Assembly (NCBI RefSeq): GCF_002240055.1
Contig: NZ_CP016753.1
Location: 1,798,001 to 1,862,000 of the forward strand
Source: Leptotrichia sp. oral taxon 498
GTDB lineage: Bacteria > Fusobacteriota > Fusobacteriia > Fusobacteriales > Leptotrichiaceae
Reading direction: 5' to 3'
DNA length: 64,000 bases
The notes under the pieces were generated by a model, which did no database searches, was not told the origin of the DNA, and saw only the letters and a list, made by a program, of their open reading frames with translations. Both the position numbers and the translations under genes were made by a program. Shown one piece after another: positions 1 to 64,000 of the stretch. Numbering within the stretch: the stretch's first letter is position 1; the number at the start of each line of letters is the position of its first letter.

Positions 1-600
1 AAAAAAGTTTTATATATTTTTGCGGGAGTAAATGGAGCAGGAAAATCAACTCTGTATAATTCTGAAAATTTAGACAATAATATAAAATACAGTACAAGAA
101 TTAATACAGATGAAATTGTTAGAAAAATCGGAGATTGGAAGAATAATTCTGATCAAATAAAAGCAGCAAAAATGGCGATAAATATAAGAAATGACTGCTT
201 AAAACATGGAAAATCATTTAATGAGGAAACAACTTTAACTGGGAAAACTATTTTAAAAACTATTGACAAGGCAAAAAAATTAGGTTATGAGTTACAATTA
301 TTCTATGTTGGAGTTAATAGTCCTGAAATAGCAAAAAAAAGAATAAAAAATAGAGTTGAAAAAGGTGGTCATAATATAGCTGATGAAATAGTTGAAAAAA
401 GATATTATGAGTCTTTAGAAAATTTAAAACAAGTGATTTTAAAATTTGATGAAATCTATTTTTATGATAATTCTGAAAAATATAAAAATATTTTTTCAGT
501 TATGAATAATAAGATTTTTTATAAGGATAAAAACTTTAATTGGTCAAAAGAAGCTATAGAAATGATTGAAAATAGAGAGAAAAATATGAAAATGCTTTGA
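1..600 (+). CDS. Zeta-toxin-like P-loop kinase, 5' end outside the window
   Basis: The reading frame is open from base 1 and ends at TGA 598-600, so the start lies just upstream. A Walker A motif, GVNGAGKST, is near the beginning. Further on come FNEETTLTG and a basic stretch containing RIKNR and EIVEKRYYESL, an arrangement typical of the zeta toxin/AAA_33 kinase family, whose studied members phosphorylate UDP-N-acetylglucosamine. Substrate and toxicity here are inferred from the family only. The next gene begins inside its stop codon, so the pair is translationally coupled or is one frame-split gene. It heads a + strand accessory region rich in toxin and immunity remnants. A generic P-loop kinase remains possible. 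Confidence 0.75.
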   Translation, partial: KKVLYIFAGVNGAGKSTLYNSENLDNNIKYSTRINTDEIVRKIGDWKNNSDQIKAAKMAINIRNDCLKHGKSFNEETTLTGKTILKTIDKAKKLGYELQLFYVGVNSPEIAKKRIKNRVEKGGHNIADEIVEKRYYESLENLKQVILKFDEIYFYDNSEKYKNIFSVMNNKIFYKDKNFNWSKEAIEMIENREKNMKML

Positions 601-887
601 GAGAACAAAAAAGATTAATTGATCAAAGAAAGGAAAATGTAAAGGATATGCTTATGAATGTTCCAAGAGTAAATCCAGATTATGGAAAAGATATGGATAA
701 GGATTTGTTTAATGCAAGGGATAATGCCTTAACAGAACAGTTGAACAAAGATTTTCCAAGAAATAATCCATATAGGAATATCAATCCTGATGAAGGTTTA
801 AATATGCCAAAACCTCAAATAAATAGAGAAAAATCTCAAAATATAAATGAACAGTTAAAGAAATTGAGAGAAAGAGTAGGTAATTAA
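597..887 (+). CDS. Small charged hypothetical protein overlapping the zeta-like kinase
   Basis: A 96-residue frame starts with TTG at 597, overlapping the kinase stop as TTGA. The first 25 residues are a charged helix that reads naturally as a continuation of the kinase C-terminus; the rest is rich in Asn, Pro and Asp and looks unstructured. I do not recognise a family. It may be a partner (antitoxin-like) made by translational coupling, or the displaced tail of the kinase after a one-base frameshift near 595-598. No strong ribosome binding site precedes the TTG. The next gene follows one base after its stop. Confidence 0.5.
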   Translation: MREQKRLIDQRKENVKDMLMNVPRVNPDYGKDMDKDLFNARDNALTEQLNKDFPRNNPYRNINPDEGLNMPKPQINREKSQNINEQLKKLRERVGN

Positions 888-888
888 G

Positions 889-1452
889 ATGAAAATATTA
901 AGATTGTTGATATTATGTTTATTAAGTATTTTCTGTTTAAATTCCTGTCTTGCAACAGCTGCAATCATAGGTTCAATGCAGGGGGATGGTTTATTACCTC
1001 CTCCTAAACCTGAAAGTCCTTATTATTATGGTAATAATAAGAAATTAAATACCTTGCTTCTTACTGAAAATAAAAAAAAGATAGAGATTGGAAATAGTAA
1101 TGTACAAATTTCTATACCTAAAGGATTATGGTTAAAGAACAGTGATAGCAGTCTTATTAATGAAACATTGAGTAAAAAAAAATCATTTGAATTATCTGGT
1201 TATTATCTAGGAAAATCAATTATATTGCCAATCAATATTTATAATGAAAATTTTGAAGAATTTGCAAAAAAAGAGAATTTAGTTAAAATAAATGAAAATA
1301 CATACTCTAACAAATTTGAAGACAAGAGTAAGAAAATTAAATTGTATCAAATTATAAAAAAAATTGATGATAATGCTTTTGCCGTTATAAATTTTGATGA
1401 CGTGAATGATAAATCTAAAAATTTCTTTTTAGAGTTGATGAAAGATTGGTAA
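889..1452 (+). CDS. Predicted lipoprotein, hypothetical
   Basis: This 187-residue protein starts with a short basic N-terminus, a hydrophobic core and a lipobox-like LNSC at about residues 17-20, so it is predicted to be lipidated at that Cys and exported. The mature part has a Pro-rich linker (PPPKPESP) followed by a soluble Lys-rich domain. No family is recognised. It begins one base after the preceding stop and is likely co-transcribed with the zeta-like gene. After it comes about 480 bases with no intact gene. Confidence 0.6.
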   Translation: MKILRLLILCLLSIFCLNSCLATAAIIGSMQGDGLLPPPKPESPYYYGNNKKLNTLLLTENKKKIEIGNSNVQISIPKGLWLKNSDSSLINETLSKKKSFELSGYYLGKSIILPINIYNENFEEFAKKENLVKINENTYSNKFEDKSKKIKLYQIIKKIDDNAFAVINFDDVNDKSKNFFLELMKDW

Positions 1453-1935
1453 AAAGTTTTAGATAAAAAATTGAAATAAAAAAATTATTATTAGGAATAA
1501 TGATTACAATGTGTTGCTTAAATGTAATTGTTAAAAATAATGAAGTAATTAAGTTAAAAAGACAGGGATTATTTTTTTGTATCACATATAATTTGGATAT
1601 TTAAAACAACTTTTCACCCAATAAATTTTATAAGTAAAAAAAGATGAAACAATATTGATAAGAGTGTCCAGAATTTTGTATAAACACAAAATATAATATA
1701 TGGTAGAGTGTGTAAAAATTTTTGTACAAATTCAGAATCGAAGTCAAGGCAGTCTCTTTTAGATTTCCATCAATACTCTCCAGTCCATACTCCCAAATTA
1801 ATTCTCAAAATATTTCAAATCCTCAAATTTAAAAAGAAAGCGTCACAGTGAGTTCAAACGACTTTATTTTAAATATCAAGTTATGGTATAATTAATATAT
1901 TGAAATTCAAAGAAAATAAAAGAGGGAGTGATTTT
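1453..1935 (+). other. Gene-free stretch with decayed fragments
   Basis: No intact gene is seen. Codons 1476-1604 read as a short signal-peptide-like frame (KKLLLGIMITMCC) whose first codon is ATA where ATG would be expected, suggesting a decayed small exported-protein gene. IS-end-like sequences occupy 1662-1730. A probable -10 hexamer and a GGGAGTG ribosome binding site (1924-1930) lie just before the next gene. Confidence 0.4.
1662..1730. repeat. Two IS-end-like repeats in direct orientation
   Basis: GAGTGTCCAGAATTTTGTAT begins at 1662 and GAGTGTGTAAAAATTTTTGT at 1706. The first resembles the left end and the second the inverted right end of the element at 4492-4581. Here they lie in the same orientation, so this is a scrambled or nested remnant rather than one intact small element. 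No transposase frame is visible. An IS256-type origin is my guess. Confidence 0.45.
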
Positions 1936-3600
1936 ATGAGAAAAAAAGCTGTTCCTGTGGGGATTGAAGATTTTAAAGAGTTGATACAAGATGAATATTA
2001 TTATGCAGATAAAACTTTATTAATAGACGAAATGTTAATGAATAAATCGAAAGTTACATTATTTACAAGACCACGAAGATTTGGAAAAACATTGAATATG
2101 TCGATGTTAAGATATTTTTTTGATGTAAAAGATAAAGAAGAAAATAAAAAGCTTTTTGAAAATTTAAAAATATATGATAGTGAATACATGGTTGAACAAG
2201 GGAAATATCCTGTAATTTTCATTTCAATGAAAGATTTGAAAGGAAATAGCTGGGAAGAAAATTTTATATTGATAAAAAAACATATAAAAAACTTATACAT
2301 GGAATTTTATGATTTAAAGGATAAATTGAATCCTATTTTTAAAAATGATTTTGAAAAGATAGTTATGGAAAAAGAAGATGCTGACTGGATTTATTCTCTT
2401 AAAAACTTATCAAATTATTTGTATGAATATTATGGAAAAAGTGTAATAATTTTAATAGATGAATACGATGCTCCAATAATAAATGCTTTTGATAAAGGAT
2501 ATTACAATGAAGCAATAAATTTTTTTCAAACATTTTACAGCTCAGCGTTAAAGACTAATAATTCCTTGAAATATGGTGTTTTAACAGGGATAACAAGGAT
2601 TATAAAGGAAGGAATATTCTCTGGTTTAAATAATTTAAAAGTAGATACAATATTGAATAAAAAATATTCAGAATATTTTGGACTTCTTGAAGGTGAGGTA
2701 ATTGAAATGCTTGATTACTTTGGAATGAAATACAAAATTGAAGAAGTTAAAGAATGGTATAATGGATATTTATTTGGAGAAAGTGAAGTGTACAATCCGT
2801 GGTCTATTGTAAATTATATTGACAATGGAGAAATCAAGGCATATTGGGCAAATGTTTCGGGGAATACGCTTCTAGAGAATATGCTTGATCATGCTGGGGA
2901 AAGTGTTTATGATGACTTAAAACGGTTTACTGATGGAGAAAGTATTGAAAAATATATTTCGGATGGAACTACGATAAATAGTCTTTTAAGTAACGACGAT
3001 GAGATATGGCAATTACTCTTATATAGTGGGTACTTAACAAAAGATGAAAAGCAGAAGGAAATAGATGTAACTTCAGAATATACAGATGTTTACAACTTGA
3101 GAATTCCAAATAAGGAAATACGGAAATATTTTGGGAATATGTTCTTGAACAGATTTTTTGGAACAGAAGTGAAAACAAATATTTTGATAAAAGCGCTTGA
3201 AAATGGAGATATTAAGAAATTTGAAAAGACATTGGGAGAAATAATGATAAATATGCTGAGTCATTTTGACTTGGACAAGGAAATGGAAAAGATTTATCAG
3301 GTGTTTATGATAGGGCTTGTTGGATTTTTAATGGGGAAATATGAGATTATTTCAAATGATGAAAGCGTATATGGAAGATATGACCTTGCGATGATTCCAA
3401 TAAAAAGTAATGAGAAGGCGTATCTTATGGAATTTAAAATATCGAAGACAAAAAAGGGGATGGAAGAGAGGGCACAGAAGGCGTTGAAGCAGATTGATGA
3501 GAAGAAATATGATACTAAACTAAAGGCAAGAGGGATAAAGAATATTTTGAAGATTGGGATTGCGTTTTATGGGAAAGAAGTGAAGGTTGTCTATAAATAG
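1936..3600 (+). CDS. AAA-ATPase-like protein with C-terminal PD-(D/E)XK nuclease-fold domain (copy 1)
   Basis: This 554-residue protein matches the 'AAA-ATPase-like plus DUF1703/PDDEXK_9' architecture common in Fusobacteria and Bacteroidetes. The N-terminal GIEDFKELI and FTRPRRFGKTLN (P-loop around residues 44-55) are hallmarks, LIDEYDAPI is the Walker B-like segment, and the C-terminal YGRYDLAMIP followed by YLMEFKIS supplies the nuclease-fold D...ExK residues. The ATG at 1936 is chosen because GGGAGTG lies 5 bases before it; an upstream TTG at 1900 lacks a site. The cellular role of the family is not established; a mobile or defence role is suspected. A second member lies at 47894-49543. 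Confidence 0.85.
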   Translation: MRKKAVPVGIEDFKELIQDEYYYADKTLLIDEMLMNKSKVTLFTRPRRFGKTLNMSMLRYFFDVKDKEENKKLFENLKIYDSEYMVEQGKYPVIFISMKDLKGNSWEENFILIKKHIKNLYMEFYDLKDKLNPIFKNDFEKIVMEKEDADWIYSLKNLSNYLYEYYGKSVIILIDEYDAPIINAFDKGYYNEAINFFQTFYSSALKTNNSLKYGVLTGITRIIKEGIFSGLNNLKVDTILNKKYSEYFGLLEGEVIEMLDYFGMKYKIEEVKEWYNGYLFGESEVYNPWSIVNYIDNGEIKAYWANVSGNTLLENMLDHAGESVYDDLKRFTDGESIEKYISDGTTINSLLSNDDEIWQLLLYSGYLTKDEKQKEIDVTSEYTDVYNLRIPNKEIRKYFGNMFLNRFFGTEVKTNILIKALENGDIKKFEKTLGEIMINMLSHFDLDKEMEKIYQVFMIGLVGFLMGKYEIISNDESVYGRYDLAMIPIKSNEKAYLMEFKISKTKKGMEERAQKALKQIDEKKYDTKLKARGIKNILKIGIAFYGKEVKVVYK

Positions 3601-4020
3601 AGGTTTAAAGCAAGGACAACGATGAAACCGTCAAATGATAATGCAATAATGACTTGCAACAATGTGAACAATGTTACTTATCAAGGAACACAGGCTCAAG
3701 GTGGAACAATGTTGCCAATATTCAAAAAGAAGCCGTAGAACTAAAAAACAGTTATAGTTCTAAAAATTCTAGTCTTGGAATGAAATTAAGTGCTGGAATA
3801 GGTTCAAAAGGTAGTGTAAAATCAAACGGAATAAGTGGAAATGTCTCTCAGAGCAACGGAAATCTTAATACAGAAAACACTAACTATCAAAATGGAAATT
3901 TTTATGAAGTACATACATGACAATACAGGTTCGATGACGCTTACTGGATTTAATCAGGAAGGCAGAAAAGTAACTGGAAACATCGAAAAATTAGTTGTAG
4001 AAAGTAAGCGAAGAATTTAA
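3601..4020 (+). pseudogene. Frameshifted fragment of a CdiA/FhaB-type exoprotein
   Basis: Three frames must be joined to read a hemagglutinin-like segment. NNVTYQGTQAQGGT is in the frame beginning at 3661, then LKNSYSSKNSSLG and SNGNLNTENTNYQNGNFYE are in the frame of 3654-3920, then MTLTGFNQEGRKVTGNIEKL is in the frame ending at 4020. This Asn/Ser/Gly-rich pattern with GFNQEG..VTGNI is typical of FHA-repeat regions of two-partner-secreted contact-dependent inhibition proteins in this group. At least two frameshifts and the lack of a signal sequence, secretion domain or toxin domain show it is a dead internal piece. An immunity-like gene follows, as expected beside a cdiA remnant. Confidence 0.75.
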
Positions 4021-4044
4021 ATTATACAATGAGGAAAGTCAATA

Positions 4045-4482
4045 ATGAATAAAAGTTATATAGGAACATATGGAGTATTAAAAAATAACTCTCCTTCTCC
4101 AGACAAGACTATACATTCTAATGATATTTTTAAATATGAAAATTTTAATAAAAATTTTGGTTATCCACTGTCAATTTTATGGGGAACGATATTAGAATGT
4201 AAAACTGAAGAAATAGATTATGTAGGTATAAAAATGCTTGGAAGTAAAAATCAAGAAGTAATTAGAATAAGAAAGGAATTTTATGAAATAATAAAATGTC
4301 CACGATTTAATATAGGTGACAAAGTTAAATTAATTAAATATCCTGATAAAAAAGCAACTGTTAAAAAAATTTGTTGGCATAATAAAGATAAAAGAATTTA
4401 TTATCTTCTTAATGTCAAAAATGATAAGAGAAAAAGTACAAGCAGATATTACGAGGATGAAAATAAGTTTGAAAAAATATAA
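4045..4482 (+). CDS. Candidate orphan immunity protein (DUF6960-like)
   Basis: This 145-residue soluble protein has an N-terminal YIGTYGVLKN and IHSNDIFKYENF, a central RFNIGDKVKLI, and a C-terminal stretch with KICWHNKDKRIYYLLNV and SSRYYE-like residues. The order 'YG...IH.DD...F.IGDKV....WH.KD...YYL' recalls small beta-rich proteins annotated as DUF6960 that accompany polymorphic toxins; this is a memory match, not a search. It lies 24 bases after the exoprotein fragment, with a GAGGAAAG ribosome binding site. The cognate toxin domain is missing, so it would be an orphan that may protect against toxins of neighbouring cells. Confidence 0.55.
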   Translation: MNKSYIGTYGVLKNNSPSPDKTIHSNDIFKYENFNKNFGYPLSILWGTILECKTEEIDYVGIKMLGSKNQEVIRIRKEFYEIIKCPRFNIGDKVKLIKYPDKKATVKKICWHNKDKRIYYLLNVKNDKRKSTSRYYEDENKFEKI

Positions 4483-4491
4483 GTAAAATAA

Positions 4492-4581
4492 GGGATAGTC
4501 CAAAATTTTGTGTAAACTAATAGAAAATCTAGTAAATTCAGCACTTCGCTATTCTATTTACACAAAAATTTTTATACTCTC
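4492..4581. mobile_element. 90-base MITE-like element with imperfect terminal inverted repeats
   Basis: The left end GGGATAGTCCAAAATTTTGT (from 4492, running to about 4516) and the right end (4557-4581) are imperfect inverted repeats; by hand about 18 of 25 positions match, and the inner TTTTGTGTAAA is exact. Only about 40 bases separate them, so there is no room for a transposase. Related ends occur at 1662-1730. This fits a miniature, non-autonomous element or the collapsed ends of an IS. No target-site duplication could be assigned. Confidence 0.55.
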
Positions 4582-4638
4582 AATATGAAAAAATGGAATC
4601 TTCTTATAAATAGAGGTTTAAGTAAAGGTGGAAAATAA

Positions 4639-5622
4639 ATGGAGATAAAAAAAATAAAAGAAAATTTTTTTGAAAATTTAAAAATGAATAAATATGATTT
4701 GTTAGTAAATGTAATTAATGAAATAGGTAATTTTCCATATATAATGTCAGATATATATTTGAATAATGAAAAAATAAGAAGTGGAGAATATCAAGGATTA
4801 GGTATAAATATCGGGTGGAATGATGAAGATGAGACAGCATTGTATATTTTTGAATATGAAAATGAAATAGAAGATATAGAAAGGATATATTATACTTATG
4901 AAGAGATGTTATGTTATCTTTTAATGTATCACTTGCAACATATGAATGAATATTCTGATATGATAGCTTTTGTAGAACAGGAGTTTTTAAATTATATTAA
5001 TCATGTAGATGAATCAAAAAAATATAAAATAAATATGGATTTAAATAGTATATTTGAAAGAGACAGGTTAAGAAATTTTTTAATCAATTATACTAAAAAA
5101 GAAAATCAATATAATATTGGAGTTATAAATTTCTATGAGAAATATATAAAATATTCAGACATAAACATATTAAAGAGATTTCTATCATATTTACTAGGAA
5201 AAGATATATTAAAAGAGTTTTTGTCTAATCCCCAAAAAAAATTTGGAATAAATCTAAAAAATTATTTTATTGATGACGGTTATAATGAAATTTATAAATT
5301 GATTATAGATAAATTAAGTATAAGTATTGAATATTACTGTAGAGGAATGGAATCTAATGGTAATTTGTTAGTTGGAGAACATGGAATATTTTATGGAGAT
5401 AGAAAAAGTTCTGATAAGTATATCAGTGATTTCATAACAAAGGAAGAAGCAGAAATATTAATTTCAAAAAAATATAAAAATGAAAGAGAAAAGGAAAATA
5501 TAGAAATAATTTCTAAAAAAGACTTTTTGAAAGAACTCGAGATTATTGTTAATGCTTATAAAAATATTTATAATGATAACGAAGTTCAAGAAATGTTTGA
5601 AAACTTTAAAGAAAATTTTTAA
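4639..5622 (+). CDS. Hypothetical protein, possible immunity or accessory protein
   Basis: This 327-residue, strongly acidic and Lys/Asn-rich protein has no signal peptide or membrane segment and is not assigned to a family. The N-terminal third (YQGLGINIGW, YYTYEEMLCYLLMYHL) is compact and alpha/beta in character; the rest is Tyr- and Ile-rich. It starts at ATG 4639 with AAAGGTGG upstream. Its place between an exoprotein fragment and a membrane protein, all on one strand, suggests a polymorphic-toxin accessory region, but there is no direct functional evidence. Confidence 0.5.
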   Translation: MEIKKIKENFFENLKMNKYDLLVNVINEIGNFPYIMSDIYLNNEKIRSGEYQGLGINIGWNDEDETALYIFEYENEIEDIERIYYTYEEMLCYLLMYHLQHMNEYSDMIAFVEQEFLNYINHVDESKKYKINMDLNSIFERDRLRNFLINYTKKENQYNIGVINFYEKYIKYSDINILKRFLSYLLGKDILKEFLSNPQKKFGINLKNYFIDDGYNEIYKLIIDKLSISIEYYCRGMESNGNLLVGEHGIFYGDRKSSDKYISDFITKEEAEILISKKYKNEREKENIEIISKKDFLKELEIIVNAYKNIYNDNEVQEMFENFKENF

Positions 5623-5748
5623 ATGAGAGAACGTTCATAATAAGGAAAAAAATAAAAGAAGTAGAAAAAACAATGCATTTATACTAAGATGAATTAATGG
5701 AAGAACTGTCAGAAAAAGTTTAAAATTCAAATAGAAGGAGAAATTGAG

Positions 5749-6354
5749 ATGTGTAAGAAAAAAATATTACTTTGTATTTTAATAATAATCTTTATAGTAT
5801 TCTATATAAAATTTAAATTTTTTCCTTTTTTTATCGCTATTTTTATAATATATATAATGAATGATGGTTTTTATTTGAAAAATTTAGATTTCAAAATAAT
5901 TAATTTAAAAGAAATATTTCTTTTAAAAAATTTAGAAAAAATAATGATTCTTATATTTTATTTATTTATTGGGATATATTTTCTTTATTATACTTCAGTA
6001 GTGTTATCATACTATAAAGAAGTTTCTATTTTTAGGAATAAAATAAAAAATTCAAAAATTTATTACTCAGAAAATGGCAAGAAAATTGTATATTCTAAAG
6101 ATTTAAAAAATATTTTCCTAAAGGAGTTAAATTTTTCAAATATTTTTAAAAAAACCTATCCTTATGATATTTCTTTTGATGAAAAATATTATTTTTACAA
6201 TGATAAAAATGAAAAAATTGTATTCTATAATAATAATTGTGAAAGCTGGGATACAATTTTTAAGTTTCGTGGTTATCAAGATCATGTAAATATTAAAGTA
6301 AGAGATCATAATATATGTCAAAAAATTATTAAAGAAATAAGTGATAGTAAATGA
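5749..6354 (+). CDS. Hypothetical membrane protein
   Basis: This 201-residue protein has hydrophobic segments at about residues 5-37 (two closely spaced helices) and 63-88, then a soluble Lys/Asn/Tyr-rich C-terminal half. AGAAGGAG (5735-5742) gives a good ribosome binding site for ATG 5749. No family is recognised. As the last gene of the accessory run it could be a membrane-anchored immunity protein; that is inference from context only. The preceding 126-base gap contains a broken end of another frame (MEELSEKV, stop at about 5720). Confidence 0.5.
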   Translation: MCKKKILLCILIIIFIVFYIKFKFFPFFIAIFIIYIMNDGFYLKNLDFKIINLKEIFLLKNLEKIMILIFYLFIGIYFLYYTSVVLSYYKEVSIFRNKIKNSKIYYSENGKKIVYSKDLKNIFLKELNFSNIFKKTYPYDISFDEKYYFYNDKNEKIVFYNNNCESWDTIFKFRGYQDHVNIKVRDHNICQKIIKEISDSK

Positions 6355-6566
6355 GATATCCATAGACTGTATTTTTTTCTTCTAAATTAAATTGCTTTTC
6401 AAATTCAAAGTATCGTTTTTTAAAGTTAGTTCTTCTAAAAAATTAATTATTGGATAGAACTTATTTTTATATATTCTATAAAGATAAGATTAATGATTAA
6501 ATTTTTTAGATTTTAAATTACTTTATACATAAAAACCCAATAAATTTGGAATTTACACAATAGTTG

Positions 6567-6595
6567 TTGCACAATAACTTATTTTATTATATAAT
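6567..6595 (+). promoter_or_regulatory. Predicted promoter of gltX
   Basis: TTGCAC (6567-6572), a 17-base spacer and TATAAT (6590-6595) form a good sigma-70-type promoter 41 bases before the gltX start. No T-box-like leader fits in this short interval. Confidence 0.7.
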
Positions 6596-6636
6596 ATAAA
6601 AAGAATAACAAAATAGATAGGAGAAAAAAGAAAAAA

Positions 6637-8157
6637 ATGTCAAATAGTGATAACAAAAGAGTGAGAGTTAGGATAGCACCGTCTCCGACTGGAGATCCAC
6701 ATGTGGGAACTGCTTACATTGGGCTTTTTAATTATGTATTTGCAAAACATAATGGTGGAGATTTTTTATTGAGAATTGAAGATACGGATAGAACAAGATT
6801 TTCTGAAGATTCGGAACAACAAATTTTTGATGCGATGAAGTGGCTTGGGCTTAATTATGATGAAGGTCCAGATGTTGGTGGGGATAGAGGTCCTTATAGA
6901 CAATCAGAAAGATTTGAAATATATAAAGAATATGCTGAAAAATTGGTGGAAAAAGGTGAAGCGTATTACTGTTTCTGTACACCAGATAGATTGCAAAAAT
7001 TGAGAGAAAGACAAGTGGCGATGAAACAAGCACCTGGATATGACGGTCATTGTAGAAACTTGTCGAAAGAAGAAGTTGAAGCAAAATTAGCGGCTGGTGA
7101 ACCTTATGTTATTAGACTTAAAATGCCTTATGAAGGAGAAACTATTGTAAATGATGGTTTAAGAGGAGAAATTAGATTTGAGAATAGTAAAATTGATGAC
7201 CAAGTATTGTTAAAATCTGATGGATTCCCTACTTATCATTTGGCAAATATTGTGGATGACCATTTGATGGGAATTACACATGTTATAAGAGCAGAAGAAT
7301 GGATTTCATCTACGCCTAAACATATTCAATTGTACAAAGCGTTTGGTTGGGATGAGCCAAAATGGTATCACATGCCACTTTTGAGAAATGCGGATAAAAC
7401 TAAAATTTCTAAAAGAAAAAATCCAGTTTCATTGAACTATTACAGAGAAGAAGGTTATTTGAAGGAAGGACTTTTAAATTTCTTGGCTTTAATGGGATGG
7501 AGCTTTGGAGAAAATAAAGAAATTTTTACAATTGAAGAAATGATTGAAAACTTTTCATTTGATAAAATCTCGCTTGGAGGGCCTGTGTTTGACTTGGTTA
7601 AATTAGGTTGGGTAAATAATCATCATATGAGATTGAAAGATTTAGATGAATTGACCAAATTAGCAATTCCGTATTTTGTGAAAGCTGGATATTATGCTGA
7701 TGAAAACTTATCAGACGAAGATTATAAAAAACTGAGAAGAATCGTGGAAATTACGAGAGAAGGTTCACATACATTAAAAGAGTTGCCAATGAATTCTTCA
7801 ATTTATTTTGAAGATGAATTCGAGCTTCCAGTTATTGAAGAAGGAATGAATAGTAAAGCTAGAAAATCGGTAAAAAAATTGAGAGATTCACTAGAAACTG
7901 AAACTGGGAAAAAAGCAATTAATTTGTTTATTGAAAAAATTGATGCTTTAAATGAAGAAATTTCAGAAGATGAAGCAAAACAAGTTTTACATGAATTACA
8001 AGATGAAATTGGAGAAGGACCTGGAGCTGTGTTAATGCCGCTTAGAGCAGTTGTTACGGGAAAAGCTAGAGGGGCTGATTTATATACAGTAATTGCAGCA
8101 ATTGGGAAAGAGAGAACTTTGAAGAGAGTGCAAAATACTTTAGAAAAAATTAAATAG
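6637..8157 (+). CDS. gltX: Glutamyl-tRNA synthetase
   Basis: The enzyme charges tRNA-Glu with glutamate in the cytoplasm. The class I signature appears as [14 protein letters not shown] (HIGH-like, HVGT) at about residues 14-27 and KMSKS appears as KISKRKNP in the middle; [11 protein letters not shown] is also diagnostic. Length (506 residues) is normal for a bacterial GltRS. AGGAG at 6621-6625 precedes ATG 6637. It is a single-gene unit with its own promoter and a hairpin terminator, flanked by accessory genes upstream. It could be a non-discriminating enzyme, which cannot be told from the sequence alone. Confidence 0.97.
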
Positions 8158-8197
8158 TTTTTTGGAAAATTATTAAAATTAGAAAAATTTAGAATAT

Positions 8198-8239
8198 AAA
8201 AAAAGGAATTTGAGATATTGGTCTTGGATTTCTTTTTTT
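8198..8239 (+). terminator. Rho-independent terminator of gltX
   Basis: The left arm, starting with seven A residues (8198-8216), pairs with 8221-8239 over 19 positions with a few G-T pairs. The loop is 4 bases and the right arm ends in a run of seven T. Confidence 0.75.
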
Positions 8240-8271
8240 ATTTTAGAACAATTGAAAAGATTATGTTTTAT

Positions 8272-8300
8272 TTGGATTTTTACTTTTTATGCGGTATACT
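8272..8300 (+). promoter_or_regulatory. Predicted promoter of the exported-protein gene
   Basis: TTGGAT (8272-8277), a 17-base spacer and TATACT (8295-8300) stand 43 bases before ATG 8344, which has its own AGGAGTG site. Confidence 0.6.
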
Positions 8301-8343
8301 TATGTTGAATTAATTTTAAAAATTATTTATTAGGAGTGATAAA

Positions 8344-8838
8344 ATGAAAAAATTCTTATTATTTATGATGATGTTATTTTCAGTGACTGTATTTGCAGAA
8401 AGTGTTAATGCAAAAGTTACAAATAAAATCAATTTTGGGATTTCTCCAAAAGAATTGAAAAATATTATAAAAAGTGAGCCGTTGTCAGATTCGCACGATG
8501 ATGGAAATTATGCTGTCTACTATTATGAAAATATAGAAGATTCATTAGGCATAAAAAGGCAATTAAATAGCTTTGCTTTTTCTGAAAATAAATTATTTTC
8601 AGCAGTTTTTGATTCGGTTACGACGGATGAGGAACATATGAAAATAATCGAAGATTATAAAAAGAATGCGAGTAAAGTTTTAAAAGAGAAATTGAATGTA
8701 AAAGAGTACAAAGGAGCATTAATATTGTATAATTCAAAAAAAATAATTGAGATATATAGAATGTTAGATCATACTTTTATAAGTGTTTATCTCTACGCTC
8801 CTGAAAACTTAAAAGATATTTTGAAGAATTATGAATAA
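8344..8838 (+). CDS. Exported protein of unknown function
   Basis: This 164-residue protein starts with a clear signal peptide (MKKFLLFMMMLFSVTVFAES), likely cleaved after VFA at about residue 18. The mature part is soluble with alternating short strands and Lys-rich helices; no family is recognised. AGGAGTGAT places the ATG. It is monocistronic, with its own promoter and a strong terminator, and lies between gltX and the six-gene operon. Confidence 0.7.
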   Translation: MKKFLLFMMMLFSVTVFAESVNAKVTNKINFGISPKELKNIIKSEPLSDSHDDGNYAVYYYENIEDSLGIKRQLNSFAFSENKLFSAVFDSVTTDEEHMKIIEDYKKNASKVLKEKLNVKEYKGALILYNSKKIIEIYRMLDHTFISVYLYAPENLKDILKNYE

Positions 8839-8862
8839 ATTTTTTCAAGTTTGTTATAAAAT

Positions 8863-8903
8863 AAAAAACTGTATTTGAATTAATTTTCATTTACAGTTTT
8901 TTT
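8863..8903 (+). terminator. Rho-independent terminator
   Basis: AAAAAACTGTA (8863-8873) pairs with TACAGTTTTTT ending near 8902, with a partly paired inner section and a T-run at the end. It follows the exported-protein gene. Confidence 0.8.
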
Positions 8904-8924
8904 ATGCAAATTTTAGAATTAAAA

Positions 8925-8953
8925 TAGTTTTTTTTAATTTTGTATGATATAAT
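8925..8953 (+). promoter_or_regulatory. Possible promoter of the six-gene operon
   Basis: A perfect TATAAT at 8948-8953 lies 32 bases before the operon's first ATG. The -35 region (TAGTTT, 8925-8930, 17-base spacing) is poor, so the promoter may need an activator or be weak. Confidence 0.45.
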
Positions 8954-8985
8954 AATAATAAAATAAATTTAGAAAGGAAGTTAAG

Positions 8986-11694
8986 ATGTCATATATTTAT
9001 GATGTTTTTCAAAATTATAATAGTGAAAATTTGAAAATAGGGAAAAAGGCTGAAAATTTAGTGAAATTGACAAAGAATGGCTTTAATGTTCCATATTTTT
9101 TGGTTATAACGAATGAATATTTTAAAAAAGTAATTTTAAAAGAAATAAGAAAAAAAATTGATGTAGAAAATTGGAATGATATTTTTGAAAGTAATGAAAC
9201 TCAAAATATAGAAATTATAAGGAATATTATAGAAAATCATACAATTCAAAATAATTTTATCGAAGAATTACAAAAATTTTTAAAAGATGATAAATATTAC
9301 GCAGTTCGTTCATCATCAATTGAGGAAGATAGTGAGAATTTTTCATTTGCAGGTCAATTTGAAACATTTTTATACATAAAAAAAGAAGAAATGCTGAATA
9401 AAATAAAGAAAGTTTGGATTTCTTCATTTTCAAATCATGTAATGAAATATAGAAAAGAAGGTAATATTAATAATGAAATAAATGTTCCAGCAGTAATTAT
9501 TCAGGAAATGGTAAATTCTGAAAAATCTGGCGTAGCTTTTAGTGCAAATCCAATTAATAATAATAAAAATGAAGTTGTGTTATCTTGTGTTTTCGGATTG
9601 GGGACCAGCATCGTTGACGGTGATGAAGATGGAGATTTGTATATTGTGAATAAAAACCTTGAGTTAGTGAGTAAAGAGATTAAAATAAAAACATTGAAGC
9701 AAAGTTTAGATTTTGAGAAAAAAAGTATAAAGAGAGAAAAAATTCATGAGGAAAAAGAAGTTTTGAATGAAAAGGAGATACGAGAACTTGTTCAAAATAT
9801 TATAAATATTGAAAAAGTGTATGGTGTTCCACAAGATATAGAGTGGGCTTTTGAAAATAAAAAATTGTATATTTTACAAGCAAGACCGATTACAACTTTT
9901 GAGAACAGAACTGAAAAGAAAAAGAATAGTGAAAAACTAATTGAAGAAAATATTATTATTTGGGATAATAGCAATATTGTGGAAAGTTATCCCGAAATTA
10001 CTTTACCCTTGACTTTTAGTTTTATAAAAAATGCGTATGCAGGAGTATATAAGCAATTTTCCAAAGTTGTCGGAATTTCAAAAAAGATAATGGATAGCTA
10101 TGAGCCGATTTATGCAAATATGTTAGGAATTTTAAATGGAAGAGTTTATTATAACCTTATAAATTGGTATAAACTTTTACTTTTATTGCCTAATTCCAAA
10201 AGAAATAGCGGTTTTATGGAGCAGATGATGGGAGTAAAACAAAAGCTTTCTGGAATAAATTTAGAAGAAAATTTTTTGGAAGCAACTAAAAATATGAATT
10301 TTTTTGAAAAAAAAGTCATAGGATTAAAAAAGGCGAGAGCTGGATTCTCAATTTTTTTTAATATGTTTTCCATCGAGAAAAAAGCGAAGAGATTTTGTCA
10401 GATTATAGATCAAACATTGAGTTCAAAAGAATATAATCTATCTAGGATGGATATTACTGAATTACAAAAATACTATATTTTGCTTGAAAATAAATTTTTG
10501 AAAAATTGGAAAACACCTTTAATAAATGATTTTTTGGTCATGATATGGTTTGGTATTTCAAAAAAAATAATAAAAAAATTTATAAAAAATGATGCTGAAG
10601 AAATTCACAATATACTTATTGCACAAAAAGGTGAAAATATGATAAGTGTTGAACCATCTAAATACATGGAAAAATTAAGCGAAATCATTAAAAAAGATAC
10701 TTCATTACAAGAAGAAATAAAAAATATTATAAAAAATAAAACTGATATTATTACAAGTAACTTGGAATTTAATAAATTGCTGAATGAATATTTGGAAAAA
10801 TTTGGAGATAGAACAGTTCATGAATTAAAACTGGAATCTCTGACTTTGCGAGAAAATCCAATATATTTATTTAGAATGTTATATTCTCTTGCGTTAAAAA
10901 AAGAAAAAAATACACATGAAAAAAGAGATATTTCTTTGGAGCAAAAAAAAATTTATGAAAATCTTAAAATTGGGATAGTAAAAAAAATGATATTGAAAAA
11001 ATCAATTTCAAATGCTAAAAAATTTATTAAAATAAGAGAAAATTTGAGATATGAAAGAACGAAAGCTTACGGAATTATAAGAAAAGTATTCAGGCAAATA
11101 GGAATTCATATGAAAGACAGCAATATTATTGAAAATGAGAGAGATATATTTTATTTAACTATAAACGAAATTTTTGGATTGATTGATGCGTCTGCTATTG
11201 ATACGAATTTAAAAGAAATAGTAAAAATTAGAAAGAGAAAATATGAGCATTATAAAATAATCCCTGCACTTCCTGACAGATTTTTGACTAAAGGGTTTAT
11301 TTCTGAAGAATTTTATTATGAGAATTTGATAACGGAAACAAATAAAAATAAAAATTTTAATGAACTAACGGGAACTGCTTGTAGCAAAGGAATTGTTAAA
11401 GGAATTGTTAAAGTGGTTTTAAATCCTATGGAAACTGAAGTTGAAGAAGGAGATATAGTGATAACAAAATCTACTGATCCAAGCTGGGTAATGGTATTTC
11501 CTTTATTAAAGGGACTTATTGTGGAAAAGGGAAGCTTACTTTCCCACAGTGCAATTATTTCAAGGGAAATGAATATACCCGCCATCGTTGGAGTTCAAAA
11601 TGCAACAACTATTTTAAAAACAGGAGATTATGTAGAATTTGATGGTAGTACAGGAATTATAAAAAAAATTGATTCGAAATTGGAAAAGGAGTAA
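8986..11694 (+). CDS. PEP synthase/rifampin-phosphotransferase-like PEP-utilising enzyme
   Basis: This 902-residue protein has the three-part plan of PEP-utilising enzymes: an N-terminal ATP-grasp/pyruvate-phosphate-dikinase domain (IGKKAENLVKL at the start, YAVRSSSIEEDS near 105, GIEW-like DIEWAF near 285), a long Lys-rich middle, and a C-terminal swivelling His domain with SLLSHSAIISRE; the phosphocarrier His is residue 854. The family moves phosphate from ATP via His to a substrate or to pyruvate. Length and layout are closer to rifampin phosphotransferase-like proteins than to true PEP synthase. It opens a six-gene lipid-like operon, so an alcohol or small-molecule kinase role is plausible; the substrate is unknown. 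GAAAGGAAG precedes the ATG. Confidence 0.8.
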   Translation: MSYIYDVFQNYNSENLKIGKKAENLVKLTKNGFNVPYFLVITNEYFKKVILKEIRKKIDVENWNDIFESNETQNIEIIRNIIENHTIQNNFIEELQKFLKDDKYYAVRSSSIEEDSENFSFAGQFETFLYIKKEEMLNKIKKVWISSFSNHVMKYRKEGNINNEINVPAVIIQEMVNSEKSGVAFSANPINNNKNEVVLSCVFGLGTSIVDGDEDGDLYIVNKNLELVSKEIKIKTLKQSLDFEKKSIKREKIHEEKEVLNEKEIRELVQNIINIEKVYGVPQDIEWAFENKKLYILQARPITTFENRTEKKKNSEKLIEENIIIWDNSNIVESYPEITLPLTFSFIKNAYAGVYKQFSKVVGISKKIMDSYEPIYANMLGILNGRVYYNLINWYKLLLLLPNSKRNSGFMEQMMGVKQKLSGINLEENFLEATKNMNFFEKKVIGLKKARAGFSIFFNMFSIEKKAKRFCQIIDQTLSSKEYNLSRMDITELQKYYILLENKFLKNWKTPLINDFLVMIWFGISKKIIKKFIKNDAEEIHNILIAQKGENMISVEPSKYMEKLSEIIKKDTSLQEEIKNIIKNKTDIITSNLEFNKLLNEYLEKFGDRTVHELKLESLTLRENPIYLFRMLYSLALKKEKNTHEKRDISLEQKKIYENLKIGIVKKMILKKSISNAKKFIKIRENLRYERTKAYGIIRKVFRQIGIHMKDSNIIENERDIFYLTINEIFGLIDASAIDTNLKEIVKIRKRKYEHYKIIPALPDRFLTKGFISEEFYYENLITETNKNKNFNELTGTACSKGIVKGIVKVVLNPMETEVEEGDIVITKSTDPSWVMVFPLLKGLIVEKGSLLSHSAIISREMNIPAIVGVQNATTILKTGDYVEFDGSTGIIKKIDSKLEKE

Positions 11695-11701
11695 TTTTTT
11701 T

Positions 11702-12841
11702 ATGAAAAGTGAAGTTAAAGAGAATAAGGTTGATTTTTCAATAATAAGATATTCACAATGTTGGGAAGATACTGAAATATTATTGGAAGCGCTGGATATA
11801 AATGAAAATGATATTTGTCTTGGAATTGCTTCCGCTGGAGATAATATATTTTCAATGCTTTCCAAAAATCCTAAAAAAGTGATTGCGATTGATTTAAGTC
11901 TTCCACAATTATATCTTTTGGAATTAAAAAGAGAGATAATAAGAAAATTTGATTATCAAGAAATGATTTTGTTTTTTGGAGTTATATCAAAAGATAACAA
12001 TAAAAATACAAAAAAAATTAGAAAAGAAATGTATGAAGAAATAAGAAAAAATCTTCAAGAAAAAACTAAAGAGTATTGGGACTATAATATTGAAATTATT
12101 GGAAGAGGAATTAATCATACAGGGAAATTAGAGAAGTTTTTTAGAATTTTTAATCATAAAATTCTGCCATTCATTCATAGTAAAAAAACAATAAATAAGT
12201 TTTTTGAAAAAAAGTCATTGGAAGAAAGAAAAAAATTTTATGATAAAAAATGGGAAAATTTTAGATGGAAATTAACTTTTAGAATATTTTTTTCAAATTT
12301 AGTTATTGGAAAACTTGGAAGAGATAAAGAGTTTTTTAAATATGTGGAAAAGGATATTGCAACAACAATGTTATCACAAATAAAATATGCTTCTACTGAA
12401 TTGGATCCACACGAAAATCCGTACATAAATTATTTTTTAACTCAAAATTATCGTTTAGATTCATTACCATATTTTTTAACTGAAGAAAATTTTGGAAAAA
12501 TAAAATCAAATTTGAATAAATTGGAAATAGTTTGTGATACACTTGAAGAATATTTAGAAAAAATTGATTTTAAAATAGATAAATTTAATTTGAGCGATAT
12601 TTTTGAATATATGTCTGTTGAAAACTATGCGAAATTAATGGAAATAATTTATAAAAACTGTTCAGATAATGCCTTATTAGCATATTGGAATTTAGTTGTG
12701 AAGAGAAATTCTGAAATGGAGGAGTTGAAAAATCAATTTTCAAAGAGATTCAAGAGATTGAAAGAAATAGATCAAGAACTTCATAAAAGAGATAAAACAT
12801 TTTTTTATACAGATTTTGTTATTGAAAGGGTGATAAAATGA
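11702..12841 (+). CDS. BtaA-like S-adenosylmethionine 3-amino-3-carboxypropyl transferase (DUF3419)
   Basis: This 379-residue protein has the DUF3419/BtaA hallmarks: an N-terminal YSQCWEDTEILLEAL, an AdoMet site in LGIASAGDNIFSML followed by VIAIDLSLPQLYLLELK, and a C-terminal FEYMSVENYA and LLAYWNLVV. Known BtaA moves the aminocarboxypropyl group of AdoMet to diacylglycerol in betaine-lipid synthesis. No BtaB N-methyltransferase is next to it, so the product may be unmethylated or the acceptor different. ATG 11702 is chosen because GGAG (11689-11692) lies 9 bases ahead; an upstream in-frame codon at 11669 lies inside the previous gene. The stop overlaps the next start (ATGA). Confidence 0.85.
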   Translation: MKSEVKENKVDFSIIRYSQCWEDTEILLEALDINENDICLGIASAGDNIFSMLSKNPKKVIAIDLSLPQLYLLELKREIIRKFDYQEMILFFGVISKDNNKNTKKIRKEMYEEIRKNLQEKTKEYWDYNIEIIGRGINHTGKLEKFFRIFNHKILPFIHSKKTINKFFEKKSLEERKKFYDKKWENFRWKLTFRIFFSNLVIGKLGRDKEFFKYVEKDIATTMLSQIKYASTELDPHENPYINYFLTQNYRLDSLPYFLTEENFGKIKSNLNKLEIVCDTLEEYLEKIDFKIDKFNLSDIFEYMSVENYAKLMEIIYKNCSDNALLAYWNLVVKRNSEMEELKNQFSKRFKRLKEIDQELHKRDKTFFYTDFVIERVIK

Positions 12842-14187
12842 AAATAATGCCTTATGAAATATTTCTAATTATGGCAATTATAGTAATGTTTCTCGTTTTC
12901 TTTTTTGTTTTAAACAAACTTGAGAAAGCAAAAAAATTTGATTCAGAATTAAATAGAAAGATTTTACATATAGGAACAGGAATTTGCGGAGTTTCACTTC
13001 CCTTTTTATTTAAAACTAAAATTTCTGTAATAATTTTAGTGCTATGTTTTTTTGCTATTATAGCAATAGTGAGAAATCTTAAAAACACAGGAGCAAAAGA
13101 TGTCCTTGAAACAAAAAGCAGAAAAACATGGGGAGATGTTTATTTCGTATCAACTCTCGCTTTTTTGTGGATATTTTCTAGTGATGATAAAATAATGTAT
13201 TGTTTACCAATTGTAATTTTAATGTTTTCGGATGCTTTTGCAGCGCTGATAGGTAAATTTTATGGAAAGTATAAATATGATACAGGTTTTGGAACAAAAT
13301 CTTTAGAAGGGTCAATAATCTTTTTTCTATCAACATATATTTTATGCAGCAATTTTTTTCTTCTTTTTAGTGACATAAAAAATATGAATATTGTATTAAT
13401 TTCGCTGCTTATTAGTACTTTAACGATGATTATAGAAGCAATTTCATGGAACGGCTTAGATAACTTTTTTATTCCGCTGTATGTCTACCTTTTTTTGAGA
13501 TTAAACCTTCAGAAAGATACAGTTGATTTGGTAAATCGCTTAATTTTAATATTAGGATTGTTAACAATAGTTTACCTTAACAGAAAAAAAACTACACTGA
13601 CAAATGTCGCTCAAGTTGGAAGTCTCTTTTTTATGTATGTCGTTACTGTATTAGGAGGATTTTCTTTTCTTTTACCACCTTTAATGTTATATGTAAGTTA
13701 TTACCATTACACCCCAAAAGTTAAAAGACAGGAAAAAGATTCTTTAAAAGGTCTTCTCACTATTGGATTCCTGGCATTTTTTTGGATTATTGTTGGAATT
13801 CTCTTAGAGAGAAAATCAATTTTGAATATTTATATTTATATTTTTTCATTATATTTTGGAATTATAAATATAATAAGATACAATGCTTCACATTTGACGG
13901 AATTAACTGGAAATAAATTAAATAAAAAGCTTATTTTTATCAGTATAATAAAGGCATTGCTATTTTTTATAATAAATTATGCGATTTTATTAAAATCTAT
14001 AGATTTAAAAATAATTTTAGAAAATATTGTATTTTTAATTGCAGGAATATTATTGTATACAATTTTTATTGATAAAATACCAAAAAATTTTTTTAAAAAT
14101 AGTCATGGTGGAGAAAAAAAAGTATTTTTTACAACAATAATAGTTTTTATTTGCAGTCTATTACTCTTGATAATAGAATATATTTAG
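12838..14187 (+). CDS. Dolichol-kinase/phosphatidate-cytidylyltransferase-like membrane protein
   Basis: This 449-residue protein has about 12 hydrophobic helices. The N-terminal half carries ELNRKILHIGTG, MFSDAFAALIGKFYGK and FGTKSLEGS, the pattern of the polyprenol/phytol/dolichol kinase and CDP-diglyceride synthase superfamily, which uses CTP to phosphorylate an isoprenoid alcohol or to activate phosphatidate. The C-terminal half is a further membrane domain of unknown role, making it about twice the usual length of the kinase. It is translationally coupled to the BtaA-like gene by an ATGA overlap. Whether it acts on an isoprenoid (suggested by the UbiA-like neighbour) or on phosphatidate is open. 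Confidence 0.75.
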   Translation: MKIMPYEIFLIMAIIVMFLVFFFVLNKLEKAKKFDSELNRKILHIGTGICGVSLPFLFKTKISVIILVLCFFAIIAIVRNLKNTGAKDVLETKSRKTWGDVYFVSTLAFLWIFSSDDKIMYCLPIVILMFSDAFAALIGKFYGKYKYDTGFGTKSLEGSIIFFLSTYILCSNFFLLFSDIKNMNIVLISLLISTLTMIIEAISWNGLDNFFIPLYVYLFLRLNLQKDTVDLVNRLILILGLLTIVYLNRKKTTLTNVAQVGSLFFMYVVTVLGGFSFLLPPLMLYVSYYHYTPKVKRQEKDSLKGLLTIGFLAFFWIIVGILLERKSILNIYIYIFSLYFGIINIIRYNASHLTELTGNKLNKKLIFISIIKALLFFIINYAILLKSIDLKIILENIVFLIAGILLYTIFIDKIPKNFFKNSHGGEKKVFFTTIIVFICSLLLLIIEYI

Positions 14188-14224
14188 ATCAATAAAGTAA
14201 TTTTTATAAAAAGGAGTGATAATT

Positions 14225-15238
14225 TTGAAAATAGAAAGATATAATTTCTTAAAAAAGAATGAAATACTTAAAATTATCGAAAACAATGAATTTTTAGAAT
14301 CAGAAAAAGAAAAAATATTGATGGAAAGACCTTCTGAAATTGTCAGATTCTATGATGAAAACAAAAATATTATTTCAAGTATGTACCTTTGGAATGATGT
14401 GCCAGATTATAAAAGCAAAAAAACCTTATATATTGGAAATATAAAAACTTTTCAATTACAAAAAAATTTGAATAAGATAGACATTCTTTTTAAAAAATTA
14501 TTTGAAATTTTAAAAGGAGAAGGATTTCAGATAATAATAGGCCCTTTAAATGGCACTACTTGGAATAGATATAGATATGTTGTAGAAAAAGGAGATAGAG
14601 AACCTTTTTTTATGGAACCGTGGAATGAAGATGAAGAAGTAAAATTCATAGAATATATAGGATTTTCTCCATTTAAATATTATTTTTCTTCAATTATGGA
14701 AAATACTGAAAATAGAAAAACTTTGAAGGAAAAAATAGAGAAAATAAAAAAATTTCCATTTTATAAAAAAATTTCTATAAAAAATGCAGATACTAAAAAC
14801 TTTGAAAAACTCTTTAGTAAAATATATGATATTTCCATAGAATCATTTAAAAATAATTTTTTATACACAAAACTCGAAAAAAATATTTTTATGAAAATGT
14901 ATTCAAAATATAAAAAAAAATTTTTATCAAATTTTTTCAAACTTCTATATTTTGAAAAAAGATTAATTGGTTTTGCATTCGCCTTTCCTGATTATTTAGA
15001 GATAGAAAGAGCAGGTAAAACTGAAACTATAATTTTTAAAACAGGAGGAGTCATACCAGAATTTAATGGAAAAGGATTGGGATATATATTATTAGATGCG
15101 ATAATTGATGAAGTTGAAAAGTCAAAATACAATAAACTTATTTTAGCTTTGACCTTTAAATCAAATGTTTCCAAAAATATGGCAGAACATGTAGCAAAGC
15201 CTTTTAGGAAATACGCATTATTTATAAAGGAATTATAA
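14225..15238 (+). CDS. GNAT-like acyltransferase of unknown substrate
   Basis: A 337-residue protein. The middle has IIIGPLNGTTWNRYR and FFMEPWNEDE, and the C-terminus has TGGVIPEFNGKGLGYILLD, which reads like the acetyl-CoA pyrophosphate loop of GNAT acyltransferases. ALTFKSNVSKNMAEHV follows, as in GNAT helix 4. The start is TTG 14225 because AAGGAG (14211-14216) stands 8 bases before it; the in-frame GTG at 14216 sits on that site. Context in a lipid-like operon suggests N- or O-acylation of an amino-group-bearing intermediate, which is inference. Confidence 0.6.
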   Translation: MKIERYNFLKKNEILKIIENNEFLESEKEKILMERPSEIVRFYDENKNIISSMYLWNDVPDYKSKKTLYIGNIKTFQLQKNLNKIDILFKKLFEILKGEGFQIIIGPLNGTTWNRYRYVVEKGDREPFFMEPWNEDEEVKFIEYIGFSPFKYYFSSIMENTENRKTLKEKIEKIKKFPFYKKISIKNADTKNFEKLFSKIYDISIESFKNNFLYTKLEKNIFMKMYSKYKKKFLSNFFKLLYFEKRLIGFAFAFPDYLEIERAGKTETIIFKTGGVIPEFNGKGLGYILLDAIIDEVEKSKYNKLILALTFKSNVSKNMAEHVAKPFRKYALFIKEL

Positions 15239-15251
15239 ATAAAAATTAAGA

Positions 15252-15293
15252 AAGGAGCTGTATAGAAAAATTATATAAATCTATATAATTTTT
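15252..15293 (+). promoter_or_regulatory. Hairpin separating a ribosome binding site from the ligase start
   Basis: AAAGGAG is at 15251-15257, but the ligase ATG is at 15315, far beyond normal spacing. Between them is a perfect 12-base stem (15266-15277 with 15282-15293, loop AATC). Folding it would bring the site nearer to the start. It could be a translational switch or a remnant insertion; no other good site lies close to 15315. Confidence 0.45.
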
Positions 15294-15314
15294 ATACAAA
15301 ATAGACAAAATAGT

Positions 15315-16886
15315 ATGAAGATAGATAATATGACAATTATTGACAAAATAAGGGAAGTTAAAAGTAAATTTCCCAATAAAACAGCAATAATTGACTTAAA
15401 AAATAACACAGAAGCAACTTTCTCACAAATTGACACTCAGTCGGAAGCTGTCTATAATTATTTAAAAAAAAATAATTTTTCTAAAGGAGATAAAGTTGTT
15501 CTTTTTGTTCCGATTAGCTTAAAATTTTATATAATTTTAATTGGAATATTAAAAATGGGAATGCAAGTTGTATTTATTGACCCTTATGCAAAAATAAACC
15601 ATATAAATAAATGTTGTGAAATGATTTCTCCAAATGCGATAATAGGTTCAAAAAAAGTATTATTTTTAGGAAATTTTTTAAAAGAAATTAGAAAAATTCC
15701 AATTAAGATTGATTACAAAAATATTTTAAAAGATTCTAAATATCACGAAATTTCAGATGATTACGAAATCTCAAAAGATACACCAGCATTAATCAGTTTT
15801 ACAAGCGGAAGTACAGGATTTCCCAAAATAATAATGAGAACACACGGATTTTTGCTAGGTCAGCACAATGTTCTGGATAAAAATATTCAGTTTTCAGAAA
15901 ATACACAGGCGTATTCTTCATTTCCTATGTTTTTATTATCGCATATATGTACAGGAACTACCACTTTGATACCAGATATAAATTTTGGGAAGCCAATAAA
16001 AACTGATGTTAAAAGTGTTGTTAAACAGATAGAATCTAAAAATATTGAGAACATAATTTTACCGCCATCAATTTTAGAAAATATTGTAAGATTTTCTAAA
16101 AAGAATAATATTAAACTTGATTGCGTTCAAAGAGTTTTTACTGGAGGAGCACCTGTTTTTCCAAAGCTGATGTATAATTTATTAGAAATTTTTCCAAAAA
16201 GTAAAGTTCGTGCATTATACGGAGCCTCAGAAGTAGAACCAATCTCAATATTTAATTTTGAAACTATTACAAAAAAACAAATAGAGTCTATGAAAAATGG
16301 AGCTGGGCTATTTGTCGGAAAAAAAGTTGATCAAATTGATTTGAAAATAGAAAGATTAGAATTGGAAGAGAATTTAAAACTAAATGAAAAAAATTTAAAG
16401 AAATATTCCAAAAGTGATTTTGAAAAAATACAGCAAATATTGAAAAAATCAGCAGGAGAAATACTTGTCAAAGGAGAAAATGTCTTAAAAAACTATCTTA
16501 ATGTGAAAAGTGATCCAAATAAAGAATGGCACGAAACAGGGGATATGGGATATATTAATGAAAATAATGAATTATTTCTTTTAGGCAGAGCAAAGGGAAG
16601 AGTGAAGATAAAAAATAGCATTTATTATCCACTTTCGATTGAAACAGCTTTTTCTTTTTGCAAAGAAGTAAAAAAATGTGCTTTAATATCTAAAAATGAA
16701 GAGCTGTATATGATTATAGAAAAAGAAGATGATTACACGAGAACTATCTTGGAAAATAAAGAAATAAAAAAATTGTGCGAAAAATTTAATATTTCTCAAG
16801 TGATTGAAAAGAAAATTCCTTTAGATAAAAGGCACAATAGTAAAATAGACTACAATAAATTAGAAAAGCTAATAGAAAAATTATAA
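15315..16886 (+). CDS. AMP-dependent acyl ligase (OleC-like)
   Basis: This 523-residue adenylate-forming enzyme has the P-loop FTSGSTGFPK at about residues 161-170, GGAPVFPKLM and ALYGASEVEPIS in the middle, and HETGDMGYI with LLGRAKGRVKI at the C-terminus. The family activates a carboxylic acid as its AMP ester. The VFTGGAPVFP..YGASE wording is closest in my memory to OleC-type fatty-acid/beta-lactone ligases, with no OleA, OleB or OleD here. In this operon it most likely activates a fatty acid for the GNAT-like partner or for a CoA/ACP acceptor. The start at 15315 has no close ribosome site (see the hairpin entry). Confidence 0.85.
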   Translation: MKIDNMTIIDKIREVKSKFPNKTAIIDLKNNTEATFSQIDTQSEAVYNYLKKNNFSKGDKVVLFVPISLKFYIILIGILKMGMQVVFIDPYAKINHINKCCEMISPNAIIGSKKVLFLGNFLKEIRKIPIKIDYKNILKDSKYHEISDDYEISKDTPALISFTSGSTGFPKIIMRTHGFLLGQHNVLDKNIQFSENTQAYSSFPMFLLSHICTGTTTLIPDINFGKPIKTDVKSVVKQIESKNIENIILPPSILENIVRFSKKNNIKLDCVQRVFTGGAPVFPKLMYNLLEIFPKSKVRALYGASEVEPISIFNFETITKKQIESMKNGAGLFVGKKVDQIDLKIERLELEENLKLNEKNLKKYSKSDFEKIQQILKKSAGEILVKGENVLKNYLNVKSDPNKEWHETGDMGYINENNELFLLGRAKGRVKIKNSIYYPLSIETAFSFCKEVKKCALISKNEELYMIIEKEDDYTRTILENKEIKKLCEKFNISQVIEKKIPLDKRHNSKIDYNKLEKLIEKL

Positions 16887-16947
16887 ATTTTTTAAGCTAA
16901 AAAATTATGAGTTTAATTTTAAAAATATCTATGAAAGGTAAAAACTG

Positions 16948-17961
16948 GTGAAAATTATGGATAAAAAACTACCAAGAAAATCCAAAAGTAAAATTAAAAA
17001 TTTTAAAATATATCTAGATGAAAGATTTCCATTAGTGAAAAACGGAATTTTTATTTTAGTTTTTACATTATCAGCATTCTTTTTCAGTAGAGTTTCAAAT
17101 AAAGATTTTAAAATGTTTATTTTCAGTAGCGCTGAAATTTTTAATAATGTAATTCTGCTTTTTATTATAATGTTTTGCTTTTTTTTTCAGTTAAGAATAT
17201 TAGACGAATTTAAAGATTTTGAGGAAGATTCAAAATATCGTTCATATAGACCAGTTCCAAGAGGAATCATAAGTTTAGAAGAGCTAAAAAAGATAGGAAT
17301 AGGGACGGTGATAATACAAGTATTACTGATTTTACTTATTGATGTGAGATTAATCTTTTTTGCGCTATTAATTTGGGGATATATGTTTTTGATGACAAAA
17401 GAATTTTTTGTAAAAGAATGGATTACAAAAAAAATTTTTCTATATGCGTTATCGCACATTGTTGTAATGCTCTTATTTGTATTATTCGTTATTTCTACTG
17501 AAAAATATTCTTTTTCTGTTCAAAGGCAAGCACATTCGTCAGCGATTTTTTCACTATTTTTCGTGAGCTATATAAATGGAATTATTTTAGAAATAGGGAG
17601 AAAAACTAGAAAATCATCAGAAGAAGAATATGGAGTCGAAACTTACAGTAAAATATTAGGAAGAGAGAGGGCGGTTCTAACATTAATAATTTTATTCGCA
17701 ATAGAAATTATATTTATTTATTTAGGATTACATGAGAATTATTATGCGGGATTAAATAATGCTTTTGGAAAAAAATATTTTTTTACAGGAATAATTTTAT
17801 TATTGTTAATATTTTGTGTATCAATTTTTCAATTAAGGAAATTTATAAAAGAAGATTTAACAGGAAAAATTGTAGAAAACATATCGGGAATATGGATTAT
17901 GTTTTCATACCTTTGCATGGGATTCCTGCAATACATTATATTTTTTAATTTTTTGAAATAA
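16948..17961 (+). CDS. UbiA-like prenyltransferase family membrane protein
   Basis: This 337-residue protein has about eight hydrophobic helices. The first Asp-rich motif appears as ILDEFKDFEED followed by YRPVPRGIISLEEL, exactly where UbiA-family enzymes carry NDxxDxxxD and the R-P-RG loop. The second motif position has EIGRKTRKSSEEEYGVETYS. Family members attach isoprenyl chains to aromatic or lipid acceptors in the membrane. GTG 16948 is kept because GAAAGG (16933-16938) is 9 bases before it; ATG 16957 is a possible alternative. It ends the six-gene operon. The acceptor is unknown; no aromatic-acid synthesis gene is nearby. Confidence 0.8.
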   Translation: MKIMDKKLPRKSKSKIKNFKIYLDERFPLVKNGIFILVFTLSAFFFSRVSNKDFKMFIFSSAEIFNNVILLFIIMFCFFFQLRILDEFKDFEEDSKYRSYRPVPRGIISLEELKKIGIGTVIIQVLLILLIDVRLIFFALLIWGYMFLMTKEFFVKEWITKKIFLYALSHIVVMLLFVLFVISTEKYSFSVQRQAHSSAIFSLFFVSYINGIILEIGRKTRKSSEEEYGVETYSKILGRERAVLTLIILFAIEIIFIYLGLHENYYAGLNNAFGKKYFFTGIILLLLIFCVSIFQLRKFIKEDLTGKIVENISGIWIMFSYLCMGFLQYIIFFNFLK

Positions 17962-18026
17962 AAGTAATTGTAAAACTTTGTAAAAGAACAATAAAAAATT
18001 TTTAAATAGAGAAATTTATTTTTATT

Positions 18027-18055
18027 TTGAACGACTACTTTTAGTATGATATAAT
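18027..18055 (+). promoter_or_regulatory. Predicted promoter of the histidinol-phosphatase gene
   Basis: TTGAAC (18027-18032), a 17-base spacer and TATAAT (18050-18055) form a near-consensus promoter 45 bases before ATG 18101. Confidence 0.75.
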
Positions 18056-18100
18056 AAAAATAAAATATAATAAAGTTTTGAAAGAAAGGATTTGATAGCG

Positions 18101-18955
18101 ATGAAAAATCAAAAAAAAATATCATTTCCATCAAACTTGCACGGGCACACAACTTATTGTGATGGGAAGAATAGAGCTGAAGAATATATTTTGGCGGCGA
18201 TTGAGAAAAATTTTGTGAGTGTTGGATTATCAGGACATTCTTATGTTTATTTTGATAAAGAGCCGAATATGTCTTTGGAAGGAACTCTTAAATATATTGA
18301 AGAACTGAAAATTTTGAAAGAGAAATATAAAGATAAAATTCAAGTTTATATTGGAATTGAAGCAGATTTTTATTCTGGATTTAATCCAAAACTGGATAAA
18401 AATTTAGGACTTGATTATAGAATAGGTTCAGTTCACTATGTAAAAGATAAAGTAAAAGATAAATATTACTGCGTTGATAATACTCCAGAAATTTTGGCTT
18501 ATGCGATTGAAAATTATGACAATGGCGATGAAAAATCTTTAATTTGTGCTTATTATGACAATATAATCGAAATGATTCATACTCAAAAGCCAGATATTTT
18601 GGGGCATCTGGATTTGGTGAGAAAATTTAATGGTGACGGAAAATACTTTGATGAAAATTCAGAATGGTATAATAAAAAAGTTGACGAAGTGTTAGGTGAA
18701 ATTTCAAAAACTGATGCAATTGTGGAAATAAATACGGGAGGAATTTCAAGAGGATGGACAAAAACTCCGTATCCAAGTGCTTTCATATTAAAGAAGATTT
18801 TATCAAAAAATATTCCGATTACGCTTTCTTCAGATGCACATTCTGTGGAAAATATTGATTATTATTTTAAAGAGAGCGTGGAACTTGTAAAAGAAATTGG
18901 ATTTAAAAGTCTTAAGATTATGAAAAACGCGAAATTTGAAGATTTTGAAATTTAG
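18101..18955 (+). CDS. hisK: Histidinol-phosphatase, PHP family
   Basis: This 284-residue PHP-fold phosphatase starts with NLHGHTTYCDG (metal-binding His residues), has YIGIEADF and YRIGSVHYV in the middle, and LSSDAHSVENI near the end, all typical of HisK/HisJ histidinol-phosphatases that make histidinol from histidinol phosphate. The ATG at 18101 is preferred: AAGAAAGGA sits 10 bases before it, while the upstream TTG 18092 abuts the site. It supplies the one step missing from the histidine cluster at 43-63 kb, whose HisB proteins are dehydratase-only, yet it lies about 25 kb away on the other strand. Confidence 0.9.
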   Translation: MKNQKKISFPSNLHGHTTYCDGKNRAEEYILAAIEKNFVSVGLSGHSYVYFDKEPNMSLEGTLKYIEELKILKEKYKDKIQVYIGIEADFYSGFNPKLDKNLGLDYRIGSVHYVKDKVKDKYYCVDNTPEILAYAIENYDNGDEKSLICAYYDNIIEMIHTQKPDILGHLDLVRKFNGDGKYFDENSEWYNKKVDEVLGEISKTDAIVEINTGGISRGWTKTPYPSAFILKKILSKNIPITLSSDAHSVENIDYYFKESVELVKEIGFKSLKIMKNAKFEDFEI

Positions 18956-19084
18956 ATTTAGTTTCTAAATAAAAATTAGATATTTGAAAATAATTTTTAT
19001 AAAAATCAATTGAATTTTTTTTACTATAAAATATACAAAAATTTTTATAAATAATAAAAAAATTTAATTTAGAAGGAGAAAAAA

Positions 19085-19843
19085 ATGTCAAGAAATGTAT
19101 TTATAACAGGAGCGTCAAGCGGAATTGGGAAGGCGATTGCTTATGCATTTGGGAAAAATGGCGATGATTTGATTTTGTGTGCGAGAAGAATTGGAAAGTT
19201 GGAAGAAATTAAAGCTGATATTGAAAGAAGATTTGGAGTAAATGTCTATATCTTTGAGTTAGATGTGACGAAATATGAAAAAGTTTCAAAAACGGTAAAA
19301 AATATTTTGAGAAAAGTTTCTAAAATAGATATTTTGATAAATAATGCGGGATTAGCTTTGGGACTTGAAAAATTTCAAGAGTATAGCATTATGGATATGG
19401 AAATAATGATAGATACTAATGTAAAAGGTCTTCTGTACGTGAGTCGTGAAATTATACCGAACATGGTTGAAAATAATGAAGGGCATATAATTAATATGGG
19501 GTCGACAGCTGGAATTTATGCTTATGCAGGAGCAGCAGTTTATTGTGCAACAAAAGCGGCGGTAAAATTTTTAAGCGATGGAATTAGAATTGATACAATT
19601 GACAAAAATATTAAAGTTAGTACATTGCAGCCAGGAATTGTGGAAACTGATTTTAGTGAAGTTAGATTTCATGGGGATAAGGAACGGGCAAAAGATGTTT
19701 ATTCAGGAATTGAAGCATTAAAACCTGAAGATATTGCAAATATGGCATTATATGTCGCAAATCAGCCAAAACATGTTCAAATTTCAGATGTGACAATAAT
19801 GGCAACACAACAAGCTACGGGATTTATGGTTCATAAAAAATAA
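19085..19843 (+). CDS. Short-chain dehydrogenase/reductase (YdfG-like)
   Basis: This 252-residue classical SDR has TGASSGIGKAIA (cofactor loop, residues 7-18), NNAGLALG, INMGSTAG (catalytic Ser) and YCATKAAVKF (YxxxK). CARR after the second strand favours NADP(H). The C-terminal LQPGIVETDFSEVRFHGD resembles YdfG/serine 3-dehydrogenase-type enzymes that oxidise 3-hydroxy acids or reduce malonic semialdehyde. Substrate is not fixed by sequence. AGAAGGAG precedes the ATG. It appears to be a single-gene unit. Confidence 0.9.
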   Translation: MSRNVFITGASSGIGKAIAYAFGKNGDDLILCARRIGKLEEIKADIERRFGVNVYIFELDVTKYEKVSKTVKNILRKVSKIDILINNAGLALGLEKFQEYSIMDMEIMIDTNVKGLLYVSREIIPNMVENNEGHIINMGSTAGIYAYAGAAVYCATKAAVKFLSDGIRIDTIDKNIKVSTLQPGIVETDFSEVRFHGDKERAKDVYSGIEALKPEDIANMALYVANQPKHVQISDVTIMATQQATGFMVHKK

Positions 19844-19952
19844 TTTTTGAATATGATTTTTATATTTAAAAGAAATTGTATAAAAAATTTTTTTTAATTA
19901 AAAACTAAAAAAAAGAAAAAAAATAAAGAAAAGAAAGGAACAAAATATTAAA

Positions 19953-21485
19953 ATGTTAATTGGAAATAATGAAACAACTAAATTAATCGATTGTTACGCA
20001 ATAGATAATTTAAAAATTCCAAGTATTGTTTTAATGGAAAATGCGGCAATTGATTTTGTCAATGAAATTGATGAAAAACTTGATAACTTTTTGATTGTCT
20101 GTGGAAAAGGAAATAACGGTGGCGATGGATATGCGATTGCACGGCAGCTTTGGTCAAAAGGTAAAAAAGTGAAAATATTTGGAATTTCTTTTGAAAATTT
20201 AAGTTGCGACTGCAAAATTAATTATGATATTTGTAAAAATATTGAAATTGAGATGTCAGACAATATAGAAAAATTAAAAACTTGGATTTTACAAAGTGAG
20301 TGCATTATCGAAGGGATTTTTGGAACAGGGCTTAATTCAGAAGTTAAAGGAGTTTACAAAAAAATTATAGAAATTGTAAATGAGCATTCAAATCAAAAAG
20401 AAGTTTATTCCATCGACATTCCTTCAGGCATAAGCGGAAATGACGGCGAGATTATGGGGACTTGCATAAAAGCAGATAAAACAATTTCATTTGTAACTTA
20501 TAAAAAGGCTTTTTTGAACACAAAAAATTCAAAATATTTTGGAAAAATTGTAATAAAAAATATTGGATTAAATCAAAACTTTTTTAAAAATCTTGTAAAT
20601 GAATATTACTTGACAAAATCAGATATAAAAAATTTGCATAAAGTTCGAAATGTAAATTCTCATAAGGGGGATTTCGGAAAAGTATTAATTTATGCAGGAA
20701 GCAAAGAATTTTCTGGTGCAAGTGTCCTAGCTTCAAATTCTTGCGTTCGAGCGGGAGCTGGGCTTGTGACTCTTTTGACATCGGAAAATATTTTAAAAAA
20801 TAATATTTTATCTGAAGTTATGCTTTTAAATATAAATAATTCAAGAACAATTCCTAAAAGTGATTTTAAAAATGAATTACAAAAAATAGAAAATAATATT
20901 TTAAATTCAGATGTGATTGCAATAGGCCCTGGAATTGGCAAAAATGAAAAGTCATTAACAATTTTAGAAAAGTTATTAAATTATGAAAAAAATAATAAAA
21001 ATAAAACGATAAATTTGGTGCTGGATGCGGATGCGCTAAATTTAATTTCAGAAAATCCTAAATTATTTAAAAAAATAGAAAATCGTGCGATTCTAACTCC
21101 ACATATTGTAGAATTTTCAAGACTTTCAAGATTATTGCCAGAAGACATTCTTTTAGATAAATTTACAAAAGCAAAAGAATTTGCAAAAAAATATAAAGTA
21201 ATTTTACTTCTAAAAGGAAAAAATACGATAATCACCGATGGAAACAAACTTTTTGTAAATAGCACAGGAAATTCGCACATGGCAAATGGCGGAATGGGAG
21301 ATTGTCTTACTGGAATTATAACTTCACTTGTCGCACAAAATTATAATTTAATTGAAAGTGCTTGTATTGGAGCTTTTTTGCACGGATATATTGGAGATGA
21401 GCTTACAAAAAAACAATATATTGTAAATGCAAGTCATGTTACTGAAAATATTTCCAAATATATGAAAGAAATTTTTGAAATGTGA
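19953..21485 (+). CDS. nnr: Bifunctional NAD(P)H-hydrate epimerase / ADP-dependent dehydratase
   Basis: This 510-residue YjeF-type protein repairs hydrated NAD(P)H. The N-terminal epimerase half shows MENAA and CGKGNNGGDGYAIARQL; the C-terminal dehydratase half shows HKGDFGKVLIYAGS, IGPGIG, VLDADALNL, LTPHIVEFSRL and ANGGMGDCLTGII (ATP/ADP-binding and catalytic Asp). Length matches the fused family. AGAAAGGA precedes ATG 19953. The following gene starts about 27 bases after its stop. Confidence 0.95.
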   Translation: MLIGNNETTKLIDCYAIDNLKIPSIVLMENAAIDFVNEIDEKLDNFLIVCGKGNNGGDGYAIARQLWSKGKKVKIFGISFENLSCDCKINYDICKNIEIEMSDNIEKLKTWILQSECIIEGIFGTGLNSEVKGVYKKIIEIVNEHSNQKEVYSIDIPSGISGNDGEIMGTCIKADKTISFVTYKKAFLNTKNSKYFGKIVIKNIGLNQNFFKNLVNEYYLTKSDIKNLHKVRNVNSHKGDFGKVLIYAGSKEFSGASVLASNSCVRAGAGLVTLLTSENILKNNILSEVMLLNINNSRTIPKSDFKNELQKIENNILNSDVIAIGPGIGKNEKSLTILEKLLNYEKNNKNKTINLVLDADALNLISENPKLFKKIENRAILTPHIVEFSRLSRLLPEDILLDKFTKAKEFAKKYKVILLLKGKNTIITDGNKLFVNSTGNSHMANGGMGDCLTGIITSLVAQNYNLIESACIGAFLHGYIGDELTKKQYIVNASHVTENISKYMKEIFEM

Positions 21486-21511
21486 TTTTATATTTGGGGG
21501 AGAAAAATTTG

Positions 21512-22363
21512 ATGATTAAAAATGATATTTACAATATTATTGATTTTGAGAATAGTAGAAAACGAGAATGTGAGAGTGATTATTTTAATTCTAAATTTTT
21601 TAAAATGTTTCCAACTAAATATGAAAAACTATTGCGAGAATATGAAGTTATTTTGTTTAAAGACAATGTAAAAATTTCATTTTTGAGTATGGATTTTTCT
21701 GATGATTTTCTTTATGATGGAGAATACAGTTTTGTTGAAAGAATTTTTTTAACTTTGTTTGGAATTATTCGTTTAAAAGATTCAGAGAAAAGTTTTGATA
21801 ATTTTATTGATTTTGAAAAAATAAAAAAATTTAAAGAGATATTTGATAAAATGTATAGAGAAATATTTAATGAAAAAATTGATAAAGGGGATAAAAAAGT
21901 TATAGATTTTATGAATAGATTAAAACTAGAGATTTCTCAAATTTTAAAAACTTTTTCTTTGAAAGAAGTTGAAGAATATCGTGAAATTATTAAAGAGTAT
22001 GCTGGGACAACTTGGAAAAAAATGAAAAAGTTAAAAAAGAAATCTGAAAATTTATTTCACAAAAAAATTTTATTATATAAACTTATTAGTTTGGAAAATT
22101 TATTGAATGTTCAATATGAAAGACATTTTTTACAAAATTATGTTTGTTTTTGGAATGATTTATATTTGGATAATGATTATGATGATAACGGCTCTTTTTC
22201 AAATTTATTTTTTCTTAATAAAATTGATAAAGGTATCTATTTTGCAGATGATATTGTACTTTTTTCATTTGAATTGACAAAAGTTGCAAATAGTTTTGAT
22301 GAATTTATGGATAATATTGAAAATTTTAATTTGGCTAATTATAGCCGATTTTTTAAAAAATAA
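21512..22363 (+). CDS. Hypothetical protein
   Basis: This 283-residue soluble protein, rich in Phe, Asp and Lys, has no recognised motif, signal peptide or membrane segment; the pattern suggests a mostly helical fold. ATG 21512 is chosen because GGGGGAG (21496-21502) is 9 bases ahead; a longer frame from GTG 21482 would overlap the nnr stop. It may be co-transcribed with nnr, which says little about its job. Confidence 0.6.
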   Translation: MIKNDIYNIIDFENSRKRECESDYFNSKFFKMFPTKYEKLLREYEVILFKDNVKISFLSMDFSDDFLYDGEYSFVERIFLTLFGIIRLKDSEKSFDNFIDFEKIKKFKEIFDKMYREIFNEKIDKGDKKVIDFMNRLKLEISQILKTFSLKEVEEYREIIKEYAGTTWKKMKKLKKKSENLFHKKILLYKLISLENLLNVQYERHFLQNYVCFWNDLYLDNDYDDNGSFSNLFFLNKIDKGIYFADDIVLFSFELTKVANSFDEFMDNIENFNLANYSRFFKK

Positions 22364-22473
22364 AAACAATGCTTGAAAAGTAATTTAAAATAATGTAAAA
22401 TTATAAAGTCCAATGAATATTTATATAAAAAAGTTATTGGCTTAATTTTATTGCAGAAAGTTGAAAATAAAAA

Positions 22474-23499
22474 ATGAGTATAAAAATAATTACTGAAAAT
22501 CGGGACAACGTAATTGGATTTTTAGAATTTAAGAAAAGTGAAAATATTAGTTGTTTTAGTTTAAAAGATAATTTGAATGAATTAAAAAAAACTGGAGCAG
22601 TTGTAATTTTGGGAAACTTTGACGGAGTTCACAAGGCTCATAGGAAAATTTTGCAAAAAGGTGTAAAAAAAGCACAAGAAAATGGTTACAAAACGGTGGT
22701 TTACACTTTCAACGAATATCCAGATAAAAGGCATACGAGAATAACAAATCAATCTGAAAAGGCTTTTATTATGGATAAAGAAAAAATTGACTACTTATAT
22801 TTTGAGGAATTTGAAAAAGTTAGAAATTTTTCACCAGAAAATTTTGTGAAAAAGATTTTGATTGAAAAATTGAATGCAAAAAAAGTTCTTTGTGGCTTCA
22901 ATTTTACTTTTGGAAAAGGTAAATCTGGAAATCCAAAGATTTTAAAAGAGATTTTGGAAAAAAACAGAATTGAGCTTGAAGTTCAAGAAGCGGTTTTTGA
23001 TGATAATTTGGAAGTCATAAGTAGCACGAATATACGAAAGCATATAAAAGAAACAAATTTGGAGAAAGTGAAAAAATTGCTTGGACACAATCTTATAATT
23101 TTGGGAAAAGTCATTCATGGAAAGCAGCTTGGTCGGACGATTGGATTTCCCACGGCAAATTTAAAATTTGAAAACAGAGTTTATCCAAGTTTTGGGGTTT
23201 ATGGAGTAAAAATTTATTTTTATGAAAAGGGTATTTGTAAAACTTATACTGGGGTTATGAATATTGGGAGAAATCCTACTGTTGACAAAGATAATTTGAG
23301 CGTTGAAACGCATATTTTTGATTTTGACAAAGATATTTATGGAAAATATATTTTGATTGAAATTTTTAAAAATATTAGAAAAGAAATAAAATTTAATTCA
23401 ATTGATGAATTAAAAAATCAAATTGATAAAGATAGCAAATATTGGAAAAATGAAGTTAAAAAAATAAAAGAACAGGATAGAGAAAATAAAATAAGATGA
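22474..23499 (+). CDS. ribF: Bifunctional riboflavin kinase / FMN adenylyltransferase
   Basis: This 341-residue protein makes FMN and FAD from riboflavin. The N-terminal nucleotidyltransferase half has VILGNFDGVHKAH and CGFNFTFGKGKSG, with ISSTNIRKHI; the C-terminal kinase half has GRTIGFPTANL and GVYGVKIYF, then MNIGRNPTV. Length is slightly above typical because of about 35 extra N-terminal residues before GNFDG. No FMN riboswitch is visible in the short upstream gap and the ribosome site is weak. scpA follows 47 bases later. Confidence 0.95.
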   Translation: MSIKIITENRDNVIGFLEFKKSENISCFSLKDNLNELKKTGAVVILGNFDGVHKAHRKILQKGVKKAQENGYKTVVYTFNEYPDKRHTRITNQSEKAFIMDKEKIDYLYFEEFEKVRNFSPENFVKKILIEKLNAKKVLCGFNFTFGKGKSGNPKILKEILEKNRIELEVQEAVFDDNLEVISSTNIRKHIKETNLEKVKKLLGHNLIILGKVIHGKQLGRTIGFPTANLKFENRVYPSFGVYGVKIYFYEKGICKTYTGVMNIGRNPTVDKDNLSVETHIFDFDKDIYGKYILIEIFKNIRKEIKFNSIDELKNQIDKDSKYWKNEVKKIKEQDRENKIR

Positions 23500-23546
23500 A
23501 GATAAGAAATAAAATGAAGAAATAAATAAAGGGAAATGAAAAATTT

Positions 23547-24257
23547 ATGATAAAAAATACAATTAATGTAAAAATCGACAATTTTGAAGGGCCTTTAGAT
23601 CTTCTCATTCACTTGATTGAAAAAAAGAAAATGGATATTCACAAAATTAATATTTCTCAAATAATTGATGATTACTTAGAATATATTCACAGCCAAAAGG
23701 AAAAAAATTTGCGAATAAAAGTGGAATTTCTTGCGATGGCTACAGATTTAGTGGAAATAAAGGCTTATTCGGTTTTGAATGAAAATAAAAAAACTGAAAA
23801 AGCTGAAAATTTGGAAAAAAAGATTTTGGAATATAAATTATTTAAAGAAATTGCACAGTTATTTGCAGAAAAGGAAAATGAATATAATATTAGTCATCTA
23901 AGAATGGGAAATCAAAATTTTGGAGATAAAATTGTGGAATATGATATTTCCAGTTTAACTTTAGAAAATTTGATTGCGAGTTTTCAAAATATTTTAAATC
24001 CCAAGGATATGAAAAAATATGTGCAGGAAAATATGAAATTAAATTTGGAAGAAGAATATACGGCAGAAGAGGCACATCTTGAAATTACAGAAAATATAAA
24101 AAATAAAAGAAAAGTGACGTTTAGCCACTTACTAAAAAATAAATTTTCTAAAATACGGATTGTGACGATGTTTCTATGTATTTTAGATATGTTTAAAAAT
24201 GGCGAAATTGATATAATTATCGATCAAAATAGTTTTTTTGTAACAAAAATTATGTAA
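23547..24257 (+). CDS. scpA: Segregation and condensation protein A
   Basis: This 236-residue kleisin subunit bridges SMC heads during chromosome condensation. The start, FEGPLDLLIHLIEKKKMDIH then INISQIIDDYLEYI, is the diagnostic ScpA N-terminus; the C-terminus carries the winged-helix segment VTMFLCILDMFKNGEIDI. No scpB follows in the window. It stands after ribF and before murJ. Confidence 0.95.
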   Translation: MIKNTINVKIDNFEGPLDLLIHLIEKKKMDIHKINISQIIDDYLEYIHSQKEKNLRIKVEFLAMATDLVEIKAYSVLNENKKTEKAENLEKKILEYKLFKEIAQLFAEKENEYNISHLRMGNQNFGDKIVEYDISSLTLENLIASFQNILNPKDMKKYVQENMKLNLEEEYTAEEAHLEITENIKNKRKVTFSHLLKNKFSKIRIVTMFLCILDMFKNGEIDIIIDQNSFFVTKIM

Positions 24258-24355
24258 AAATTTTTATAAATTATAAATAAAATAAAAATAAACAAATAAA
24301 AGGATTATGCGTTATCCATAAAAATGCAAATTTATATTTTATTAAAGGAAATTAA

Positions 24356-25858
24356 ATGTTTAAATCTAGTTTTATAGTAATGATAATAAATATGTTAAGC
24401 CGAATTTTAGGACTTATAAGAGAAATGATTATCGGAAGCGTTTTTGGAGCGACTGGAATGACGGATGCCTATGTCAGTGCCACCAAAATTCCAAACTTTT
24501 TTACGACATTATTTGGAGAAGGTTCGCTTGGAACAGTATTTATTCCAATTTATAACCGTGGAATAGAAGAAGAGGGAAAAGAGAGAACAGATGACTTTGT
24601 ATTTTCGCTTTTGAATTTAATAGTTGCATTTACATCGACACTTTCTGTAATTATGATATTCTTTTCCAAACAAATTTTAAAGGTGACAACAGGTTTTAAC
24701 GATCCAAAAAGATTTGATGCAGCAAATAACTTATTAAAAATCGTAGCTTTTTACTTTTTATTTATCGCACTATCTGGAGTTGTGTCGTCATTACTAAATA
24801 ATTACAAAAAATTCGCAGTTTCAGCATCAATGGGAATCGTATTTAACTTGACAATCATAATTGGAACTTTGCTATTAAAAAATAAAATGGGGATTTACGG
24901 GCTTGGTGTGGCTTATTTACTTTCTGGAGTTTTTCAATTAGTGATAATGCTTCCGCAATTTTTTCAAATTATGAAAAAATATAAATTTATTTTAAACTTA
25001 AAAGATGAATATGTGAAAGAAATGTTTGTTTTAATGGTTCCAACATTAGTCGGAATTTTTGGCTATCAAATAAATGAAATTGTTGACAACAGATTTGCAA
25101 CTTCACTTCCAGCAGGAACAGCAAGTGCATTAAACTATGCAAGTAGATTATATTTGCTTCCGATAGGAGTTTTTGCAATTTCGCTAGCCGTTGTGATTTT
25201 CCCAACATTGTCAAAAGCTGTTGTAAAAAATGACAGCAGAACAGTAAAGCGAGTTGTTCATCAAGGATTATATATGCTTTCTTTCCTAATTGTTCCATCA
25301 AGTGTGATTTTATTTGGATATGCAAAAGAGATAGTGAGATTAGTTTATGAAAGAGGAAAATTTAATGCAGCCGCTGTAAAAGTTACTTCAGAAACACTAC
25401 AATTTTATGCTTTAGGACTTCTATTTTTCTCAACAATACATCTTCTTACAAGAAGCCATTATGTCTATAAAGATAGAAAAACACCTGTTATTTCATCGTT
25501 TACTGCAATATTTACAAATATAGTTTTAGATGCACTTTTATATAAGCAGTATAGACATGTAGGCTTAACTTTTGCAACTTCATTTTCTGCAATGGTGAAT
25601 TTTATAATTTTGTATATTTCGCTAAACAAAAAATATGTAAAATTAAGAAACCTAAAATATATTGCAATTTTAGGAGTGACGTTTGCAAGTTCGATGATTT
25701 CATATTGGGCTTCAAGCATGATAAAATTTCAAAATAAATATGGAATTGTTGTTAATTTAATAATATTTGCAATAATATATTTAATTATTTGGTTTGTTTT
25801 AATATACACTTTTAGAAGAGATTTGATAAGAAAAGTTTTAAGAAATAGAAAATGGTAA
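24356..25858 (+). CDS. murJ: Lipid II flippase MurJ
   Basis: This 500-residue inner-membrane protein of the MviN/MurJ family has about 14 hydrophobic helices. Diagnostic segments are SRILGLIREMIIGSVFG, TDAYVSATKIPN, LFGEGSLGTVFIPIY and ALNYASRLYLLPIGVFAISL. It moves the peptidoglycan precursor lipid II across the inner membrane. AAAGGAA lies about 7 bases before the ATG. A small nuclease-like gene starts 4 bases after its stop. Confidence 0.95.
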   Translation: MFKSSFIVMIINMLSRILGLIREMIIGSVFGATGMTDAYVSATKIPNFFTTLFGEGSLGTVFIPIYNRGIEEEGKERTDDFVFSLLNLIVAFTSTLSVIMIFFSKQILKVTTGFNDPKRFDAANNLLKIVAFYFLFIALSGVVSSLLNNYKKFAVSASMGIVFNLTIIIGTLLLKNKMGIYGLGVAYLLSGVFQLVIMLPQFFQIMKKYKFILNLKDEYVKEMFVLMVPTLVGIFGYQINEIVDNRFATSLPAGTASALNYASRLYLLPIGVFAISLAVVIFPTLSKAVVKNDSRTVKRVVHQGLYMLSFLIVPSSVILFGYAKEIVRLVYERGKFNAAAVKVTSETLQFYALGLLFFSTIHLLTRSHYVYKDRKTPVISSFTAIFTNIVLDALLYKQYRHVGLTFATSFSAMVNFIILYISLNKKYVKLRNLKYIAILGVTFASSMISYWASSMIKFQNKYGIVVNLIIFAIIYLIIWFVLIYTFRRDLIRKVLRNRKW

Positions 25859-25862
25859 AATT

Positions 25863-26231
25863 ATGATAAAAGAAAAATTGAGATATACGAAAACAGGAAA
25901 AAGAATAGAAACTTACGAATTTGACGCAAAACTACATCAAAAAGTCGTGATGGACAAGTCTCAATTTGAAAATCATATTTTGGTAAAACATCCTGAAATG
26001 ACGATTGAGATAATAAAAGAAGTGCTTAAAAATCCTGATGTTGTGACAAAGCAGTCAAAATCCAAAAAAGAACATTTTTATCAAAAAAAAATAAATAATC
26101 TTAATTATTTTGTCGTAATTTCCCAAAATCCAAGTATAAGAAAATTGCGATTTGTTGTAACGGCTTTCATGACGAAAGATGCAAATTTCTTAAAAGAAAA
26201 GAATAAATATGTAAGATATAAAATTAAATAA
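25863..26231 (+). CDS. Small PBECR-like (barnase/EndoU/RelE-fold) hypothetical protein
   Basis: This 122-residue basic protein contains a QFENHILVKHPEM segment, then IIKEVLKNPDVVT, FYQKKINNLNYFVVI and LRFVVTAFMTKD. The order 'HI..HPEM...I...L.NPD.....YYK.......VV...VVTA' resembles the PBECR group of small RNase-fold domains carried by phages and toxins. This is recollection of a pattern. It begins 4 bases after murJ. No antitoxin is adjacent. It may be a domesticated domain or an uncharacterised RNase. Confidence 0.5.
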   Translation: MIKEKLRYTKTGKRIETYEFDAKLHQKVVMDKSQFENHILVKHPEMTIEIIKEVLKNPDVVTKQSKSKKEHFYQKKINNLNYFVVISQNPSIRKLRFVVTAFMTKDANFLKEKNKYVRYKIK

Positions 26232-26235
26232 AATA

Positions 26236-26264
26236 TTGCATTTCTCGAAAAAATTAGTTATAAT
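26236..26264 (+). promoter_or_regulatory. Predicted promoter of mscL
   Basis: TTGCAT (26236-26241), a 17-base spacer and TATAAT (26259-26264) precede the mscL start by 45 bases. Confidence 0.7.
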
Positions 26265-26309
26265 AAAATGTTATTAAATAATAAATACAAGAAAGAGAGG
26301 AAATTCATT

Positions 26310-26690
26310 TTGTTTAAAGAATTTAAAGAATTCATTTCAAAAGGGAATGTACTAGATTTAGCAGTTGGTGTCATTGTTGGAGGAGCTTTTGGAAAAATTG
26401 TAACATCACTAGTAGATGACATAATTATGCCAATTATTGGACTTATAATAGGAGGAATTGATTTTTCAGGATTAAGTCTTAAAATAGGAGAGGCAACTGT
26501 AAAATATGGAATGTTCATTCAAAATATTGTAAACTTTTTAATCATCACATTTTCTATATTTTTAGTGGTAAAAGCGGTAAATAAAATGAGAAGAATTAAG
26601 CCAGAAAAAGAAGAAGCGCCAGTTGAACCCAAAAAATCTAACGAAGAAATTTTGTTAACTGAAATAAGGGATTTATTGAAAAATAAATAA
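26310..26690 (+). CDS. mscL: Large-conductance mechanosensitive channel
   Basis: This 126-residue channel protein opens under membrane tension to relieve osmotic downshock. Its sequence shows [40 protein letters not shown] and a second membrane helix around residues 69-91, then the charged C-terminal helix. TTG 26310 is the start: GAGAGG (26295-26300) lies 9 bases before it and the protein then begins MFKEFKEF as in other MscL; the upstream ATG 26268 would add an unlikely 14 residues. Confidence 0.95.
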
Positions 26691-26691
26691 A

Positions 26692-26739
26692 AATGAAAGA
26701 ATTATCAACACAAGAATACAATGAATTGTATAAGAGGTA
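26692..26739 (+). other. 15-codon mini-ORF before the DUF7336-like gene
   Basis: ATG 26692 opens a frame MKELSTQEYNELYKR that ends at TAA 26737-26739 and covers the next gene's AGAGG site. It looks like the surviving start of a decayed gene; a leader peptide is also possible. It has no clear ribosome site. Confidence 0.25.
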
Positions 26740-26744
26740 AATAT

Positions 26745-26954
26745 ATGAATATATGGGTTTTATCACATCAATATGATTATGGAAATTTGTGTGATAAATA
26801 CAAATGGAATGAGGAAGGTAGAATATTAGGAGTTTATTATACAAGAGAAGTAGCTTTAAGATCATTAACTGAATATCAAAAAATAAAAGGATTTTCTTCA
26901 CATATTTCTAATTTTTATATAGAAGAATACATTTTGGATGAAATAAAAAACTAA
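26745..26954 (+). CDS. Small DUF7336-like protein
   Basis: This 69-residue protein begins MNIWVLSHQYDY, continues with ILGVYYTREVALRSL and FSSHISNFYIEEYILDE. The order 'V.VL.H.Y...K.IGIY.S...A......L.GF......F.IDEY.L' is that of the DUF7336 small-protein family, often found next to polymorphic-toxin genes. ATG 26745 is preferred because AGAGG (26733-26737) lies 7 bases before it. Function unknown; context (a toxin-tail remnant follows) suggests an immunity role. Confidence 0.55.
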   Translation: MNIWVLSHQYDYGNLCDKYKWNEEGRILGVYYTREVALRSLTEYQKIKGFSSHISNFYIEEYILDEIKN

Positions 26955-27000
26955 ATAATAATTTTCTCTAGGTTCTAAGTTCTAAATAATTAATACAAAA

Positions 27001-27293
27001 AATTTTGATGTCAAAATATTTAAAAAAACTGGAGAAGTTTGGATACTTGATAGTAAACAGATTGCAAAATCAGGAAATATGAGAGTTTCAAATAAAGGTG
27101 TAGATGGAACGAGACAGATGTCTCCTGACTGGGTAAAAATGTATCAAGTAAACTAGACAAAAATAATCCAGTAAAAAAAGCAGTTGATGAAGCAATAGAT
27201 AATGGGAAAATAAATACTGGTTTAGTTGGTGTGGATAAAAAAACAGGAGAGTTAATTTTTATTCCAACAAGAATTACTAATATAAAAAAATAA
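27001..27293 (+). pseudogene. CdiA-CT-like nuclease toxin tail, broken by one base
   Basis: The frame from 27001 reads NFDVKIFKKTGEVWILDSKQ and then RQMSPDWVKM, stopping at 27154-27156. The frame from 27147 continues SKLDKNNPVKKAVDEAI, then LVGVDKKTGELIFIPTRI, stopping at 27291-27293. Joining them needs one inserted base near 27140 and gives a compact C-terminal domain like nuclease tails of contact-dependent inhibition and Rhs toxins ('VWI.DSKQ......SDWV..........A...GVDKKTGEL'). There is no delivery domain upstream, so this is a displaced orphan toxin tail that has since decayed. Confidence 0.65.
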
Positions 27294-27309
27294 TTAAGAA
27301 AGGGAAATA

Positions 27310-27546
27310 ATGAAAAAATATTTTGTTTTATTTATAGTATTTTGGGGAATAGTTTTTTGTAGCAAGGAAAATAATGAATATTATTTATTAAAGAAAAAAT
27401 ATTTAAAAGGAGATAATCTATCATTAGATAATTTTTATAATAATTATAAAAAAGATGAGTTTAATCAAATGAGAACTGATTTAACAAAATTTTTTAAAGA
27501 AAGAAAAGATGAAGAAGCAAGAACTTATATTTTAAAAAATATATAA
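27310..27546 (+). CDS. Exported hypothetical protein, possible N-terminal half of a stop-split gene
   Basis: This 78-residue frame starts with a signal sequence (MKKYFVLFIVFWGIVFC) and a Cys that may be lipidated, preceded by AAGAAAGGG. It ends at TAA 27544-27546, and the next frame continues in the same register without any gap. It may therefore be the front of a single exported protein of about 376 residues interrupted by a nonsense codon. It follows the toxin-tail remnant, where an immunity gene is expected. Confidence 0.45.
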   Translation: MKKYFVLFIVFWGIVFCSKENNEYYLLKKKYLKGDNLSLDNFYNNYKKDEFNQMRTDLTKFFKERKDEEARTYILKNI

Positions 27547-28440
27547 ATGGGGGCAATTATGTACTATTTTGCAAATTTTTATGAATGTGAAGATAAAGAT
27601 TGTTCATCTAGATTATTAAAAAATTATCAATCATTATATAATTTTACAAAAGATATAGAAAGTTACTCTACGATTTTATCTTTCAAAAAAATTTTAGGAA
27701 AAAACAAATATAATGAATTAGAGAATTTTTTTATAAAAAATAATTCTTTATATGCAATCAATAAAAGAAAAATTGATAGCAATTACATAGAGAATGAATT
27801 TAAAAATCCTAAAATAATAGTCAATAAGAAAAAATATACAGTTTTACAACAAAAAAAGATAAATAATAGGTATATTTATATATTAAGTAATCTTTCAGAT
27901 GAAAATGTAAAATCATATTTATATTATAAAGGAAATAAAAATTATTTGATTGAACTTGAAACACATACAGTTGGTTATCCATATAGTATTTCTTTTTTAG
28001 ATATTAATAATGATAATCAAAAAGAAATTATTATTGAAAATTTAAATGAAGTATCAAATTTTAATAATCTATTTATTTTTAAAATTAATGAAAATGAGAT
28101 AAAAAAAGTATTTGATGCACAACAAAATATAAAATTAAAAAATTATTTTAATTATAATAACATGTTAACAAAACTGGATGTTAAAATAAATGATGATTTT
28201 AATTTAAAAAAACATATAAAATATGAACTTCCTAATATAATAGAAACCAAGATAATAGATTCAGATTTTCCTGAAATAATTTTTGGAATTATAAAAAATA
28301 AGATTATTTTTAGAATAAAAGGTTTCCAAAATTTTGAAATTATTTTCGATAAAAATTTTGATTACAAATTAAAAGCGACAAGTAAATTTTCAGTTAATTA
28401 TGGGATTGAAGATGGAATAATTGTAAATAATTTTTTATAA
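27547..28440 (+). CDS. Hypothetical protein, possible C-terminal half of a stop-split gene
   Basis: This 297-residue frame is in register with the preceding exported frame. If translated on its own, ATG 27559 (preceded by GGGGG at 27549-27553) is a better start than 27547. The central part SFLDINNDNQKEIII resembles a Ca-binding-like D.N.D...E loop as in VCBS/FG-GAP-type exported proteins. No signal peptide of its own is present, which supports the view that it belongs to the upstream signal sequence. Family unassigned. Confidence 0.5.
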   Translation: MGAIMYYFANFYECEDKDCSSRLLKNYQSLYNFTKDIESYSTILSFKKILGKNKYNELENFFIKNNSLYAINKRKIDSNYIENEFKNPKIIVNKKKYTVLQQKKINNRYIYILSNLSDENVKSYLYYKGNKNYLIELETHTVGYPYSISFLDINNDNQKEIIIENLNEVSNFNNLFIFKINENEIKKVFDAQQNIKLKNYFNYNNMLTKLDVKINDDFNLKKHIKYELPNIIETKIIDSDFPEIIFGIIKNKIIFRIKGFQNFEIIFDKNFDYKLKATSKFSVNYGIEDGIIVNNFL

Positions 28441-28479
28441 ATTTAAAAATTATAATTCTTTAATTTTTTGAAGAATTTT

Positions 28480-28515
28480 AAAATAATCGTTGTTGTAAAA
28501 AACAACGGTTATTTT
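28480..28515 (+). terminator. Possible terminator upstream of lepA
   Basis: AAAATAATCGTTGTT (28480-28494) pairs with AACAACGGTTATTTT (28501-28515) over 15 positions (one G-T) around a 6-base loop. The T-run after it is poor. Confidence 0.5.
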
Positions 28516-28571
28516 GTTCTTACATTAGTGAATTTTTGCAAAAGACGAATTGCAGATTTATAAATACACAG

Positions 28572-28600
28572 TTGTTTTTGAAAAGTAAGTATGATAAAAT
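28572..28600 (+). promoter_or_regulatory. Predicted promoter of lepA
   Basis: TTGTTT (28572-28577), a 17-base spacer and TAAAAT (28595-28600) lie 56 bases before ATG 28657, which has a GGAGGG ribosome site. Confidence 0.5.
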
Positions 28601-28656
28601 AATACGAAGAAGATAAAAAATACATTAGATAAAAGATTTAATTAATTGGAGGGAAA

Positions 28657-30453
28657 ATGTTAAATCAAAAAAACAAAAGAAATTTTTCTATAATCGCACA
28701 TATTGATCACGGTAAATCAACAATTGCTGACAGATTATTAGAATTTACTGGAACGGTAACAAAAAGAGAAATGGTTGACCAAGTGTTAGATAGCATGGAT
28801 TTAGAGCGTGAAAAAGGTATAACGATAAAGGCCCAAGCTGTTACACTTAATTATAAAGCTAAAAATGGTGAAATTTATGAATTAAATTTAATCGATACTC
28901 CTGGACATGTGGATTTTATTTACGAAGTTTCCCGTTCGCTTGCAGCTTGTGATGGAGCGCTTTTAGTAGTCGATGCGGCTCAAGGGATAGAAGCACAGAC
29001 TTTGGCAAATGTCTACTTAGCTTTAGAAAACGACTTGGAAATTCTTCCTGTAATCAATAAAATTGATTTGCCGTCAGCTGATCCTGACAAAGTAAAAATA
29101 GAAATTGAAGATGTTATAGGACTTCCAGCTGATGAAGCAGTTCTTGTTTCTGGAAAAACGGGAATCGGAATTGAAGATTTGTTAGAAGCAATAATTAAAT
29201 ATATTCCTGCGCCAAAAAGTGACGTAAATAAACCTTTAAAAGCGTTGATATTTGATTCTCACTATGATGATTTTAGGGGAGTTATTACATATATTAGAAT
29301 TGTTGACGGAAAAATTTCTAAAGGAGATAGAATTAAAATTATGTCAACTGATAAAGAGTTTGATGTCCTTGAAGTTGGAATTTTTTCACCAAAGATGAAA
29401 GAAACGAAAGAATTGACAGTCGGTTCAGTTGGATATATCATCACAGGAATAAAATCAATTAAAGATACACAAGTAGGAGATACGATTACTCACATTGATA
29501 ATCCTACAGATTCGGCCCTGGAAGGATATAGACCAGCATTAAGTATGGTTTTTGCTGGAATTTATCCGGTTTCTACTGATGACTATGAAGACTTGAGAGA
29601 AGCTCTTGAAAAATTACAGTTAAATGACGCTTCATTGTCTTATGCTCCTGAAACTTCTCTTGCGTTAGGATTTGGTTTCAGATGTGGATTTTTAGGTCTG
29701 CTTCATATGGAAATCGTTGTAGAAAGACTTCGTCGAGAATTTAACATCGACTTAATTTCCACAGCTCCGTCAGTTAAATATCATGTGACATTGGAACAAC
29801 AGCAAATGCAAGTTATAGATAATCCCGCTGAATTTCCTGAAGGGAAAAAATATATTGAAGAGCCTTATGTAAAAGGTACAATTATTGTTCCAAAAGATTA
29901 TGTTGGAAATGTGATGGAACTTTGTCAGGAAAAAAGAGGAACATTTATCAATATGAATTATCTTGATGAAACAAGAACTATGATTAGTTACGATTTACCA
30001 CTTGCAGAAATTGTAATTGATTTTTACGACAAGTTAAAATCTCGAACAAAAGGTTATGCTTCTTTTGAATATGAAATGATTGGCTACAAAGAATCAGATT
30101 TAGTAAAAGTTGATATTTTAGTCAGCGGAAATCCTGTGGATGCTTTTTCATTTATCGCACATAAGGATAATGCTTACTATAGAGGACGTGCGATAGTTGA
30201 AAAATTAAAAGATGTAATTCCAAGACAGCAATTTGAAATACCACTTCAAGCAGCACTTGGAACAAAAATAATCGCAAGAGAAACAATAAAGGCGCTTCGT
30301 AAAAATGTCCTTGCAAAATGTTACGGTGGAGATATTACCCGTAAGAAAAAATTATTAGAAAAACAAAAAGAAGGAAAAAAACGGATGAAAGCGATTGGAA
30401 ATGTTGAAATTCCACAAGAAGCATTTTTATCAGTTTTAAAATTAAATGACTAA
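28657..30453 (+). CDS. lepA: Elongation factor 4 (LepA), ribosome back-translocase
   Basis: This 598-residue translational GTPase has G1 [10 protein letters not shown]2/G3 DTPGHVDF, G4 NKIDLP, and the LepA-specific C-terminal domain (RRFNI-like RRREFNID, then [19 protein letters not shown]). The length is typical. LepA acts on ribosomes, notably under ionic stress and in 30S maturation. An exonuclease gene follows after 63 bases. Confidence 0.98.
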
Positions 30454-30516
30454 TTTTTGAATAAATATTTGAATAAGATAAGATAAAATAGAAGAAAAAA
30501 GAGAAAGAGAAAAAAA

Positions 30517-31134
30517 GTGAATAAAGATAAAGATTTAAATAAAAATATTATATTTTTTGATGTAGAGACAAATGGATTTCAGGGAAGTTCTGTTTTATCT
30601 ATGTCAGCAATAAAAGTAAATTATAATTTTGGAAAAAGTGAATGGTTAAAAGTTTCAGAATTTAACCGCTTTTATTTTAGAGAAGAAGATGAAGAAATGA
30701 ATGAAGGGGCAATTAATGTAAATGGACTAACTGACGAAGTAATTGCACTTGAACGAAAAAAACTTAAAGATAAAATAGGAGATTATCCTTTGACTTTTAA
30801 AAAAGATATGGACAATTTTTTTCTGTTTTGCCAGGATACTGACCATTTTGTAGCTCATAATATAAAGTTTGACAGAAGTTTTGTGGATTTTTCACTAAAA
30901 AATCAGTTTGATACAATGAAAGAAAATATTGATATTTTAAAAATTGAAAATAATTGTGGAAATTACAAATGGCCAAAACTTATTGAATGTGCTAAATATT
31001 ATAAAGTTCCATTTGAAGAAAATCAGTTTCACGGAAGTTACTACGACGTTTTAATAATGTTTAGAATTTTTTATAAAATGACTAAAAATGAAATTTCTAA
31101 AAACCGAATATTTGATTTTTTGGAAAAAGAATGA
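30517..31134 (+). CDS. DnaQ-like DEDDh 3'-5' exonuclease
   Basis: This 205-residue protein has Exo I FFDVETNG (Asp and Glu ligands), the Exo II region FVAHNIKFDRSFVDF and Exo III HGSYYDVLIMFRIF, in which H and D give the DEDDh signature. It is a stand-alone exonuclease of the DNA polymerase III epsilon type, without helicase or BRCT domains. The start is GTG 30517 with a purine-rich AAAGAGAAAGAG ahead. It sits 28 bases before a PLD-helicase gene and is probably in the same operon, which hints at a joint role in nucleic-acid repair or defence. Confidence 0.8.
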   Translation: MNKDKDLNKNIIFFDVETNGFQGSSVLSMSAIKVNYNFGKSEWLKVSEFNRFYFREEDEEMNEGAINVNGLTDEVIALERKKLKDKIGDYPLTFKKDMDNFFLFCQDTDHFVAHNIKFDRSFVDFSLKNQFDTMKENIDILKIENNCGNYKWPKLIECAKYYKVPFEENQFHGSYYDVLIMFRIFYKMTKNEISKNRIFDFLEKE

Positions 31135-31162
31135 TTAATATAAATAGGGGATTCGTTTTAAA

Positions 31163-34100
31163 ATGAGTATACTTTTGCAAAAAGATGATCTGAATTTAAA
31201 AAATGAAAGTCAAAAAATTGTAGAAATTAAAGATTATGAAGAAAAATTAAAATTTGAGTTAATTGAGTATTTCTCAAAAGAAATTTCTTTTTTAATAAAA
31301 GATGGCAGCTATCAAGATGCTATAGATTTTGTTCAAAATAGACTAAATACTCGTTTTGAAATTCCGTTAAAACAAAAAGAAAAAGATATAACAGGAAATT
31401 TAAACGAGCTTATTTTAAATGAAAAAACAAAATTTAAAAATTTTTTTATATATTTAAAAAATGAATTATTAAATTGCAAAAAGTTTTATTTTATCGTGAG
31501 TTTTATAAGATATTCAGGACTTCAAATACTTTTGAGCACATTGGACGAACTTGAAAAAAAAGGAATCAAAGGTGAAATTATAACTTCTGTTTATTTAAAT
31601 ATAACAGATTCAAAATCATTAAAAAAACTTCTCAGTTATAAAAATATAAAAGTAAAAATTTATAATAATTCAAGCGAGAGTTTTCATACAAAAGCGTATT
31701 TATTTAAAAAAAATAAATATCATACTTGCATAATAGGTTCTTCAAATATAAGCCAAAGCGCTTTGTATTCTGCAGAAGAATGGAATGTTAAACTTACAGA
31801 AAGTAATTTTTTTGAAATTTATAAAAAATCAATTTCACAATTTAAAAATCTTTGGAATAGCGACAAAGCCATTGAACTCAGTGAAGATTTTATTTTTGAG
31901 TATGAAAATTATAAAAATAATTTGAAACTTCAAAAAACTTTTGATTATATAAAAATAAAAAATAATAAAAATCATTTTGAACCGAATAGTATGCAAAAAG
32001 AAATTTTGGAAAAGCTAAAAAATACTAGAAAATCAGGGAATAAAAAAGGACTTGTGGTTGCTGCGACTGGAACTGGGAAAACGTATCTTGCAGCGATGGA
32101 TATAAAAATTTTTTTTGAAAAGAAGGAAAAGAAGTTTTTGTTTTTAGCACATAGAGAAGAACTTTTGGAAAATGCGATTTTAGTTTGTAAAAAGATTATG
32201 AAAATTGGAGAAAATAAGATTGGAAGAATTTTTGGAGGGAGAAAAGAAACTGAGAAAAAAATTATTTTTGCAACTGTGCAATCACTTCAAAATAATTATC
32301 TTGAATTTTCTAAAGATTATTTTGACTATATTGTAATTGATGAATTTCATCACTCAAGTGCCAAAAGTTACACCAAAATTCTAAACTATTTTAATCCAAA
32401 ATTTCTTCTGGGCCTTACTGCAACACCTGAAAGAATGGACGGAAAAGATATTTTAGAACTTTGTGATTATAATTTAGTTGGCGAAATGGGTTTGAAACGA
32501 GCAATGGAACAGGATTTGATTGCACCTTTTCACTATTTTGGAATAAATGACGAAACATTTGATTATGAGAAAATTCCTTATAAAAACGGAAAATATCAGA
32601 AAGATATTTTAGTTAAAAATCTGTCAAATAATAAAAGAGTCGATTATATAATTGAGAGCATTAAAAAAATCGGATTTGATGGCGAAAAGATGAGCTGTAT
32701 TGCTTTTTGTGAAAATATCAATCATGCTAGTTTTATGAATGAAAATTTTAATAAAAACGGATATATCTCGAAAGTATTGACTTCAAAAACTTCAAAATTT
32801 GAAAGAGAAAAGATTTTAGAAGATTTTAAAAATAAAAAATCTGAAATTTTGTGTGTTGTAGATATTTTAAACGAAGGAATTGATATTCCAAATATAAATT
32901 TGCTTTTATTTTTAAGACCAACTTTTTCTTCCACAATTTTTACGCAACAAATTGGACGAGGACTTAGAAAATGTGAAAATAAAGATTTTGTGACAATTAT
33001 AGATTTTATTGGAAATCACAAAAAAGACTATATCATTGCAAAATTTTTTTACGAAGAAATGTTAAACAATAAAAATATTTTGTACAGCAAAAAAGAGAAA
33101 TTGATAAAAGAAATAAAAACTAATTTTGAAAATATACCAATGGCATCATATGTCGAACTGGATAGAATTTGTCAAGAACGAATAATTAATAAAATAGAAA
33201 AAATCAATTTTAATTCCAAAATAATGTTAAAGGAAGCATATGACAGCTTTAAAAATGAAATTGGAAAAAATGATGATGAAATTTTAGAAATTTTAGATTT
33301 TGATAGAAATATTGAATTATTTATCGAGTTAAGTTCAAAATACGGTTCTTTTTACATAGCACAAAAAAACTTAGAAAGTAATTCAATTGATGAATTAAAT
33401 TTTTCAAATATCGAATTTTTATCATATTTAGAAAAAAAATTAACTTTAGTTGAGCCGTTTACTTATTTAATTATGGATTTATTTTTAGATAAAGATAAAA
33501 AAATTAAAAATATTACGGAAAACGATATTTTGAAAAAATATAAAAATTATTTTAATATTTTGGAATTTAAAAATACTTATTTAATAAAGCGAATTTTAAA
33601 AGAATTACTAGAAGATGAAATTTTGGATTTTGAATCAAATTCTGAATTTAAAAATAATAAAAACTATAAAATTTCTAAAAAATATAAAAATAATTTTTTT
33701 AAAGATAAAAATTTTTTGAAAAGATTAAAACAGCTCATAATTTTAGGTTTGTCGGAATTTAAAAATAATGATATTAGTCAATTTAATGAAAATATATTAA
33801 TAAATTACAAGGAATATAAACGAATTGAGTTACAGATTTTGTTGGACTCAAAAGTTCCAAAAGGAAGCTGGAGAGCTGGATATGCAAATACTGAAAAAGA
33901 TATTTGCCTTTTTGTAACTTACGACAAATCTCATATTTTACAAGAAAATTTAAAATATGATAATTCGCTGCATTCAGATGACATAATTCAATGGATAAGC
34001 CAACCCAAAACTTACCACACCTCAAGTGTCGGCCAAATGTTTATAAAACACAGGGAAAAAGGTATAAAAGTTCATATTTTTGTAAGAAAATTTGCATTTT

Positions 34101-34240
34101 TGGACAATAAAAAGACAAACCCATTTATTTATCTAGGAAACGCGAATTATTACAAAAGTTATGGCGACAAGCCAATGACAATACTTTGGAAACTAAAAAA
34201 TAAAATTCCTTTTGAAATAATTAAAGATGTGGTCATATAA
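31163..34240 (+). CDS. PLD-domain SF2 helicase with C-terminal DUF3427
   Basis: This 1025-residue protein carries, in order: a phospholipase-D-type nuclease domain (HTKAYLF at about 175-181 and IGSSNISQSAL at about 191-201, the HxK...N pattern), a superfamily 2 helicase core (AATGTGKTYLAA near 300, VIDEFHHSSA as DEAH-like box, LGLTATPERMDG, and TQQIGRGLRK as motif VI), and a C-terminal DUF3427-type domain with WRAGYANTEKD and HSDDIIQWISQ. Such proteins are widespread but poorly studied; repair and anti-phage roles have both been considered. It ends at a perfect bidirectional hairpin. Confidence 0.85.
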   Translation: MSILLQKDDLNLKNESQKIVEIKDYEEKLKFELIEYFSKEISFLIKDGSYQDAIDFVQNRLNTRFEIPLKQKEKDITGNLNELILNEKTKFKNFFIYLKNELLNCKKFYFIVSFIRYSGLQILLSTLDELEKKGIKGEIITSVYLNITDSKSLKKLLSYKNIKVKIYNNSSESFHTKAYLFKKNKYHTCIIGSSNISQSALYSAEEWNVKLTESNFFEIYKKSISQFKNLWNSDKAIELSEDFIFEYENYKNNLKLQKTFDYIKIKNNKNHFEPNSMQKEILEKLKNTRKSGNKKGLVVAATGTGKTYLAAMDIKIFFEKKEKKFLFLAHREELLENAILVCKKIMKIGENKIGRIFGGRKETEKKIIFATVQSLQNNYLEFSKDYFDYIVIDEFHHSSAKSYTKILNYFNPKFLLGLTATPERMDGKDILELCDYNLVGEMGLKRAMEQDLIAPFHYFGINDETFDYEKIPYKNGKYQKDILVKNLSNNKRVDYIIESIKKIGFDGEKMSCIAFCENINHASFMNENFNKNGYISKVLTSKTSKFEREKILEDFKNKKSEILCVVDILNEGIDIPNINLLLFLRPTFSSTIFTQQIGRGLRKCENKDFVTIIDFIGNHKKDYIIAKFFYEEMLNNKNILYSKKEKLIKEIKTNFENIPMASYVELDRICQERIINKIEKINFNSKIMLKEAYDSFKNEIGKNDDEILEILDFDRNIELFIELSSKYGSFYIAQKNLESNSIDELNFSNIEFLSYLEKKLTLVEPFTYLIMDLFLDKDKKIKNITENDILKKYKNYFNILEFKNTYLIKRILKELLEDEILDFESNSEFKNNKNYKISKKYKNNFFKDKNFLKRLKQLIILGLSEFKNNDISQFNENILINYKEYKRIELQILLDSKVPKGSWRAGYANTEKDICLFVTYDKSHILQENLKYDNSLHSDDIIQWISQPKTYHTSSVGQMFIKHREKGIKVHIFVRKFAFLDNKKTNPFIYLGNANYYKSYGDKPMTILWKLKNKIPFEIIKDVVI

Positions 34241-34251
34241 AAATTATAAAT

Positions 34252-34303
34252 AAAAATAAAATTGAAATATTTAAACTTTATTAAATATTTCAATTTTATT
34301 TTT
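34252..34303. terminator. Bidirectional terminator between convergent genes
   Basis: A perfect 23-base stem (34252-34274 with 34281-34303) around a 6-base loop has an A-run on its left and a T-run on its right, so it can stop both the helicase transcript and the minus-strand passenger-protein transcript. Confidence 0.85.
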
Positions 34304-34345
34304 TTATTTTGCTTTATTTTTTATATTTTTTAAAATTTTGTTGTA

Positions 34346-35391
34346 CTAATTTTTTACAAGAGTTGCATTAATTACAGCATACAAATTTTTTGCATCTTTT
34401 TCAAATTTTACACTGTATTTATAACCTTTTTCAGTTTTTTCTATGTTTTCAGGCAGTTTACTCAATTCAAGTCCATTTTCTGCATTAATTAGAGCAATTT
34501 TTAAATTTCGTATATTTTTTGAAGGTTTATTTTGAAAAATTACATTTATATCAAGATTAATCGCTTTATTTTTTTCAGCCAGTATTTTTTCTTTTTCAGT
34601 TTCAGATATATCTGTAATTTTTGAAGAAATTTTTACAACTTCAGGCTTTTCTGGAGCTGCTCCTTCGCTGTTTGTAAGTATCAATATTTTGTCATTTTGT
34701 CTATTTGCATTAGATATTTCAAATACAATTTTTTCAAAATTTTTAACATCTTTCACTTTCACATTTTTTGCCTTTAAATCCAGTGTGTTTCCAGTTATCA
34801 CATCAATAGGTGCAGGTTTATTATCCTTCACATTTATATTACGGCTTCCTCTTCCTCCAAACAGTATACTTTCTTTTCCAAACAGTACAGAATTTCCTTC
34901 TATTACAATTTTATTGTTTATAACAGAACCTCTATGGCTATAACCACCATAAACATTACCACCAATTTTTGAGTTACCTTTTATTATTATTTCATTGTCA
35001 CTAACTACTGAATTTTGTCCAGCACCACCATAAACACTTCCGCCTCTTACTGTTTTTACTCCATCTCTTTCCCAAAACCCATTTGTTGCAAGAACTCCAC
35101 CATTAATAATTACCTTATTATTTTTTATTTCAGGAAATTTGTTGTTGTTGTCTTCCACTGCTCCAAAAACACGTTCAAGAGGCTTTCCACCTGAATTAAT
35201 ATAAACAGTGTTTCCTTTAGCACTTGAAGAAATACCAAATGAATTTTCCAGTTTTTCAAATCCTAACGCTTGAGCAGCTTTATTATCTTTTGGATACGTC
35301 ACTATTTCCTTTGCAAGAAGACTCGTATACTCAGCATTGCAATCCCCGCTAAAACAATTAATCCTTTTTTTAACTGACTTCTCATTTTCAT
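34346..35391 (-). pseudogene. Autotransporter-passenger-like exported protein with a frameshift in its signal peptide
   Basis: Reading from ATG at 35391 (strong GGAGG at 35396-35401), the frame gives a signal peptide, MKMRSQLKKGLIVLAGIAML, then runs to a stop after RVFLQRK. Near 35322-35330 a shift into the other frame gives SLLAKEIVTYPKDN and 318 more residues. The mature part is beta-helix-like, with repeated VIINGG, SVYGGAGQN and NVYGGYSHRG units, then a Lys-rich domain, but no outer-membrane barrel. It resembles the passenger of a Leptotrichia-type autotransporter, truncated or secreted alone. A one-base sequencing error cannot be excluded. Confidence 0.6.
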
Positions 35392-35615
35392 AATATCCTC
35401 CTAAAAAAGTATTTTTCCCAAATTAAATTTTAAACACAAAAAATTTAATCTTAGATAAGTTTAGATATATTTTACTCCTAATTAGTTTGAATGTCAATTA
35501 TTAAGTTAATAAAAATATATTATAATTTATTTTTTTATAAAAAATTATTCTTTTTATTACAAAAAAAATATGATATAATAAAATTGAAAAATATTAAAAT
35601 AAGGAGAATCTTAAA

Positions 35616-36701
35616 ATGCCAGTTTATTACAATGCGGATAAAAAGACTTGGTATACTACGTTTTATGCCAAAGATTATAAAGGTATAAACAAAAAATATA
35701 AAAAAACTGGATTTAAAAAGAAAAAAGATGCACAGCAATATGAATATGAATTTAAGTTAAAAATTTCAAAGTCAATGAATATGACTCTTAATTCTTTATA
35801 CGAAATATATTTTGATGACTATAAAAAAAGATATAAGCCAACTACGGTAAATACAACACAGACTCTTTTTAATACGCATATTTTGCCTTTTTTTGGAGAA
35901 ATGGAACTTTGCAAAGTTACTCCTTTTGTAATTCGGGAATGGCAAAACGAAATACTTGAAAAAACAAATAACAATAAAAAACTTAGTGAAAACACAAAAT
36001 CAAGTTTATTTTCTGCACTAAAAAGTTTATTTAGCTGGGCTGTGAAATATCAGGGACTAAATGAAAATCCATGCAAAAATTTAGGTTCATTCGGAGCAAA
36101 AAAAAATCAAAATGAAATGAATATTTGGTCATTTGAAGAATTTGATACATTTATAAACAAATTAAGTGAATTCGGTAAAAAATATTTTGCGGAAGCGATG
36201 GCTTTTAAAACATTATTTTGGACTGGAATGAGAGTTGGCGAACTTATGGCTTTAACATTTGGAGATATAGATTTTGAAAGTAAGACAATAAATATCAATA
36301 AGACGTTTTCAAAGGTTAAAGGAAAAGTTTATATTACTTCTCCAAAAACTTTAGGTTCAAAGAGAAAAATTTTAATTCCGGAAATTTTATTAAATGATTT
36401 AAAATACTATTTTGAGAATTTTGATATTGTATCTACAAAACGAATTTTTGAAATAAAAACTGCAAGACTCCGATATGTTTTGACAAAGTTTACAAATGTG
36501 ATAGGCTTAAAAAGAATAAGGATTCATGACTTTAGACATTCCCACGCTTCATATTTACTTTTTTTAAAAGCTGACATTACAGCCATAAGCAAACGATTGG
36601 GTCACGATAATTTGCAAACTACGATAAACACATATTCGCATCTGTATAAAGATGCAAATGCTCAATTAATTGATAAAATAAACAATATAAAAATAAAATA
36701 A
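35616..36701 (+). CDS. Phage-type tyrosine recombinase/integrase
   Basis: This 361-residue integrase has an N-terminal arm-binding region (WYTTFYAKD, TGFKKKKDA), a core-binding domain around 60-150, and an intact catalytic set: Arg in GMRVGELMAL, a Lys in the beta-hairpin, HDFRHSHAS, GHDN and the nucleophile Tyr in TINTYSHLY near the C-terminus. It is ICE/prophage type, yet no excisionase, repressor or structural gene follows; it may be all that is left of an element, or a recombinase in its own right. AAGGAG is present at 35602-35607. A hairpin terminator follows. Confidence 0.9.
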   Translation: MPVYYNADKKTWYTTFYAKDYKGINKKYKKTGFKKKKDAQQYEYEFKLKISKSMNMTLNSLYEIYFDDYKKRYKPTTVNTTQTLFNTHILPFFGEMELCKVTPFVIREWQNEILEKTNNNKKLSENTKSSLFSALKSLFSWAVKYQGLNENPCKNLGSFGAKKNQNEMNIWSFEEFDTFINKLSEFGKKYFAEAMAFKTLFWTGMRVGELMALTFGDIDFESKTININKTFSKVKGKVYITSPKTLGSKRKILIPEILLNDLKYYFENFDIVSTKRIFEIKTARLRYVLTKFTNVIGLKRIRIHDFRHSHASYLLFLKADITAISKRLGHDNLQTTINTYSHLYKDANAQLIDKINNIKIK

Positions 36702-36821
36702 TTAAAAAAATAGAACTTTTATAGAACTCTGTAAAATTTTGAAACGAAACTTAGTTATCATTTTTAAGAGTTTAATTAGATTTTTTTGATTTATCTTTAC
36801 AATAAATAGAATTTAGTTTTG

Positions 36822-36865
36822 AAAAATTAGTGGCTGTATTTGAAGATATAACACTAATTTTTTTT
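36822..36865 (+). terminator. Terminator after the integrase gene
   Basis: AAAAATTAGTG (36822-36832) pairs with CACTAATTTTT (from 36852), followed by a T-run; the loop is about 19 bases. Confidence 0.6.
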
Positions 36866-37071
36866 ACATTGTTTTAAATTTTTTTGACCTTCATATATCA
36901 ATTTTAAGAGCGAATTTTCAACTTATTCGATATTTTATTCTAAATTTTTATTTTTCTTCTTAAAACGGCTTTATTTTGAAAATTTAGAATTTTTGATATT
37001 TTTTTATAATAATTTTGTTTTTTTTATTATAAAAACTGAAAAAAATTCAAAAAATTAAATTTTATACGATA

Positions 37072-37099
37072 TTGACTTTTCTTAAAAATGTGCGATAAT
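37072..37099 (+). promoter_or_regulatory. Predicted promoter of pckA
   Basis: TTGACT (37072-37077), a 16-base spacer and GATAAT (37094-37099), with TG three bases ahead of the -10, give a credible promoter. The leader to ATG 37200 is about 95 bases, long enough for regulation, but no riboswitch fold is recognised. Confidence 0.6.
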
Positions 37100-37199
37100 A
37101 TTATTGTTAGGAAAAATTAAGATGGATATATAAAATTATTAAATTATGATTATCTAATAGTTTTTTCAAAATGGAAAGAAAGTTTATGGAGGAAGTATT

Positions 37200-38795
37200 A
37201 TGAAAAAATTGACAAAAGATTTAGAAAAACTGGGGATAGTAAATGTATCAAAAATTTACAGAAATTTGAAACCTGCTGAACTTGTTGAACATGCGTTAAG
37301 GAGAAAAGAAGGAACTTTGTCTGAAACTGGCGCTTTGGTTGTGCGAACTGGAAAATACACAGGACGCTCGCCTAAGGACAAATATATAGTTGATACTTCA
37401 CAAATTCACGATAAAATTGCTTGGGGAGATGTGAATAAACCTATTGAAAAGCAAAAATTTGAATCTATTTATAATAAGTTAATTGCGTATTTACAAAACA
37501 GGGAAATATTTGTATTTGATGGGATGGCCGGAGCTGATCCAGCTTGCAGAAAAAAATTTAGAATTATAAATGAACGAGCAAGTCAAAATTTATTTATTCA
37601 TCAATTGTTAATCCGTCCAACTGAAGAGGAATTGAACGATTATGGACATGCTGATTTCACAATAATTGCAGCTCCTGGATTTAAATGCAATGCTAAAATT
37701 GATGGAATAAATTCATCAGCTGCAATAATTATTGACTATGAAGCAAAAGTTGGAATTATTTGTGGAACTGAGTATTCAGGAGAAATAAAAAAAAGTGTAT
37801 TTTCAATAATGAATTTTATAATGCCTGAAATCGATGTCTTACCTATGCACTGCTCTGCCAATATGGATCCTAAAACAGGAGAAACTGCAATATTTTTTGG
37901 ACTTTCGGGAACTGGAAAAACTACACTTTCCGCAGATCCCAACCGCAGATTAATTGGTGATGATGAACATGGTTGGTCGGATCACAGCATTTTTAACTTT
38001 GAAGGTGGATGTTATGCAAAGTGTATAAATCTTGATCCAAAACATGAACCAGATATTTTTAATGCTATAAAATTTGGAAGTTTAGTGGAAAATGTCGTGA
38101 TGAATCCTAAAACTCGCGAATTTGATTTTTATGATAAAAGTTTAACTGAAAATACAAGAGTTGGTTATCCAATTGATCATATAAGAAATGCTCAAATTCC
38201 AGGAATTGGAGGAATTCCTAATGTTATAATATTTTTGACAGCGGATGCTTTTGGTGTTTTACCACCTATTTCTAGGCTTTCAAGAGATGCTGCTATTTAT
38301 CATTTTGTAACAGGATTCACTTCTAAATTAGCTGGAACTGAACGTGGAATTACAGAACCACAACCTACGTTTTCAACTTGTTTTGGAGAACCGTTTATGC
38401 CACTTGATCCATTTGTTTATGCTGAAATGTTAGGAAAAAAAATAGAATTGCATAATACAAAAGTATTTCTGATAAATACAGGATGGTCTGGAGGTCCATA
38501 TGGTGTGGGTAGCCGTATAAATTTGAAATATACAAGAGCGATGGTTACTGCAGCATTAAGTGGGGAATTGGATGAAGTGGAATATAGACATGATGATATT
38601 TTTAATGTAGAAATTCCACAATATTGTCCAAATGTTCCAAGCGAGTTATTAAATCCTGTAGACACTTGGGCAAATAAAGAAGCATACGGGGCTGCTGCAA
38701 AAAAATTGGCAAAAATGTTTAGAGAAAATTTTGCAACAAAATATCCGCATATGCCAGAGCATATTGTAAACGCTGGACCAGCATTTTTTGAATAA
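37200..38795 (+). CDS. pckA: Phosphoenolpyruvate carboxykinase (ATP)
   Basis: This 531-residue ATP-type PEPCK interconverts oxaloacetate plus ATP with PEP, CO2 and ADP. It shows RTGKYTGRSPKDKYIV at the N-terminus, the kinase-1a P-loop FFGLSGTGKTTLSADPNR, the metal/oxaloacetate-binding HGWSDHSIFNFEGGCYAK and NTGWSGGPYG. Length is typical. GGAGGAAG lies 5 bases before ATG 37200. In fermenting Fusobacteria and succinate producers this enzyme often runs towards oxaloacetate; here the downstream oad genes suggest oxaloacetate is also drained by decarboxylation. Confidence 0.98.
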   Translation: MKKLTKDLEKLGIVNVSKIYRNLKPAELVEHALRRKEGTLSETGALVVRTGKYTGRSPKDKYIVDTSQIHDKIAWGDVNKPIEKQKFESIYNKLIAYLQNREIFVFDGMAGADPACRKKFRIINERASQNLFIHQLLIRPTEEELNDYGHADFTIIAAPGFKCNAKIDGINSSAAIIIDYEAKVGIICGTEYSGEIKKSVFSIMNFIMPEIDVLPMHCSANMDPKTGETAIFFGLSGTGKTTLSADPNRRLIGDDEHGWSDHSIFNFEGGCYAKCINLDPKHEPDIFNAIKFGSLVENVVMNPKTREFDFYDKSLTENTRVGYPIDHIRNAQIPGIGGIPNVIIFLTADAFGVLPPISRLSRDAAIYHFVTGFTSKLAGTERGITEPQPTFSTCFGEPFMPLDPFVYAEMLGKKIELHNTKVFLINTGWSGGPYGVGSRINLKYTRAMVTAALSGELDEVEYRHDDIFNVEIPQYCPNVPSELLNPVDTWANKEAYGAAAKKLAKMFRENFATKYPHMPEHIVNAGPAFFE

Positions 38796-38803
38796 ATATA
38801 AAA

Positions 38804-38886
38804 AGACAGTTTAGTAAAATTCAAGCTACTTTTGTATAAATATATAATTTTTTAATTTAAAAAGTTTGAGTGTGCTATAACTGTCT
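38804..38886 (+). terminator. Long-range hairpin between pckA and oadA
   Basis: AGACAGTT (38804-38811) pairs with AACTGTCT (38879-38886), and further AT-rich stems (CTTTT...AAAAG) fold inside. It could be a weak terminator or attenuator that separates or balances pckA and the oad operon. It lacks a clean T-run. Confidence 0.4.
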
Positions 38887-38926
38887 GTTTTAAAAATTTG
38901 TTTACTAAACTAAAAGGAGGATTTTT

Positions 38927-40321
38927 ATGAAAGTAAAAATAACAGAAACATCACTACGAGATGGACACCAATCGCTTATGGCAACCAGAATGACAACTGC
39001 CGAAATGCTTCCAATCATAGAAACTATGGACAAAGTTGGATATTATGCAATGGAAGTTTGGGGTGGTGCCACTTATGATGCAGAAATTAGGTTTTTGCAT
39101 GAAGATCCTTGGGAAAGACTCAGAGAAATTAGAAAAAGAGCAAAAAATACTAAATTGCAAATGCTTTTAAGAGGGCAAAATTTATTAGGATATAGACATT
39201 ATGCTGACGATGTTGTTGAAAAATTTGTAAAATTTTCAATAAAAAATGGTATTGATATTATTCGTACTTTTGACGCATTAAATGATACAAGAAATATCAG
39301 AAAAGTTGTGGAAAGTACCAAAAAATATGGTGGAGATAGTCAACTTGCAATTTGTTATACAATAAGTCCTGTTCACACAATAGAATATTACAAAAAATTG
39401 GCACTTGAAATGCAAAATATGGGAGCAGATTCCATTGCAATAAAAGATATGTCAGGAATTTTGCTGCCAGACGTTGCTTATAAACTTGTAAGTGAACTAA
39501 AAAGTATTTTAAAAATTCCACTTGAGTTACATACTCACGAAACAGCTGGAATGGCTGAAATGAGTGTTTTGAAAGCTATTGAAGCTGGCGTAGATATTGT
39601 AGATACTGCAATTTCACCTTTTGGTGGAGGAACATCGCAGCCACCTACAGAATCACTTGTAAGAGCACTGCAAAAAACAAAATACGATACAGAATTAAAT
39701 CTTGAATTTTTAAAAGAAGTGGCAGAATATTTTAAGCCAATAAGAAAAAAATATATTGACAATGGATTTTTAAATCCAAAAGCTTTGGAAATAGAACCTA
39801 ATATCGTGGAATATCAATTGCCTGGCGGGATGCTCTCAAATTTGTTGTCCCAGCTAAAATCACAAAATGCTCAGGATAAATATGAGGAAGTTCTCAGGGA
39901 AATTCCTAAAGTTCGTAAAGATTTAGGTTATCCACCATTGGTTACTCCTATGAGTCAAATGGTTGGAACTCAAGCTGTATTTAATGTTTTAACTGGAAAA
40001 AGATACCAAATGGTTCCAAGAGAAATTAAAGATTATGTAAGAGGAATGTATGGGAAACCTCCTGTTCCAATTTCTGATGAAATAAAAAAAATCATAATTG
40101 GAAATGAAAAAATATTTACAGGAAGACCTGCTGATCTGTTAAAAAATGAATATGACACAATGAAAAAGGAAATTGGAAATTTAGCAAAATCTGATGAAGA
40201 TGTTTTAACTTATGCATGTTTTCCACAAATTGCAAGAGACTATTTAGAAAAAAAATATTCAGAAGAAAAAACTCAAAATAAAGAAAAAATTGAAATTCAT
40301 AATATTAATGTAATTTTTTAA
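38927..40321 (+). CDS. oadA: Oxaloacetate decarboxylase alpha subunit, carboxyltransferase domain
   Basis: This 464-residue protein holds the carboxyltransferase (DRE-TIM/HMGL-like) domain: TSLRDGHQSLMATR at residues 7-20, EVWGGATYDAE, LLRGQNLLGYRHY, IAIKDMSGIL and LHTHETAGMA (metal-binding His). It moves CO2 from oxaloacetate to biotin. It ends without the C-terminal biotin domain; that domain is a separate gene (40754-41134) in this operon. AGGAGG precedes ATG 38927. Pyruvate carboxylase subunit B is the close alternative, but the OadG and OadB neighbours decide for the decarboxylase. Confidence 0.95.
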   Translation: MKVKITETSLRDGHQSLMATRMTTAEMLPIIETMDKVGYYAMEVWGGATYDAEIRFLHEDPWERLREIRKRAKNTKLQMLLRGQNLLGYRHYADDVVEKFVKFSIKNGIDIIRTFDALNDTRNIRKVVESTKKYGGDSQLAICYTISPVHTIEYYKKLALEMQNMGADSIAIKDMSGILLPDVAYKLVSELKSILKIPLELHTHETAGMAEMSVLKAIEAGVDIVDTAISPFGGGTSQPPTESLVRALQKTKYDTELNLEFLKEVAEYFKPIRKKYIDNGFLNPKALEIEPNIVEYQLPGGMLSNLLSQLKSQNAQDKYEEVLREIPKVRKDLGYPPLVTPMSQMVGTQAVFNVLTGKRYQMVPREIKDYVRGMYGKPPVPISDEIKKIIIGNEKIFTGRPADLLKNEYDTMKKEIGNLAKSDEDVLTYACFPQIARDYLEKKYSEEKTQNKEKIEIHNINVIF

Positions 40322-40374
40322 AAAATATTCAAATATAATTTGGATAAAGTTTTTTGAAAGGGATAATTTGAAAA

Positions 40375-40725
40375 ATGAAAAGTATTTTATTTGGAAATTC
40401 GGCTGTGTCATTTGGAGATGCAATTTATATTACTGTTGTAAGTATGTTAATTGTTTTTTTTATATTGCTGTTAATTTCGTTTGTATTATCATTTTTTAAA
40501 TATTTTTCAAATGAAAAAGATCAAAACACCATAAATGAAAAAATAAACGATATTAACACTTTAAAAAATTTAGAATCTGAAAATTTAAATACAAACGAAA
40601 AATTCAGTATTGAAAAAATAAAAGATGAAACAATGCTGGTAGCTTTATTGACAGCTCTTGTCGACGCATCTGAAAATAATAAAGATTGTGAAATAAAAGT
40701 AAAGAATATAAAAGAAATTAAATAA
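40375..40725 (+). CDS. oadG: Oxaloacetate decarboxylase gamma subunit
   Basis: This 116-residue protein has one N-terminal membrane helix (about residues 17-42) preceded by SFGDAIYITVVSML, then a charged linker and a short conserved-looking tail (AALL-like MLVALLTALVDASE). The small OadG subunit tethers OadA to the beta-subunit Na+ pump. AAAGGG lies about 15 bases before ATG 40375. Position between oadA and the biotin carrier fits sodium-pump operons of this group. Confidence 0.85.
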   Translation: MKSILFGNSAVSFGDAIYITVVSMLIVFFILLLISFVLSFFKYFSNEKDQNTINEKINDINTLKNLESENLNTNEKFSIEKIKDETMLVALLTALVDASENNKDCEIKVKNIKEIK

Positions 40726-40753
40726 AATTGAAATTCAAAGGGGTATGACAAGT

Positions 40754-41134
40754 ATGATTAAATTATATAAAATCAAAATTGGAGAAAAGGTTTATGAAGT
40801 GGAAGTGGAAACTGTTACTGAAAAAAAAGGTTCTATTTCAACTAATTCAAACTATGATCAAAAAATACAGGGAAAAAATGATTTTACACAAAATAAAATT
40901 AATAATTCTGTTGAAATCGGGGAACCGATAAAAGCCCCTATGCAAGGGCTTATTGTCGATATAAAAGTTGAAGCTGGACAAAAGGTAAAAACTGGAGATG
41001 AAATTGTAATTCTAGAAGCTATGAAAATGGAAAATCCTATCGTAGCTCCTAAAGATGGAACTATTAGCGCAATTAAAGTATCTAAGGGAGATAATGTAAA
41101 TTCTGATGATATTTTGGCAATATTATCTGAATAA
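40754..41134 (+). CDS. Biotin carboxyl carrier protein of the decarboxylase
   Basis: This 126-residue protein has a classic biotinyl domain: GEPIKAPMQGLIVDIKVEAG, then ILEAMKMENPIVAP, where Lys 91 in AMKM is the biotinylation site. An N-terminal strand region (KLYKIKIGEKVYEVEVE) and a flexible linker precede it. ATG 40754 is chosen since CAAAGGGG (40736-40743) is 10 bases before it; the in-frame ATG 40745 is too near. It carries CO2 between OadA and the OadB pump. The birA gene downstream makes its own biotinylation possible. Confidence 0.9.
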   Translation: MIKLYKIKIGEKVYEVEVETVTEKKGSISTNSNYDQKIQGKNDFTQNKINNSVEIGEPIKAPMQGLIVDIKVEAGQKVKTGDEIVILEAMKMENPIVAPKDGTISAIKVSKGDNVNSDDILAILSE

Positions 41135-41231
41135 ATTATTGCTTGAAATTTTATAAAATATTCTAATTTTATTAATTATAGCAATAATTTATTTTATAGA
41201 AAAATCTTTAAGGAAAGGAGTGGTTTTTAAT

Positions 41232-42350
41232 ATGGAATTACTAAAAATTCTTTATGGAACTACAGGACTGTCAATGATAACTGTAAAACAGATTATTATG
41301 ATAATAATTTCTTTAATTTTATTATATTTGGCAATAAAAAAACAATATGAACCTTATTTATTGCTTCCAATTTCTTTTGGAATGCTACTTGCAAATTTAC
41401 CCGCTGTGGCAAATGAAGGACTTATGGAAAAAGGAGGACTTTTATATTATTTGTACCAAGGGGTTAAACTTGGAATTTATCCGCCACTAATATTTTTGGC
41501 GATAGGTGCAAGTACTGATTTTGGACCTCTTATTGCAAATCCAAAAAGTTTGTTATTGGGCGCTGCAGCACAATTTGGTATTTTTATAGCATTTATTGGA
41601 GCAATTTTGCTTGGACTAACTGGAAAAGAAGCCGCTTCAATTGGAATTATTGGGGGAGCTGATGGACCAACTGCCATTTATTTGACGACAAAACTTGCAC
41701 CTCATTTATTGGGATCAATTGCTATTGCAGCTTATTCCTATATGGCTTTGGTACCAGTTATTCAGCCACCAATTATAAAACTGCTTACAACAAAAAAAGA
41801 AAGAATGGTTGAAATGACTCAACTTAGATTTGTAAGCCAAAAAGAAAAAATAATTTTTCCAATTGCAGTCACAATTATCGTAATTCTTTTAGTTCCATCA
41901 TCGGCTCCATTAATCGGAATGTTAATGTTAGGAAATCTTATAAAAGAAGTTGGAATAGTTTCAAATTTAGTTGAGCATGTGAAAGGAGCGCTATTATACT
42001 GTATTACAATAGTTTTGGGAATGACAGTTGGAGCAACTGCTAATGCAGAAAATTTTTTAAGTCTTACAACAATAAAAATTATTATTTTAGGATTAATTGC
42101 GTTTTCTTTTGGAACAGTTGGAGGTGTACTCTTTGGAAAGATAATGTATAAATTTACAAAAGGAAAAGTAAATCCGATGATTGGTGCGGCAGGAGTTTCA
42201 GCAGTTCCTATGGCAGCAAGAGTTGTTCAAAAGATAGGACAAGAAGAAAATCCACGAAATTTTTTATTGATGCACGCAATGGGACCGAATATTGCTGGTG
42301 TAATTGGTTCAGCTGTTGCTGCAGGAGTTCTTTTAATTATATTTAAATAA
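41232..42350 (+). CDS. oadB: Oxaloacetate decarboxylase beta subunit, Na+ pump
   Basis: This 372-residue integral membrane protein drives Na+ export by decarboxylating carboxybiotin. It shows about 9-10 hydrophobic helices, with FLAIGASTDFGPLIANPK, the signature IGIIGGADGPTAIYL (catalytic Asp) and GAAGVSAVPMAARVVQ. ATG 41232 is preferred: AAAGGAG (41214-41220) is 11 bases ahead, whereas GTG 41220 sits on it. It converts decarboxylation energy into a sodium gradient, a known trait of anaerobes fermenting citrate or dicarboxylates. Confidence 0.95.
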   Translation: MELLKILYGTTGLSMITVKQIIMIIISLILLYLAIKKQYEPYLLLPISFGMLLANLPAVANEGLMEKGGLLYYLYQGVKLGIYPPLIFLAIGASTDFGPLIANPKSLLLGAAAQFGIFIAFIGAILLGLTGKEAASIGIIGGADGPTAIYLTTKLAPHLLGSIAIAAYSYMALVPVIQPPIIKLLTTKKERMVEMTQLRFVSQKEKIIFPIAVTIIVILLVPSSAPLIGMLMLGNLIKEVGIVSNLVEHVKGALLYCITIVLGMTVGATANAENFLSLTTIKIIILGLIAFSFGTVGGVLFGKIMYKFTKGKVNPMIGAAGVSAVPMAARVVQKIGQEENPRNFLLMHAMGPNIAGVIGSAVAAGVLLIIFK

Positions 42351-42410
42351 TAAAATTTTGAATAAACAAAAAAAATAATGATGAATAAAGAGAAGGAAGC
42401 AAAGATAATT

Positions 42411-43166
42411 ATGAAAGAAAATAGAAAAAATGTAAAAATATATAAATTTGATGTAATTGATTCGACAAACGATTATTTGAGAAGAGAACATAATAACCAC
42501 GAGGAATTTGACGTTATTTCTGCTGGTATTCAAACACATAGTAAAGCTCGTAGAAATAACGATTGGGTTTCACTTGAAGGGATGGCTATGTTTAGTTTCT
42601 TTTTAAATGAAAGAAAAGAGATAAAAATGGAAGATTATTTTAAATTGCCATTACTTGCTGGACTTGCTGTAATAAAAGGATTAAAAAAAATTGAGGACTT
42701 GGATTACAAATTTAAATGGACAAATGATGTTTATTTGGAAAATAAAAAATTATGTGGAATTTTGATGGAAAAGGCGGATGATGTCTATATTGTAGGAATT
42801 GGTTTAAATGTAAATAATGTCTTGCCAGAATTTTTGGAAAGTAAGGCTATTTCATTGACTCAGACAAAAAACAAAAAATATGAAATTGATGAGATTATAA
42901 CAAATATTATTTATGAATTTAAAATATTATTTGAAAATTTAAAAAATGGATTTTGGGAAGAAATTTTAGAGCAAATTAACGAAATAAATTATTTGAAAGA
43001 TAAAAATATTGAATTAAAATTTGGAAATGAGATTGTTTCGGGAATTGCACAAAATATTAACAAAGATGGAGAAATTGAAATTTCAATTCCTCAAAATGAA
43101 AAACAAAAAAGTGTAATTAAAAGTTTTTCAGTTGGAGAAGTTTTTGAAAAAATTAAGATATTTTAA
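42411..43166 (+). CDS. birA: Biotin--[acetyl-CoA carboxylase] ligase
   Basis: This 251-residue monofunctional biotin protein ligase lacks the DNA-binding domain of E. coli BirA. It shows DVIDSTNDYLRR, ARRNNDWVSLEGMAMFSF (GRGRxxxW-like loop, here changed to ARRNNDW), KFKWTNDVYLENKKLCGILME and VGIGLNVNN. ATG 42411 follows AAGGAAG by 11 bases; the earlier in-frame ATG 42378 lacks a site. It closes the decarboxylase operon and can biotinylate the carrier. Confidence 0.9.
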   Translation: MKENRKNVKIYKFDVIDSTNDYLRREHNNHEEFDVISAGIQTHSKARRNNDWVSLEGMAMFSFFLNERKEIKMEDYFKLPLLAGLAVIKGLKKIEDLDYKFKWTNDVYLENKKLCGILMEKADDVYIVGIGLNVNNVLPEFLESKAISLTQTKNKKYEIDEIITNIIYEFKILFENLKNGFWEEILEQINEINYLKDKNIELKFGNEIVSGIAQNINKDGEIEISIPQNEKQKSVIKSFSVGEVFEKIKIF

Positions 43167-43172
43167 AAACAT

Positions 43173-43201
43173 TAACAAGGGGACCTTATGCCCCCTTGTT
43201 A
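43173..43201. terminator. GC-rich hairpin between convergent birA and hisIE
   Basis: TAACAAGGGG (43173-43182) pairs perfectly with CCCCTTGTTA (43192-43201) around a 9-base loop. It is the most GC-rich stem in the window. It lacks a strong T-run on the + strand, but its place between convergent operons fits a shared terminator. Confidence 0.6.
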
Positions 43202-43220
43202 TTCAATAAACTAAAATTTA

Positions 43221-43877
43221 TTATTTAGATTCTCCGCCCATTTTCTCCTGTTTAACTTTATGATCAACAACATGTCTTTTAGCTAGTTCATCTTTCACAT
43301 CTTGAATAGTAAGCCCTTGTTCAATCATTAAAACTAAAGTGTGATAATACAAATCTGCAATTTCATATCTCAATTCATCATTGTCATTATTTTTAGCCCC
43401 AATTATAACTTCTGTACATTCTTCTCCAACTTTTTTTAAAATTTTATCAAGCCCTTTTTCAAACAAATAAGTCGTATAAGATTTTTCATTTGGATTAACT
43501 TTTCTATCTTTTATCAATTCATAAAGTTTTTCAGGCGTAAAACTGCTATAATCTTCTGCTTCAAACAACGAGTTAAAAAAGCAGCTCTCAGCACCAGTAT
43601 GGCAAGCAGGCCCATCTTTTTTTACTTCCACAAGCAAAGCATCCGCATCACAATCATATTTTACTGAAACAACATGCTGATAATTCCCTGAAGTTTCCCC
43701 TTTTAGCCAAAGTTCTTGTCTACTTCTGCTAAAAAAGCAAGTTTTCTTATCTCTTAAAGTTATTTCAAGACTTTCTTTATTCATATATGCAAGTGTCAAT
43801 ACTTCTTTTGTATAATAATCCTGTATTATCGCAGGAACAAGCCCTTTTTCATCAAATTTTATTTGCTCTATATTCAT
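43221..43877 (-). CDS. hisIE: Phosphoribosyl-AMP cyclohydrolase / phosphoribosyl-ATP pyrophosphatase
   Basis: This 218-residue fusion performs histidine steps 2 and 3. The N-terminal HisI half shows VLTLAYMNKESL, CFFSRSRQELWLKGETSGN, the metal ligands YDCDADALL and GPACHTGAESCFF; the C-terminal HisE half shows KILKKVGEECTEVIIGAKN and ELRYEIADLYYHTLVLM. It is the last gene of the histidine cluster on the minus strand and faces birA. Confidence 0.95.
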   Translation of the reverse strand: MNIEQIKFDEKGLVPAIIQDYYTKEVLTLAYMNKESLEITLRDKKTCFFSRSRQELWLKGETSGNYQHVVSVKYDCDADALLVEVKKDGPACHTGAESCFFNSLFEAEDYSSFTPEKLYELIKDRKVNPNEKSYTTYLFEKGLDKILKKVGEECTEVIIGAKNNDNDELRYEIADLYYHTLVLMIEQGLTIQDVKDELAKRHVVDHKVKQEKMGGESK

Positions 43878-43971
43878 TTTTACCTCTTTTCTAAAATTAT
43901 TTATTTTAATATTTTAATTTTTCTCTCAATAAGTAAATATATTTTAAAATAAATCTTCCATTATCTTCCTT

Positions 43972-44292
43972 TTACACATAAATTACACTCCGTAAAATTT
44001 CTTCTTTTATTTCATCTTTATATTTCTGAACTTTTGGATTTTTAAATTTATACTCAAACATACTTTCATCAACTAAATCCACTTTTTTTTGAAAAATTTC
44101 TTCAAGTCTTTTGTGTAAATTACAAAAATTTTGATACATTCCCTTTTTAAATTCCATTTTTACAAGAATATCGATATCACTATTAGGAGTATCACTATTT
44201 TTAGAAAAACTACCAAAAAGTCCTAATTTTAAAATTGAATATTTCTTTTTATTAATCTCTTTTAATTTTTTTAAAATTTCTTCTTTTTTCAT
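43972..44292 (-). CDS. MNT-type minimal nucleotidyltransferase
   Basis: This 106-residue protein has the GLFGSFSKN-x-DIDILV pattern of minimal nucleotidyltransferases (catalytic Gly-Ser and paired Asp), then HKRLEEIFQKKVDLVDE. In MntA/HEPN toxin-antitoxin pairs, such proteins AMPylate and silence a HEPN RNase, but no HEPN gene is adjacent. It sits between hisF and hisIE, likely carried on the same transcript. It might be an orphan antitoxin or a standalone enzyme. Confidence 0.8.
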   Translation of the reverse strand: MKKEEILKKLKEINKKKYSILKLGLFGSFSKNSDTPNSDIDILVKMEFKKGMYQNFCNLHKRLEEIFQKKVDLVDESMFEYKFKNPKVQKYKDEIKEEILRSVIYV

Positions 44293-44340
44293 AATAATTT
44301 CCTCTTAGTTCATTTTCAAAATTTTTCTTATTAAAAAATA

Positions 44341-45096
44341 TCAAATTCTCATCTCAACACCATTACTCTTCAAATACTTTTTCAACTCCATAATTTCCAC
44401 TTCTTTAAAATGAAAAATCGAAGCTGCAAGTCCTGCATCAATTCCCGGAATTTTAAATAAATCTCTAAAATGCTCCATATTCCCAGCTCCACCTGATGCA
44501 ACTATTGGAATTGACAATTTTTTTGATAAAATTTCAAGTAATTCTAAGTCAAATCCATTTTTAACTCCGTCTGTGTCAATACTGTTTACAACAACTTCTC
44601 CAGCACCATTTTCCTGACCATTTACAAACCACTCTATTGCATCAATCCCAGTATTTTCTCTTCCACCTTTTGCAAAAACTTTAAATTTTCCATCAACTCG
44701 TTTTACATCGACTGACAAAACCACACATTGATCTCCATATTTTTTTGCAGCTCCTTCAATTAAGTTTGGATTTCTTATTGCTCCTGAATTGACACTCACT
44801 TTATCTGCCCCCGCTTTTAAAACTCTATCAAAATCATCCAGCGTATTTATCCCGCCACCAACAGTAAGCGGAATAAAAATTTGACTTGCCACTTCTTTCA
44901 AAATATCTGTAAACAAGCCTCTTTCCTCAAACGAAGCCGTAATATCATAAAAAACAAGCTCATCAGCCCCAGATTGATTGTAAAATTTAGCAAGCTCAAC
45001 TGGACTGTCAACTTCCTTTATCCCAGTAAAGTTCACACCTTTTACCACTTTCCCATTTCTCACATCAAGACATGGAATTATTCTTTTTGCAAGCAT
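44341..45096 (-). CDS. hisF: Imidazole glycerol phosphate synthase, cyclase subunit
   Basis: This 251-residue TIM-barrel cyclase starts MLAKRIIPCLDVRNGKVVKG (catalytic Asp at 11), then has PLTVGGGI, GADKVSVNSGA, VVLSVDVKR (second catalytic Asp) and IVASGGAG. With HisH it makes imidazole glycerol phosphate and AICAR from PRFAR and ammonia. It is 72 bases after hisA. Confidence 0.97.
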   Translation of the reverse strand: MLAKRIIPCLDVRNGKVVKGVNFTGIKEVDSPVELAKFYNQSGADELVFYDITASFEERGLFTDILKEVASQIFIPLTVGGGINTLDDFDRVLKAGADKVSVNSGAIRNPNLIEGAAKKYGDQCVVLSVDVKRVDGKFKVFAKGGRENTGIDAIEWFVNGQENGAGEVVVNSIDTDGVKNGFDLELLEILSKKLSIPIVASGGAGNMEHFRDLFKIPGIDAGLAASIFHFKEVEIMELKKYLKSNGVEMRI

Positions 45097-45168
45097 TCTT
45101 ATACCTACTTTCTTTGTTAAATTTATTTATTTAGTTTATCATAAATTTTCATACATAACTAAAAAATA

Positions 45169-45885
45169 TTATTTACTAATTTCTAAAACTTCCTCCAAAT
45201 CAAGATTTCCCGAATAAATCGCCTTTCCCACAATTGCTCCATAAATATGATTTTTGTTAAGCTCTTTAATCTCATCTAAAAATGTAATTCCGCCTGAAGT
45301 AATAATATCTGAATTAACTACTTTCGACAATTTTTTATAAATTTTAAGATTTGTACCATTTAACATTCCATCTTTTGAAATATCGGTATAAATTATTGTT
45401 TTCACACCTATATCCGATAATTTTTTGCAAAATTCAATTGAGTTCAATTCTACAGTTTCAGTCCATCCTTTAACCGCAACTTTCTCATCTTTCGCATCTA
45501 CAGAAACTGCAATTTTATCGCCATATTTTTTTACCATTTCCTTCAAAAATTCTTGATTTTCAACGGCAATCGTTCCTAAAATAACACGGTTTACTCCCAA
45601 TTCAATATATTTTTTTATTCTTTCTTCATCACGGATTCCACCACCAACTTGAACAAAAAAATCACTTTTTTCAACCAATTCTTTTATAACCTCATAATTT
45701 TTTGTATTCCCGTCTTTCGCTCCATCCAAATCCACAATATGAAGATTTTTTGAATTATTTTTATTAAAAAAGTCCAAAACTTCAACAGGATTTTTGAAAA
45801 ATACTTCCACTTGGTTGTAATCTCCTTGTTTTAATCTAACCGCCTGTCCGTTATGTAAATCTATCGCTGGAAAAATTTCTATCAT
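45169..45885 (-). CDS. hisA: Phosphoribosyl-formimino-AICAR-phosphate isomerase
   Basis: This 238-residue TIM-barrel isomerase begins IFPAIDLHNGQAVRL, with HIVDLDGAKDG, FVQVGGGIR, RVILGTIAVEN, YTDISKDGMLNG and ITSGGI. The catalytic Asp pair (D8 region and the IYTDIS Asp) is present. It catalyses the fourth histidine step. AGGAGAAAATAACT precedes the start. Confidence 0.97.
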   Translation of the reverse strand: MIEIFPAIDLHNGQAVRLKQGDYNQVEVFFKNPVEVLDFFNKNNSKNLHIVDLDGAKDGNTKNYEVIKELVEKSDFFVQVGGGIRDEERIKKYIELGVNRVILGTIAVENQEFLKEMVKKYGDKIAVSVDAKDEKVAVKGWTETVELNSIEFCKKLSDIGVKTIIYTDISKDGMLNGTNLKIYKKLSKVVNSDIITSGGITFLDEIKELNKNHIYGAIVGKAIYSGNLDLEEVLEISK

Positions 45886-46024
45886 AGTTATTTTCTCCTT
45901 TTATTTTTAAAATTTTTTATCATTTATTAAAATTTGAAATTTTTAACAATAATATTTAAGATAAAAATTCTTTTATTGAATTTTTATGTTGTTACTTTTA
46001 CAATGATTATTCATTTTTAAAATA

Positions 46025-46879
46025 TCAATCAAACATATTTATTTTTTTTAAATTTTCTTCAAACAATTTTTTATTATTATAGAAATCATTTTTATTTGCC
46101 CTTGCCAACTCTGATTTTATAAACCAATTCTGATACTTACTATAATCTAATATTTCTTTATCAGGCTTATTTTTTCCTTCAAAATTTTTATAATAAAAAT
46201 CAATTGCATCCTGTGTACGATTCTCATTTAAATAGAAACTTATTGCAAACCATCCCATTGTTAATTTATACGCCCAAGCCTGTTCATCAGAAATATGTGA
46301 TTCTTCCGTTTTTTTCTTATCATCACACATTTTCATAATAGAATTTAAGCTTGCAAGTGCTGCTTTTTCATCTGTTTGCATAACATTCCAAATTGCATCC
46401 TCTCCTATTGTATATGTTACAGCAATTCTAGTAATCAAATAATCTGGATATTTTTCTTTAAGTATTTCATAATTTTTATTGTAAGAATCAAAATCTCCCT
46501 TATTGGAATAATACATATTTGAAAAAAACAATTTCGACACTTCATAAGGATTATATTTTTCATATCGTTTTAAATTATTTAATTTCTCTGCATCACTTTT
46601 TCCAAGTGCATTATAAATATTTATCAAGTTTTCTGACAGAACAAAATTCTTCTCATTCTTTTTCAACAATTCTTCAATCTTTAATGCCAATTTTTTTACT
46701 TTTTCTCTGTCAGGTTCACTCACTACATTAGGCATTTCCTTATCCAGTTCTATTGTTTTTAATATTATTTCTTGAGAAACTCCTAATTTTGATAAATCCT
46801 GACTTATCATCTCGCTTCGACTTTTCGCATTCAAATTCACTATTGCAAAAATACTCATCAATAATATTATCTTCTTCAT
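46025..46879 (-). CDS. Exported protein of unknown function inside the his cluster
   Basis: This 284-residue protein begins with a signal peptide, MKKIILLMSIFAIVNLNAKS, likely cleaved after NLNA. The mature part is helical with tetratricopeptide-like content (NLINIYNALGKSDAEKL, YEVSKLFFSNMYYSNKGD). The start at 46879 is preferred as AAAGAGG lies ahead; GTG at 46894 precedes that site. It has no recognised link to histidine synthesis though it lies between hisH and hisA. Confidence 0.65.
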   Translation of the reverse strand: MKKIILLMSIFAIVNLNAKSRSEMISQDLSKLGVSQEIILKTIELDKEMPNVVSEPDREKVKKLALKIEELLKKNEKNFVLSENLINIYNALGKSDAEKLNNLKRYEKYNPYEVSKLFFSNMYYSNKGDFDSYNKNYEILKEKYPDYLITRIAVTYTIGEDAIWNVMQTDEKAALASLNSIMKMCDDKKKTEESHISDEQAWAYKLTMGWFAISFYLNENRTQDAIDFYYKNFEGKNKPDKEILDYSKYQNWFIKSELARANKNDFYNNKKLFEENLKKINMFD

Positions 46880-46953
46880 AAATACCTCTTTCACAATTAA
46901 TCAAAATCAACCAAAAAATGAATAAATTAAGTAAAATAATTACAATTTCACTT

Positions 46954-47589
46954 TTATTTCATCAATTCACCCCAATTTTTCAATAATTTCAATCCAGTAT
47001 CTCCAGATTTTTCAGGATGAAACTGCATTCCATAAACATTTTTATTTTTTACAATTCCAGGAATTTTTGTTCCATATTCTGAATATGCAACAATATTTTT
47101 CATATCCGTTTTTGCAAAATATGAATGTACATAATACACGTACTCTTCATTTTCAACATTCACATTTTTCAAAATTTTATCATTTCTAAATTCATCATTT
47201 ATTTTCAAGTTGTTCCATCCCATATGAGGTATTTTCAAATCAGAATTTTCTGGAATATATTTTTTTATTTCCTCAACACTTCCATTTATAAGTCCAAGTC
47301 CTTCAAATTCACCGTATTCATAACTTTTCTCAAAAAGCATTTGCATTCCAAGACAAATTCCTAAAAACGGTTTCCCATTTTTCGCTTCATCTATCAAAAT
47401 ATCTTTTAATCCATATTTTTCAAGATTAGAAATAGCATCTCTAAAAGCCCCCACTCCTGGCAAAATTATCCCTTTCGCACTTTTAATCTCTTCAACATCA
47501 TTAGTCAATTTTGTATCAAGTCCAACATAATTTAATGAAGATAGCAAAGAGAAAAGATTACCCACTCCATAATCAATAACTGCAATCAT
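46954..47589 (-). CDS. hisH: Imidazole glycerol phosphate synthase, glutaminase subunit
   Basis: This 211-residue class I amidotransferase shows MIAVIDYGVGNLFSL, GVGAFRDAI, FLGICLGMQMLFE (nucleophile Cys), and GMQFHPEKSG (catalytic His and Glu). It supplies ammonia from glutamine to HisF. AAAGAAAGGA precedes the start by about 9 bases. It appears to start a new transcript, because a strong terminator separates it from the island upstream. Confidence 0.96.
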   Translation of the reverse strand: MIAVIDYGVGNLFSLLSSLNYVGLDTKLTNDVEEIKSAKGIILPGVGAFRDAISNLEKYGLKDILIDEAKNGKPFLGICLGMQMLFEKSYEYGEFEGLGLINGSVEEIKKYIPENSDLKIPHMGWNNLKINDEFRNDKILKNVNVENEEYVYYVHSYFAKTDMKNIVAYSEYGTKIPGIVKNKNVYGMQFHPEKSGDTGLKLLKNWGELMK

Positions 47590-47795
47590 ACTTAAAAATC
47601 CTTTCTTTTTCTTTACGTTTTTACTTTATTTTTTGATAAACTTATATAATTTTTTTTTACTTATTTTTGATTCGTTATTTTTTTCAAATTTTCAGTAACT
47701 TTATGAAATTTATTAAATCTTTTTATTTTTTTTACTTACTTAAATTATATCAAAAAAAATATATTGTTGCAATTAAGAAAAAATTTTTCATAAAT

Positions 47796-47828
47796 AAAAA
47801 GGTCCCATTTTTTTATGAGACCTTTTTT
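47796..47828 (-). terminator. Terminator downstream of the AAA-ATPase/nuclease gene
   Basis: On the minus strand AAAAAAGGTCTCAT pairs with ATGGGACCTTTTTA, ending in a T-run. It lies between the accessory island and hisH and works for the island's transcript. A T-run on the + strand too makes it bidirectional. Confidence 0.8.
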
Positions 47829-47893
47829 GCTCCCCTGCCAAGGAACACAATTTTACATTATTTTTTATACAATGTCAACTATTCAAAAAAATT

Positions 47894-49543
47894 TTAGTTT
47901 TTCACAACTTTATATTTCACTTTAACTCTTTTTCCAAAAAATGCCATTCCAATATATACAATTTCTTTTACTCCACATTCCCTTAATAAAACAGGATATT
48001 TTTTATTTTCAATTTGACTCAATGCTTCTTCTGCTCTTTCTTCAAGTTCTTCTTCAGTTTTAGCCACTTTAAATTCAAATATATATTCAACATCTCTTTT
48101 ATTTATCGGATTTAAAGCTAAATCATTTCTACCATAGCCAGTTTCATTATTTGATAAAACTGTGTACTCATTATCAAGATACAACATCATTCCTAAAATA
48201 AAAGTATGATATGGTTTTTCTGTTTTAGAAGTATCGTGATAACTCATTGACACTAAAAATATTTCATTTAAAAGTTCTTCAAATCTGTCAAAATCGAATT
48301 TTTTAAATGCTTTTATCATTTCTCTAAATCTGCTAAAACCTCCTAAATTTTGAACAAACATATCTTTAAAAAATGTTTTAACTTCGTAATTTGGCAATTT
48401 CAAAGCATATTCATTCATAGCGATTTTTTCTTCAACAGTCAAATACCCTCCAAAAAGTAATAACTGCCATACTTCTTGCGGATCTTTCAATCTATCCATA
48501 TTCGATGAAGCCATTATCATTTGCTCTGTTGTCCCATTGTTGAATAAATTTTTTAATTCGTCAAATAAATCTTTATCAGCATTGTCTATTGCTGTATGGA
48601 TAAGTCTGTTATCTGATGTATTTATCCAGTAAACATTTATTTCTTTTTCATCGAGATAGTTAATTATACTCCACGGATTATAAATTTGAATATTCCCAAA
48701 CTTATAGCCGTTATACCATTTTCTCACTTTTTCAATATTTTGCTCTAATCCATAATATTCCAAAGCATTTTTCACTTCTGTTTCAATCAATCCAAAACTT
48801 TCCGCATATTTATTATTCAAAACTGTATAAGTTTTCAAATTATTCAAGCCAGAAAAAATCCCTTCCTTTGCTACCCTGAGTATTCCAGTCACAACAGCAA
48901 ACTGTAAATATTCATTATCTTTCAATGTATTTGAATAAAAACTTTTAAAAAATCTTCGTGACTTTTCATAATATCCTTCGTTCCAAGCACTTGTCATTGG
49001 AGTGTCATACTCATCTATTAAAATTATGACTTTTTTCCCGTAATATTCATATAAATATCTTGATAAAGTCTTTAATGAATTTTCCCAATCTGCATTATCC
49101 TTATCTTTAACAATGCTTAAAAAATCTTCCAAATCAAATTCATCCAATTTCTCTTTAATATATTGAAATTGTTTATACAATGATTTTACAAGATTCTTAG
49201 TATTAAAAAAACTATTCTCCCAATTTTCTGCCTCGGCATTTCTCAGGCTTATAAGAATCACAGGATTTTGTCCTTGATTTTCCATATACTCACTTTTTGA
49301 AATATACAAATTTTCAAATAATTTTCTATTTTCCTCTGCATTTTTCACATCAAAAAAATATTTTAACATCGACAAATTTAGAGTTTTTCCAAATCTTCTG
49401 GGCCTTGTAAAAAGTTTAACTTTTGATAAGTCTTCCAGCAAATCTTCTATGAACTTTGTTTTATCGACATAATATCCGTTTTCTTGTATAATCTCCTTAA
49501 AATCAGAATTTCCAATTGCTAGTCCTTTTTTCTTTTTTTTCAT
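47894..49543 (-). CDS. AAA-ATPase-like protein with C-terminal PD-(D/E)XK nuclease-fold domain (copy 2)
   Basis: This 549-residue protein is the same architecture as the gene at 1936-3600: AIGNSDFKEIIQENGYYVDK, FTRPRRFGKTLNLSML (P-loop region), ILIDEYDTPM, KWYNGYKFG, and the C-terminal YGRNDLALNP with YIFEFKVAKT as nuclease-fold residues. It follows, 67 bases on, the PLD-AAA+ gene and ends at a terminator. Overall it resembles copy 1 clearly but not closely (roughly 40-50% by eye), so the two are not a recent duplication. Confidence 0.85.
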   Translation of the reverse strand: MKKKKKGLAIGNSDFKEIIQENGYYVDKTKFIEDLLEDLSKVKLFTRPRRFGKTLNLSMLKYFFDVKNAEENRKLFENLYISKSEYMENQGQNPVILISLRNAEAENWENSFFNTKNLVKSLYKQFQYIKEKLDEFDLEDFLSIVKDKDNADWENSLKTLSRYLYEYYGKKVIILIDEYDTPMTSAWNEGYYEKSRRFFKSFYSNTLKDNEYLQFAVVTGILRVAKEGIFSGLNNLKTYTVLNNKYAESFGLIETEVKNALEYYGLEQNIEKVRKWYNGYKFGNIQIYNPWSIINYLDEKEINVYWINTSDNRLIHTAIDNADKDLFDELKNLFNNGTTEQMIMASSNMDRLKDPQEVWQLLLFGGYLTVEEKIAMNEYALKLPNYEVKTFFKDMFVQNLGGFSRFREMIKAFKKFDFDRFEELLNEIFLVSMSYHDTSKTEKPYHTFILGMMLYLDNEYTVLSNNETGYGRNDLALNPINKRDVEYIFEFKVAKTEEELEERAEEALSQIENKKYPVLLRECGVKEIVYIGMAFFGKRVKVKYKVVKN

Positions 49544-49610
49544 AATTAATCCCTACTTTCCCTTTATTTACTTAAATTATATCAAAAAAAATTTGACATT
49601 ACAATGAAAA

Positions 49611-51935
49611 TCACTTTTCGCTTTTCTTTTTCTTAAAAAAATCCAGAATTGTCTTCTTATGTTTCAATCCCTTCGGCAAGGGCACTCCTATCCAATCATG
49701 AAATTCCTTTATCTTAATTTCAATAATATCCGAAGAATTATTATCATTTTTACATTTTTGTGATAATGCATTCAGATATTTTGTAGATGGAAGAATTTTT
49801 GTACCAAATCTGTTGCTTTGTCCTTCTTCACTATCTAAACTTTTTAATTTGAATAAATACACACCTTTTTCTTTTTGTACTTTAAAATCTTGATGATTAT
49901 ATTCGTATAATTTTCTCCATAAAGATTGATTATTTTCTACAGTGTCATCATATCTAGTTTCAGGAAACCAAGCAGGCATTTCGATTTGAGCAATTTCAAA
50001 ATATTCCTTAAAAATTTCACGAGACCAATAAAGGAAATCTATCAATCCTGTAGAAGAATGTAGGGAATAATTTTTCCAGCTTAAATTATCATCTGTCAAC
50101 TTTTCTGCAAATCGAATAACAAAATCTTGAAAAAGAGTATCATTAATAATTTCAAACACTTCTGTATAAGCTTTTACAGATTTTTTCTTAAGTTCTGTGT
50201 CAAAAACTTTATCATTTTTCACATAGTATGATCTTCTTTGTGCCCGTTGTGGCAACGAATATTCCAAAGCATTTGTTGTTCCAATAAAACAAGGCGTAAA
50301 ATCAAAATTTGATGTAGAAAGATTTGAAACATTTACAATCAAGTTATTTCCTCTATCTTTGTTTGAAAAAAATTCTTCGTCAATTTCATCAATTAAAATT
50401 GGAGCTACATTATTTTCATTCATCCATAGTTGAATTTGTGTTATCGTATCAGCTTTTTTTGTTCTTCCAGTCGGAATAATGTTATTGTACAAAATAGGCT
50501 TTGATTTAGAAAGGCCCAGCATTTTTTGTAAAATCTGCAATAAGTTACTTTTTCCTGAACCAGCAGTTCCTCCAATAAATAGAAATTGCGGAACATCTAA
50601 TTTTTCCGAATCAGATTCCAGTTTGAACCTAATATCCTGAAGAAAAGGCGAAGTGAACGCATACAAAATTATCTCAACAATTCTTGAACCATAATTATCG
50701 TTATAGTCAATTACATACTTTCTATAGTTCTCAATCAATTTTACAATACTTTCAATAGAATTTTTTATCTCTTCTTTCCCAGCTTTCTGCCCAAACGGTT
50801 TCGTGTTTCCATTTTCTTCAATATATAATCCCGAACGCCCGAATCCACGGTCGGTATCTTTTGAAAATAATAATTCTCTTTCAGGAGTTGACTGATTCAA
50901 TTTTATAGCAATTTTAACCTCTAATTTAGGTTTTATCTTTTTCGCAAATGTTTCAGGTGTCACAACCATACTCTCTTTCTTTTTAGCCTGTCGTGAAATC
51001 GTATTAATCGACAATTCATAAGCAAATTTTTCAACTTCAAGTTCCTCTTTTTTCTCATTCTCAATTATTTTCTGTTTCTCATCAATCGTTTTAATTTCCT
51101 CAATTATCGGCAAAGCAACACTATCTTCTTCTTTAACAATCACATCATTAAATTCTTTAACAATATCTTTCGAAATATCTATTTGCAATTTGGCATTTTC
51201 ATCTTGTGTAAATCTCACAGAAAATTTCTCTTCCTGTTTTTCATCATTATTTTCATCTAAAACTTTAATTTTACTTTTCGCCTTTTTCCTTATAGCTTTC
51301 GTAATAAAATCAGTACAAGTTAAAGTAATTTCGTTAAAATATTCTTCAAACTGGTTAAATAATGGGGAATTATCAAAAATGACAATGTTTTCAAATTGGT
51401 TCCTTTTGTTTGAAAAAGCCTGAAATGAAAGATTAGCAGATCCAAAAATCAATCTCGTCTCTGAATCATTTTTCAAAAGATAAAATTTACTATGAATTGT
51501 CGAACTTATTGGCACTCTTAATTTCCACTTTTCTTCCACAATACTTTCTTGATTCTCTCTTGAAAGATTCTCAAAAAAACGGATTTGTTTCTTTTTAATA
51601 ATCGCCTTTTGACTCTCAATCAAATTCTTGGTTTCATTTTCCAAAGCCTTTAACCCTCTAACTTGGACATCTACATCTTGTATCCCAATAACCAAATCAA
51701 CACTTCTAAACGGAGTCAGGTATTTATTCAAAAAACTTTCATCAGCTGAAAAAGTGACAGCCTTTATCTCATAAAACCTGTTGCTATCGAAAATCTCTTC
51801 AATTTCTAAATCAACTCTCTCACCATTTAAAATAGTAAAAAGTGTATTTTTAACTTTTATAGTTTCAGTTTTTTCAATATTTTCATTTTCCTTTTCAAAT
51901 AAAGTTAAAGATTCAGATTCTAATTCTTTTTCCAT
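49611..51935 (-). CDS. PLD-type nuclease fused to an AAA+ ATPase, candidate defence protein
   Basis: This 774-residue protein has an N-terminal phospholipase-D-like nuclease region (HSKFYLL, His 148 and Lys 150, then RLIFGSANLSFQAF, residues 161-174), a charged linker (about 215-330), and an AAA+ ATPase with Walker A GGTAGSGKSN (455-464), Walker B ILIDEIDEEFF (513-523), sensor-1-like GTTNA (552-556) and arginine-finger-like RAQRRS (564-569). A single PLD motif suggests it works as a dimer. A fused nuclease and ATPase in one protein, next to a second ATPase/nuclease gene and an AlkD-like gene, fits an anti-phage or anti-plasmid module; this is inference. It matches no system I can name. Confidence 0.8.
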   Translation of the reverse strand: MEKELESESLTLFEKENENIEKTETIKVKNTLFTILNGERVDLEIEEIFDSNRFYEIKAVTFSADESFLNKYLTPFRSVDLVIGIQDVDVQVRGLKALENETKNLIESQKAIIKKKQIRFFENLSRENQESIVEEKWKLRVPISSTIHSKFYLLKNDSETRLIFGSANLSFQAFSNKRNQFENIVIFDNSPLFNQFEEYFNEITLTCTDFITKAIRKKAKSKIKVLDENNDEKQEEKFSVRFTQDENAKLQIDISKDIVKEFNDVIVKEEDSVALPIIEEIKTIDEKQKIIENEKKEELEVEKFAYELSINTISRQAKKKESMVVTPETFAKKIKPKLEVKIAIKLNQSTPERELLFSKDTDRGFGRSGLYIEENGNTKPFGQKAGKEEIKNSIESIVKLIENYRKYVIDYNDNYGSRIVEIILYAFTSPFLQDIRFKLESDSEKLDVPQFLFIGGTAGSGKSNLLQILQKMLGLSKSKPILYNNIIPTGRTKKADTITQIQLWMNENNVAPILIDEIDEEFFSNKDRGNNLIVNVSNLSTSNFDFTPCFIGTTNALEYSLPQRAQRRSYYVKNDKVFDTELKKKSVKAYTEVFEIINDTLFQDFVIRFAEKLTDDNLSWKNYSLHSSTGLIDFLYWSREIFKEYFEIAQIEMPAWFPETRYDDTVENNQSLWRKLYEYNHQDFKVQKEKGVYLFKLKSLDSEEGQSNRFGTKILPSTKYLNALSQKCKNDNNSSDIIEIKIKEFHDWIGVPLPKGLKHKKTILDFFKKKKSEK

Positions 51936-51974
51936 TTTATCTCCTTTCTATTTATGTAATTAGTATTCGTAAAA

Positions 51975-52661
51975 TTAATTTTCTTTCCCTCTCTTCAATT
52001 TTTTCAAATACTCCTTCTTCTCCAACGAAATTCTCAAACTTTCTCGGGCCTTCTGTATCGTCTTATTATGCATCCAAACATCCAATCTGTTATCTTCTAA
52101 ATAAATCACCGCATAATCCCACTGTTTTGCAAGTGCCGTCGCAAAAAACCAAGCAACTACCATTTTCACATAATACTCCTCAGAATGAATATCCGCTACC
52201 ATTTCCAAATATTCCTTTTTAAAGTCTTCATCCAAAAAATGTGTCATCAACATTTCTACACCGAACCTGCAAGTATAAGTTTTATCTGATTGAGACCACT
52301 CCTTTATTTTTTCAATCAATTCTTTTTTATACTTTTTAAAAATTTTTGGAGAAATCGTATCACAAACCGCCCAATTATCAACAAATGGCAAAAAATTATC
52401 AAGCAATTTAATACATTTCTCAAAATTTTTGCTCTCTGAAATAATTGCTCCATGCAACAAATTCTCATCATAATATTTATGTGGCAATTCCTTCAAAAAA
52501 TCTTCATGTTCATTATTCTTTACCAATTTTTTAGCCAATTTTCTTATTTCAGGAATTCTTACTCCAATAATTGTATTCTCTGATACATTTGGCGTTAATT
52601 TACTTAAAAATTTCATGTATTCTTTGTCTTGAAGTGAAAATAATTCTTTTTGTATTTTCAT
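51975..52661 (-). CDS. AlkD-like DNA alkylation repair protein
   Basis: This 228-residue HEAT-like repeat protein shows IIGVRIPEIRKLAKKL, FVDNWAVCDTISPKIF, TCRFGVEMLMTHFLD and VVAWFFATALAKQWD, typical of AlkD-family DNA glycosylases that excise alkylated bases. It ends 40 bases before the PLD-AAA+ start and is read the same way, so the two may be co-transcribed. The protein is likely a normal repair enzyme, but its placement is shared with defence-type genes. Confidence 0.9.
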   Translation of the reverse strand: MKIQKELFSLQDKEYMKFLSKLTPNVSENTIIGVRIPEIRKLAKKLVKNNEHEDFLKELPHKYYDENLLHGAIISESKNFEKCIKLLDNFLPFVDNWAVCDTISPKIFKKYKKELIEKIKEWSQSDKTYTCRFGVEMLMTHFLDEDFKKEYLEMVADIHSEEYYVKMVVAWFFATALAKQWDYAVIYLEDNRLDVWMHNKTIQKARESLRISLEKKEYLKKLKRGKEN

Positions 52662-52727
52662 TTAAATCTCATCCCTTTAAAATTTTTATTTAGTATCAAA
52701 AAATTCTCATTTTTCTAAATATTTTAA

Positions 52728-52880
52728 TTAATTTTTATAATTTACAACATCAAATACCTCTCCTAAATTATCAAAAACTTCATTAATATTGGCGTTTTTC
52801 AATTCTAATTGCCATTTTCCATTAACTTTATTTACTTTTGCATCATTTTCTCCAGAAAAAGAAATTGATTTTATAATTTT
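52728..52880 (-). pseudogene. Remnant of a third copy of the exported his-linked protein
   Basis: On the minus strand the frame reads KSISFSGENDAKVNKVNGKW, then QLELKNANINEV, stopping at 52728-52730. Its first part matches the interior of the exported proteins at 55440 and 58665 (EISFSEKNKAKV) and its second part matches their C-terminal NGKW region, so an internal deletion has joined them. No start or signal peptide is left. It sits downstream of hisB1 behind a promoter-like module. Confidence 0.65.
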
Positions 52881-52890
52881 AATTATAAAT

Positions 52891-52919
52891 AGTATAATCT
52901 ATTTTTCTATTGTTTTCAA
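52891..52919 (-). promoter_or_regulatory. Promoter-like module before the exported-protein remnant
   Basis: On the minus strand TTGAAA, a 17-base spacer and TATACT are present. The same cassette, including flanking AATTATAAATAGTATAATCT, recurs upstream of hisB1 and, altered, upstream of the exported protein A and hisB2. Confidence 0.6.
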
Positions 52920-52962
52920 GATTTTTAACTATTCAAATTATATCCGAAAGAAATAAAAAATT

Positions 52963-52982
52963 AAGTGCCATATGTGACACTT
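52963..52982 (-). terminator. Terminator after hisB1
   Basis: AAGTGCCA (52963-52970) pairs with TGACACTT (52975-52982), one mismatch, loop TATG. On the minus strand it is followed by an AT-rich T-run. A near copy follows hisB2. Confidence 0.6.
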
Positions 52983-53029
52983 AAAAAAATATTTTGAATA
53001 GATAAAAAATTAGTTGTTAATAAATTTGA

Positions 53030-53620
53030 TTAAACCAAAACTCCCTTAGTCGAAGGAATTTCATCCTTATACTTTTCATCAATACTCACAGCCTCTGCCA
53101 AAGCTCTAGCAACTCCTTTAAAAATCGACTCAATTATATGATGCGAATTTGTCCCAGCCATATTCTTTATATGCAATGTCGCATTCAAATGCCGTGTAAA
53201 GCCAATGAAAAACTCTTCCACTAATTCTGTATCAAAAATCCCAACTTTCTCAGTCGGAATATTCACATCAAAATTCAAAAAATATCTTCCGCTTAAATCA
53301 ACTGCAACCAATGTCAGAGCCTCATCCATCGGCAAAAGAAAGCTTCCGTATCTTTTAACGCCTTTTAAATCTCCCAGAGCCTCATAAAAACATTTCCCAA
53401 GTGCAATTCCAATATCTTCCGTACTGTGATGATCATCAACTTGTGTATCTCCATCACAATAAACCTTCAAGTCAAATCTTCCATGTTTTGCAAACAAGTC
53501 AAGCATGTGATCTAAAAATCCAACTCCCGTATTATTCTCATATTTTCCAGTTCCATCAATATTTAATTCAACTTTTGTTTTTGTTTCAAATGTATTTCTT
53601 TCAATTTTAGATTTTCTCAT
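53030..53620 (-). CDS. hisB: Imidazoleglycerol-phosphate dehydratase, copy 1
   Basis: This 196-residue dehydratase-only HisB performs the sixth histidine step. It shows RNTFETKTKVELNIDGTGKY, GVGFLDHMLDLFAKHGRFDL, DDHHSTEDIGIALG (metal-binding His), RYGSFLLPMDEAL and TNSHHIIESIFKGVARAL. It is 189 of 196 residues identical to copy 2 (by hand: 7 changes). It has its own promoter (53656-53684) and terminator. The phosphatase half of bifunctional HisB is absent, consistent with hisK elsewhere. Confidence 0.96.
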   Translation of the reverse strand: MRKSKIERNTFETKTKVELNIDGTGKYENNTGVGFLDHMLDLFAKHGRFDLKVYCDGDTQVDDHHSTEDIGIALGKCFYEALGDLKGVKRYGSFLLPMDEALTLVAVDLSGRYFLNFDVNIPTEKVGIFDTELVEEFFIGFTRHLNATLHIKNMAGTNSHHIIESIFKGVARALAEAVSIDEKYKDEIPSTKGVLV

Positions 53621-53655
53621 AACTTTATCCTTTCGTTATACCTTTAATTATAAAT

Positions 53656-53684
53656 AGTATAATCTATTTTTTTCTCTTTTTCAA
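53656..53684 (-). promoter_or_regulatory. Promoter of hisB1
   Basis: On the minus strand TTGAAA (53679-53684), a 17-base spacer and TATACT (53656-53661) precede the hisB1 start by about 36 bases; the ribosome site GAAAGGA follows. Confidence 0.7.
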
Positions 53685-53711
53685 GATTAAACAAAAAACA
53701 AGAAATTTATT

Positions 53712-53738
53712 TTGACATATTAAAAATTGTGGTATAAT
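53712..53738 (+). promoter_or_regulatory. Predicted promoter of the inserted + strand gene
   Basis: TTGACA (53712-53717), a 15-base spacer and TATAAT (53733-53738): both hexamers are perfect but the spacing is short. A strong AGGAGGTG site and ATG 53783 follow. Confidence 0.6.
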
Positions 53739-53764
53739 TTACTGGATAATTTAACGTATTTTAA

Positions 53765-54178
<414 letters not shown>

Positions 54179-54204
54179 ATTTTCTTATCAATTAAATAAT
54201 ATAA

Positions 54205-54259
54205 AAATTCCATTAAATAATATATTGAACTTTTTCAAAATTTACATTTAATGGAATTT
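54205..54259. repeat. Perfect inverted repeat after the inserted gene
   Basis: AAATTCCATTAAAT (54205-54218) and its exact reverse complement (54246-54259) are separated by 27 bases. No T-run follows on the + strand. It may be a poor terminator or the ends of a tiny element that came with the inserted gene. Confidence 0.5.
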
Positions 54260-54343
54260 GCAATTTAGATTTTTATTTTTACTAATTAAGCAAGGAGTTG
54301 GAACTTCTTAAAGACAATTTATGTTTTTTGAGAGGGATATAGT

Positions 54344-55420
54344 CTAGAAAATAATTTCTTCCAATTTCTCAATAAAAATCCCCATTTCCTCATCCGTCCC
54401 AATCGTAACCCTCAAATAATTATCAATTCTATCTTTTGCAAAATATCTTACTAAAACTCCATTTTCTTTTAGCTGTTTATACAAATCGCCTGCGAAAACT
54501 TTGTTATGAGAAATAAAAATAAAGTTAGCACTCGAATTTAACACTTTAAATTCTAATTTTTTCAATTTTTCAACCGTTTTTTCTCTAGTCTGAATAATTT
54601 TAGCATTAGTTTTTTCAAAATACTCATCATCTTTAAACGACTCAATTCCAGCTTCAATTGAAATTCTGTCAATCGTGTATGAGTTAAATGAAAATTTTAA
54701 CCTATTCAATCCTTCAATTATACTTTCACAACCAAGTGCATATCCAAGCCGTATTCCCGCCGTTGAACGTGATTTTGAAAATGTCTGAACAACAAGAACG
54801 TTATCGTATTTATTTATTAATTTTACAGCACTTTCTGCACCAAAGTCAACATATGCCTCATCAACGATAATTAACTGATTTGGATTATTTTTTACTATTT
54901 CTTCAATTTCATCCAATTTTAAAGCAATCGAAGTTGGTGCATTCGGATTTGCGATAATTATATGTCCATCCAAGCCAAAATATTTTTGAATTTCAATTTC
55001 AAAACTATCATTTAAAGGAATTTTGACTTCCTTTACATTAAATAAATCGGCATAAACTGGATAAAAACTGTATGTAATATCTGGATAATACACTTTATCT
55101 CCTGCATTGAAAAATGCCATAAAAATAAATGCCAGAACTTCATCAGATCCATTTCCAATAAACACCTGTTTATGTGTAACTTTATCGTTTATTTTATTAG
55201 AAAAATATTCAGCGATAACTTTTCTAAGCTCCGTTACATCTGGATCTGGATACAATTTCAAATCTTCCAAATTCATAGATTTTATTTTTTCTATGACTTT
55301 TGATGATGGCGGATAAGGATTTTCATTTGTATTAAGTTTAATATATTTTTTGTCTTTTGGTTGTTCACCTGGTGTATAAGGCTCTATTTCCTTTATTTTA
55401 TCATTCCAAAATTTCCCCAT
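54344..55420 (-). CDS. hisC: Histidinol-phosphate aminotransferase, copy 1
   Basis: This 358-residue PLP enzyme carries out the seventh histidine step. It shows YIKLNTNENPYPPS, VFIGNGSDEVLAF, YPDITYSFYP, IANPNAPTSIAL, IIVDEAYVDFG and VVQTFSKSRSTAGIRLGY, where the Lys of FSKSR binds PLP. The start is at 55420, with AAGGAG 7 bases before it on the minus strand; the longer frame to 55465 would overlap the upstream exported gene. Together with exported protein A it seems one transcript. Confidence 0.96.
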   Translation of the reverse strand: MGKFWNDKIKEIEPYTPGEQPKDKKYIKLNTNENPYPPSSKVIEKIKSMNLEDLKLYPDPDVTELRKVIAEYFSNKINDKVTHKQVFIGNGSDEVLAFIFMAFFNAGDKVYYPDITYSFYPVYADLFNVKEVKIPLNDSFEIEIQKYFGLDGHIIIANPNAPTSIALKLDEIEEIVKNNPNQLIIVDEAYVDFGAESAVKLINKYDNVLVVQTFSKSRSTAGIRLGYALGCESIIEGLNRLKFSFNSYTIDRISIEAGIESFKDDEYFEKTNAKIIQTREKTVEKLKKLEFKVLNSSANFIFISHNKVFAGDLYKQLKENGVLVRYFAKDRIDNYLRVTIGTDEEMGIFIEKLEEIIF

Positions 55421-55439
55421 TAATTTCTCCTTCCATTTT

Positions 55440-56132
55440 TTAGTTATCAATATCGTTAAAACCACTAGTCATTTCATTCATAAAAGTATTGAAATCATGC
55501 TCTAATTTCCATTTTCCATTAATTTTTTTTACTTCTATTTCTGAATAATTTTCATCATAATCAAAATTGTTTAACTTTTCTTTAATTTCTTCATCAAGAT
55601 ATTTATAAAATTTATCAAATTTTATTTTATTAATTTTTTCTATATTTTCAAGTTCTTTGTATGAAATATTAGCTTTTTCAATTGCTTCATCAATAATTTT
55701 ATCAGTATCAATATTATCTATATCTTTAAATTTCGATACTATTTTAACTTTTGCTTTATTTTTTTCTGAAAATGAAATTTCATTAACAAAAATTTTTAAA
55801 TTATCAATTTCACCTAAAAAATTTTTTCCCATAACTTCATGTATTTTATTAAAATACTCTTTTGCAGCCTGTTTTTGTTTTTTAGGAACATTTTCCACCA
55901 ATTCATCAATTGATTTATTCATATATTCACGATAAAGTCCTTTTATAGTTTTTTTACCTTCTGTATTATATCTTTCAATTATTTCTTTATTTACAAGATT
56001 CTCAATTTCTTTACTATCCCTATCAACTTCACTTTGTGAAATATTTACTCCGTTTTTTATGTAAACTTCATAATGGTTTTGTGCCATTCCCAATGTTCCT
56101 AAAATAAATAATCCTAATAATATCTTTTTCAT
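55440..56132 (-). CDS. Exported protein A (his-linked)
   Basis: This 230-residue protein starts with a signal peptide, MKKILLGLFILGTLGMAQNH, likely cleaved after GMA. The mature part is an acidic/Lys-rich helical domain with a conserved core (YEVYIKNGVNISQSEVDRDS, NEISFSEKNKAKVKIV, NGKWKLEHDFN). Its order (N-terminal helix, then a strand-rich NGKW end) recalls DUF5105/DUF4878-type exported proteins, with low certainty. It precedes hisC1 by 19 bases. Its upstream promoter copy has only 9 bases between hexamers, so expression may differ from copy B. Function unknown. Confidence 0.7.
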   Translation of the reverse strand: MKKILLGLFILGTLGMAQNHYEVYIKNGVNISQSEVDRDSKEIENLVNKEIIERYNTEGKKTIKGLYREYMNKSIDELVENVPKKQKQAAKEYFNKIHEVMGKNFLGEIDNLKIFVNEISFSEKNKAKVKIVSKFKDIDNIDTDKIIDEAIEKANISYKELENIEKINKIKFDKFYKYLDEEIKEKLNNFDYDENYSEIEVKKINGKWKLEHDFNTFMNEMTSGFNDIDN

Positions 56133-56212
56133 TTTTTCTCTTCCCTCTTCTTTCTATTTATTTTTATTTTATTTTTTAATTTTTTGCTTTTCTTAATAAC
56201 TTTAATTATAAT

Positions 56213-56233
56213 AGTATAATTTATTTTTTTCAA
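56213..56233 (-). promoter_or_regulatory. Shortened promoter-like module before exported protein A
   Basis: TTGAAA (minus strand, 56228-56233) and TATACT (56213-56218) are present as in the hisB1 cassette, but the spacer has shrunk to 9 bases, too short for sigma-70. The module is otherwise recognisably the same sequence, so this copy is probably dead or altered. Confidence 0.5.
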
Positions 56234-56300
56234 GATTTTTAACTATTCAAACTAATCAGATTCTATTTTATATTTTATTTATAAAGAAATAAAAAAAGTT

Positions 56301-56320
56301 GAGTGCCACACATGACACTC
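56301..56320 (-). terminator. Terminator after hisB2
   Basis: GAGTGCCA (56301-56308) pairs with TGACACTC (56313-56320), loop CACA, one mismatch. It matches the terminator after hisB1 in position and sequence, supporting the block duplication. Confidence 0.6.
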
Positions 56321-56374
56321 AAAAAAATATTTTGACTAGATAAAAAAATTATTTTGAGCTGTTAATAAATTTGA

Positions 56375-56965
56375 TTAAACTAATACCCCTTTAGTGGATG
56401 GAATCTCATCTTTATATTTTTCATCAATACTCACAGCCTCCGCCAAGGCTCTGGCAACTCCTTTAAAAATCGACTCAATAATATGATGTGAATTCGTTCC
56501 AGTCATATTCTTTATATGCAGTGTCGCATTTAAATGTCGTGTAAATCCAATAAAAAACTCTTCCACCAATTCTGTATCAAAAGTTCCAACTTTCTCAGTC
56601 GGAATATTCACATCAAAATTCAAAAAATATCTTCCGCTTAAATCAACTGCAACCAATGTCAGAGCCTCATCCATCGGCAAAAGAAAGTTTCCGTATCTTT
56701 TAACCCCTTTTAAATCTCCCAAAGCCTCATAAAAACATTTCCCAAGAGCAATCCCAATATCTTCTGTACTGTGATGATCATCAACTTGCGTATCCCCGTC
56801 GCAACAAACTTTCAAATCAAATCTCCCATGCTTTGCAAATAAATCAAGCATGTGATCTAAAAATCCAACTCCCGTATTATTCTCATATTTTCCAGTCCCA
56901 TCAATATTCAATTCAATTTTTATTTTTGTTTCAAATGTGTTCCTTTCAATGTTAGATTTTCTCAT
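56375..56965 (-). CDS. hisB: Imidazoleglycerol-phosphate dehydratase, copy 2
   Basis: This 196-residue dehydratase-only HisB keeps all metal-binding and catalytic segments of copy 1 (GVGFLDHMLDLFAKHGRFDL, DDHHSTEDIGIALG, TNSHHIIESIFKG). It differs at seven residues (for example Lys5Asn, Tyr54Cys, Ile128Thr), mostly conservative or peripheral. ATG 56965 is used because GAAAGGA is 8 bases ahead; a longer frame begins 51 bases earlier. It is read after the small lipoprotein and hisC2, or from its own altered promoter. Confidence 0.96.
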   Translation of the reverse strand: MRKSNIERNTFETKIKIELNIDGTGKYENNTGVGFLDHMLDLFAKHGRFDLKVCCDGDTQVDDHHSTEDIGIALGKCFYEALGDLKGVKRYGNFLLPMDEALTLVAVDLSGRYFLNFDVNIPTEKVGTFDTELVEEFFIGFTRHLNATLHIKNMTGTNSHHIIESIFKGVARALAEAVSIDEKYKDEIPSTKGVLV

Positions 56966-57053
56966 TTTTTCAATCCTTTCAGATAATTTTTTTCTGTTTT
57001 TTATAATTCTTATCATATTTTTTAGACTTACATTTATAAATAGTATAACAAAT

Positions 57054-57080
57054 AGTATAATCTTTTTTTATTTTTTTCAA
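57054..57080 (-). promoter_or_regulatory. Altered promoter-like module before hisB2
   Basis: On the minus strand TTGAAA (57075-57080) and TATACT (57054-57059) are separated by 15 bases. A second TATACT (57042-57047) follows 6 bases on, so the -10 element is duplicated. Compare the 17-base spacing before hisB1. Confidence 0.5.
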
Positions 57081-57120
57081 AATTTTTTGAGCACCTAAAT
57101 AACTTGTATACTTATAAAAA

Positions 57121-57139
57121 AAGGAGAAATAATCTCCTT
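57121..57139 (-). terminator. Terminator after the small lipoprotein gene
   Basis: On the minus strand AAGGAGA pairs with TCTCCTT around a 5-base loop and is followed by a run of six or more T. Confidence 0.85.
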
Positions 57140-57184
57140 CCAAAATATCTTATCAATTTTTTTATTCCTAAATTAAAAACAAAA

Positions 57185-57382
57185 CTATTTATTTTGTTTA
57201 CACCAACTTGTTTTTCCATAATCAACTATACATGTAATATTTTCTTTTCCCATTTTTTCCATTTCTTCTTTTGTTTTATAACCTTGTTGTTTAAAAGATG
57301 AAATTGAATGGGTACTAGCACATCCTTGCATCATACCAAGAACTCCTAAAATTAAAATTGAATTTAAAGCTATTTTTTTCAT
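57185..57382 (-). CDS. Small predicted lipoprotein
   Basis: This 65-residue protein has a signal sequence ILILGVLGMMQGCAS with lipobox-like MMQGC, so Cys 20 is probably lipidated. The mature 46 residues hold two further Cys (ITCIVDYGKTSWC) that might form a disulfide. ATG 57382 is chosen because AGGAGTG lies 6 bases ahead. It has its own terminator and lies between hisC2 and hisB2, with no equivalent in copy A. No family is recognised. Confidence 0.65.
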   Translation of the reverse strand: MKKIALNSILILGVLGMMQGCASTHSISSFKQQGYKTKEEMEKMGKENITCIVDYGKTSWCKQNK

Positions 57383-57526
57383 ATAAATCACTCCTATTTT
57401 ATTATTAATTTATTATAACATATTTAATCAAAAATTATATTAAAATACCTTTAAAAAATAATAAATTTTAATTATAATTTTTTAATTTACTAAATTATCT
57501 CTTGCTTTATACCTTATGTTTATATT

Positions 57527-58600
57527 TTACAACAATTTATTTAATTTTTCAATAAAAATTTCCATATCTTCATCGGTTCCAATGGTAACTCTCAAGTAAT
57601 TATCAATTCTATCTTTTGCAAAATATCTAACTAAAACCCCATTATCTTTTAGATTTTTATATAAATCTCCTGCAAAAACTTTATTATGTGAAATAAAAAT
57701 AAAATTAGCACTTGAATTTAGCACTTTAAATCCCAATTCTTTCAATTTTTTTACAGTTTTTTCCCGTGTTTCAATAATTTTAGCATTAGTTTTTACAAAA
57801 TATTCATCATCTTTAAATGATTCAATCCCAGCTTCAATCGAAATTCTGTCAATTGTATACGAATTAAATGAAAATTTTAGTCTGTTAAGCCCTTCTATTA
57901 TATTTTCTGAGCCAATTGCATATCCCAAACGCATTCCCGCAAATGAACGAGATTTTGAAAATGTCTGCACAACAAGAACATTGTCATATTTATTCACCAA
58001 TTTAACAGAACTTTCTGCCCCAAAATCGACATAAGCCTCATCAATAACAACCAACTGAGTTGGATTATTTTTTACTATTTTTTCTATTTCATTTAATTTC
58101 AAAGCAATCGAAGTCGGTGCATTCGGATTTGTAATAATTATATGCCCATCAAGTCCAAAATATTTATCAATTTCAATTTCAAAATTTTTGTTTAACGGGA
58201 TTTTTACTTCTTTTAAATCAAATAAATCCGCATAAACTGGATAAAAGCTGTAAGTTATGTCAGGATAATAAACTTTATCACCCTTGTTAAAAAATGTCAT
58301 AAAAATAAGTGCTAACACTTCATCCGAACCATTTCCCACAAAAATTTGCTCTTTTGTAATTCTTTCATCAATTTTTTGCGAAAAATATTCAGCAATTACT
58401 TTTCTAAGTTCTGAAACATCTGGATCTGGATAAAGTTTCAAATCTTTTAAATTCATAGATTTTATTTTTTCTATAACTTTTTTTGACGGTGAATAAGGAT
58501 TTTCATTTGTATTAAGTTTAATATATTTCTTGTCTTTCGGCTGCTCTCCAGGAACATAAGGCTCTATTTCCTTTATTTTATCATTCCAAAATTTGCTCAT
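57527..58600 (-). CDS. hisC: Histidinol-phosphate aminotransferase, copy 2
   Basis: This 357-residue PLP aminotransferase keeps all features of copy 1: LNTNENPYSPS, FVGNGSDEVLALIF, YPDITYSFYP, NPNAPTSIAL, VVIDEAYVDFG and FSKSRSFAGMRLGY with the PLP Lys. About 50 of 357 residues differ from copy 1 (about 86% identity), spread along the length, so both are under selection. It follows exported protein B by 64 bases. Confidence 0.96.
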   Translation of the reverse strand: MSKFWNDKIKEIEPYVPGEQPKDKKYIKLNTNENPYSPSKKVIEKIKSMNLKDLKLYPDPDVSELRKVIAEYFSQKIDERITKEQIFVGNGSDEVLALIFMTFFNKGDKVYYPDITYSFYPVYADLFDLKEVKIPLNKNFEIEIDKYFGLDGHIIITNPNAPTSIALKLNEIEKIVKNNPTQLVVIDEAYVDFGAESSVKLVNKYDNVLVVQTFSKSRSFAGMRLGYAIGSENIIEGLNRLKFSFNSYTIDRISIEAGIESFKDDEYFVKTNAKIIETREKTVKKLKELGFKVLNSSANFIFISHNKVFAGDLYKNLKDNGVLVRYFAKDRIDNYLRVTIGTDEDMEIFIEKLNKLL

Positions 58601-58664
58601 TTTACAATTTCTCCCTCTTTATTTTTTTCTTTACTTTATCTATTATTTCAGATAAATTTCCTTA

Positions 58665-59393
58665 TTAATCGTCAATGTCATTTTTCATACTTTCAAAACT
58701 ATCTTCCAAATTTTTTAATGTCTCATTTATCAAATCATTATAATCAAAATCTACTTGCCATTTTCCATTGACTTTTTCAATTTCCATTTCTGTAATATCT
58801 TCATTATAATCAATTTTTTTTATTTCTTCTTTTACTCTATCTTCAAAATATTTATAAAATTTATCAAGTTTTACTTTACTAATTTTTTCAAAATGTTCAG
58901 TATCTTTATCTGTAATTCCAGATTTTTTAAATGCTTCATCAATAATTTTGTCAGAGTCAAGATCATCCATGTCTTTATATTTAGCCAATATGCTAATTTT
59001 AGCTTTATTTTTACTCAAAAATGAAATTTCCTTGATAGAAATATCCATTTTATCAAGTTCACCAAAAACATTTTGTTTCATAATTTCACTAAGTCTTCTT
59101 AAAAATTCTTTAAATGACTGTTGTTGATTTTTTGGAGCGTTTTTTACCATGTTATCCATTAAACCATCCATATATTCATCATAAAGCTTTTTTGACTTTT
59201 CCATTAAAACCTTTTTTCCTTCGTTGTTATATCTTGAAATAATCTTATCATTAATAATTTTATCAATCTCTTTGCTATCTCTATCTGCTTCACTTTGAGA
59301 AATTTTAACCCCATTTTTTATATAAACTTCATAATTTTGCTGAGCCATTCCAAGTGTTCCTAAAATAAACAGTCCCAAAAATATTTTTTTCAT
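58665..59393 (-). CDS. Exported protein B (his-linked)
   Basis: This 242-residue paralogue of exported protein A has the same signal peptide, MKKIFLGLFILGTLGMAQQ, and the same core (YEVYIKNGVKISQSEADRDS, KEISFLSKNKAKISILAKY, VNGKWQVDFDYNDL). It is 12 residues longer and about half identical. It lies after hisD and before hisC2 on one transcript with his genes, though it is predicted to be exported and thus unlikely to act in histidine synthesis. Function unknown. Confidence 0.7.
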   Translation of the reverse strand: MKKIFLGLFILGTLGMAQQNYEVYIKNGVKISQSEADRDSKEIDKIINDKIISRYNNEGKKVLMEKSKKLYDEYMDGLMDNMVKNAPKNQQQSFKEFLRRLSEIMKQNVFGELDKMDISIKEISFLSKNKAKISILAKYKDMDDLDSDKIIDEAFKKSGITDKDTEHFEKISKVKLDKFYKYFEDRVKEEIKKIDYNEDITEMEIEKVNGKWQVDFDYNDLINETLKNLEDSFESMKNDIDD

Positions 59394-59562
59394 TTTTTAA
59401 ATTTTTCCTTTCTAATTTTTAATTTATTTAATTTATCTAATCTAATCTGGTACAATCTAATTCAAGATAATTTATTTTATTTTTATCACCAATATCTTTT
59501 ATCTTTATTTAAATTAAATTTAGATAATAAATTATATAATTATTTATTTTTTATAATTAATT

Positions 59563-60843
59563 TTATTTCTCAAATCTTTTAGAAACTGAACGAGCATGAG
59601 CTGTAAGTCCTTCACTTTCAGCAAATTTTATAACTTTATCTTTCACTTCTTCAAGACCTTCTTTTGAATAATAAATAAATGAAGATTTTTTTATAAAGTC
59701 ATCAACTGATAATGGTGATGAAAATTTAGCTGTTCCACTTGTCGGAAGTGTGTGATTAGGTCCTGCCAAATAATCTCCCAATGGCTCAGGTGTATTATGT
59801 CCCATAAATATTGAACCTGCATTTTTTACTCTTGTCAAAAGTTCAAAAGGATTAGAAACCGCTAGTTCCAAATGTTCTGGAGCAATTTCGTTACTTATTT
59901 TTATCGCTTCATCAATTGTTTTTGTAATAATAATTCTACCTTGAGTTTCAATCGAAACTCTTGCAATCTCTTCCCTTTCCAACTCTTTCAGCTGAATTTC
60001 CAATTGCTCTGCAACATTTTTAGCAAGTTCCTTTGAATTTGTAACTAAAATACTAGCTGCCAGTTTGTCGTGTTCCGCTTGAGAAAGTAGATCTGCTGCT
60101 ACATGAACTGGATTTGCACTATCATCGGCAATAATTAAAACTTCACTTGGTCCTGCTATCATATCAATTGAAACTTCTCCGTAAACCATCTTTTTAGCCA
60201 TTGCAACATAAATATTTCCAGGTCCTACAATTTTATATACTTTTGGAATGCTTTCTGTTCCATAACTAAGTGCAGCAATTGATTGTGCTCCTCCAACTTT
60301 AAAAATTCTGTCAACTCCAGCGATTTTCGCAGCAACTAAAAGCGATGGTAAAATTATTCCGTCTGAAGTTGGCGGTGTGACCATTATAATTTCCTTGCAA
60401 CCTGCAATTTTTGCTGGAACGGCATTCATCAAAACAGTTGATGGATAAGCGGCAGTTCCTCCAGGTACATATAGCCCAACTTTTTCAATTGGATTAATAA
60501 TTTGACCTAAACTTATTCCATTTTCTTTTTTTACAATAAAATTATTTCTAACTTGTTTTTCGTGAAATAATTTAATATTATCATGCGAATATTTAATAAC
60601 TTCCAAAAGTTCTTTATCAATTGTATCAAACGCTTTTTGAATTTCTTCTTCGGAAACTTCCAATGTTTTTAGATCCACTTTATCAAATTTTTTTGTATAC
60701 TCAAAAAGGGCCTTGTCACCTCGTTTTTTTACATCTTTTAAAATATTTTCCACAGTTTCATTTACATCGTCATAAGAAAACTGGCTTCTAGCAAGTTCTT
60801 TTTCCAAATTCAAATTTTCTGAATATTCAATTGTCTTTATCAT
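59563..60843 (-). CDS. hisD: Histidinol dehydrogenase
   Basis: This 426-residue zinc enzyme oxidises histidinol to histidine in two NAD+-linked steps. It shows VGLYVPGGTAAYPSTVLMNA, ITMVTPP-like IIMVTPPTSDG, GPGNIYVAMAKK, SIDMIAGPSEVLIIADD, LSQAEHDKLA and GPNHTLPTSGTAKFSSPL. ATG 60843 is used because GGAG is about 9 bases ahead; GTG at 60852 overlaps that site. It is 31 bases after hisG. Confidence 0.97.
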   Translation of the reverse strand: MIKTIEYSENLNLEKELARSQFSYDDVNETVENILKDVKKRGDKALFEYTKKFDKVDLKTLEVSEEEIQKAFDTIDKELLEVIKYSHDNIKLFHEKQVRNNFIVKKENGISLGQIINPIEKVGLYVPGGTAAYPSTVLMNAVPAKIAGCKEIIMVTPPTSDGIILPSLLVAAKIAGVDRIFKVGGAQSIAALSYGTESIPKVYKIVGPGNIYVAMAKKMVYGEVSIDMIAGPSEVLIIADDSANPVHVAADLLSQAEHDKLAASILVTNSKELAKNVAEQLEIQLKELEREEIARVSIETQGRIIITKTIDEAIKISNEIAPEHLELAVSNPFELLTRVKNAGSIFMGHNTPEPLGDYLAGPNHTLPTSGTAKFSSPLSVDDFIKKSSFIYYSKEGLEEVKDKVIKFAESEGLTAHARSVSKRFEK

Positions 60844-60874
60844 TTTTATCACTCCATCAAAATTTATTTTTTAT

Positions 60875-61510
60875 TTATTTTTTGTCTGTTTTGTCTATTT
60901 TATCTTTTATTTTTCTCACAATATTTTCTATTTTATCATGATTAAATCTATAACTCGATTTATTTGCAATAAGTCTCGCACTTATATCTCCAATAAAATT
61001 CAACACTTTCAAATGATTTTCCCTCAAAGTTGTCCCAGTTTCTACAATATCGACAATCACATCAGAAAGTTCCAAAATCGGTGCAATTTCAATTGAACCA
61101 TTTAATTTGATTAATTCTACATCTCTATTTATCGAGTCAAAATATTTTTTTGACACATTAAAATATTTCGTTGCAACAACCAAAGGTCTATCAAAATTTT
61201 CTTTAAAATTAACAGGTCCCGCAATTCCAAATTTACATTTTCCAAATCCTAAATCCAAAAGTTCATACACATCTGGATTATCTTCCAGCAAAATGTCCTT
61301 CCCAACAACTCCAATATCAGCGCTCCCCTTTTCCACATAAACCGCCACATCCGACGGCTTTACCAAAAGAAATCTGATTTTTTTGTCAGGATTTTCAAAA
61401 ATCAATTTTCTGTTGTCACTTTTTATTTCATCACAATCATACCCAATGCTCTCAAACAATTCATAAACTTTATTTCCAAGTCTTCCTTTAGGAAGTGCTA
61501 TATTTAACAT
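60875..61510 (-). CDS. hisG: ATP phosphoribosyltransferase, short catalytic form
   Basis: This 211-residue short HisG catalyses the first histidine step (ATP + PRPP). It shows LNIALPKGRLGNKV, VKPSDVAVYVEKGSADIGVVG, VATKYFN and VDIVETGTTLRENHL (PRPP-binding). The C-terminal ACT-like regulatory domain of long HisG is missing, so it needs HisZ, encoded just upstream. Feedback control by histidine is expected through HisZ. Confidence 0.97.
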   Translation of the reverse strand: MLNIALPKGRLGNKVYELFESIGYDCDEIKSDNRKLIFENPDKKIRFLLVKPSDVAVYVEKGSADIGVVGKDILLEDNPDVYELLDLGFGKCKFGIAGPVNFKENFDRPLVVATKYFNVSKKYFDSINRDVELIKLNGSIEIAPILELSDVIVDIVETGTTLRENHLKVLNFIGDISARLIANKSSYRFNHDKIENIVRKIKDKIDKTDKK

Positions 61511-61544
61511 ATTTTCACCTTTCCATCAAATTTCCATCAAAAAT

Positions 61545-62654
61545 TCATATTTCAATTTTCAATTCTCCATTCTCAAAAATATATTTTTTATCATAATTAA
61601 AAATTTCAAAATCATAATTTTTATAAATAATATTTTGGGTTCTCACTCTGTTGCCATCTTTTACCAACTTATCAACAATCTCAGCCAATTTTCCGAAATC
61701 ACTTTCATCATACAAAAGCAAAATATCAAAATCCTTCTGATTTTCATTTTTATAAAATTCATTAAGATTATCAGTAACAACAGCAAATCCAATTGCTCCA
61801 GTATCAACTCCAAATTTTTCAAACAATTTATCATATCTTCCGCCACTTAGCACAGCATTTGGAATTTTATCAATAAACCCTTGCATAATAATCCCATTAT
61901 AATATTTCAAATTTTTAATAATCGAAAAATCAAAAATAATTTTTTTTCTGCTATGAAATTTAATAATCAAATTATACAAATCTTTAAGCCCAGATAATAT
62001 CTTTATAATTTTAGGATTTAATTCATATTTAGATAATTTCTTTTCAATTTCTTCTATATTTCCTGATAAATTTGGTAATTCATAAATAAGATTTTTTAAT
62101 TCGTCTGAAATGTTTTTATTATTTTTTAAAATTATTTTTATATCATGAACATTTTTATTGTTAATGTACTCAAAAATTTTTTCTTTTATTTCATATTCAA
62201 GTTCTAGGTTTTCAAAAATTGAAAAAATAAATCCAGCATGAGATAATACAAGCATATTTTTTTTGCTCATAATTTCCAAACTTTTTAGTGCAAGACTCAC
62301 AATTTCAAAATTTAAAAATAACGTTTCTTTCCCAATCAGTTCAACTCCCAATTGTTCTTTTTCACTATAGCCTATATATTTAGAAGTCGTATAGATATTT
62401 TCCTGATAATAAACTTTATCATATTTTAATGTTTTTTCTTTTGAAATTTTTTTTGCAACTGAAAGAGTAATATCTGGTCTAAGCGCTAATAAATTCCCGC
62501 TTGGATTCATAATTGTAAGTATATTTCCTAAAATAAAATCTTTATTTTCATTATACAAATCATATTCTTCAAAATTCGGAAGAGAAATTTTTTTATAGCC
62601 ATAAGAATCGTACAATTTTCGCAAGTTCAATAAGACTATATTTTTTTTGCTCAT
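61545..62654 (-). CDS. hisZ: ATP phosphoribosyltransferase regulatory subunit
   Basis: This 369-residue HisRS-like protein has motif-2-like LLALRPDITLSVAK, ENIYTTSKYIGYSEKEQLGVELIG, and motif-3-like NAVLSGGRYDKLFEKFG. It lacks an anticodon-binding domain and is not a real histidyl-tRNA synthetase. ATG 62654 (MSKKNIVLLN) is preferred because HisZ proteins start this way; an in-frame TTG at 62744 would add 30 basic residues with no resemblance. It begins the his cluster and pairs with short HisG. Confidence 0.9.
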   Translation of the reverse strand: MSKKNIVLLNLRKLYDSYGYKKISLPNFEEYDLYNENKDFILGNILTIMNPSGNLLALRPDITLSVAKKISKEKTLKYDKVYYQENIYTTSKYIGYSEKEQLGVELIGKETLFLNFEIVSLALKSLEIMSKKNMLVLSHAGFIFSIFENLELEYEIKEKIFEYINNKNVHDIKIILKNNKNISDELKNLIYELPNLSGNIEEIEKKLSKYELNPKIIKILSGLKDLYNLIIKFHSRKKIIFDFSIIKNLKYYNGIIMQGFIDKIPNAVLSGGRYDKLFEKFGVDTGAIGFAVVTDNLNEFYKNENQKDFDILLLYDESDFGKLAEIVDKLVKDGNRVRTQNIIYKNYDFEIFNYDKKYIFENGELKIEI

Positions 62655-62771
62655 ATTGTTAATATATTTTTTCACTTTTCTTCGTATGATAATATTACTA
62701 TCACACACTCCTTTCTTAATTGATGTGACAACCTTTATTTTCAAAGTCTATTCAAAATTTATTTATAACTT

Positions 62772-62800
62772 ATTTTATCACAAAAATTTACTTAAAACAA
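62772..62800 (-). promoter_or_regulatory. Predicted promoter of the his cluster
   Basis: On the minus strand TTGTTT (62795-62800), a 17-base spacer and TAAAAT (62772-62777). A leader of about 110 bases to the hisZ ATG contains AAAGGAG far upstream of the start but no histidine-rich leader peptide or T-box was recognised. Confidence 0.5.
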
Positions 62801-62831
62801 GAAAAACAAAAAAATCAAGAATAAAAATAAA

Positions 62832-62862
62832 AAACTTCCAAAATAACAACATTCAGAAGTTT
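62832..62862 (-). terminator. Terminator after the FtsZ-like gene
   Basis: On the minus strand AAACTTCTGAAT pairs with ATTTTGGAAGTTT (two G-T pairs), followed by TTTTTATTTTT. It separates the FtsZ-like gene from hisZ. Confidence 0.75.
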
Positions 62863-62879
62863 GTAAATTTATACATTTT

Positions 62880-63788
62880 TCACTGTTCACTTGAAATCAT
62901 AACAGTTTTTATTTTTCTATTAAATTCGTAGCTTGAATTTATTATAATCCCCCAAATAAGTTTGAAATTTTTATCTTTTATAATATTGGTAATTCCTTGA
63001 ATGATTTTCTGTATATCTAACAATGGAACGTCATTTCCCGTTGTAAAACTTATCAAAACTCTTTTTGCATCTTGAATTTGTCCTTCAAATAAATTTTTCT
63101 TTTTTATCTGTGCTAAAATATTTTCTCCCGCTGTTTCACCAAATCCTTCTCCTACACGAATAATCGTATCTCGTGAGCGGTCTAGCACTGCTCTAATATC
63201 CAATAAATCAATATTCATAAATCCAACTTCAGTCAAAATACTTACAACACTTTCAATTCCTTCTTTAATAAGCATATTAGCTTGCCAGTAAGCTGAATTT
63301 AGTGGTTCTCTTTTGTCAATATAATTATAAAGCTTTTCATTTGGAATGATGATAAGGCTATCTGTCAACTTTTCAATCTTTCTCATTCCATCATTTGCAA
63401 TTTTCATCACATCAAATCCTTCTAGAAAAAAAGGTCTAGCTATAATTGTTATTGTAAATATCTTGAGTTTCTTAGCCACTTCTAAAATAATCGGCGTTAT
63501 TCCACTCCCAGTCGCTCCGCCAACTCCAGAAATTAAAAATAGAATATTTGTATCTTTTAAAAGTTCATAAAATTGTCCATAACATTGAAATGCAATTTTT
63601 TCCACCTGTTCTCTGCTACATTTAGCAATTCCAGTATCTAAAAAGATTTTTTGATTAGCTAAGCTTGATTCAGAGTTTTTTAGATTAGTGTCTATTGTTA
63701 TATATTCAACTTTTTTAATTTTTTCTTTAATCATATAATTGATAAAGTTAATTCCCATTCCTCCAACTCCGATAATTTTTGTTATCAT
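62880..63788 (-). CDS. Divergent FtsZ-like tubulin GTPase
   Basis: This 302-residue protein aligns with the FtsZ GTPase core: TKIIGVGGMGINFINYM (tubulin T1), ISGVGGATGSGITPIILEVAKK (T4; FtsZ has GGGTGTG), PFFLEGFDVM, IIPNEKLYNYID, then VGFMNIDLLDIRAVL (T7-like NxDxxD) and VLISFTTGNDVPLL. The C-terminal tail that binds FtsA/ZipA is missing. The GTG core has Ala and Ser replacing conserved Gly and Thr, so it may hydrolyse GTP poorly. It could be the second FtsZ copy seen in some bacteria or a specialised relative; ordinary ftsZ is not in this window. A GGAGG site lies 16 bases before the ATG. Confidence 0.8.
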   Translation of the reverse strand: MITKIIGVGGMGINFINYMIKEKIKKVEYITIDTNLKNSESSLANQKIFLDTGIAKCSREQVEKIAFQCYGQFYELLKDTNILFLISGVGGATGSGITPIILEVAKKLKIFTITIIARPFFLEGFDVMKIANDGMRKIEKLTDSLIIIPNEKLYNYIDKREPLNSAYWQANMLIKEGIESVVSILTEVGFMNIDLLDIRAVLDRSRDTIIRVGEGFGETAGENILAQIKKKNLFEGQIQDAKRVLISFTTGNDVPLLDIQKIIQGITNIIKDKNFKLIWGIIINSSYEFNRKIKTVMISSEQ

Positions 63789-63976
63789 AGTATTTTTTCA
63801 TTTTCCTCCTTTCTTTATTTTTATTAAATTGATATTTTTTGATTTTTGACTATTTTATTTTATCAGAAAAATGTAGTATTTGTCTATTGTTTTTTTAATA
63901 ATGTCCGATAATATTTTTTAATATCTATTATTTAAATTTTGATGTCTATGTCTAGTAATTATTTGTAAAAATATGG

Positions 63977-63982
63977 TATAAT
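63977..63982 (+). promoter_or_regulatory. Possible promoter reading out of the window
   Basis: TATAAT (63977-63982) preceded by ATATGG and a weak -35 would read rightwards past the end of the window. The gene it serves is outside. Confidence 0.35.
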
Positions 63983-64000
63983 ACTAAAAAAGTCAAATAT

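Follow-up and report, generated by a model that had tools for sequence, protein, structure and literature searches.

What do six adjacent genes in the genome of Leptotrichia sp. oral taxon 498 make together, and do they form a functional unit in the first place? Positions 8986-17961 of the analyzed stretch (the window, 64,000 nucleotides) hold six open reading frames, all on the + strand, just as an earlier note on this DNA had described them (Table 1). That note had also placed overlaps or short gaps between the genes. Genes 2 and 3 do share 4 bases, and the gaps after gene 3 measure 28, 76, and 61 bases, but genes 1 and 2 do not overlap. The start of gene 2 is the ATG at 11702 and not the TTG at 11669, with the same methionine beginning the protein in 13 of 13 aligned relatives, and the two genes therefore lie 7 bases apart, so that the gaps range from 7 to 76 bases. 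A single promoter at the front with none in between, as had been suggested, is not borne out: the scan returned 89 sites compared with 79.7 ± 8.9 in shuffled sequences, and the sole perfect (12/12) promoter-like site, at 15430-15458, falls inside gene 5. Overall, the promoter and terminator scan of the operon was uninformative, and an Rfam search around it gave no match.

Table 1. Features of the six-gene locus, in positions of the window
Feature	Coordinates	Strand	Length (aa)	Basis or remarks
Gene 1, PEP-synthase-like phosphotransferase	8986..11694	+	902	ATP-binding, middle, and C-terminal phosphohistidine domains
Codon of predicted phosphorylated His854, gene 1 (LLSHSAII)	11545..11547	+		Conserved motif; residue number from the translation
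Gene 2, DUF3419/BtaA-like aminocarboxypropyl transferase (predicted)	11702..12841	+	379	DUF3419 profile; clade separate from canonical BtaA
Gene 3, polytopic membrane protein	12838..14187	+		N-terminal half similar to CTP-dependent kinases of lipid alcohols; C-terminal half not always present
Gene 4, GNAT-family acyltransferase	14216..15238	+	340	Acetyltransf_1; N-terminal domain with GPLNGTTW..YR
Gene 5, AMP-forming acid ligase, PRK09274/OleC-related group	15315..16886	+	523	AMP-binding
Gene 6, UbiA-family intramembrane prenyl/alkyl transferase	16948..17961	+	337	UbiA

The distribution of the genes answers the second part of the question. DUF3419, the family of gene 2, scores over the cut-off in 14 of 98 Fusobacteriota, a patchy spread, and all 14 of these genomes carry all six genes. 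In each of the 13 besides that of the window the six lie side by side, with protein identities of 32-64% and despite differing genomic surroundings; the window neighbors (gltX, a 164-aa ORF, a HisJ-like gene, and an SDR gene) do not occur near the operon in any of these relatives. Beyond this phylum, the set spans about sixteen phyla, including Cyanobacteriota, Planctomycetota, Acidobacteriota, Gemmatimonadota, and Deinococcota as well as Fusobacteriota, and the exact six-gene operon also lies on a plasmid of Roseinatronobacter (Rhodobacterales). Among 43 fully flanked loci of other phyla, picked by DUF3419 alone, the PEP-synthase gene is present in 42, UbiA in 41, GNAT in 38, the AMP ligase in 36, and gene 3 in 31, and 27 loci keep all six. 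The borders of the operon are sharp in loci L055, L058, and L079. Locus L085 carries DUF3419 alone, and five divergent or partial loci (L081, L087, L092, L103, and L111) are left out of the core claim. Each of the six families is large and common, which could point to an accidental adjacency of unrelated housekeeping genes; contiguity in 13 diverged relatives, together with the 27 complete loci in other phyla, refutes this explanation, and we regard its probability as negligible. The six-gene arrangement is far beyond chance. Co-occurrence was the check that the earlier note had proposed, and it came out strongly in favor of a single functional unit, as the genes clearly do not separate in relatives.

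Gene 2 offers the most direct link to a known lipid pathway. It matches DUF3419 (PF11899) at 2.3e-67 in Pfam, and in alignment it retains the CWED and SAGxN motifs of canonical BtaA. The betaine-lipid pathway (BtaA and BtaB) likewise has a DUF3419 enzyme, with the predicted role of transferring the aminocarboxypropyl group from S-adenosylmethionine, and the shared motifs would be consistent with a homoserine- or betaine-lipid variant in which gene 2 makes diacylglyceryl-homoserine and the role of the other genes is confined to trimming or supplying the diacylglycerol. We consider this variant very unlikely. In a DUF3419 tree, 80 cluster proteins are split from 29 canonical BtaA proteins of Pseudomonadota by a fully supported, very long branch; the single mixed row, L166, is identical to L107, being the cluster protein of Methylomonas itself. 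The 1.5 kb flanks of the 29 canonical BtaA genes contain none of the other five operon genes. Pfam and NCBIfam searches detected no methyltransferase among the six operon genes, leaving a betaine-lipid pathway without the expected BtaB within those six. The operon thus differs from that pathway in its separate DUF3419 clade, in having no N-methyltransferase among the six, and in its five to six extra enzymes, and the first two of these features agree with the earlier view that this is not a betaine-lipid operon.

A seventh gene, encoding a member of the HMG-CoA_red family, lies directly upstream of the UbiA gene in 41 loci, two of them from Fusobacteriota. It is present in 26 of the 43 fully flanked loci of other phyla, and all seven genes occur in 21. 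Both this gene and the spread far beyond Fusobacteriota were missing from the earlier note. The relatives' copies keep the HMGR fold family and the catalytic Glu, Lys, Asp, and His. Glu takes the place of human Ser684 in all legible copies, none of which has a Lys at the Lys735 site, and Phe stands at the Leu862 position in every copy checked. According to the report on FcrA (PMC11948995), the Ser684, salt-bridge Lys, and Leu862 positions are those that distinguish FcrA from HMGR, and FcrA reduces acyl-CoA of at least C14, with straight chains preferred, to the alcohol and does not reduce HMG-CoA. The paper prints Lys795, but we take human Lys735 to be the lysine of the salt bridge. Judged by these residues, the operon-linked homolog is most likely an FcrA-type fatty acyl-CoA reductase. 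Like the FcrA that serves wax-ester synthesis in haloarchaea and in bacteria, as far as PMC11948995 describes that system, the operon homolog combines the catalytic residues with three pocket changes and has an AMP ligase nearby, as FcrA has FadD; unlike that system, the operon adds UbiA, DUF3419, the phosphohistidine enzyme, and the lipid-kinase-like protein, and the window copy lacks FcrA.

A role for the seventh gene in the mevalonate pathway was rejected on the basis of the FcrA-type residues, of HMG-CoA synthase searches that found none in 30 carrier genomes outside Fusobacteriota and none in two genus-g9 genomes, and of the MEP enzyme DXR, which is present in 28 of 30 genomes tested. The window genome has no FcrA-type gene, and the one HMGR that it encodes is class II and belongs to its mevalonate pathway. 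That enzyme is unsupported as a stand-in for FcrA, as it has no FcrA signature and also occurs in three Leptotrichia without the operon. Because several other carriers lack FcrA altogether as well, the operon can do without a fatty-alcohol step of its own.

Searches of Pfam and NCBIfam gave no significant match for gene 3 of the window, and the label "dolichol-kinase-like" given to it by the earlier note therefore derives from its motifs only. The D..A..G, K..EG, and E...DN..P motifs, which we take to be marks of the dolichol/phytol-kinase family, are kept across phyla in the alignment, and 50 homologs share invariant R40, K41, H44, G99, D132, A136, G139, K154, G158, G206, D208, N209, and P213. 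One of these 50 shows a CTP_transf_1 match (0.011). The AF2 model of gene 3 has a pLDDT of 94, and Foldseek with two models, one of them high-confidence, identified no solved structural relative. The N-terminal half matches the DUF92 profile weakly across the D..A..G region, and in 8 of the 50 homologs the DUF92 matches stop after the first 44-120 of the 251 positions in the profile. The C-terminal half, which is absent in L055, L079, L083, and L103, was considered as a VTE6/DUF92 second kinase and rejected, given the missing DUF92 catalytic motifs and the partial profile coverage. Such a kinase would have given an alkyl diphosphate for UbiA.

Gene 6 has a UbiA match of 3.9e-12 in Pfam. Its first acidic motif, DExxDxxxD (residues 86-94), and the motif ExGRKxR...EE..GV.TYS are kept across phyla, and its best solved relative, at a weak 5.4e-4, is digeranylgeranylglyceryl phosphate synthase, a prenyltransferase of ether-lipid synthesis, which favors a lipid product. 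A lipid-alcohol kinase-like protein beside a UbiA transferase is reminiscent of plant phytol salvage and tocopherol synthesis, in which VTE5 and then VTE6 act in series ahead of a UbiA enzyme (PMC9515888). That order, the DUF92 alignment through the D..A..G motif, and the intact UbiA motifs would all suit a salvage and transfer of prenyl alcohols in which a polyprenol or an alcohol resembling phytol is the substrate of gene 3, UbiA transfers the prenyl chain, and the ligase and FcrA-type reductase recycle isoprenoid acids to alcohols. We find this doubtful, however. The operon showed no second kinase (VTE6/DUF92), and most carrier genomes also lack a DUF92 gene elsewhere, with only 5 of 24 positive; the characterized FcrA favors straight acyl-CoA of at least C14 (PMC11948995); and DUF3419 has no part in such salvage. 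Relative to the plant pathway, the operon also adds the ligase, the reductase, DUF3419, GNAT, and the phosphotransferase.

The remaining three enzymes bear on whether the product is a lipid or a small molecule. A Pfam search of gene 1 gave only PPDK_N (2e-63, residues 18-316) and the PEP-utilizers His domain (1e-23, residues 820-890), with no C-terminal PEP/pyruvate-binding barrel, and its 703 bits do not reach the cut-off of 883 for the PEP synthase equivalog. The nearest solved structures are those of rifampin phosphotransferase (5hv2, 5fbs, and 5hv1), and the order of ATP-binding, middle, and C-terminal His domain is that of the group of rifampin phosphotransferase RPH and the prodigiosin ligase PigC. 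The catalytic-His motif VExGslLSHsAIxxRE is kept across phyla in 38 near-full-length homologs. Despite the shared architecture, gene 1 falls far under both curated cut-offs, with 305 bits on the RPH model (cut-off 999) and 309 on the PigC model (cut-off 1300), and its gene neighborhood differs. Gene 5 matches AMP-binding at 2.8e-37 and keeps the TSGSTG and DxRHNxK motifs across phyla; it scores 317 bits on NF006754, under the cut-off, and 189 and 160 bits on two OleC models (cut-offs 850 and 900), which is short of the level for an OleC equivalog. Gene 4 has an Acetyltransf_1 match of 4.6e-5, above the cut-off; 13 sequences of it were aligned, and some of its residues are invariant across phyla.

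These families could also build a diffusible or pigment-like secondary metabolite, a small molecule carrying acyl, prenyl, and aminocarboxypropyl groups. Gene 1 would then be an ATP-dependent ligase like PigC and would have no part in membrane-lipid synthesis. The scores of gene 1 on the PigC and RPH models, the frequency of AMP ligases, GNAT proteins, and UbiA proteins in natural-product clusters, and the patchy spread with a plasmid copy are consistent with this alternative, which we judge to be credible although unlikely. In the relatives' loci, carrier proteins, transporters, regulators, and tailoring oxidases are not conserved with the operon, and about sixteen phyla keep the set, including its two membrane enzymes and a reductase that forms fatty alcohols, which suits a lipid better.

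Taken together, the gene families, their linkage, and the FcrA-type residues lead us to conclude that the operon most likely makes an alkyl aminolipid. Specifically, we estimate at roughly 0.55 the probability that a conserved operon for lipid biosynthesis has these six genes as its core and yields an aminocarboxypropyl-bearing (homoserine-type) alkyl lipid unlike betaine lipids. The earlier note had favored a lipid-directed pathway, and the finding that the FcrA-type reductase, UbiA, the lipid-kinase-like protein, and the AMP ligase travel together lends support to it. The families, catalytic motifs, cross-phyla linkage, and FcrA-type residues are direct observations, from which we propose the substrates, order of steps, and product. 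Gene 5 would activate a long-chain acid, and the FcrA-type reductase, operon-encoded in most carriers, would turn the acyl-CoA into a fatty alcohol; for the Leptotrichia copy, which has no FcrA-type gene, the alcohol would come from elsewhere. Gene 3 may phosphorylate a lipid alcohol, gene 1 may phosphorylate or activate an intermediate, and gene 6 would join a prenyl or alkyl chain to a membrane acceptor. Gene 2 would transfer the aminocarboxypropyl group of S-adenosylmethionine, and gene 4 would acylate an amine or hydroxyl.

Several points count against this scheme, among them the missing FcrA-type gene of the window genome and of other carriers, and the lack of a family match or solved fold relative for gene 3. 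UbiA enzymes normally use allylic diphosphates, and no clear alkyl-diphosphate-making enzyme is present among the operon genes. Sets of a phosphotransferase and a ligase are also known from small-molecule pathways such as that of prodigiosin. A more specific proposal, that fatty alcohols made from fatty acids and activated through phosphorylation by genes 3 and 1 feed a UbiA enzyme joining a non-isoprenoid alkyl chain, to yield a new membrane-lipid class of alkyl-ether lipids with an aminocarboxypropyl head and an acyl group, is speculative and rather improbable.

The earlier note knew of no described system with this gene set, and we likewise found no earlier description in the open-access literature searched. 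The gene system is new as a set, while its individual parts all belong to known enzyme families or resemble them. The Ebo operon (eboA-F; PMC5133447) likewise counts six genes, is widespread in bacteria, includes a protein of the UbiA family, and has an unknown, isoprenoid-linked product; its other five families differ, however, and gene 6 reaches just 15.2 bits with the EboC model, where the cut-off is 250, and is not of the EboC type. Lipocone and Ebo were both rejected as matches for the operon, as the two papers describe other systems.

If a new lipid is made, it would account for some of the lipids that are still unassigned in many environmental bacteria and provide a genetic marker for them, HMGR-derived fatty acyl-CoA reductases would have a second role, and aminocarboxypropyl transfer would have a new acceptor. 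DUF3419 should not be read as betaine-lipid potential, nor a lone bacterial HMGR as a mevalonate pathway. Kept over about sixteen phyla and on a plasmid, the set should serve something generally useful. In the record of the Roseinatronobacter plasmid, two of the operon proteins are annotated as "hypothetical" and one as a DUF.

The same gene set recurs across bacterial phyla. A single scan of the gene 2 alignment against ≈85,000 species genomes returned 288 relatives, and the best 80 of these 288 loci, in which the set appears repeatedly, were retained and searched with profiles of all six genes. Linkage was counted in the 43 non-Leptotrichia loci among these 80 that have sufficient flanking DNA: the PEP-synthase-like gene (PPS, gene 1) is present in 42 and UbiA in 41, followed by GNAT (38), the AMP ligase (36), and gene 3 (31), with all six genes in 27. 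A DUF3419 gene above the cut-off occurs in 14 of 98 Fusobacteriota genomes, and the six genes are adjacent in every one of these 14, the window counted. Together with the 27 of 43 loci, this bears out the conserved co-occurrence of the six families expected from the earlier note, which had read the operon from sequence as building an unusual lipid or isoprenoid. We no longer hold to its single promoter at the front: promoter-like sites are about as frequent in shuffled DNA, and the sole perfect site lies within gene 5.

The carriers span about sixteen phyla, Fusobacteriota counted, the others being Cyanobacteriota (including Melainabacteria), Planctomycetota, Verrucomicrobiota, Acidobacteriota, Gemmatimonadota, Chloroflexota, Pseudomonadota, Bacteroidota, Rhodothermota, Deinococcota, Bacillota, Thermodesulfobacteriota, Actinomycetota, Latescibacterota, and Rokuibacteriota. 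The commonest order is UbiA-PPS-DUF3419-gene 3-GNAT-AMP ligase or a rotation beginning GNAT-AMP ligase; UbiA is at the end in Leptotrichia and at the front, preceded by a further gene, in the two genomes of a second Leptotrichiaceae genus, g9. Several loci have the six-gene block flanked by opposite-strand genes or long gaps. Exactly these six genes, overlapping and in the usual order, also lie on a 137 kb plasmid of Roseinatronobacter sp. S2, where the two proteins annotated "hypothetical" are gene 3 (1e-74) and GNAT (4e-68). Among the Fusobacteriota relatives, the six proteins share 32-64% identity, and the genes that flank the operon in the window are all absent from its vicinity.

Features of the window and of homologous loci in other genomes (L handles), with positions in the sequence named
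Feature	Sequence	Positions	Strand	Description
Operon	window	8986-17961	+	six genes, all on the plus strand
Gene 1	window			902 aa; ATP-binding and mobile His domain of PEP synthases
Gene 2	window	ATG 11702		DUF3419; start by alignment
Gene 3	window			membrane protein
Gene 4	window			GNAT
Gene 5	window			AMP ligase
Gene 6	window			UbiA protein
AAA-ATPase_like + PDDEXK_9 protein	window	1900-3600	+	first of two within 64 kb
AAA-ATPase_like + PDDEXK_9 protein	window	47894-49543	-	second of the two
1025-aa protein	window	31163-34240	+	PLD-like, ResIII helicase, and DUF3427 domains
Conserved ~133-aa protein	L015 and relatives	13192-13590 (L015)		between AMP ligase and UbiA genes; most other Leptotrichiaceae copies, not the window
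HMGR	L060	13557-15743		reading frame interrupted by an X; continues into DAGK_cat/YegS_C lipid kinase
Verrucomicrobiota variant genes	L053	4622-9266		comparable content in L091, L094, L098
Two small membrane-protein genes	L089	4516-5957		before UbiA; cyanobacterial
Two small membrane-protein genes	L090	3143-4654		before UbiA; cyanobacterial
ORFs	L113	4462-5931		size similar to the L089/L090 genes
2OG-Fe dioxygenase (PF10014) + HpcH/HpaI aldolase	L106	7960-9575		Calothrix sp. PCC 7716; just upstream of DUF3419

In a tree of 80 cluster DUF3419 proteins and 29 canonical proteins from Pseudomonadota, a long, fully supported branch splits the two groups; the one seeming exception is a Methylomonas cluster protein that was counted twice. 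Because of this split, and because none of the other five genes lies within 1.5 kb of the canonical DUF3419 genes, the cluster proteins form a distinct subfamily. Diacylglycerol should not be assumed to be the acceptor of this putative transferase. The dioxygenase and aldolase of the Calothrix locus possibly tailor the amino-acid part.

The domain search did not find the C-terminal PEP/pyruvate barrel in gene 1, and profile searches of the window protein found no family match for gene 3. A model of gene 3 from a 50-sequence alignment reached a pLDDT of 94, and Foldseek found no solved relative for it. All invariant residues lie in the N-terminal half, which aligns to the DUF92 kinase family via the D..A..G region; the motifs, which we take to be those of dolichol, phytol, and diacylglycerol CTP kinases, give a lead only. 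The C-terminal half is variable and absent in some Chloroflexota and others; that it is a second kinase was tested and rejected. The operon of L060, a locus without gene 3, has a diacylglycerol-kinase domain instead, which fits a lipid-kinase role and possibly reflects the substitution of one lipid kinase by another.

When the other genes of the loci were grouped, one recurrent partner emerged, a homolog of HMG-CoA reductase (HMGR; Pfam match 5e-117) directly upstream of UbiA. This seventh gene is present in 41 loci, the two g9 Fusobacteriota among them; of the 43 non-Leptotrichia loci with sufficient flanks, 26 have it and 21 have all seven genes. The reading of it as a mevalonate-pathway enzyme was rejected. 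A search of 30 non-Fusobacteriota carrier genomes, with positive controls, recovered no HMG-CoA synthase, and DXR of the MEP pathway is present in 28 of 30 genomes tested (27 of those carriers, the two g9 genomes, and the window's genome), the exceptions being one Chloroflexota genome and the window's own, which has the mevalonate pathway. The seventh gene retains the four catalytic residues of HMGR but has Glu where the human enzyme has Ser684, no longer has Lys735, and carries Phe in place of Leu862. FcrA, an HMGR homolog for which the same changes are reported (Lys795 as printed there is taken here as the salt-bridge lysine 735), has been demonstrated to reduce long-chain acyl-CoA to fatty alcohol while sparing HMG-CoA (PMC11948995); the passages of that paper covered here make no mention of the six-gene operon. 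Because some other carriers have the six genes without the seventh (e.g. loci L055, L058, and L110 and the plasmid copy), it is accessory to the six-gene core. It was not found in Leptotrichia, and the sole HMGR of the window's genome (one contig, 2.15 Mb) is a class II enzyme that pairs with HMG-CoA synthase and occurs in Leptotrichia species lacking the operon as well. The isoprenoid route varies within Leptotrichiaceae: in the two g9 genomes DXR is present, HMG-CoA synthase was searched for without a hit, and the seventh gene is the only HMGR.

By family and motif, the established parts are a ligase of the kind that activates acids, in most carriers a predicted acyl-CoA reductase, a member of the aminocarboxypropyl-transferase family, an acyltransferase, a phosphohistidine phosphotransferase with its His motif intact, and a UbiA enzyme whose acidic motifs are preserved. 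In their simplest assembly, a lipid chain would pass from acid to acyl-CoA, alcohol, and phosphate and be joined by UbiA chemistry, and the product lipid would bear an aminocarboxypropyl and an acyl group; we favor this reading slightly, at roughly 55%. The order of steps, the donor used by UbiA, and what genes 1 and 3 do are inferred. That UbiA forms an ether from a fatty-alkyl chain seems unlikely. Within the open-access literature the gene set was not found described, and a prior description elsewhere is possible; of the four papers there in which DUF3419 appears, none deals with a bacterial operon.

Some loci carry further genes. The one small membrane-protein gene tested at the cyanobacterial loci (L089 4516-5550) had no Pfam match. 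In some Verrucomicrobiota, neither gene 3 nor the FcrA-type seventh gene is present, and the operon instead has a class III aminotransferase fusion, an additional PPS-like gene, and a gene resembling SnoaL. The long C-terminal region of the fusion looks like an acyl-ACP reductase, which hints that an alkylamine may stand in for the alcohol in related pathways, and the Verrucomicrobiota variant may be a form of the pathway based on fatty amines.
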